Below are positions 1 to 26,001 of a DNA stretch of 26,001 bases, piece by piece (within the stretch, counting starts at the first letter, position 1; every line of letters starts with the position of its first letter). The notes beneath the pieces are model-generated. The model saw only the letters and a list, made by a program, of their open reading frames with translations, had not been told where the DNA came from and did no database searches. The DNA comes from a virus: IMG/VR virus record IMGVR_UViG_3300025151_000257, positions 1-26,001 of that record, one strand, 5' to 3'. A program made the position numbers and the translations under genes.

Positions 1-170
1 AGAGTACCCGGATAAGAACCACCGGAATTACCATTCAACCATGCAGTTTCTTCGATTGGTGTTCCTGTTCGCAAGTCAAGGTCCAAGAGGACATCAACTG
101 TGCCGTCAGTAAAGTCACCAGTTTCGTAACTGATTGTCATGCCTTTGTGTACTTCTGTTTGTGTTACCAT
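1..170 (-). CDS. Putative virion protein following the capsid gene (3' end cut by window edge)
   Basis: An open frame starts at an ATG at 170 and runs off the left edge, giving the first 56 residues (begins MVTQTEVHKGMTISYETGDF, then an Asp/Leu-rich stretch and WLNGNSGGSYPG). A GGAGATGA ribosome site precedes the ATG. It lies 38 bases downstream of the capsid stop and has almost the same leader as the capsid gene, so it is probably also made in large amounts late in infection. The position suggests a head decoration, minor capsid or head-tail joining protein. I do not recognise the family from the part visible. Confidence 0.75.
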   Translation of the reverse strand, partial: MVTQTEVHKGMTISYETGDFTDGTVDVLLDLDLRTGTPIEETAWLNGNSGGSYPGT

Positions 171-200
171 AATATTTCATCTCCATTATTTTTTTTTCTC
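171..200 (-). promoter_or_regulatory. A-rich leader and ribosome site, copy 2 (near-duplicate of the capsid leader)
   Basis: Read on the minus strand, a run of A is followed by TAATGGAGATGAAATATT and then the ATG. The stretch upstream of the capsid gene is nearly identical (A run, TAATGGAGAGTGAAATTAT, ATG). GGAGATGA is a good Shine-Dalgarno site. The A run could be part of a promoter or an unstructured ribosome-loading segment. Which of these it is cannot be read from the sequence. Confidence 0.5.
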
Positions 201-208
201 AATCATCC

Positions 209-1309
209 TCACTTTAGGTCACGGATTGAAGCGTGTCCTCCGAAGAAAGTAGTCCATAGTTCTCCCATAGTTCGGTACATTCCCTCTTGTCCAAGACGGT
301 TGATTGCGAATGGGTCGCCGGTTTCAATACCGGATTCAAAGTATTGCGTTGGGATAGCAGTAGAGAAGTAAAGGTAATCCGTGTCGAGGAAATACATACG
401 GCTCAATGTGTCTGCTTGAACATCCTTAGATGGGATGATAGGAACACCGTTGTAAGTTGCAACGATAAATCCTGCTTCAATTCCCGGTACACCCTTAACA
501 CCATTGTAGGTAGGGGTGATACGCTTTTCCTCCATGAATCGCTGTTGCGATTGGAGAAGTTGTTGAAGACGCATCAAAGTGTCATATCCAGTAAGGATAA
601 CCTTTGGATTGCCACCACGAGTCCAGCACTTTTGGAATATTGTGTCCAAGTGGTCGAGTGAAAGAGTTCGGTCAGTACCGGAGTTTTCATCGTGTTCAGC
701 CAAAGACCAAGAGTTTGCACTGCGGTCAATTGAGTAAATGTCTTCATTAGAAGATGCAGATGCACCAGTTGTAACTCGGTCAAGAGACTCAAAATCGTTA
801 CCAGCGACAGTAGCCTTGTCAACAAGAAGCATCTTGTTGATATGCTCGGCGTGGTGCTTACCCATTTCTTCTTTGAGGATTGAACGAATGTCGCCCAGTC
901 CGTCATCCTTGTCAGCAAGGAACATTGCGGTTTCGCTCATGTCGAAGGTGTGAACAACAGTCTTCGGCTTTGCGGCAATGTGTTGGAAAGTAGGCTTGGT
1001 GGTGTCCGGTAGAGTTGCGTTTTCTGCAACACCGCCACCAACAGTGAATGAAGGTCGTGCGGTGATAACTCTCCAACCACTGCGCTCCCAAGGTCGCTTT
1101 GGTAGGATTGAAAATGCATTGAACTCTTGGTTCAATTGCGACCAAACCTTGCGGCCATAAATCGCTTGGTATGTACCAGCAGTAGTAGATAGCATTGGGC
1201 TATCAGCCTTGAGCAATTCGCTACCGCTGTAGGAATATCCCATTGCATTACCAGCACCGTAAAAGTACCGTTCCATGTCAGTTACGCTTCGTATGTAGTC
1301 TCGTGCCAT
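209..1309 (-). CDS. Major capsid protein, HK97 fold
   Basis: This 366-residue protein directly follows the prohead protease-scaffold gene, the standard place for an HK97-type major capsid protein, and has the right length for one without its own scaffold domain. The N-terminal arm is followed by a segment rich in short beta stretches (around 75-125, WRVITARPSFTVGGG). The C-terminal half resembles the A-domain of capsid proteins: VILTGYDTLMRL near 240-250, then VPIIPSKD, LYFLDTDYL-like strands and the closing YFESGIETGDPFAINRLGQE. The ATG at 1309 has a GGAGAGTGA ribosome site. The protein would form the icosahedral shell after scaffold removal. Assignment rests on fold-like features and gene order, not on a catalytic motif. 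No crosslinking residue pair can be proposed from sequence alone. Confidence 0.88.
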   Translation of the reverse strand: MARDYIRSVTDMERYFYGAGNAMGYSYSGSELLKADSPMLSTTAGTYQAIYGRKVWSQLNQEFNAFSILPKRPWERSGWRVITARPSFTVGGGVAENATLPDTTKPTFQHIAAKPKTVVHTFDMSETAMFLADKDDGLGDIRSILKEEMGKHHAEHINKMLLVDKATVAGNDFESLDRVTTGASASSNEDIYSIDRSANSWSLAEHDENSGTDRTLSLDHLDTIFQKCWTRGGNPKVILTGYDTLMRLQQLLQSQQRFMEEKRITPTYNGVKGVPGIEAGFIVATYNGVPIIPSKDVQADTLSRMYFLDTDYLYFSTAIPTQYFESGIETGDPFAINRLGQEGMYRTMGELWTTFFGGHASIRDLK

Positions 1310-1341
1310 ATAATTTCACTCTCCATTATTTTTTATTTTTT
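1310..1341 (-). promoter_or_regulatory. A-rich leader and ribosome site of the capsid gene, copy 1
   Basis: On the minus strand the 32 bases between the protease stop and the capsid ATG contain AAAAAAATAAAAAATAATGG, then AGAGTGAAATTAT. The same pattern recurs before the next gene (171-200). Most other genes in the window overlap or abut their neighbour, so these two spacers stand out. They may hold an internal promoter (the A/T run could serve as a TATA-like element) or a strong loading site that raises capsid output. Confidence 0.45.
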
Positions 1342-2796
1342 TCAAGCCCCTCGAATTACCGAACCGGCGAGATTGTGTACTTCATCCCAAGACATGTTAC
1401 CCAAGTCTTGTGTGGATGGGACTTCAACATTAGATGAAGAAGCCGACTTTTGAATTGATGTGCCTTGAATGCCAATGTTATCAATACGCTCACTTAGTGC
1501 GTTAATTGACTTCATAACTTCATTGAGAGGCGCACGAGCATCGAACTCGGCTTTTTCTGCTTCATGCTTTGCGATTCTTTGTTCTTCTGCAAAGCGAGAA
1601 GCGAATTGAGATTCAAGGTCGCCACGGAATCCTTGTTCCATTGCGGCGGCTTTGTAAACTTCGTAAGCGGCTTCGATGTCACTTGAAGAAACATTGCTTG
1701 GGTTAATGTAACCCTTAGCCATTGAAACTGGTCCTAGCGCACCGGATGGTGTTTTACCGCCAGTTGAGGTGATTGCGGAGATTGCACCGGTTGAAGGTGA
1801 ACCGTTTTCTTGACCTCGACCTCGGACTTGTCCGGCGAAGTAGTCAGCACCATCAACAGCATCGGGGTTGTCAAAGCCACCAAGTTGTGCCTTCTCCAAG
1901 TTGTCGAAGTGTGTTCGTGCTTGCATGGTATCTACACCAGCGGATTTGAGGGTGTCCTCCATCCAGTTTAGGTATTCTGCGGTTATAACATCACTGTATT
2001 CACTTTTTGCGTAGTTCATTTTGTCATCATCCTCTTTTTCTTCGTCTTTATCTTTAGCGGCGAATGGGTTTTCCTTCTTTTCATCGTCGGAATCATCTTT
2101 TTTGTCTTTCATGTGTTCCTTAAGGCCGGGAGGCATCTCGCCTTTTTCCATAGCGTCAAGTCGTGCTTCAAGTCTGCTCATTACATTGTTCAAATCGTTA
2201 TCAATTTCTGTCATATTGGTGTCCTCCTTTAAAATACGAAACTGTGCTTCGGGGTTAATTCCTTTTTCACATATCGTTATTTCGTGTAGTTCCATTTTAC
2301 TAATTTCTTGGTAGTCTCCATGTTCCCCATCCGATTTACGCACTCTCTTGAATGCTTGTCCACCGATGGAAAATCCTTGCAGATTTCCTTTACGGATTTC
2401 TGCGGCCACTTCACGAGCCTTTTCAATGTCGTTGCGAAGTGAAACAACAACAAACATACCAGCATCATCAACTTCGGATTTCCACATCCGACCATTTGAA
2501 TCAACATAGGAGTCAATAACTTCTCCAACTTGAATGTTTGAGTGAGCAAGTTGTACATTACGGAACTTGTCACTCTTCATGAACCCGCTAAATGCATCCT
2601 TTAGTGCTGAACGGGTAATAAGGTCGCCTTGCTTGTCCACCAGTTCAACTGATGCGTAGCCAGCGATAACCATATCGGAACTGCCCTTAATGAGGGCGAT
2701 ACCGGATGTGGGTCGCTTTAGGGACAACATTACCCTCCGATTCATTGTCATGGTATATAGAATGTTTCTTTCACACTGAAAGAGTTGGAGTGCCAT
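1342..2796 (-). CDS. Prohead protease (S78/U35 type) fused to a scaffold domain
   Basis: The N-terminal 190 residues match HK97-family prohead serine proteases: GYASVELVDKQGDLI (46-60), the catalytic His in QLAHSN (H85), the Ser in QGFSIGG (S143) and an acidic residue in LHEITI (E172). Residues about 195-265 are highly charged. From 265 on the chain is helical and Gln/Ala/Glu-rich, as expected of a scaffold. It would line the prohead, then cleave itself and be lost before packaging. The last residues (467-477, NMSWDEVHNLA) recur in the 111-residue protein at 9382-9717. The start is uncertain: the ATG at 2796 overlaps the upstream gene by 26 bases and lacks a clear ribosome site, while in-frame ATGs at 2751, 2745 and 2730 exist, the last just after GGAGGG. 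Any of these keeps the protease motifs. Confidence 0.9.
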   Translation of the reverse strand: MALQLFQCERNILYTMTMNRRVMLSLKRPTSGIALIKGSSDMVIAGYASVELVDKQGDLITRSALKDAFSGFMKSDKFRNVQLAHSNIQVGEVIDSYVDSNGRMWKSEVDDAGMFVVVSLRNDIEKAREVAAEIRKGNLQGFSIGGQAFKRVRKSDGEHGDYQEISKMELHEITICEKGINPEAQFRILKEDTNMTEIDNDLNNVMSRLEARLDAMEKGEMPPGLKEHMKDKKDDSDDEKKENPFAAKDKDEEKEDDDKMNYAKSEYSDVITAEYLNWMEDTLKSAGVDTMQARTHFDNLEKAQLGGFDNPDAVDGADYFAGQVRGRGQENGSPSTGAISAITSTGGKTPSGALGPVSMAKGYINPSNVSSSDIEAAYEVYKAAAMEQGFRGDLESQFASRFAEEQRIAKHEAEKAEFDARAPLNEVMKSINALSERIDNIGIQGTSIQKSASSSNVEVPSTQDLGNMSWDEVHNLAGSVIRGA

Positions 2797-5700
2797 CTTC
2801 GTCGTCTAAAACGATAGACTCGTCTGCATCTGTTTTCATTTCAACATGAGTAATTGGTTTTTTCTTTTTATTCCCCGAATCAGCATCTTGTTCTTTCTCA
2901 TCCGGTCTTACTTTACCATCATAATCGGGTAAGTTGCTTTCTTCTGTCAACCTTGTAGGACCACTTGGTGATTCTATCGGAGTAGCCATATCAATCCCTA
3001 AGCCTTTTGGCCCTGTCCAAGTTAGTTTTTCTTTGGCTAATTGGTCTAACGCTCTACTGATTACTTCAAGTGCTTTTTTTGTTGAAGGTTTGAGAAGGCG
3101 ATTTTCGTCTTCTTCGTCGAGTACACCTGCTGACTGTCTGTCTTGTCTTTCACGACTTGGAGGTTTTTCCTCCATCATGTCCATTTTTACAAGATGACCT
3201 TCTAACATAAGAGGGGCAAGAGTATGCCAATACGGATGAAGACTCTCGGCAAGTGTCAACGAGTAATTTGATTTAGTTAAATCACCTAAAGCCGAGGATG
3301 GGTTATGTATGTACCAATTATCATCCATACGAGTAACTTGATACGATACAGTATCTACACCTTTGAGTATTACTTGTAATACACCATCATTGTATTCTAA
3401 GTCGTGTGGGATAAGAATAGGTGCAAATGATTTTGTCATTAAGTCAAGAGATTCAGCACTGGCCGCACCTTCGCCTTCACCTTCACTTTCTATTTCACGC
3501 ACCTGTACATTGAACACATCTCGATTTTTTCTACGCTTCTTTGTAACACCTGTTACAGTCGCTCTTACTATGTCACCAACTTTGAATGCTCTTTGTTGTC
3601 TGTGCGCTGTACCTACATCCATAAAGAATTGACCTTTGTATTCTATGGCTCGATTACCTAATGATTCACCATCAAGAATTGGACCCGCACCCAACTGATA
3701 TGTGTACGGTCCTTTGCCTCGACGGTCAAGAATAATAAAGTTAAAGTCACGACTTTCACGCAGTAACAACCACTTAGGATGACGACGCTCTCCTTTCATG
3801 TATGTGGATTTGTTATCTCTCAACAAGACTATACCGTGTTCTTTCTGTAAAATTTTAACAGCCTCTTCAAGACCTTCATCATCAGTCATTTTTGTATCAT
3901 GTGGACCGGGTATTATGACATTTTCATGACTATCAAACTGTCCTCTTAGTACTTTCATGCGCTCGTGCATCAACATTTCAGCAACATTGGTATCATCGTA
4001 ATTGATAATATCAATGATGTTCAAGTCTTCTTCACCTACAATACCGTCAATAACAAAGTTGTTATCATTTAATTCAGCAAGACTTTCTTTGAATGCTTTC
4101 TTTAATCCGACTTTACGCCCGTTTTCATCATAAGTGACAATCTCATTATCATTCTGTACTATGATAACTCGTTTACCATCATACCACTTACTTACTACCC
4201 ATGAGCCACTAAAACCTCGTAAATGCTCAAGGTCACTTAAATCGAATATACGGTGCATTGGTCTAATTGGTGGAACCCAATCAGCATCCTCACCTTTCGT
4301 CAATAAAACATCGGGATTCAAAAGTGATGTAATGTAGTCACTCATCTCACTCAAGTTAAGTGCTGTTGGATTATCTTGTCCTATAGTTTTTGAGGTTTCT
4401 GTATCGTATTGCATAAAGGGCGGTATAGGGTTTTGATGCGGCGGTAGTGTTTCCAGTAATTGTTTTGTCATATCCGTACCATGGAGTTCTTCTAATGCAC
4501 CTTGCCAAGTATTATGAAACAATTGAGGTTCTAAGTATGTGCCTATCAGTGGTTGTCCTTGAGCATCGAACTCAAAACCAACAGAAGGATTTTGAGGAAT
4601 AGCAGAAGAGTGAACTACATCAGCACCAGTGTGTGTAGGCATAATACCGAATGTAGAAGGGTTGACTCCACCTATAGGAACTGGTTCGCTATTGATACCT
4701 ATAGTTCTTACAGTTTCTTGAATAGGTGTCATGTTGTCGTCATTAACCGCATCAATATCTAAACTGACAATACTATCAAGGCGATTTTTTGTTCTTCGTG
4801 TATATGGTTTTTTACTACCTTTACCAGCACCTAATCTATTATGAACATCGAGTTTACCACCGGCTGGATAAAAACTTAAACCGTTATTTGCCATGTTTTG
4901 CCCAAACTGATTTGCTTCAAAATAATTGGTTGCACTCCCGACAGTGTTGTGAATAGGATGTGCTTTCCAATTAGTATGTCTACCTTGAGCATTATCAATA
5001 GCAAAATGTAAATTATTTTCTTCATAGTCTTGTCCAAATTGTTCATCACCGTGAAGTTGATGAAGTGAAAATTTATCATTGAATTGACCACTTGAGAGTA
5101 ATTGACCGATTGTAGATACACGCAATGGTACTTCTCTTGCATTTGACTCGTCAATTATTGCTTGTACATGCGCTCTCAAGCGTGATTTTTGTTCACTTGT
5201 TTTACCCTCTAAGCCCATGCCTTCTAAAACTTCATCCGGTGTCATATTACCGTTTAACTCAAAACTGTTATCGAGCATATGACTCATTACATCACGATGA
5301 AATCCCTGTTGTTTAGGTTTAACAATTTTAGTCTCATCTGCCATGCGATACACAGGTGCTTTGATACCGTGTACATTATGGTCTGCTCTTGCAAGCCATC
5401 GTTCAGCGTCATACATCAAACGATTATGATTTGCTAAAAACTTCTCCGGGTCATTGATATCAAAATGATTTGGGTCGTGTTCTATTATTTTTGGATAAAG
5501 TAATTTAGCGGCTTCAAGCACAGCATTACGACTGTTTTTTGCAATTTTATCCGTAAGACCGGCATCTTTTTTCCACCAAGTACCTGCTTTACCAAGTACA
5601 GACTCGGTTGAACGGCGTTGTATTTCATTCAATTCTATTTGACTTGTTTGTAATTCTTCTTGTAACGCTTTTACCTGTTCGGGTGATTCCATGTATTGTA

Positions 5701-8611
5701 TCATTTCAGTAATGGCATCTAATCGTTCAGTTAATTCTCTTTCTTTTTGCATTGCAGGTAACATACCGCCAAACTTCAATGCGGTATCAATGGTCCTTGT
5801 AGTAAATGTAGTGTCTTCTGTGGGTTTTATAGAAGTCTTACCGCTTTGTGTTTTGGCTTTTGCTTCTTCACCTTTTTGCCTTCGTAATTCAAATTCAAAA
5901 CTATTTAGCCATTCTTTTAGTTCATTCATATCCCCATCATTTAGGAAAGAACCCTCTTGTTCCATACGATGTTTAATGTCAGCGTACATTGGGTCTTCTT
6001 CTGTTAAATTGCTAATGTGGTTAAAAATTCGATTAGGAGAATTAACCCCTGTTTCTTTTGCTATTGCTGTTAAAATACGCAAGGCTTTTGCGCTGGCTGG
6101 TGAGTCAATATAGTTTTTAACATTACCAAAATTTGGTTGTTTAGCACCCCAACCCATAAAATCCATATAATCCTCATGGTCTACACCAAAACTCACTGGT
6201 ATATTACCACTCATTAAATCCTTTAATGCTTGTACAGAAGGCTTTTGTGGTTTATGTGGGTCAAGAGTGTGACCTAACATTGTTTTTCGCCAATGTTGTT
6301 TTCTTGCCTTTTCCAGCATAGGAGTGTCGGATGTGTTTGCACCGTACATAGATTCGGGTTGAACTTTAAGCATAGGATTGTGTGCAATTAAGGGACTCAT
6401 ATGCCTTAAACCGCCTTTCTTTTCTTCTGTAGTCATAGTACGAAGTGCATGAAGATATTGTGGGTTAAATGTTGATTTGTGTAAAGTCCAATTGTGTTTA
6501 TCCCCTCGCCCTTTTTTCAATACTGTATTTACATTTACAGGTGAAAACATGTTTTGTAGTAATTCAGCATCATTGAATCTCCTAAACAAAGTGTAGGTTT
6601 TGTCTCCCTTTTTATTACCAACTTGCTCGGTATAACCGATAGGTCTTGCTTTTTCGGAACCAAAGTGCATACCTAAAGCCATGTTTAATGAATTTGGTTG
6701 TAACACTATTTGATTACCGTCTAATTCAAACAAACTTGAAGTAGCGGGAAATGACATATTTTTCGGCTTTTGTTCAAACGGAGTTGGTACATGTAAAGTG
6801 TCTCCTGTCTGCGCTCCACCTGTAATGTCTACAGGTTCATTACTTGCTATGTTTGCATACGCTTGTTCAATTTTTTCTTCTTCTGTTAATTCGTCTTCAT
6901 TATGAGAAGGACTGTGAATAACTTCATTGTATGCGGCCAAAGTCATATCAGCACCACCAAATTGAGCGAAAGGATTACTCCAAAACTTTGCTGGTCCTAT
7001 GGTGTGATTACCACCTTTGTCGAACCGCCAATGTGGGGGTTTTTCTTCATCGGGATGAGGACCATGCGGAGATTGTAAAAACGCAAGGTCTGTAGCAATG
7101 TCTTTTCTTTGTGATAGTAAAGTACCCCTTTGCATTGCTTCACTTTCCATTTCTTCTAAATGGTGAAGCGGGATTATAGGACCATCCATCTCTCCGTAAA
7201 TAGGGTGATTAAGAAGTGGCTTTCGTGTTTTTGGGTTATAACCTGCAAGGAATAAAACATCCTCCATCGGCATACGAGTTAGTTCGGGGTCGGTAATTTT
7301 TCTTTTTTTGTAATGTCTTCTAACACCTGCTTGTAATTCTTTTAAAGCATATTTTTCTTGCGGTGCAACTGAATGTAAGTCGAGTCTTGGTAATACATTG
7401 AATTTTTCACCAACATCATCTTCTATGCCGTGTGTGTTATGTAATTCATCTATAATATAATCTGCTATACTTCTACCATTTATGTCATAAGAGTGTACCG
7501 CTTTACCAATAGCAGGTTGAATAAAACGATTTTCTTCTTGTTTGTAATCTGTTTCATTACTTTCTTGATACAAATGAGCGTTTGGACCAAAATGCCCACC
7601 TTCTCTTACCGCCCAATTCATTTCCGGTGTACGACGCATTAAGTTATTCCAAACTAATCGAGCAGAAGGGATATGTTCTCCGTTTGGTAATTTAATATCA
7701 TTATGTTCATCAACTCCTTTTTCATGAATATGGCGCATAACAGCAGTTCTTTCTTCGGGGTTTAACCATTCAAGACCAAGGTGATACCCCTCTTGTCCTA
7801 ATCCAACAGCATGTTTATCACCGTTTTCATCTACAACATATCCGCCACTTTGCCACTGCTTTGCTCTTTGATTAAAATGGTCTACTCGTAAACGATTTTC
7901 AGTTTCTTCTGCTGAACGACCATCAGCAAGATACTGGTCTTTCAATTCACTGTTAAGTTTATTCCAGCGTTGAAAATCACGCTCATACAATTCGTGTTGA
8001 TGTGATACATTAGACTTGAAAGTTCTTAGGGAGCCGAGGATTTTTTTACCGTTATACCCAAAAACCAATGGACTTTTTTTTGCTTCTAAATACCTATGAA
8101 ATTGTTTTTCCATCTCCATCTCTTCTTTAGAATGCCCGTTAAAAATATGACTTCGTAAAAGTTCTACATAAGCGGCATTACCACTTGTAATGTCCATTTT
8201 TAAAAGCGGGTGATTGGTATGGTGGAAAGGAAAATTATGTTCTCGATACGGGTGAGATGCAGTGGGTATATACCGAGGCCATACAGCGTGAGATTCTCTC
8301 ACATTATCTGCACCCGCTAAACGGTCTTTCCAAACATGGTCTGTTGGTTCACCATGTGTATGATGTTGTGCGAGAAGAAAACCCGGACCTTCTTTGTATG
8401 AAGGTAGTTTTTCTACTGTTGTGGCTTTATCTTCTTCTTTTTGAATTAGTTCAGCCGTGTATTTTAACGACCTTGAAAGTGTATCTGTAGGTGCTTTGTT
8501 AAGAGATTCCCAAGCAATGATGTATTCAGCCGCACTAAACGCTAAGTCGTTACCATCGGCTAATGAAAGCAGTAATTCATCTTTAGCAAAGTTAAATTGT
8601 TCTGCTACCAT
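2771..8611 (-). CDS. Giant virion-associated protein with a degenerate ATP-dependent DNA-ligase-like domain
   Basis: A single uninterrupted 1946-residue frame, by far the largest gene in the window, lies between the small genes after the portal and the protease. The first ~950 residues are His-, Asn- and Gln-rich with no family I recognise. A coiled coil lies near 955-1010. Residues about 1465-1615 resemble the adenylation domain of ATP-dependent DNA ligases: VVSKWYDGKRVIIVQ (motif I region, D1478-G1479), FVIDGIVG (motif III, 1519-1526), HGIVLLR (motif IV, 1592-1598) and PKWLLLR (motif V, 1612-1618). An OB-like segment follows (to ~1706, VGDIVRATVTGV). The key residues are altered: the nucleophilic Lys position (two before the Asp) is Trp1476, the motif III and IV Glu are Ile and His, and the motif V Lys is Leu. 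It therefore probably binds nucleic acid or nucleotide rather than ligating. The ATG at 8611 has GAGGCGGTGAAAAC before it. The role, perhaps a head-internal or ejected protein, is inferred from position. Confidence 0.8.
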   Translation of the reverse strand: MVAEQFNFAKDELLLSLADGNDLAFSAAEYIIAWESLNKAPTDTLSRSLKYTAELIQKEEDKATTVEKLPSYKEGPGFLLAQHHTHGEPTDHVWKDRLAGADNVRESHAVWPRYIPTASHPYREHNFPFHHTNHPLLKMDITSGNAAYVELLRSHIFNGHSKEEMEMEKQFHRYLEAKKSPLVFGYNGKKILGSLRTFKSNVSHQHELYERDFQRWNKLNSELKDQYLADGRSAEETENRLRVDHFNQRAKQWQSGGYVVDENGDKHAVGLGQEGYHLGLEWLNPEERTAVMRHIHEKGVDEHNDIKLPNGEHIPSARLVWNNLMRRTPEMNWAVREGGHFGPNAHLYQESNETDYKQEENRFIQPAIGKAVHSYDINGRSIADYIIDELHNTHGIEDDVGEKFNVLPRLDLHSVAPQEKYALKELQAGVRRHYKKRKITDPELTRMPMEDVLFLAGYNPKTRKPLLNHPIYGEMDGPIIPLHHLEEMESEAMQRGTLLSQRKDIATDLAFLQSPHGPHPDEEKPPHWRFDKGGNHTIGPAKFWSNPFAQFGGADMTLAAYNEVIHSPSHNEDELTEEEKIEQAYANIASNEPVDITGGAQTGDTLHVPTPFEQKPKNMSFPATSSLFELDGNQIVLQPNSLNMALGMHFGSEKARPIGYTEQVGNKKGDKTYTLFRRFNDAELLQNMFSPVNVNTVLKKGRGDKHNWTLHKSTFNPQYLHALRTMTTEEKKGGLRHMSPLIAHNPMLKVQPESMYGANTSDTPMLEKARKQHWRKTMLGHTLDPHKPQKPSVQALKDLMSGNIPVSFGVDHEDYMDFMGWGAKQPNFGNVKNYIDSPASAKALRILTAIAKETGVNSPNRIFNHISNLTEEDPMYADIKHRMEQEGSFLNDGDMNELKEWLNSFEFELRRQKGEEAKAKTQSGKTSIKPTEDTTFTTRTIDTALKFGGMLPAMQKERELTERLDAITEMIQYMESPEQVKALQEELQTSQIELNEIQRRSTESVLGKAGTWWKKDAGLTDKIAKNSRNAVLEAAKLLYPKIIEHDPNHFDINDPEKFLANHNRLMYDAERWLARADHNVHGIKAPVYRMADETKIVKPKQQGFHRDVMSHMLDNSFELNGNMTPDEVLEGMGLEGKTSEQKSRLRAHVQAIIDESNAREVPLRVSTIGQLLSSGQFNDKFSLHQLHGDEQFGQDYEENNLHFAIDNAQGRHTNWKAHPIHNTVGSATNYFEANQFGQNMANNGLSFYPAGGKLDVHNRLGAGKGSKKPYTRRTKNRLDSIVSLDIDAVNDDNMTPIQETVRTIGINSEPVPIGGVNPSTFGIMPTHTGADVVHSSAIPQNPSVGFEFDAQGQPLIGTYLEPQLFHNTWQGALEELHGTDMTKQLLETLPPHQNPIPPFMQYDTETSKTIGQDNPTALNLSEMSDYITSLLNPDVLLTKGEDADWVPPIRPMHRIFDLSDLEHLRGFSGSWVVSKWYDGKRVIIVQNDNEIVTYDENGRKVGLKKAFKESLAELNDNNFVIDGIVGEEDLNIIDIINYDDTNVAEMLMHERMKVLRGQFDSHENVIIPGPHDTKMTDDEGLEEAVKILQKEHGIVLLRDNKSTYMKGERRHPKWLLLRESRDFNFIILDRRGKGPYTYQLGAGPILDGESLGNRAIEYKGQFFMDVGTAHRQQRAFKVGDIVRATVTGVTKKRRKNRDVFNVQVREIESEGEGEGAASAESLDLMTKSFAPILIPHDLEYNDGVLQVILKGVDTVSYQVTRMDDNWYIHNPSSALGDLTKSNYSLTLAESLHPYWHTLAPLMLEGHLVKMDMMEEKPPSRERQDRQSAGVLDEEDENRLLKPSTKKALEVISRALDQLAKEKLTWTGPKGLGIDMATPIESPSGPTRLTEESNLPDYDGKVRPDEKEQDADSGNKKKKPITHVEMKTDADESIVLDDEDGTPTLSV

Positions 8612-8623
8612 GTTTTCACCGCC

Positions 8624-8794
8624 TCATGAAAGCGGTTGAAACTTAGGACAAGCAAAAATATCCATTCCATCATACAGATTGCAACCGCTACGAATACTAC
8701 CACCACATGTACGACAAGCGATAGGTGCGCCACCCTCACTCGCTTCACGCATTGAAGCAGTTGGGTTTGCTTTCTTGATGGCTACCTTTGTCAT
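8624..8794 (-). CDS. 56-residue zinc-ribbon-like protein
   Basis: A short frame between the 191-residue gene and the giant gene. It begins MTKVAIKKANPTASMREASE and ends KFQPLS. Four cysteines (27, 30, 38, 49) form CRTC...C...C, which could hold one zinc ion. The ribosome site GAGGCGGTTAC directly precedes the ATG and overlaps the upstream gene's stop codon. Its own stop (TGA) is likewise part of the ribosome site of the giant gene. This coupling at both ends and the Cys spacing support a real gene. Function unknown; probably a small DNA- or protein-binding factor. Confidence 0.72.
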   Translation of the reverse strand: MTKVAIKKANPTASMREASEGGAPIACRTCGGSIRSGCNLYDGMDIFACPKFQPLS

Positions 8795-8803
8795 GTAACC
8801 GCC

Positions 8804-9379
8804 TCAATACCTTCGTTCTGTTCCGCCTTCTGCATCTTCTCTTTCAGCACCAGTTCCAGCATGAGGATTCATACGACCGCCAAGTTTACCTAAGTCAACT
8901 TTTTTGTCGTGCTTTGCTCGCTTTGGTTTACCATCTTCGTATTCAATGGTGTTGCCATTTGTAGTATAATAAGAGGTCTTAGTTTGCCCACCGGATTCAG
9001 TAACCAAGTGTGGATTGATGTCAGTAATTTTTTCCTTTGGGAGTGGTTTTGGGTCAGCCAAAGGGTCAGCCTTCTCCATTTTACCACCACAGCCCATCTT
9101 CATACAAGCACCTTTGTCCACAACTTCTTTTCCACAACCGGGACATTTTTCTTTACCTTTCATTTTATTATCTTTGTCGGGTTTACCATGAGCCTTGTCA
9201 CATTGTGCTTTTTGCTTTTCCGAACATTCGGAGTATTTTTTACCGAAGTTCTTCATACAATATTTGTCTTTTTCAGCCATGTTACCCTTTTCAAGTAAAT
9301 CTATCCGGTTGTTCAATTGTTCTGCTTTTTCAAGCATTTTCTTTACTTCGTAACTTATTGGTTCAAATCTTGGCTTCAT
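8804..9379 (-). CDS. Charged hypothetical protein with a Cys4 zinc motif
   Basis: The 191-residue protein has an N-terminal helix likely to form a coiled coil (10-32), a Lys-rich middle with three scattered cysteines (41, 52, 60), a Cys4 cluster CPGCG...CMKMGC (79, 82, 92, 97), and a polar C-terminal tail rich in Gly, Asp and Arg. The ATG at 9379 follows GAGGTATAAAC, in which the TAA stop of the preceding gene is embedded. I do not recognise the family. Its place between portal and protease genes makes a head-assembly or virion role likely. Confidence 0.75.
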   Translation of the reverse strand: MKPRFEPISYEVKKMLEKAEQLNNRIDLLEKGNMAEKDKYCMKNFGKKYSECSEKQKAQCDKAHGKPDKDNKMKGKEKCPGCGKEVVDKGACMKMGCGGKMEKADPLADPKPLPKEKITDINPHLVTESGGQTKTSYYTTNGNTIEYEDGKPKRAKHDKKVDLGKLGGRMNPHAGTGAEREDAEGGTERRY

Positions 9380-9381
9380 GT

Positions 9382-9717
9382 TTATACCTCATTTTGTTTT
9401 GCTGTTTGGGCCATCTCGTGAATGTCCTCCCAAGACATATTATGAAATTCTTCATTTGTCTGTGGGACAGAAGAGTTTACCCCCTTCATAATTGAATCAT
9501 CATTCATATCATTTCTAAAAGCATCATTTACAACATTTTCAGTAAAAGGAGTTGTTGACTTTACAAGACCCATTTTTTTCAACATTAAATTAGGATTTGA
9601 AATCATTTTACGAAGACGCATGTTTTCTTGCTTGAGTGATTCAAGGTCGTTATCCATGCTTTCCATTTTCGTAATTAAAACACCCATCAATCGCTCCGCA
9701 TCCGATTGTTCAGTCAT
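9382..9717 (-). CDS. Coiled-coil protein with a scaffold-like C-terminal peptide
   Basis: This 111-residue protein starts with a helix predicted to form a coiled coil (about 5-45, including DNDLESLKQENMRLRKM). A polar linker follows, and residues 93-103 are NMSWEDIHEMA. This peptide matches the end of the protease-scaffold protein (NMSWDEVHNLA), including a preceding VP-x-T, although the rest of the two proteins is not visibly related. A helical rod plus a C-terminal capsid-binding peptide is how many scaffold proteins are built, so this may be an auxiliary scaffold or a cargo that enters the prohead by the same dock. The start has a strong GAGGTGATTGA ribosome site that overlaps the upstream stop. 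Confidence 0.78.
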   Translation of the reverse strand: MTEQSDAERLMGVLITKMESMDNDLESLKQENMRLRKMISNPNLMLKKMGLVKSTTPFTENVVNDAFRNDMNDDSIMKGVNSSVPQTNEEFHNMSWEDIHEMAQTAKQNEV

Positions 9718-9726
9718 TCAATCACC

Positions 9727-10083
9727 TCATTGAGAGTGTCGGCCAAAAGTTCCAGTGACACGAGTATAGTTTGATGGTCGAACCCCGTTTGAAATAGTAC
9801 CACCGAGTCGTTGTCCTTGAAGAGATTGAGCCGAAGTAGGTCTGTTATTGAACTTCATAACTGGTGCGCCACCGGCATAGATATCATTCGGTCCTTGTGT
9901 GAGGCCGCTTTCAGCCTTTGCTATTGCCGCAGACAAATCTTCGGATAGATAATCTGCAACCTTGCGTACTTCATTCAAATGTTGCTTTGCTAAGTTAGCA
10001 TCACCTGTAGTTAAAGCACTAATGAATGCTTTTTGGTGTTCTTCCATTTTTCTCGCCATTGGGTCCATTTTGATTAAATCCAT
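9727..10083 (-). CDS. Hypothetical 118-residue protein downstream of the portal
   Basis: The first ~60 residues are helical and charged (MARKMEEHQKAFISAL...HLNEVRKVADYLSEDLSAAI). The C-terminal half is Gly/Asn/Thr-rich with little predicted structure and ends GRHSQ. The ATG at 10083 follows GTAGGGCTGAAA, and a 43-base gap separates it from the portal stop. No family is recognised. A small virion or connector protein is the most likely role given its neighbours. Confidence 0.7.
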   Translation of the reverse strand: MDLIKMDPMARKMEEHQKAFISALTTGDANLAKQHLNEVRKVADYLSEDLSAAIAKAESGLTQGPNDIYAGGAPVMKFNNRPTSAQSLQGQRLGGTISNGVRPSNYTRVTGTFGRHSQ

Positions 10084-10126
10084 TTTCAGCCCTACCTTAT
10101 CCGATGTGGTTCTATTTTAAGAGTCT

Positions 10127-11887
10127 TTATGCGCCTTTGAAGTTTCTTACATTCATAAGAGCGTTACTATTTTGTTGCCCAATAGAGGGCTGTGGCCCTC
10201 TTTGTTGTACACTTGTTACAGGAGAGCCGCTACCAGCCGATGTACGGCGTTGTGGTGCGGCTGGCCCTCTATTACGAAGTCCCATACCTTGTCCACCCGG
10301 TTGTACTGGTGGCATCGGCATATTACCCATCGGCATACCCGGAGGCATACCTCTCATCATTGGTGCGCCAGCCATTGGCATACCCGGAGGCATACCGCCC
10401 GGAGGCATCATCGGAGGTGGTGCGCCTCCACCCATAGGTGGTGCGCCAGCCGGTGGTGCGGCAGGTTGAGGTGGAGGTTTACGGTAAACAAATCGAATGT
10501 CACTACTTGATTCACCATCAATTAAATCAGCAGTAAATCCAAGTTGCGCCATACGCTGTGCTACATTCAACTCTTGCTCATCACGGCGTAATCGAGTAAT
10601 TTCATCCTCTTCTTCGTTTGGATAAAGCGTGAGTTTCCAATCATGCACACCCATTTGCTTCAACATTTTAGGGAATAATACATCGGTGTAGGTTTTTTGT
10701 CCAAACTCAACAGCACGATTTGTTACAAGAATTTGCATACCCTCGTTACTCAATCCACCGGCTTTTCCACTATCAACCATAAAGACACTTGACACACCAA
10801 AGTAAGCGGCGATACGATTGCGTATTTCATCACGAACAGCGATGTATTGCATCTCTTCTAAGGTGTCCATAAATTTAATCCAATTTACACCACCACGACC
10901 GGTATTGCTTTCAATACCAACTTTAGGAATATAGTGCGGGTCACGCTCCATTTTTTCATCAACAGATTTCCAAAAAGATTTCATTGATTCAAGGTTATCA
11001 GTAGTAACTGAAATAATACCCTTTGGCATTCGTCGCTTTTGATAAGCAGTGTACATGTAGTTATCCATTGCTGTCAATGTCATGGCTTGTCGCCACATAG
11101 TGTTGACAGGTGAACGACCGTATAGTTTAGACGGATTGTATTTACTCAAATGAATTACTTCTCCTTCAATGAAATACTGTGTTTTACCGCTACCTGCCAT
11201 ATTGACATAGTGTACATCATGTAAATCACTACCACATATTTCACAGGTATCACTTTCAGCGTGTGTCTTTACTTGGTCCCTATGGATTCGACAAACTTTG
11301 TATCGCCCACCACGAACACCACGCTTATCGGCAACAATACGCATGAAGATAGGGTCGCCACGAATCATTTCTTTGACACGGAAAAAGGCTACTTCTTTTG
11401 ATTCGGGGTCAATGTAATACTCTTTTACAAGTATCAAAAACGCATCATCCACAATATTAAGGTCGTTTTCTATTTCATTAAGAATATGAATGAATGCTTG
11501 GTCCATACTATTTTCTTGATTGAGTAACCATTTAACATATGTTAGTTCATCATGGTCGGGGTCACGCACTTGACCTTGACATACACCACAAACCTCAACA
11601 TCATGTTGATATTCTTCACCACACTCTATGCATTTTTTGTGAAATCGCTTTTCAAAATAATGCCCTCTTCGGAACATTTCTTGTCGAATTTTTGAAAGTA
11701 CTGTTCTTAGAATTAAACATTCTGTGCTTACAGCATACAAAGCAGGTATGGTAATACCTTGCGCCATTACAGGTTCTTGAATACCGCTTGTCCAAAGCGG
11801 CATGGTAGGAGTTGGGGATTGCTTACGCTTGAATGGTTTTCCAAGTGCGCTCAAAAATCGGCTTATTCTACTGTCATCGTCTGCCAT
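10127..11887 (-). CDS. Portal protein with two zinc-binding insertions
   Basis: The 586-residue protein has the layout of HK97-type portals: an N-terminal wing, a GRSPVNTMWRQAMTL segment (257-271) typical of the region before the stem, then IRNRIAAYFGVSSVFM (355-370) and a region like the portal crown helices (NEGMQILVTNRAVEFGQKT). It would form the ring at one capsid vertex through which DNA enters. Two Cys/His clusters are inserted in the wing: C86, C89, C100, C103 and C199, H202, C215, C218. Both look like treble-clef or rubredoxin-type zinc sites. Residues 471-586 form a Pro/Met/Gly-rich tail with near-repeats (GGMPPGMPMAG). The start overlaps the upstream gene by one base (TAATG) and has GGAGGGATTGTA as ribosome site. 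The large terminase lies ~2 kb upstream in the same orientation. Confidence 0.88.
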   Translation of the reverse strand: MADDDSRISRFLSALGKPFKRKQSPTPTMPLWTSGIQEPVMAQGITIPALYAVSTECLILRTVLSKIRQEMFRRGHYFEKRFHKKCIECGEEYQHDVEVCGVCQGQVRDPDHDELTYVKWLLNQENSMDQAFIHILNEIENDLNIVDDAFLILVKEYYIDPESKEVAFFRVKEMIRGDPIFMRIVADKRGVRGGRYKVCRIHRDQVKTHAESDTCEICGSDLHDVHYVNMAGSGKTQYFIEGEVIHLSKYNPSKLYGRSPVNTMWRQAMTLTAMDNYMYTAYQKRRMPKGIISVTTDNLESMKSFWKSVDEKMERDPHYIPKVGIESNTGRGGVNWIKFMDTLEEMQYIAVRDEIRNRIAAYFGVSSVFMVDSGKAGGLSNEGMQILVTNRAVEFGQKTYTDVLFPKMLKQMGVHDWKLTLYPNEEEDEITRLRRDEQELNVAQRMAQLGFTADLIDGESSSDIRFVYRKPPPQPAAPPAGAPPMGGGAPPPMMPPGGMPPGMPMAGAPMMRGMPPGMPMGNMPMPPVQPGGQGMGLRNRGPAAPQRRTSAGSGSPVTSVQQRGPQPSIGQQNSNALMNVRNFKGA

Positions 11888-13185
11888 TACAATCCCTCCG
11901 CAAATCCACCTATGGTATCAGCATCCAAGCCCCACTTAGACAAGAGGTTGTCGGCCTTCTTTTTATCATCTTTCCAATTATTGAAGGTAACAAGTTTTTG
12001 TAATTCGTCTTTTCTCAACTTATCCTTTGAGTCAATATACGATAAAACAGCCTTTGCCTGTAACGATTTCATTTGTAAGTGTGGTAAAATACCTTTGAGT
12101 AAATTCCGTAAATCGTCTTTTGACTGAAATACAAGACGATGAAGACTCCGATTACTATTTTTATGCACTTTTTGATTAAGAACTAAACGCCCACATCCAA
12201 GAGCCTTATGCAGACTTTCACATTGGTCCCTACCTCTATCACCAGTTGCTACAAAAGTTGCTCTTGGTTCACCTCTTTCACTGATAAATATACTACCATC
12301 AGCATCAAGAAAACCTGCGGCGTAAGCCCAAATGTCTTTGATAATCAAACCGTGTGTACCCATTTTTACAAACATACCACGGCTATGACCTCGGTAAATA
12401 TCTAATTCTTCACCGTACATTTTGATAAGCATACCAACTTTACTAGGTGTAATTGACTTATGTAAGACACCTACACCACGGCGAACAATTTCACGGCTAC
12501 TCAATTCACCGTTTTCATCAAGTTGCTTTGAGATAAATTCCAATGTTGTTTTGTCGTCTTTTGAAATAGAATCAATTTGGTGTAATGTACCTCTCCACAT
12601 TTTTTGAGCATCTTTACGCATTTGCATAGCATCTACCCAATTTTGTTGTTCTTCTACACCCCAATCATTTATTTCGTTTAACATAGTAAGTACTGATGTT
12701 GCCTTTAGAAACATTTGACAAGCCTGTTGAAGTCCTGTACTTCTTGACTCGCCAAACTTTCGCAGTGATTTTAATGAACGGTCATTTAATCCCATGTAGC
12801 GAATAGTGTCTTGCAATCCATCACTCCATGATAAATTGTTAATTGTTGCCTCAACCTCCATTGCTTTTATGGTTCTTACATCATCTATAATAGCATCAAT
12901 CATATCTCGATTGCTTTTGTCGTTTCTTCGCATTTTACGACACATGCGAATTATTGAGTCAGCATCTTTACCGTATGTTGACTCAAGCCACCCATCACCG
13001 TTTTTAGAAAAATTGTATGATTTTATTTCCTCATTAACAAACAAACTTGATTCTTTTTTGACTGGTACAGACTTATGTACATAATCGGGATGTTGAGTGA
13101 GAGTGTTGTACACACTTTTTGTAAAATCGTCACCAACAATAGCGGGTGCATCATACACATCACCTACGATAGCACTGCCCCACAT
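11887..13185 (-). CDS. LAGLIDADG-domain protein with a long unknown N-terminal part
   Basis: Residues 287-300 read AYAAGFLDADGSIF, a clear LAGLIDADG motif with both acidic residues of the active helix. The following ~110 residues (ATFVATGDRGRDQCESLHKALGCG..., then SLQAKAVLSYIDSKDKLRK) fit a single-motif LAGLIDADG endonuclease domain, which usually works as a homodimer. The first ~285 residues are helical and I do not recognise them. They could be a packaging-related or DNA-binding domain. There are no intein end motifs (no N-terminal Cys/Ser, no C-terminal His-Asn), so this is a fusion protein and not an intein. It lies directly before the portal gene and a few small genes after the terminase, a place where many tailed phages carry an HNH nuclease. 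The ribosome site is GAGGTAGTCAAT. Confidence 0.82.
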   Translation of the reverse strand: MWGSAIVGDVYDAPAIVGDDFTKSVYNTLTQHPDYVHKSVPVKKESSLFVNEEIKSYNFSKNGDGWLESTYGKDADSIIRMCRKMRRNDKSNRDMIDAIIDDVRTIKAMEVEATINNLSWSDGLQDTIRYMGLNDRSLKSLRKFGESRSTGLQQACQMFLKATSVLTMLNEINDWGVEEQQNWVDAMQMRKDAQKMWRGTLHQIDSISKDDKTTLEFISKQLDENGELSSREIVRRGVGVLHKSITPSKVGMLIKMYGEELDIYRGHSRGMFVKMGTHGLIIKDIWAYAAGFLDADGSIFISERGEPRATFVATGDRGRDQCESLHKALGCGRLVLNQKVHKNSNRSLHRLVFQSKDDLRNLLKGILPHLQMKSLQAKAVLSYIDSKDKLRKDELQKLVTFNNWKDDKKKADNLLSKWGLDADTIGGFAEGL

Positions 13186-13206
13186 ATTGACTACCTCATT
13201 GTCCTA

Positions 13207-13527
13207 TCATTTAGTCCTTACCACCAAAACGCTCTTTACAATCGTAGGTTTACCTCCGACTCCTTGCTTCTTACTTCGCTTACGCTTTGTAGCGGCTCGT
13301 TTTTGACCTTCACTCATAGAGCCACTGGTCTTAGGAGTTTTACTGCTGACCTTGACACTTGGTCTGCACTTTGGATAACCTTTACTTGAAGTCTTAGCCT
13401 TTGACCTACCACATGGAGGATGCTTACCGTCTTTGTCCTTGCGTGATACATCGACCCACTTTTCCTTGAACCAACGATTTAAGTTCTTTACAATAAGAAC
13501 ATCATGACAGCAAGAACAGCGTGTCAT
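13207..13527 (-). CDS. Small basic protein resembling DUF5872
   Basis: The 106-residue protein contains WFKEKWVDVSRKDKDGKHPP followed by CGRS, then KGYPKCRPS and SKTPKTSG. As I recall, this is the signature of the DUF5872 family seen in phages and large DNA viruses. The first residues carry CSCC. The tail is Lys/Arg-rich (KRAATKRKRSKKQG), suggesting nucleic-acid contact. The ATG follows the stop of the 54-residue gene without a gap (TGAATG). Function is unknown. The family name is from memory and needs a profile search. Confidence 0.78.
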   Translation of the reverse strand: MTRCSCCHDVLIVKNLNRWFKEKWVDVSRKDKDGKHPPCGRSKAKTSSKGYPKCRPSVKVSSKTPKTSGSMSEGQKRAATKRKRSKKQGVGGKPTIVKSVLVVRTK

Positions 13528-13692
13528 TCAAAGAACACCGACCATTTTCTTAATGTTTTTTTGCTTATCAATAAGAGCGTAACACGGACACTTTGGAGAA
13601 GATGCAGAACACTGCATAACTCCTTTAATCATACAAACACACGGTGTTTTTTCTGTTCCGCCGCAACAACAAGATTTTCTTTTAAGTTTCAT
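13528..13692 (-). CDS. 54-residue Cys-rich protein
   Basis: The frame reads MKLKRKSCCCGGTEKTPCVC, then MIKGVMQCSASSPKCPCYAL and a basic tail. Eight cysteines in 30 residues (8, 9, 10, 18, 20, 28, 35, 37) suggest binding of one or two metal ions. The ATG overlaps the TGA of the upstream 64-residue gene (ATGA), and its own stop abuts the next gene's ATG. That linkage and the Cys pattern support coding. Function unknown. Confidence 0.68.
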   Translation of the reverse strand: MKLKRKSCCCGGTEKTPCVCMIKGVMQCSASSPKCPCYALIDKQKNIKKMVGVL

Positions 13693-13883
13693 TTTTTCTT
13701 ACCCCCTTTCTTTTTTCCTTTGAATTTACCACGACAGTATTGTACAGCCCATCCATTTGCATATGCTGATGGATAAACTTTGAACTTACGCTTTGCCGCC
13801 GCTTTACCAGCAGGGCATAGTTTCTTTTCTAAAAAATCAAAGGCACTATCCATACCTACACAGTGACCGCAATCGCAACTCAT
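13689..13883 (-). CDS. 64-residue protein of the KFKVYPSAYAN type
   Basis: The sequence begins MSCDCGHCVGMDSAFDFLEK and contains KRKFKVYPSAYANGWAVQYC, a segment I recall from small proteins of many phages and large viruses. It ends in a Lys/Gly-rich tail. CxCxxC at the N-terminus and two further Cys could bind metal. The frame extends upstream to a GTG at 13892, but that GTG sits inside AAAGGTGA, the probable ribosome site, so the ATG at 13883 is the better start. Function unknown. The basic tail suggests nucleic-acid binding. Confidence 0.75.
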   Translation of the reverse strand: MSCDCGHCVGMDSAFDFLEKKLCPAGKAAAKRKFKVYPSAYANGWAVQYCRGKFKGKKKGGKKK

Positions 13884-13884
13884 G

Positions 13885-14031
13885 TCATTCACCTTTCAAA
13901 AATCGCCAAGCATCATCCATTTTCTTTTTATCATCGGGGTCAGCGGTGTGTTCCGGCGACTTAGGCGGCTTACCACCAAGTGCAATTACAACAACCATAC
14001 CTTTCTTTTTCTTTTTATCATCTTCTTTCAT
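13885..14031 (-). CDS. 48-residue Lys-rich protein
   Basis: The frame reads MKEDDKKKKKGMVVVIALGG, then KPPKSPEHTADPDDKKKMDD and AWRFLKGE. A short hydrophobic strand is framed by charged ends. The stop codon lies two bases before the start of the next gene, and that gene's ribosome site lies inside this frame. An in-frame ATG at 14049 would add six residues but has no ribosome site. It is the first of four tiny genes after the large terminase. Function unknown. Confidence 0.6.
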   Translation of the reverse strand: MKEDDKKKKKGMVVVIALGGKPPKSPEHTADPDDKKKMDDAWRFLKGE

Positions 14032-14061
14032 TTTAAAATCCCCATTCATTAAACGGATAAA

Positions 14062-15552
14062 TCATGGCACTAACCACCCATCACCCGGTTTATTATTACG
14101 ATGTGGCATACCACCGATGTACTCATCGAGTCCCGGTAGTATATCATCGAGTAGTTGCACTGAACCTTTGAACTCCTTTGTTCCCCAGTTCGCTAAAGCA
14201 AGTGCCATTGCTAAGTCATCGTGAGTACCCACCGATTCAAGTCGCCCATTCTTTTGCATACCAAATCGGTTGAGTTCTTCTTCTAATTTATGTGTGAATG
14301 TACGACTTCGCTCATCACCATACGGTAATTGAATTTGTCCTTGTTCAAACGCCATCAGCAAAGACATGAACATGCTTTCTTTGCGTTGGCGTGTTGTCAT
14401 AAAGGTGCGAATAGGAATATCGTTTCTCATGTCTTGAAGTTCTGCGGCAAACATTCGCTGAAAGTTGTTACCTTCAAGTTCAATCAAATCCGGCTGGAAA
14501 CGGTTGTTAAGAGTAAGAATATGTTTTTTCTGTGCCAATCCACCTAATCCCTTTTCATGCACAACACCGACGATTTGCTTTACATTATCACCGGGTGGTG
14601 TACGAAGCACAAGCATGGCTGTGTAGTCAGCGTTCTTATCCGAAGCAATTGCTGTGTCCCATCCGATAAAGTGTTGACCAAATACACCAGCGGGATTACC
14701 CTCTTCGTCGTATTCGGTTTCGGCTTTGTCAAGTAACACTAAGTCAGTATTGCGGGCTTCTTGTAAAATAGTTGCAGGAAACATACTCGCAACATCGTGA
14801 ATAGGTTCACACAAGTATTCACGGCTGAATTGTATAGCGGGCATTGACATACGCCGTTGTTCAAGTGCTTCAAGGTTCCACCGTTCCGGCCAAAGAGCGT
14901 TACCCTCACCGTCAATGGCAGGATATGTTTCGACACGGAATGTTTCTTTTTCTTCTAATTCAGCGTACAAATCGTTGTAACTGAACGGTGTACCTACCAT
15001 CATCAAACGAGATGAGTGGTGCAGAACCGGGAGTAGAACACCATAGAACCAGTCAGCGGCTCGCTGTAGTTCTCCACCGGTTGTACCCCAAAGAATATCG
15101 TCGCATACTACCACATCGGGGTGGAAACCACGAGTTGCACCACCAACCGACTTAGCCATTAGACGGCTACCGTTGGTGAACTCAAAGTAAGACTTAGCCC
15201 ACGGTCGGCCACCTTCGGGTTTTAGGTGTCGCAGAATGTCAGCACTCTCAATGTTATTGCGGATAAATCGCATGTGTTCAAGTGTCTGTTCAAGAGAGTG
15301 AGAAAAAATCATGATGTGTGTTCCGGGTTTGAATGCGGCTATCCAAAGAGCATAGGCCATAAACAAAGTGGACTTACCGTGGTCACGACTTGCTTTAACA
15401 CAGTAGTAACGGTGTTCGTTTAGTCCTGTTTCCCATGATTCATGGTGATGACTGTAATGAAAGCCCAGTATTTCTGTAAAGAAGTACTTGAATGACTTTG
15501 CCGCCATTTTGCTATCCATTTCTTGGATAAACGCATTCATTTCATCTCCCAT
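14062..15552 (-). CDS. terL: Terminase large subunit (packaging ATPase and nuclease)
   Basis: The 496-residue protein carries the full set of large-terminase motifs. Walker A is ASRDHGKST (54-62), Walker B is VVVCDD (147-152), and the coupling motif is MVGTPF (185-190). The RNase-H-like nuclease has acidic residues in FIGWDTA (D299), ELEGNN (E358/E360) and THDDLAMALA (D445/D446). It would dock on the portal, pump DNA into the prohead and cut the concatemer. Two starts are possible: the ATG at 15552, behind GAGTTGATAGT, or the ATG at 15540 (Met5), behind GGAGATGA. The upstream gene's TGA stop lies in the first of these ribosome sites. No residue essential to either activity is missing. Confidence 0.96.
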   Translation of the reverse strand: MGDEMNAFIQEMDSKMAAKSFKYFFTEILGFHYSHHHESWETGLNEHRYYCVKASRDHGKSTLFMAYALWIAAFKPGTHIMIFSHSLEQTLEHMRFIRNNIESADILRHLKPEGGRPWAKSYFEFTNGSRLMAKSVGGATRGFHPDVVVCDDILWGTTGGELQRAADWFYGVLLPVLHHSSRLMMVGTPFSYNDLYAELEEKETFRVETYPAIDGEGNALWPERWNLEALEQRRMSMPAIQFSREYLCEPIHDVASMFPATILQEARNTDLVLLDKAETEYDEEGNPAGVFGQHFIGWDTAIASDKNADYTAMLVLRTPPGDNVKQIVGVVHEKGLGGLAQKKHILTLNNRFQPDLIELEGNNFQRMFAAELQDMRNDIPIRTFMTTRQRKESMFMSLLMAFEQGQIQLPYGDERSRTFTHKLEEELNRFGMQKNGRLESVGTHDDLAMALALANWGTKEFKGSVQLLDDILPGLDEYIGGMPHRNNKPGDGWLVP

Positions 15553-15556
15553 ACTA

Positions 15557-16867
15557 TCAACTCAATTTTAAGTACATTAGTGCTGATACTGCGCCAATTT
15601 CATGTGGAGACATTTTGTACACCATGTCCGGTCCAAGTTTATCGAATAGAGTGTCAACGAATGCATTGGCTATAGGCCAACCCCCTTGTTCTTCTACAGA
15701 TACAAACTTATTAGGCATACGATTACCGGGTTGTCTTTGCGCATGAGTATAATCTTGCTCTTTATAATTCGGGTGGCCGGGTTGAAGCACACCCTCTTCG
15801 GAAGCAGTTCCCACTGATTGCATACCACCAAGTAGTTCAACAGCATCATCTCTTGACATCGGTGAGTTGCTAAGTAGTTGTTGTGAGTAGGGTACAGAAT
15901 ATTGCGACGGTGTATGTACTTGCTGTACTTGCTGTGGTTGCTGTACTTGCTGTGGTTGCTGTGGTTGCGATAAACCCATATTTGGTGGAGTTGCAGTTGA
16001 TACTGGTGGTTGAGGCATTGTTGGTGGAATTGCGGTTGATACTGGCGGTGATGATGATGGGATTTGATTTACCATATTAACCGCACCTGTTCCCATGCCA
16101 AATTGTTGAGGTGCTACAGGTGCAGGTGCAGGTGCTACAGGTGCAGGTGCAGGTGCTACAGGTGCAGGTGCAGGTGCTTGCTGTGCAAGTGCATTAGGAC
16201 CGATACCTAAATTATTGACTTGTTGTTTTACTTTTTCTTGTTGCTGATTTGATATTGGTACACCTGTAAAATGTGTATTTTGAGTTACATTAGGTGCAGG
16301 GGCGGCTTGAGTAGGTGCTACGGCGACTGGTAAAGGTACAGGTCCGGCAGGTGCAGGTGGTGGACCGGTTAAACCTAATTGTTTTTGTCTTATTTTAGCC
16401 ATAGGCGGTGATTGATTACTAAATTGAGGTTGTCTTAATTTAGGGTCATTTGCGGCCCCACCTGCGGCTGGTAAAGGTATAGATGTTACACCTACTTGAT
16501 TTTCTTTTCTACCTTCTATTTTTTCAGCAATTTTTGGACTCATTGTTGCTGTAGGGTCAAGCCCTTGATAAGTAACTCCCGCTTGAAATGGTGCGCCTAT
16601 GTTTCCACCTTGCATTGCTTCTGCGGTTTGTTGAGCAGTAGCCGCCATTGCCCCGACTTTACCAGCCATTCCAGCAAGTCCTCTAAGTCTTCCACCTATA
16701 CCAACTTTAGTGCCGGGCTTAGTACCTTTTCCCTTAAAAGCATCATACATCTGTCCAAATGTAGGTTTTGTACCACCACCTACAAGTTGTTGTACTGCAA
16801 TTTCTTTTCTAATTAAAACATTATTTGATAAAGTAAGTTTTGATTTTACCAATACATTCTTTGACAT
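15557..16867 (-). CDS. Pro/Ala/Gln-rich low-complexity putative virion protein
   Basis: The 436-residue protein has a basic Gly-rich N-terminal region (KGKGTKPGTKVGIGGRLRG) and a long disordered middle with repeated PAPAPVA units (see 16110-16172) and PQQVQQ units (15917-15970). A more folded C-terminal domain of ~100 residues follows (SPMSRDDAVELLGGMQ..., ending FVDTLFDKLGPDMVYKMSPH and a short hydrophobic helix). It lies immediately before the terminase gene. ATG at 16867 with GAGGTGATATA as ribosome site, the upstream stop being inside that site. No family recognised. The linker-like middle suggests a flexible virion or head-internal protein. Confidence 0.75.
   Translation of the reverse strand: MSKNVLVKSKLTLSNNVLIRKEIAVQQLVGGGTKPTFGQMYDAFKGKGTKPGTKVGIGGRLRGLAGMAGKVGAMAATAQQTAEAMQGGNIGAPFQAGVTYQGLDPTATMSPKIAEKIEGRKENQVGVTSIPLPAAGGAANDPKLRQPQFSNQSPPMAKIRQKQLGLTGPPPAPAGPVPLPVAVAPTQAAPAPNVTQNTHFTGVPISNQQQEKVKQQVNNLGIGPNALAQQAPAPAPVAPAPAPVAPAPAPVAPQQFGMGTGAVNMVNQIPSSSPPVSTAIPPTMPQPPVSTATPPNMGLSQPQQPQQVQQPQQVQQVHTPSQYSVPYSQQLLSNSPMSRDDAVELLGGMQSVGTASEEGVLQPGHPNYKEQDYTHAQRQPGNRMPNKFVSVEEQGGWPIANAFVDTLFDKLGPDMVYKMSPHEIGAVSALMYLKLS
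15917..15970 (-). repeat. Six 9-bp units encoding Gln-Gln-Val/Pro
   Basis: Six in-frame 9-bp units of the form TACTTGCTG or TGGTTGCTG (plus strand) follow one another and encode QQV/QQP triplets inside the low-complexity protein. Two unit versions alternate, consistent with growth by slippage or unequal exchange. Confidence 0.8.
16110..16172 (-). repeat. Three exact 21-bp units encoding a Pro/Ala/Val heptapeptide
   Basis: The 21-bp unit GGTGCTACAGGTGCAGGTGC + A (plus strand) occurs three times without a mismatch, encoding PAPAPVA each time. Identity at third codon positions points to recent duplication. The number of units is likely to vary between related viruses. Confidence 0.9.
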
Positions 16868-16871
16868 TATA

Positions 16872-19049
16872 TCACCTCATATTGGTTTTGATAACCTTGA
16901 CAACCTTTGCATCTACATTGTAAGACTTAGCGATGTTATGCCAATCTCCCATTGTTTGGTTGATTGTCACCACTTCACTTGCGGTCAGCCCGACATGTTT
17001 CGCCAGTGTGTGTGGACTGTTAAGATTACTGTTAATTTTAATCCCGTCAAAACCCGCTTCTTCTTGTTGTATTCTTTCTAATGCTTTCATCACTCTATCC
17101 ATGACTGGTAGATGTGCATCCTCGGCTTTCATGTACTGTGAAAGTAATTGTTGTCGTGGGTCGGAAAGCGAGCGTTGCGCTCTTGCTTCAATTGGTGTAA
17201 GTTCCGGTGTAGGTGCTGGACTGGCTCGACCTGCGCCACCAGCCTCAAGCATTTGGCGAAAGTTTTGCGGTTCCATTCCACCAATTCTTGGGCGGGCTTC
17301 TTGAAATCCTTGATGTAAAGGAATAGCCGGTGGTCCTTGAGGGACTACACCAACTCTTTGAGGGGGTGTCCCGCCGGTTGAAGGCGGTGAAGGAACCGAA
17401 GGACTTACGGTAGTAGCGGAGGTAAGTCCATCCGGCGGGACTGGCAAAGAACTTGCATCAGCAAAGTCATTGATTCCATGAAGGTAGGCATCCATGTGTG
17501 GCTCAAGTGCCACATCCTCACCTTCTACGGGATAATTAGCAAAAGTCATACCTTGCATTGGTTTTGTGTTAATATCACCAAGTGCCATTTTTACAGGATG
17601 TCCCTGTGCTTGGGATTGATGGTCGGCCAACGCTTCAATGATACCACGGAATCGGTCAACTTGACCCATAAGGTTTTCATTGTAATTAACATTAAAAGCA
17701 TTTAATTCTTCTGCGGTAATAGGATGTGTACCAATTTTACTTCTTTCGGGGTCATCTTCATCAACACCGGATTTATGTGCAAGAGCCATCAATCGAGCCG
17801 CTGATAAATGCCTACCTTTACCACCACCAGCACCGGGTTTGAAAAACTGCTTGTGTTGGTCGTAAGACAAACCTTCTTCACCAGCACCGTGTATTTCCAT
17901 TAAACGGTTAAATTGTTTTTTGAAATTACCTTGATTACTTCGACCAAATAAAAACATCATTGCCGGAACATGAGCCATGTCTTCAATCAATTTTCTTTTC
18001 ATTGCAGGGTCTTGTAAAATCTCACGAAGAGGGCGTTGAATCATTTCGGGGCTACCCATTGTTCCAATGTTAATTGTTGCAGGGACATCGGGAATGTTTT
18101 CAATACCACTTTCTAATGCTTTATCAATTGCTCTTTCAGCCATTGAGTATAACCCTGCTTCTTGGTCCCAATTTTGTTTTCCACCGGTTTTTGTACCGTG
18201 TACATCAACATGGGGATAATACATAATGTCGGGTAAGTGGTGGGCAACTGAATGGGTAAACACTGGTGTTTGCTCACTAAAGTAATCATCGGGCGCACCT
18301 GCCATTTGTTTTGGTGATATTTCAGCAGGGTGTTCTTGATATGAAGGCTCAACTCGACCTTGAGGGGCCATTTCACGAGCGTAAATGTATGGTTTTTGAA
18401 CAAAAGAGAGTTGTTTTGATACATCAAAAGGTAAACCGTATTCGTCTTCAAGGATATGTTGCAGTTCATCATTAAAAGGAATAGCCCCCGATTCTACAAA
18501 ACGACCCATCGGCCCATCAATGTTTTTATTTGTATAATGAGTAATTAAAGTATTATTTTTTGTTTTGGTTGCTCGGTCGGACATCTCTCGTGTACTACCA
18601 CCGGGAGGTAGCATACTTGCTCTAATTTTTCTCCAAGCCATACTTTCAAAAGGTGGTAAGTAATGGTCGCCCTGTGTTAAATCGTCTAAACCCTTGTGAC
18701 TTGTATGATTTTTATTAAAATTAGTAATCGCTTGATTGATAATATCTACAGGATTAGCGTCTTTCTTATATTTTTTCAAAAACCAACCCAAACGAGTAAC
18801 AGCCGCATCAATACCGTGTTGGTAACTACCTACAGAAGTAACCCAATGACGCTCACCATGCTCGCCGCTTTGCCATTCACCGGGTATAATACCCCCATGA
18901 CCATCATGTGCAAAAGCGGGTATGTCTTCTTCTGTGGGTGGTGTAAATGCGGTTGCGGGTGGATTACGAATCATTGTAGAGCCGTGTTCCGGTGTATGGG
19001 CTGTCATACCCCATGCTTTTCGGATTAAACGACCCTTGACAAAAATCAT
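16872..19049 (-). CDS. His/Pro-rich 725-residue protein with a tandem HTH-like C-terminus
   Basis: Residues 1-540 are His-, Met- and Pro-rich (AFAHDGHGGIIPGEW, RAMSE-like helices) and similar in style, though not visibly in sequence, to the giant protein at 2771-8611. A Pro/Gly-rich linker covers about 545-620. Two helix-turn-helix-like units 24 residues apart close the protein: LAKHVGLTASEVVTI (682-696) and IAKSYNVDAKVVKVI (706-720), each after a short polar lead-in. The start overlaps the upstream stop (ATGA), and the upstream gene is the 434-residue protein. No family is recognised. The C-terminus suggests DNA binding; a packaged or packaging-linked protein is possible. Confidence 0.75.
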   Translation of the reverse strand: MIFVKGRLIRKAWGMTAHTPEHGSTMIRNPPATAFTPPTEEDIPAFAHDGHGGIIPGEWQSGEHGERHWVTSVGSYQHGIDAAVTRLGWFLKKYKKDANPVDIINQAITNFNKNHTSHKGLDDLTQGDHYLPPFESMAWRKIRASMLPPGGSTREMSDRATKTKNNTLITHYTNKNIDGPMGRFVESGAIPFNDELQHILEDEYGLPFDVSKQLSFVQKPYIYAREMAPQGRVEPSYQEHPAEISPKQMAGAPDDYFSEQTPVFTHSVAHHLPDIMYYPHVDVHGTKTGGKQNWDQEAGLYSMAERAIDKALESGIENIPDVPATINIGTMGSPEMIQRPLREILQDPAMKRKLIEDMAHVPAMMFLFGRSNQGNFKKQFNRLMEIHGAGEEGLSYDQHKQFFKPGAGGGKGRHLSAARLMALAHKSGVDEDDPERSKIGTHPITAEELNAFNVNYNENLMGQVDRFRGIIEALADHQSQAQGHPVKMALGDINTKPMQGMTFANYPVEGEDVALEPHMDAYLHGINDFADASSLPVPPDGLTSATTVSPSVPSPPSTGGTPPQRVGVVPQGPPAIPLHQGFQEARPRIGGMEPQNFRQMLEAGGAGRASPAPTPELTPIEARAQRSLSDPRQQLLSQYMKAEDAHLPVMDRVMKALERIQQEEAGFDGIKINSNLNSPHTLAKHVGLTASEVVTINQTMGDWHNIAKSYNVDAKVVKVIKTNMR

Positions 19050-20350
19050 CCGAAATGCCCCCGCTTATCGGATAAGTAACCCGCAGGGTCAAGTCCTAAG
19101 CGGCTTGAATTAGTTTCAAGGTTTTGAATAGGACCATCGTTTTTCTCATCCTCGTCTTCATTTTGCTGAACACCAGCAGGGTGAGCAGGGACAGCACCCT
19201 CTTCAAACGCAGAAGCAGTACCCGCTTTCTTCATACTTGCTTTTGCTTTTGCTCGCTGTGCTTCAATCAACATACGCATTAACGCAAGCATTTCTGTTCT
19301 ACGGGCATGGCGATTTGATTTGAGTAGTTCACTTTCTGTGCGCTCGTCACTCATCATTATAGAAGACGACGGTGCTGGCATACTCGGAACACTACTCATT
19401 GGTGGGGCCATTTGAGGCATAGACGGCATTTGCGGAGTTCGCATCCGTGGCATCCGTGGCATACGAGGTCGGCGTAGTCTTTGCAAAGCCGGTTGTCGCA
19501 TTTGGCCGGATTGACCCGGTAGTAGTCCAGTCAAGCGGCCACCGCCAGTTGGTCCAGCAGTGAATGACCTTGCGCTGTGTCGAGCGTGTGGAGAATAAGT
19601 TGTTCGGACATTACCAAGTATTTTCTTTGCTTCTTGTTGTCCCATGTATTGACGATACTTCTGTGGGTCTTTACTCATCGGTTGCTTGGTAGCAATACCA
19701 CGGTGGCTCATTTCAACAGCCAAGTGGGGTTTCATCAATCCGGTTTTCTTACCACCTTTGATACCACGCATGTGCGCTCGGAAACGACGCATGGTTGCAC
19801 CAACAGGGGATTGACCGCCGGGTGGTCTTTTGAATTGTCCAGTTGAAGGGCGGAACTCTCTTCGCTTTTCACGGCGACGGCGACCTTCAATAGTCCCACG
19901 AGTTTCACGCTTGAGTAGCGAACTCCAAGCACTATCCATCGGTTCGCCTGTTCTTACGGCTGAATTACCCGTACCCATTGCTGAACCTGTACCTGTCTTT
20001 GCACCAGTGGCTAAGTCAAGTAAATGTCCACGACTACCAGCCGGTCCACCTTGAAGACCTATCTCACGCTCATCATCACGCTTGTTACCGTCATCAAGTC
20101 CGGGTTCTGTTTCCAATCCCGGTCCTTGACCTAAACCTTGATTCGGTTTGATTTTAATGTGTTTAATTTTTTTGGCTTTTTTCTTAGCCTCTTCTTCTTT
20201 GAGTTTTTTTGCTTCTGCCCGCTTTTCATTGTCTTCGGGCGAAGTAGGGTTGTACTTACTTTCGTCTTCATTAGCAGACGAATACATTTGAGATGATTCA
20301 CTACGGGGTGCGTACATCCGTGTGTCCGAACCTCTCCCCATAACCATCAT
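19046..20350 (-). CDS. Basic, largely disordered 434-residue protein with an EPM-LLK module
   Basis: The chain shows a Lys/Glu-rich helix (42-68), a Gly-rich stretch, a module GEPMDSAWSSLLKRE (135-149), a strongly Arg-rich region (153-200), Pro/Met repeats (RMPRMPRM...MPSMPQM, about 295-335) and a helical segment near 345-385. The EPM module resembles two modules in the protein at 25063-26001. High basic charge suggests contact with DNA or with acidic virion surfaces. Start ATG at 20350 behind GGGGGTGGA, overlapping the stop of the upstream gene. No family recognised. Confidence 0.72.
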   Translation of the reverse strand: MMVMGRGSDTRMYAPRSESSQMYSSANEDESKYNPTSPEDNEKRAEAKKLKEEEAKKKAKKIKHIKIKPNQGLGQGPGLETEPGLDDGNKRDDEREIGLQGGPAGSRGHLLDLATGAKTGTGSAMGTGNSAVRTGEPMDSAWSSLLKRETRGTIEGRRRREKRREFRPSTGQFKRPPGGQSPVGATMRRFRAHMRGIKGGKKTGLMKPHLAVEMSHRGIATKQPMSKDPQKYRQYMGQQEAKKILGNVRTTYSPHARHSARSFTAGPTGGGRLTGLLPGQSGQMRQPALQRLRRPRMPRMPRMRTPQMPSMPQMAPPMSSVPSMPAPSSSIMMSDERTESELLKSNRHARRTEMLALMRMLIEAQRAKAKASMKKAGTASAFEEGAVPAHPAGVQQNEDEDEKNDGPIQNLETNSSRLGLDPAGYLSDKRGHFG

Positions 20351-21045
20351 TCCACCCCCATATTTTCTTCAAGTTGCTTTTTGATACGAGTCCAAGTTTC
20401 CGGGCTTTCTTTACTTAATTCAATTTGCAATACATTGATTGTTTGATTAACCTGCTGTCCGTCGCTTTGCGGCCCCCATTGGTCCTCGAAGCGTAACAAG
20501 TCTTTGACAGTTTCCCGTACTTCTTTATGCAAGATAACCGCATCTCTTACAAATCCATCCTCATGAACACTACCTTCATCAAGCAATTCGCTAAGTTTAT
20601 GATTTAGTTTTTGAGCGTTTGAACGAAGTAGTTCTATTTCACGACCAGCCGTAAGTGCTACTTCAAGTGCCGCTGTTTTTTGCACTAATGGTTGAAAGTG
20701 ATTTTTCATGTGGTTGTAAACAACACTTTCCGGTATTTCAAGTGCAGTAGCAATAGCATCAGTAGAACCACCGTTGTTGAAAAACTCAAACTCGTAATCA
20801 GCACGATTAGGTGAAGCGCATACAGGACATGAAGGATTAGCCGCTAAGTGATATTCACCCATGTGGTTACGAAAATGCCGGTCAGCAGTATTGGCTCGCC
20901 AACCCATGTTTTTATCCATTTCTTTTGGTGTAACATGTCCGTTTAGAAGTTGTTCTTCTAACTCATCACGGTCTTCATGAACACATAGACGACAAGAGCG
21001 TTTTACTACTCGCTCACCGCCCTCCATGCCACGCTTACGCAACAC
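20347..21045 (-). CDS. Duplicated C2H2/HTH DNA-binding protein, small-terminase candidate
   Basis: Two repeats of ~55 residues have identical spacing C-x2-C-x35-H-x3-H: C18, C21, H57, H61 and C73, C76, H112, H116. Between the metal residues each contains a helix-turn-helix-like stretch (VTPKEMDKNMGWRANTADRHF and STDAIATALEIPESVVYNHM). Residues about 125-190 are helical and coiled-coil-like, and the end (TINVLQIELSKESPETWTRI) is amphipathic. N-terminal DNA binding, a central oligomerisation helix and a C-terminal docking tail is the plan of a small terminase subunit, and the gene leads the operon that includes the large subunit. The start may be the GTG at 21045, a TTG at 21042 or the ATG at 21027; none has a clear ribosome site. 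An alternative role is transcription regulation. Confidence 0.75.
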   Translation of the reverse strand: MLRKRGMEGGERVVKRSCRLCVHEDRDELEEQLLNGHVTPKEMDKNMGWRANTADRHFRNHMGEYHLAANPSCPVCASPNRADYEFEFFNNGGSTDAIATALEIPESVVYNHMKNHFQPLVQKTAALEVALTAGREIELLRSNAQKLNHKLSELLDEGSVHEDGFVRDAVILHKEVRETVKDLLRFEDQWGPQSDGQQVNQTINVLQIELSKESPETWTRIKKQLEENMGVE

Positions 21046-21060
21046 CCTTAGAAAACAGTT

Positions 21061-21396
21061 ATGGTTAAAGTAATGTTCGCAAGAATCATGTGGCGGGTTA
21101 AAAGAGTAGCAGGTGTACCTCTTAGTAAAGAGTCAATTCGTAGTCTTACTCAAGCGGCTAAAGATATAGCAAAAGGTGAATACGCACCACCTACTTTAGT
21201 AAAAGAAAGAGTTCGTATTTGTCACACATGTCCTCACGGTGGAACACGATGTAACCTATGCGGTTGTTTTGTAAATTCTAAAACAGCATTGCTTAATTCA
21301 CAATGCCCAATACACAAGTGGCCGTCAGCGAGTGATGCGGGAATAAGCACCAGTGAGCATAAGGAAACTGGCAAACAAACCAACGAGATAGTATGA
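21061..21396 (+). CDS. Small Cys-rich phage-type zinc protein on the opposite strand
   Basis: A 111-residue protein with a helical lead (SIRSLTQAAKDIAKGEYAPP) and a compact metal-binding segment RICHTCPHGGTRCNLCGCFV followed by a Lys and CPIHKW (C54, C57, C64, C67, C69, C82). This pattern ending in CP..KW is common in small phage proteins of unknown function that sit near structural genes. It is the only confident plus-strand gene. Its start is 15 bases from the start of the divergent minus-strand gene, and its last 72 bases overlap the end of the membrane-protein gene at 21325. No ribosome site is visible, so leaderless translation or a later Met (21073 or 21088) is possible. Confidence 0.8.
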   Translation: MVKVMFARIMWRVKRVAGVPLSKESIRSLTQAAKDIAKGEYAPPTLVKERVRICHTCPHGGTRCNLCGCFVNSKTALLNSQCPIHKWPSASDAGISTSEHKETGKQTNEIV

Positions 21397-21579
21397 TACA
21401 CTCGCAGATGACATTGAGCCACCTTTGAAAATAAGTATCATACTCATAACAACTATGACTGATATTAGTTGTACCATAATCATGTCAATAATGACACTTC
21501 GGTTAGGGTTTAGCATATCAAGCGTGGTAGCGGCAAAAGAGTTTGGTATATATCCTGTGTAATCGTGCGGTCTATTCAT
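21325..21579 (-). CDS. 84-residue two-helix membrane protein
   Basis: After a short polar N-terminus come two hydrophobic segments: about 30-52 (IDMIMVQLISVIVVMSMILI) and 61-78 (VSYYLVGLFASFLMLTGAY), with a short loop between. The ATG at 21579 follows GAGGTGAAATAA, with the upstream TGA stop within it. Its 3' end overlaps the plus-strand Cys-rich gene. The role is unknown. Two-helix proteins at this size can be holin-like, but no lysis enzyme is seen near it. Confidence 0.7.
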   Translation of the reverse strand: MNRPHDYTGYIPNSFAATTLDMLNPNRSVIIDMIMVQLISVIVVMSMILIFKGGSMSSASVSYYLVGLFASFLMLTGAYSRITR

Positions 21580-21584
21580 TTATT

Positions 21585-22220
21585 TCACCTCATTCCCATA
21601 AAACTGCGACCAAGGCTACCTAAGCCTCCGCCGACTTTCTCCATTACACCTTCATTAGCAAGAGCCGCTGAAAGTGCGCCGCCCATCATAGATTGTTGAG
21701 CAAAAGCGGCTAATTGTTGTTGCTCCATTTCTGTTTGATTTACTGTTTGTTGTGCCGATGCTTGAAGAGTAGAAAATTGACCTGCTACATTTTCAGCACT
21801 TAGTGTTTGTAGATTTTGCGGGAGAGAAGTAACATCCATTTTCATGCTACCATTTTCTTCATCAACCACAAAAGTAGCATTACGCAATACTTCAACTACA
21901 CTAAAACTTACAAGTGTACTTAGCATTTCAACGAGTGTACCCATCTGTGGACTAGCAACATAACGCTCAATAGGTGATATACCACGCAAAAGCATAATTT
22001 GTATTTCAAGTTCACTGGGTGGAGTCATTGGTTGTTGAGCAAATTGATTTTGTTGACCACCAAACATACCTTGCATAAACGGTGATTGACTTGCCGCCAT
22101 TGTCTGTTGATTAGCCCATGGATTTTGACTTTGTACAGCCATTGGCCCTTGTTGTCCTTGTACACCTAAATTAAGCGCACCGTTATTCATTGGTGCTTTA
22201 TTTCCGCCTAAACCTAGCAT
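21585..22220 (-). CDS. Gln/Met-rich putative virion protein
   Basis: About 211 residues. The first ~70 are Gln/Asn/Gly-rich and probably disordered. A folded core (~70-135, ELEIQIMLLRGISPIERYVA...TLVSFSVVEVLRNATFVV) follows, then a Gln/Ala-rich helix and a Gly-rich end. A GTG at 22229 would add three residues, but the ATG at 22220 is better placed behind GGTGAGTG. It comes right after the 316-residue protein, and both share a Gln-rich style, so they may be partners. Family unknown. Confidence 0.72.
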   Translation of the reverse strand: MLGLGGNKAPMNNGALNLGVQGQQGPMAVQSQNPWANQQTMAASQSPFMQGMFGGQQNQFAQQPMTPPSELEIQIMLLRGISPIERYVASPQMGTLVEMLSTLVSFSVVEVLRNATFVVDEENGSMKMDVTSLPQNLQTLSAENVAGQFSTLQASAQQTVNQTEMEQQQLAAFAQQSMMGGALSAALANEGVMEKVGGGLGSLGRSFMGMR

Positions 22221-22221
22221 C

Positions 22222-23172
22222 TCACTCACCTACTCCAATACTTTCTTGCTCAAGAGGGTTTTGATTGAGAGTTTGATTGACTTGTTGTTGTACAAGTGCT
22301 TGGAATGCGGGTGTTGCTTGCTGTTCCATAGCCAATTCATGTTGAAATATACGCAAGTCAAATGAAATAGTCGTAATGTCGTTTTGACCTGTTAATGGGT
22401 TATTGTAATGATTTACGCTAATTCCTTTTGTTTTACGAGCATCTTTTTCTAATTCAGCGAAAAATGGCTCGTATTTTTTCAACATTGTAGGGGTAGGGTC
22501 TTTTTTAGCCACAGCCGCAACAGGTACAGTTACAATAGAAACTCCTTGTTTTACTCTATCTCGCAAGCGTCTTGGATTTGCTTGATGAATACGGTCTTCT
22601 TCTGCCTCCCACTTGCACAGTAAATGATACAGATGCATATGTTCGGGGCAATATGTACCTCGCATTTTACGACCACTGGTAACTTTATCCAGTGCTACAA
22701 AAGCCTCCGGTTCACCAGTAACAGGATTTTGCCAATACATTTCCCAAAGAGAACGCCCTGTGTCTTCATCTGTAATTTTTGCATACAGATTATCATGTTG
22801 TATAAGTACGGAACAGTCACATCCATCAATTACACAAACATGTGATTGTTTATTGTAGTTATATTTTCTACCAAAAAGCCATCGAACAGGGTTAAAGATA
22901 CTACGCTTTGATGGAGTAAGAAGTTTATACGCTTGCCTAATGTCTTTACGACGAGCCTTTTGAGGGTCGGGATGACGACTTGGATAAAAATTAACTTTAG
23001 GAACTTGCAAGTTATTTTCACTTGCGGCGGCTTGCATTGCTTCTTGAGCCGTAGCCTGTTCCATCAATGCCGCATAAGACAAGGTATCGTTACCTTGTTG
23101 ACTTAACGCCATTAAATGCGCTTGATTAACATTACCAAGATTGGCTTGCTGTTGATTAAATTGTGGCATCAT
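22222..23172 (-). CDS. 316-residue protein with a Cys/His cluster
   Basis: A Gln/Ala-rich N-terminus (1-55) is followed by a basic segment and a Cys/His cluster: C113, C118, C120 (CVIDGCDC) and C175, H178, H180, H183, C186 (YCPEHMHLYHLLC), likely to bind one or two zinc ions around a small beta domain. The C-terminal third contains TISFDLRIFQHELAMEQQ and ends Gln/Asn-rich. The start (ATGATG) overlaps the stop of the AbrB-like gene, behind AAAGGTGAT. Family not recognised; probably virion- or membrane-associated given its neighbours. Confidence 0.75.
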   Translation of the reverse strand: MMPQFNQQQANLGNVNQAHLMALSQQGNDTLSYAALMEQATAQEAMQAAASENNLQVPKVNFYPSRHPDPQKARRKDIRQAYKLLTPSKRSIFNPVRWLFGRKYNYNKQSHVCVIDGCDCSVLIQHDNLYAKITDEDTGRSLWEMYWQNPVTGEPEAFVALDKVTSGRKMRGTYCPEHMHLYHLLCKWEAEEDRIHQANPRRLRDRVKQGVSIVTVPVAAVAKKDPTPTMLKKYEPFFAELEKDARKTKGISVNHYNNPLTGQNDITTISFDLRIFQHELAMEQQATPAFQALVQQQVNQTLNQNPLEQESIGVGE

Positions 23173-23351
23173 ATTTTATCACCTTTTATTGCTTTTAAAT
23201 AGAAACCTTGTTCAGTGCTACCACAAAGTTCCCATTTAATTTTATCTCCTGCTGATAGTTGTAATAATTCTGCCATTGCATTTGGTATAACAGTTCTTAC
23301 ACACTTACTTTTTTTATTTACTGCAATTACCGTTGTTACTTTGTTTAACAT
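23169..23351 (-). CDS. AbrB/SpoVT-type DNA-binding protein
   Basis: The 60-residue protein VTTVIAVNKKSKCVRTVIPN followed by AMAELLQLSAGDKIKWEL matches the swapped-hairpin AbrB fold: an Arg/IP turn, a short helix and the GD-K-W strand. Such proteins bind DNA as dimers and act as transition-state regulators or antitoxins. Very short single-domain versions are common in archaea. No toxin gene lies next to it, so a regulator of this cluster or of host genes is more likely than an antitoxin. Ribosome site GAGATGATATT before ATG; nine bases after the GTPase stop. Confidence 0.85.
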   Translation of the reverse strand: MLNKVTTVIAVNKKSKCVRTVIPNAMAELLQLSAGDKIKWELCGSTEQGFYLKAIKGDKI

Positions 23352-23360
23352 AATATCATC

Positions 23361-24077
23361 TCATGTGGTCAATAAATCTATCATTGTTTCTTCAACATTC
23401 CATCCTATACGAGTTGCCATAAAGGAACGGCGTGTGGGTATGCCCGCTTTTTGTAACCGAATTAAATCATCTCGGAATGCATCGAATATTTTGTGTTCAC
23501 CAATTCTACTTTGTTGCCACAGCATTGCGGCATTTTCATCGAAGAAACGGTCTGCTTTATTTGCTACAAGCATAACTAAGCGTGGTGAATATTTTTTACC
23601 TTTCCATCGACTTTTAAAAGTGCGATATCGGTATGTACGGTTAATCAAGCAATCGACAAGATATTTGAAGCCAGCAATTTGTTGTAATGCTTCTTGCCCG
23701 CCTTTTATTGCTCGGTCGTCAAAAACAAAAACAACTGCTTCTACTTGACGGGCAACCATATCATCAATCCATAAATTCCAAAAACGCTCTTGTCCACCTA
23801 TATCGGATGAATACACAACTCGCTTTTGCCCTTTCCAAGAGATACGCTTACGGGTTGCTTTCGGCATCATGTACCGACCAAGTAATTTCATGTGTGATGT
23901 TCTTTCTTCATCACCAATTTCATCCATTTCACCCGGAGTTGTCATGTAACGGTCAAGTGTTGTTTTACCTACCATTGCCGCACCATATATACCTACACGG
24001 CGTGGTCGCCAAGAATTGTATAAGGATTGACCAAATACAGCCGCACCTACAAGAGCAGAACCAGCAGGGTCAACCAT
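23361..24077 (-). CDS. Arf/Ras-like small GTPase
   Basis: The 238-residue protein has all main guanine-nucleotide motifs: G1 GAAMVGKTT (32-40), a switch region with Thr60, G3 DIGGQERF (92-99) with the catalytic Gln96 kept, G4 NKAD (173-176) and a G5-like MATRIGWNVEE (220-230). The DIGGQ form of G3 with a following W is closer to Arf/SRP-receptor-type or MglA-like GTPases than to translation factors. An N-terminal hydrophobic stretch (ALVGAAVFGQSLY, 8-20) might contact membrane. It overlaps the end of an 86-residue membrane protein gene by 8 bases, and a second membrane protein precedes that. Likely role: a nucleotide switch working with these membrane partners. It is unusual in a virion-gene region. 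The ribosome site is GGAGTGG. Confidence 0.88.
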   Translation of the reverse strand: MVDPAGSALVGAAVFGQSLYNSWRPRRVGIYGAAMVGKTTLDRYMTTPGEMDEIGDEERTSHMKLLGRYMMPKATRKRISWKGQKRVVYSSDIGGQERFWNLWIDDMVARQVEAVVFVFDDRAIKGGQEALQQIAGFKYLVDCLINRTYRYRTFKSRWKGKKYSPRLVMLVANKADRFFDENAAMLWQQSRIGEHKIFDAFRDDLIRLQKAGIPTRRSFMATRIGWNVEETMIDLLTT

Positions 24078-24330
24078 TTATCCCACTCCATATCCAATCT
24101 GCAAAACTTTGCACTTTATCCCAAAACCATTCTACAGTATTAGTCCAAAAAGACTCACCTGTAGATAGTTCCCAAAGGCTAATAGATAAAGCAGTAATAA
24201 AACAAAAAAGAATTGTTCTTAACCACCCTACACCTTTTTCATAATATGTATCAAGAGTGTTTTGAGTGTGCATGGCACGAAGTGTAGCCTCGGTAGAATC
24301 ATCAGTGGGTGTTTTAAAAATACGACCCAT
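24070..24330 (-). CDS. 86-residue single-span membrane protein
   Basis: One hydrophobic helix (about 37-52, RTILFCFITALSISLWEL) separates a polar N-terminus from an aromatic, amphipathic C-terminus rich in Trp (FWTNTVEWFWDKVQSFADWI). The Trp-rich tail could lie along the membrane surface. It overlaps the GTPase gene by 8 bases, so the two products are probably made together and may interact. ATG at 24330 with GAGGTGATTAA, in which the upstream stop is embedded. Family unknown. Confidence 0.75.
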   Translation of the reverse strand: MGRIFKTPTDDSTEATLRAMHTQNTLDTYYEKGVGWLRTILFCFITALSISLWELSTGESFWTNTVEWFWDKVQSFADWIWSGING

Positions 24331-24339
24331 TTAATCACC

Positions 24340-24894
24340 TCACTTCTTTTTTGTCTCTTTAGGCTCGTCTTCTTCTTTTATTCCGAGGTTAATTGGTTGT
24401 TTAACTTCTGCTTCATGATTTGGAATACCGGGGTTAAATTTCTCACTGTCGTATTGCGATACAATTGAAGGTGAGCCGCCCGGAACACCCCAACTTGGAG
24501 GCATTTTACCCGGATTTTGCTCCATCCAGCGTAATTCTTGTTCAAGTTGCGCTTCTTGCATACGCATTTCCATGTCATTGCGTCTATTATCAAAACTTAG
24601 TTGCATTTGGCGGTATCGGTCTTGTCTGTTCTTTTCTAACGAAGTTGCTCGTACTCTTTCTTGCATATTCTGTTCAAAGAACATTTTAAAGAAGTAATAC
24701 GCTATACCTTGTACAAAAAATGCCGCCATTGCGTATGTAAATCCGTTTAACATAGGAGTATCGCTGATTAACCATAATTTTGCATCAAAAACACCAATTG
24801 CTATTCCAACTAAGGCCGATTGAGCCAAAATTAGCCCCATCAGTCGTATTTCCGCATCCGATTCTTGCCTGTTACCTTGCATGTTGCTCACCAT
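24340..24894 (-). CDS. Membrane protein with two spans and a long coiled coil
   Basis: Residues 18-36 (LMGLILAQSALVGIAIGVF) and 50-70 (NGFTYAMAAFFVQGIAYYFF) are hydrophobic. Residues about 75-132 form a charged Gln/Met/Arg-rich coiled coil, and the rest is a Pro-rich, then Lys/Glu-rich tail. The coiled coil could recruit the GTPase encoded two genes on. The ATG at 24894 has no ribosome site; Met5 (24882) sits behind GGTGAGC and may be the true start. No family recognised. Confidence 0.75.
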   Translation of the reverse strand: MVSNMQGNRQESDAEIRLMGLILAQSALVGIAIGVFDAKLWLISDTPMLNGFTYAMAAFFVQGIAYYFFKMFFEQNMQERVRATSLEKNRQDRYRQMQLSFDNRRNDMEMRMQEAQLEQELRWMEQNPGKMPPSWGVPGGSPSIVSQYDSEKFNPGIPNHEAEVKQPINLGIKEEDEPKETKKK

Positions 24895-24897
24895 AGG

Positions 24898-25014
24898 TCA
24901 ATTGAGAAGCCAATATAACTCTTTCGCCATTATTATCATGTTTATCATAATATCAATCAAAATAATGAGTAATATTAGTATATATTTAGTGTAGGGGGTA
25001 AAAATGAGAAACAT
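24898..25014 (-). CDS. Possible 38-residue single-span membrane peptide
   Basis: A short frame reads MFLIFTPYTKYILILLIILI followed by DIMINMIIMAKELYWLLN. It is a hydrophobic helix flanked by Lys and aromatic residues, in the same frame as the next gene, whose ATG lies three bases past the TGA. It fills what would otherwise be the longest gap in a tightly packed region. Against it: no ribosome site, and AT-rich DNA readily spells Ile/Met/Leu. A plus-strand frame at 25004-25111 competes for the same bases. Confidence 0.35.
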   Translation of the reverse strand: MFLIFTPYTKYILILLIILIDIMINMIIMAKELYWLLN

Positions 25015-25039
25015 TAGTCAATTTATTGACAATCGTTTT

Positions 25040-25063
25040 GATAATAATGATAATTATGATAAT
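25040..25063. repeat. Three GATAAT units at 9-bp spacing (possible operator or promoter)
   Basis: GATAAT occurs at 25040, 25049 and 25058, each 9 bp apart, in the AT-rich spacer before the membrane-protein/GTPase cluster. The last unit touches the stop codon of the upstream gene. Regular spacing suggests either slippage or a protein-binding array. On the minus strand the AT-rich run could also supply a TATA element for the genes that follow. Confidence 0.45.
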
Positions 25064-26001
25064 TATAGAAGGGTTCCTTTGTCCTTGAAATGCCTTGCTC
25101 GGTTGGTATGAGGGTCTTCGGGAACGATAGTGTGCTGGCTGGTGTGGCTCATGTCCGGTCCACCTTGTCCCATGATGTGTCGTCGTCGGCGTTCACGGTT
25201 AAGTTCCTCTCGATACTTCACACGCTCCGGGCTGGACTCGTACTTTTTGTCGTACTCCAACTTATGACGCTTGGCTTCGGGGCTAACACGCTCTTTGAGT
25301 AATTGCATAGCAATCTCCATTGGTTCGCTACGGGTAAAGCCTGTTTTTTCATTGTACGGCATATTATAAAACGATGGGGCGGTGGTTATTTCTCCTGTTT
25401 CATCGGGTAAAGATACTGTATTAAGATGTAAAGGTACTTCTTTACCACTTAAAGCCGCTACATCAATAATATCTTTAACAGGTGAACCATCGGGATGTTT
25501 TTCCGAGCGAAAACGATTTATTAAATTTTCATCTGCAAACTCACTTCCAAGTGTTTTACTTTGTTTGGGTAGTCCTTGCCACCATGGGCCAAACTCACCG
25601 GGTTCGTATTTACCGGACATGTAAGCATCATGGTATGCTTGTGATACATCATGTGCTTGGTCTACAAGAGATTTATCCGGTATATCCTCTATATTATAAT
25701 CACTATCCAGTTTAATACCATGACGAGTACCTATTCCACGAGTGCGTGATAATGATTCCATGTGTCCGGGGTGGACTTCGGGTGGTGCTTCTCCAAACAT
25801 TTCTTGATAAGTTTGTCTTGGTACATCGTCATTGTACAAATCATCATCATCATAATCATCAGCAAGTCCTTTTTTTTCCTTTAACAACCGCATAGCAATG
25901 TTCATTGGTTCGCTTTTATTCGTCAATATACCTATTGCCTTTTGATAACGCTTTGCTAAACTTTCATTTGGGTTGTTCTTTAGATTAGAATGTAAATCAG
26001 C
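25063..26001 (-). CDS. Modular viral protein with two EPM-LLK repeats (5' end cut by window edge)
   Basis: The frame is open to the right edge, giving 312 residues. A TTG at 25926 is only an internal codon, since the frame continues upstream with LKNNPNESLAKRYQKAIGIL. Two copies of a 15-residue module occur: KSEPMNIAMRLLKEK (from 25917) and RSEPMEIAMQLLKER (from 25332). Between them lies an acidic stretch (DDYDDDDLYNDD) and a polar region. The C-terminus is Arg-rich (REELNRERRRRHIMGQGG) and ends DPHTNRARHFKDKGTLL, a module I recall, without certainty, at the ends of other marine viral proteins. Function unknown; likely a virion or DNA-contacting protein. Confidence 0.78.
   Translation of the reverse strand, partial: ADLHSNLKNNPNESLAKRYQKAIGILTNKSEPMNIAMRLLKEKKGLADDYDDDDLYNDDVPRQTYQEMFGEAPPEVHPGHMESLSRTRGIGTRHGIKLDSDYNIEDIPDKSLVDQAHDVSQAYHDAYMSGKYEPGEFGPWWQGLPKQSKTLGSEFADENLINRFRSEKHPDGSPVKDIIDVAALSGKEVPLHLNTVSLPDETGEITTAPSFYNMPYNEKTGFTRSEPMEIAMQLLKERVSPEAKRHKLEYDKKYESSPERVKYREELNRERRRRHIMGQGGPDMSHTSQHTIVPEDPHTNRARHFKDKGTLL

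Follow-up and report, generated by a model that had tools for sequence, protein, structure and literature searches.

A divergent small GTPase of the Ras superfamily, encoded beside two membrane proteins, is a core gene of a group of magrovirus-like tailed viruses

This study examined an open reading frame (ORF) of a 26,001-bp virus record (hereafter the window, meaning the whole stretch of DNA analyzed) and confirmed, from its predicted fold, that the product is a G protein of the Ras superfamily. The ORF is real; it comprises 238 codons from an ATG on the minus strand (23361–24077), and a chance ORF is ruled out by conservation across homologs and by a dN/dS of 0.05–0.06 between close relatives, which indicates strong selection. 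The gene belongs to the core of a virus group whose members look like group-A-type magroviruses of Poseidoniales. The reading that we propose, with confidence that is about evenly balanced, is that this core late gene encodes a divergent, Arf-leaning GTPase that would work at the host membrane as a GTP-dependent switch, together with two membrane proteins encoded upstream. The genes concerned are as follows:

14062–15552, minus strand: TerL (terminase large subunit), the anchor for the presence test (Pfam)
23169–23351, minus strand: 60-aa AbrB/MazE-like protein, downstream of the GTPase gene (Pfam, neighbor comparison)
23361–24077, minus strand: small GTPase of the Ras superfamily, 238 aa, core gene of the virus group (ORF, homologs, model, fold matches)
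24070–24330, minus strand: Trp-rich membrane protein with one transmembrane (TM) helix, 86 aa, overlapping the GTPase gene by 8 nt (ORF, neighbor alignment)
24340–24894, minus strand: membrane protein of 184 aa with two TM helices (prediction, alignments, and a model with helices at residues 9–37 and 47–126)

Annotation by sequence alone would overlook this GTPase, because the single-sequence Pfam matches were all under cut-off (Roc, 0.0025; Rag, 0.1; Arf, 0.18) and PDB sequences, queried both with single proteins and with profiles, returned nothing above chance. The NCBIfam model TIGR00231 (small_GTP) matched 63 of the 81 family members, with a best value of 7.4e-5. We therefore turn to the AlphaFold model, which was built on 81 homologs and reached a pLDDT of 75.7 and a pTM of 0.77. 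Foldseek matched it to 530 PDB chains at E ≤ 0.001, headed by Rab, Rho, and Ras entries, and a second, closer structural aligner placed 995 of 1000 chains at Z ≥ 8. The results revealed a G-domain fold, as the initial annotation had anticipated, and the fold search ruled out an unrelated phage P-loop family.

The sequence features of the protein were then located on the alignment of the family and on the model:

24009–24068, minus strand: N-terminal helix, residues 4–23, proposed membrane contact (DSSP of the model, column statistics)
23961–23984, minus strand: G1 or P-loop, GxxxxGKT, residues 32–39 (G32, G37, K38, and T39 invariant in 152 sequences)
23892–23939, minus strand: switch I region, enlarged; TPGEM (47–51), R59-T60, and H62 invariant (152 sequences)
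23769–23804, minus strand: G3 or switch II, DxGG[QEDH]xxFWxLW, residues 92–103 (family alignment)
23583–23699, minus strand: insertion region between G3 and G4, residues 127–165, with the conserved basic YRYR...GKKY.P (spacing, conservation)
23550–23561, minus strand: G4, NKAD, residues 173–176 (invariant in 152 sequences)
23391–23420, minus strand: G5-like MATxxGWNVE, residues 220–229, preceding the last helix of the model (conservation)

In the window protein, G1 reads GAAMVGKTT (residues 32–40), G3 reads DIGGQ (92–96), and the G5-like segment, which the earlier annotation did not list, reads MATRIGWNVE, of which MAT (220–222) was invariant wherever covered. Across 151 unique homologs and the window protein, G32, G37-K38-T39, D92, G95, and N173-K174-A175-D176 never varied, so that the earlier statement that G1, G3, and G4 are intact holds for the P-loop, DxGG, and NKxD of all 152 sequences. 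The LW pair at 102–103 was also invariant. T60, likewise invariant, is likely the Mg/switch Thr; the loop before it was modeled at a pLDDT below 50, and residues 39–52 are poorly defined. The D-to-N spacing across the G3–G4 insertion is 81, compared with 57–68 in nearly all reference GTPases.

The initial annotation had also taken the catalytic Gln of G3 as a sign of an active switch. Q96 is indeed present in the window protein, but it is not fixed in the family: residue 96 is Q in 101 of the 152 sequences, E in 39, D in 10, and H in 2. A tree from which this column had been left out requires at least 11 changes there. The argument from the Gln must therefore be rejected as it was put. All of these residues are polar; Ras Q61E still hydrolyzes GTP, and EF-Tu has His at the corresponding position, and thus the polar-only pattern neither speaks against catalysis nor proves it. 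Judged by its motifs, the viral protein probably binds and hydrolyzes GTP.

We assessed the position of the protein among the small GTPases by structural ranking, profile comparison, and phylogeny. With the closer aligner, Arf/Arl entries were on top (Z scores: Arl8b, 15.7; Arf6, 15.5; Arf1, 15.4; leading group, 15.7–15.2), followed by Asgard ArfR1 (14.8 and 14.7), an Asgard RagA-like protein (14.6), Gtr/Rag, Rab5 (13.7), and KRAS (13.2), where entries less than 1 Z unit apart are to be read as tied. A search of 119 Asgard genomes with the viral profile yielded weak matches, and nine of the best proteins all had Arf as their top Pfam family, although Ras-type genes outnumber Arf-type genes many times in Asgard genomes. 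The closest cellular relatives found are Asgard Arf-like proteins with the switch II DxGGQxxFWxLW; the nearest cellular relative may lie elsewhere, the host included, because this search covered Asgard genomes only.

Other comparisons were less discriminating. The window protein scored 11.7 bits against Pfam PF00025 (Arf), for which the cut-off is 22.3; both Arf and Ras were under cut-off for the family, and only 13 of the 81 members matched PF00025 at any level. In pairwise hhalign comparisons, the viral family matched Ras at an E value of 2e-9, MglA at 5e-8 (between Ras and Arf, with only four bacterial references), and Rag at 1e-6. Ras, MglA, Rag, and Arf were thus about equally distant from it (2e-9 to 1e-6), whereas Arf, Ras, and Rag matched one another far better (1e-15 to 1e-27). 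In the tree, the viral clade was on its own long stem of 3.35 changes per site. The approximately unbiased (AU) test rejected none of the topologies that joined the viral clade to the Asgard Arf-like proteins with DxGGQxxFWxLW (Asgard-FW; p = 0.545), to Arf (0.34), or to Ras (0.346), and the likelihood of the first was slightly above that of the free tree. A grouping of the viral clade with L272 (98/74) was set aside as a meeting of long branches. Neither the tree nor the profile comparison assigns the viral family to one of Arf, Ras, Rag, and MglA, and a firm placement in any of them was discarded. The earlier label of Arf/Ras-like therefore stands at the superfamily level, and the protein is a member of the Ras superfamily; Arf membership is not demonstrable given the sub-threshold Pfam score, the long stem, and the AU result. 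The phylogeny suggested earlier was run, and it does not tell Arf from Ras. What makes the protein lean toward Arf is the order of the structural matches, the signature in switch II, and the identity of the best matches from cells.

The gene is located in a viral structural region, as first described: the same strand carries the gene cluster for virion morphogenesis in a tailed virus of archaea, with an SU10-type major capsid protein (MCP), an HK97-type protease, the portal, and TerL. We collected terminase loci without regard to the GTPase and counted those with roughly enough upstream DNA. The GTPase gene was found upstream of the terminase in 65 of 68 related loci, 7.8–9.9 kb from terL (40 of 43 in the first set and all 25 in a second, more divergent set). 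Among the three loci that lack it, L348 and L411 stop short of the expected site, and the contig of L416 carries the gene elsewhere, at locus L110. This near-universal presence shows that the GTPase is a core gene of the virus group and not a stray capture. Its conservation was on par with that of TerL (59–94% and 55–97% identity, respectively). IMG/VR viral contigs contained 256 related stretches, and deeper scans from divergent members returned more of the same family, with at least ~57% identity to the query among the matches listed.

To which viruses the gene belongs was considered from gene content. A relative, G002, whose TerL is 96% identical to that of the window and whose sequence of 107,632 bp carries a 75-bp end repeat, has two opposed gene clusters, one for HK97-type morphogenesis and one for replication, and matched family B DNA polymerase (PF00136, 5e-41), thermosome (3e-127), and HMG-CoA lyase (5e-60); another, G015, is 115,554 bp long. 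Magroviruses of Poseidoniales carry PolB, a chaperonin, and HMG-CoA lyase in genomes of 90–118 kb (PMC12999244, PMC10768690), and a thermosome-type chaperonin occurs in one magrovirus clade (PMC5332604). With its PolB, archaeal thermosome, HMG-CoA lyase, opposed HK97-type morphogenesis and replication clusters, and size of ~108 kb, the relative resembles the order Magrovirales, and this gene content is the basis on which we assign the genomes to group-A-type magroviruses. Members of the GTPase family were also found in metagenome-assembled genomes (MAGs) labeled as Maricaulis, as an Asgard archaeon, and as Cytophagaceae (contigs L132, L133, and L134; the Asgard one is L133). An Asgard host was set aside, since mis-binning is the simpler reading of L133 when members also occur in the Maricaulis and Cytophagaceae MAGs. 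No mention of the GTPase was found in the magrovirus and marine-virus literature searched; some key papers were outside its scope, and an earlier annotation is possible.

Several other features of the region were observed. The 1946-aa ORF beside the prohead protease (2771–8611, minus strand) resembles an ATP-dependent DNA ligase domain only weakly (E 0.008), a similarity that recalls the ligase/protease pair reported for one group A magrovirus (PMC7318539). A lone plus-strand gene with a cysteine cluster (21061–21396; phrog_13558, DUF6171-like) lies inside the late cluster, and its counterpart in G002 is also on the plus strand. A short motif of the type F..AW.LLK is common to several adjoining proteins at 25063–26001 of the window and at ~45.5–48.9 kb of G015 (L090). 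It is often N-terminal and at times repeated within one protein (SEPMNIAMRLLKE / SEPMEIAMQLLKE), and a window protein with this motif is matched by phrog_6437 (1.4e-16); the motif may mark virion proteins for sorting or processing.

Upstream of the GTPase, the gene order was nearly constant: a two-TM coiled-coil protein, a one-TM Trp-rich protein, and the GTPase. The one-TM protein, usually Trp-rich and of 61–110 aa (some start sites are uncertain), was present in 76 of 76 loci, and a two-TM protein of 168–237 aa preceded it in 73. The coiled-coil membrane protein reported earlier upstream of the GTPase is part of the cassette; in the 184-aa protein, TM2 is predicted to run on into one long charged helix (residues 47–126 including TM2), a coiled-coil candidate, for which only secondary structure was taken from the AlphaFold model (pTM 0.32). 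In the alignments, the charged helix after TM2 is conserved and ends in RRxDMELRMQEAQLExELxWME, and the 86-aa protein has a conserved cytosolic-type N-terminus, DDSxExTLRAMHxxNTxDxxYE, before its TM helix. The dN/dS was ~0.05 for the 184-aa protein and 0.13–0.18 for the 86-aa protein. The AbrB/MazE-like gene downstream is absent or replaced in part of the GTPase family and is therefore not essential to the cassette. The translational overlap noted earlier, in which the start of the GTPase gene and the stop of the 86-aa ORF share 8 nt (ATGGTTGA), is present in the window but is lineage-specific; it occurred in 13 of 76 loci, and most others had gaps of 1–37 nt. Functional coupling through this overlap was set aside accordingly. 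The synteny itself may reflect only shared late expression.

The predicted N-terminal helix (residues 4–23) is hydrophobic and uncharged, with conserved G6, G11, and G16, and is followed by aromatic residues and a basic (K/R)PRR. It is only moderately amphipathic (mean moment z of 1.4 against its own shuffles). The window protein starts with MVDP, and the family has no conserved Gly at position 2. We propose that this layout represents a membrane-contacting helix ahead of the G domain, through which the viral GTPase would touch the membrane; Arf has such an arrangement, and one has been proposed for ArvA. Taken together with the two membrane proteins that are conserved upstream of the gene, this helix is most simply read as part of a membrane switch under GTP control. 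The virus-encoded, membrane-associated switch suggested initially fits the cassette and the hydrophobic helix.

In the mechanism that we propose, the GTP form would expose or insert the N-terminal helix and would bind the conserved soluble segments (in the 184-aa protein, the helix that follows TM2; in the 86-aa protein, DDSxExTLRAMH), and the two membrane proteins would serve as receptor and effector. Hydrolysis, tunable through the residue at the Gln61 position, would release the GTPase. Such a switch, timed with the other morphogenesis genes, could organize or deform the cell membrane in late infection and thereby serve assembly-site recruitment or exit. The partner binding and the late timing are inferred; the remodeling or exit role is speculative and is guided by the archaeal vesiculation precedent of ArvA. 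No GAP or GEF candidate for the viral GTPase was identified.

An alternative that we regard as unlikely, albeit worth serious attention, is that the protein is a virion assembly GTPase, which would take part in capsid, connector, or packaging steps (a timed assembly factor is one example) and to which the neighboring membrane proteins would be unrelated. The place of its gene among the morphogenesis genes, on the upstream side of TerL, portal, protease, and MCP, and a conservation comparable to that of TerL agree with such a role. However, synteny with both membrane proteins extends across the family, the N-terminus forms a hydrophobic helix free of charged residues, and sequence searches found no Ras-superfamily assembly factors in other tailed phages. 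Queries with the viral protein, Asgard Ras, and Asgard Arf found no Ras/Arf relative in 50,697 phage records, and no PHROGs family was convincingly matched by Asgard Ras, Arf, or bacterial MglA proteins, which bears out the earlier claim that small GTPases are rare in tailed viruses; these searches were sequence-based, and a GTPase as divergent as the viral one could escape them.

A host-manipulation switch, in which a mimic of a host small GTPase sequesters regulators or effectors and might, for example, block or redirect vesicle formation or exclude other viruses, is rather improbable in our judgment. Small GTPases serve vesiculation in archaea (PMC10927574), the best matches in the 119 Asgard genomes are all Arf by Pfam despite the far commoner Ras-type genes, and the Gln61 position has changed repeatedly, all of which would suit a mimic. 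Mimics usually vary between hosts, whereas the viral family is tight (at least ~57% identity) and holds many invariant residues outside the nucleotide site. We consider it doubtful that the three genes form a dedicated membrane-remodeling machine, in which the Arf-like GTPase, a coiled-coil receptor, and the Trp-rich protein open or bud the archaeal envelope for release and GTP-driven exit replaces holin and endolysin. Least probable is an inactive or slow GTP-binding scaffold that keeps binding while hydrolysis is functionally unimportant, for although the Gln61 equivalent is E, D, or H in one third of the sequences through at least 11 changes, the substitutions are all polar and could still orient water, and the P-loop, DxGG, and NKxD are invariant.

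Switches of the Ras superfamily typify the membrane biology of eukaryotes and Asgard archaea. The present findings place a small GTPase, as a conserved core gene beside two conserved membrane proteins, in a widespread group of marine archaeal viruses. The small-GTPase family gains a divergent virus-borne branch, for which the searches returned no cellular relatives closer than Asgard Arf-like proteins. Should the GTPase of our preferred reading indeed operate at the membrane, these viruses would encode an archaeal membrane switch of their own, one that would offer a way into studying how they organize the host envelope.

Among known systems, Arf/Arl proteins and Asgard ArfR1 provide the best structural matches and share the helix before the first strand; Asgard Arfs also share DxGGQ with LW at +10/+11 and the GKTT P-loop. 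The viral protein differs from Arf in its length of 238 aa, its enlarged switch I (K-to-D spacing of 54 vs 36–38), a ~20-residue insertion between G3 and G4, a family score under the Pfam Arf cut-off, and its own long stem in the tree; the window protein also lacks the Gly2 that is N-myristoylated in eukaryotic Arfs. A group of ~300-aa Asgard Arf-like proteins (L273–L275, L286) has a near-identical switch II (DLGGQRDFWNLW vs DIGGQERFWNLW), and one of them, L275, is 30% identical to the viral GTPase over 124 residues (BLASTP E 9e-9). These proteins are cellular, have an extra N-terminal domain of ~100 residues with CxxC, and lack the viral insertions. Close relatives of this Asgard group were present in ~7 of 227 Asgard genomes at E < 1e-30.

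ArvA (OapA), an archaeal GTPase that drives vesicle formation in Haloferax and has a predicted N-terminal amphipathic helix (PMC10927574), is similar by description as an archaeal single-domain small GTPase with an N-terminal helix, operon partners, and a proposed membrane role. It is cellular and is accompanied by ArvB (DUF2073) and ArvC (DUF2072), neither of which appeared in Pfam scans of the viral GTPase neighbors. Rag/Gtr, Rab, Ras, and MglA have the G-domain fold and motifs in common with the viral GTPase and are no closer than Arf. Among the modeled viral proteins searched, the small GTPases that matched best were the Ras/Rab proteins of giant viruses; these viruses infect eukaryotes, and their GTPases are 10–18% identical to the protein described here.
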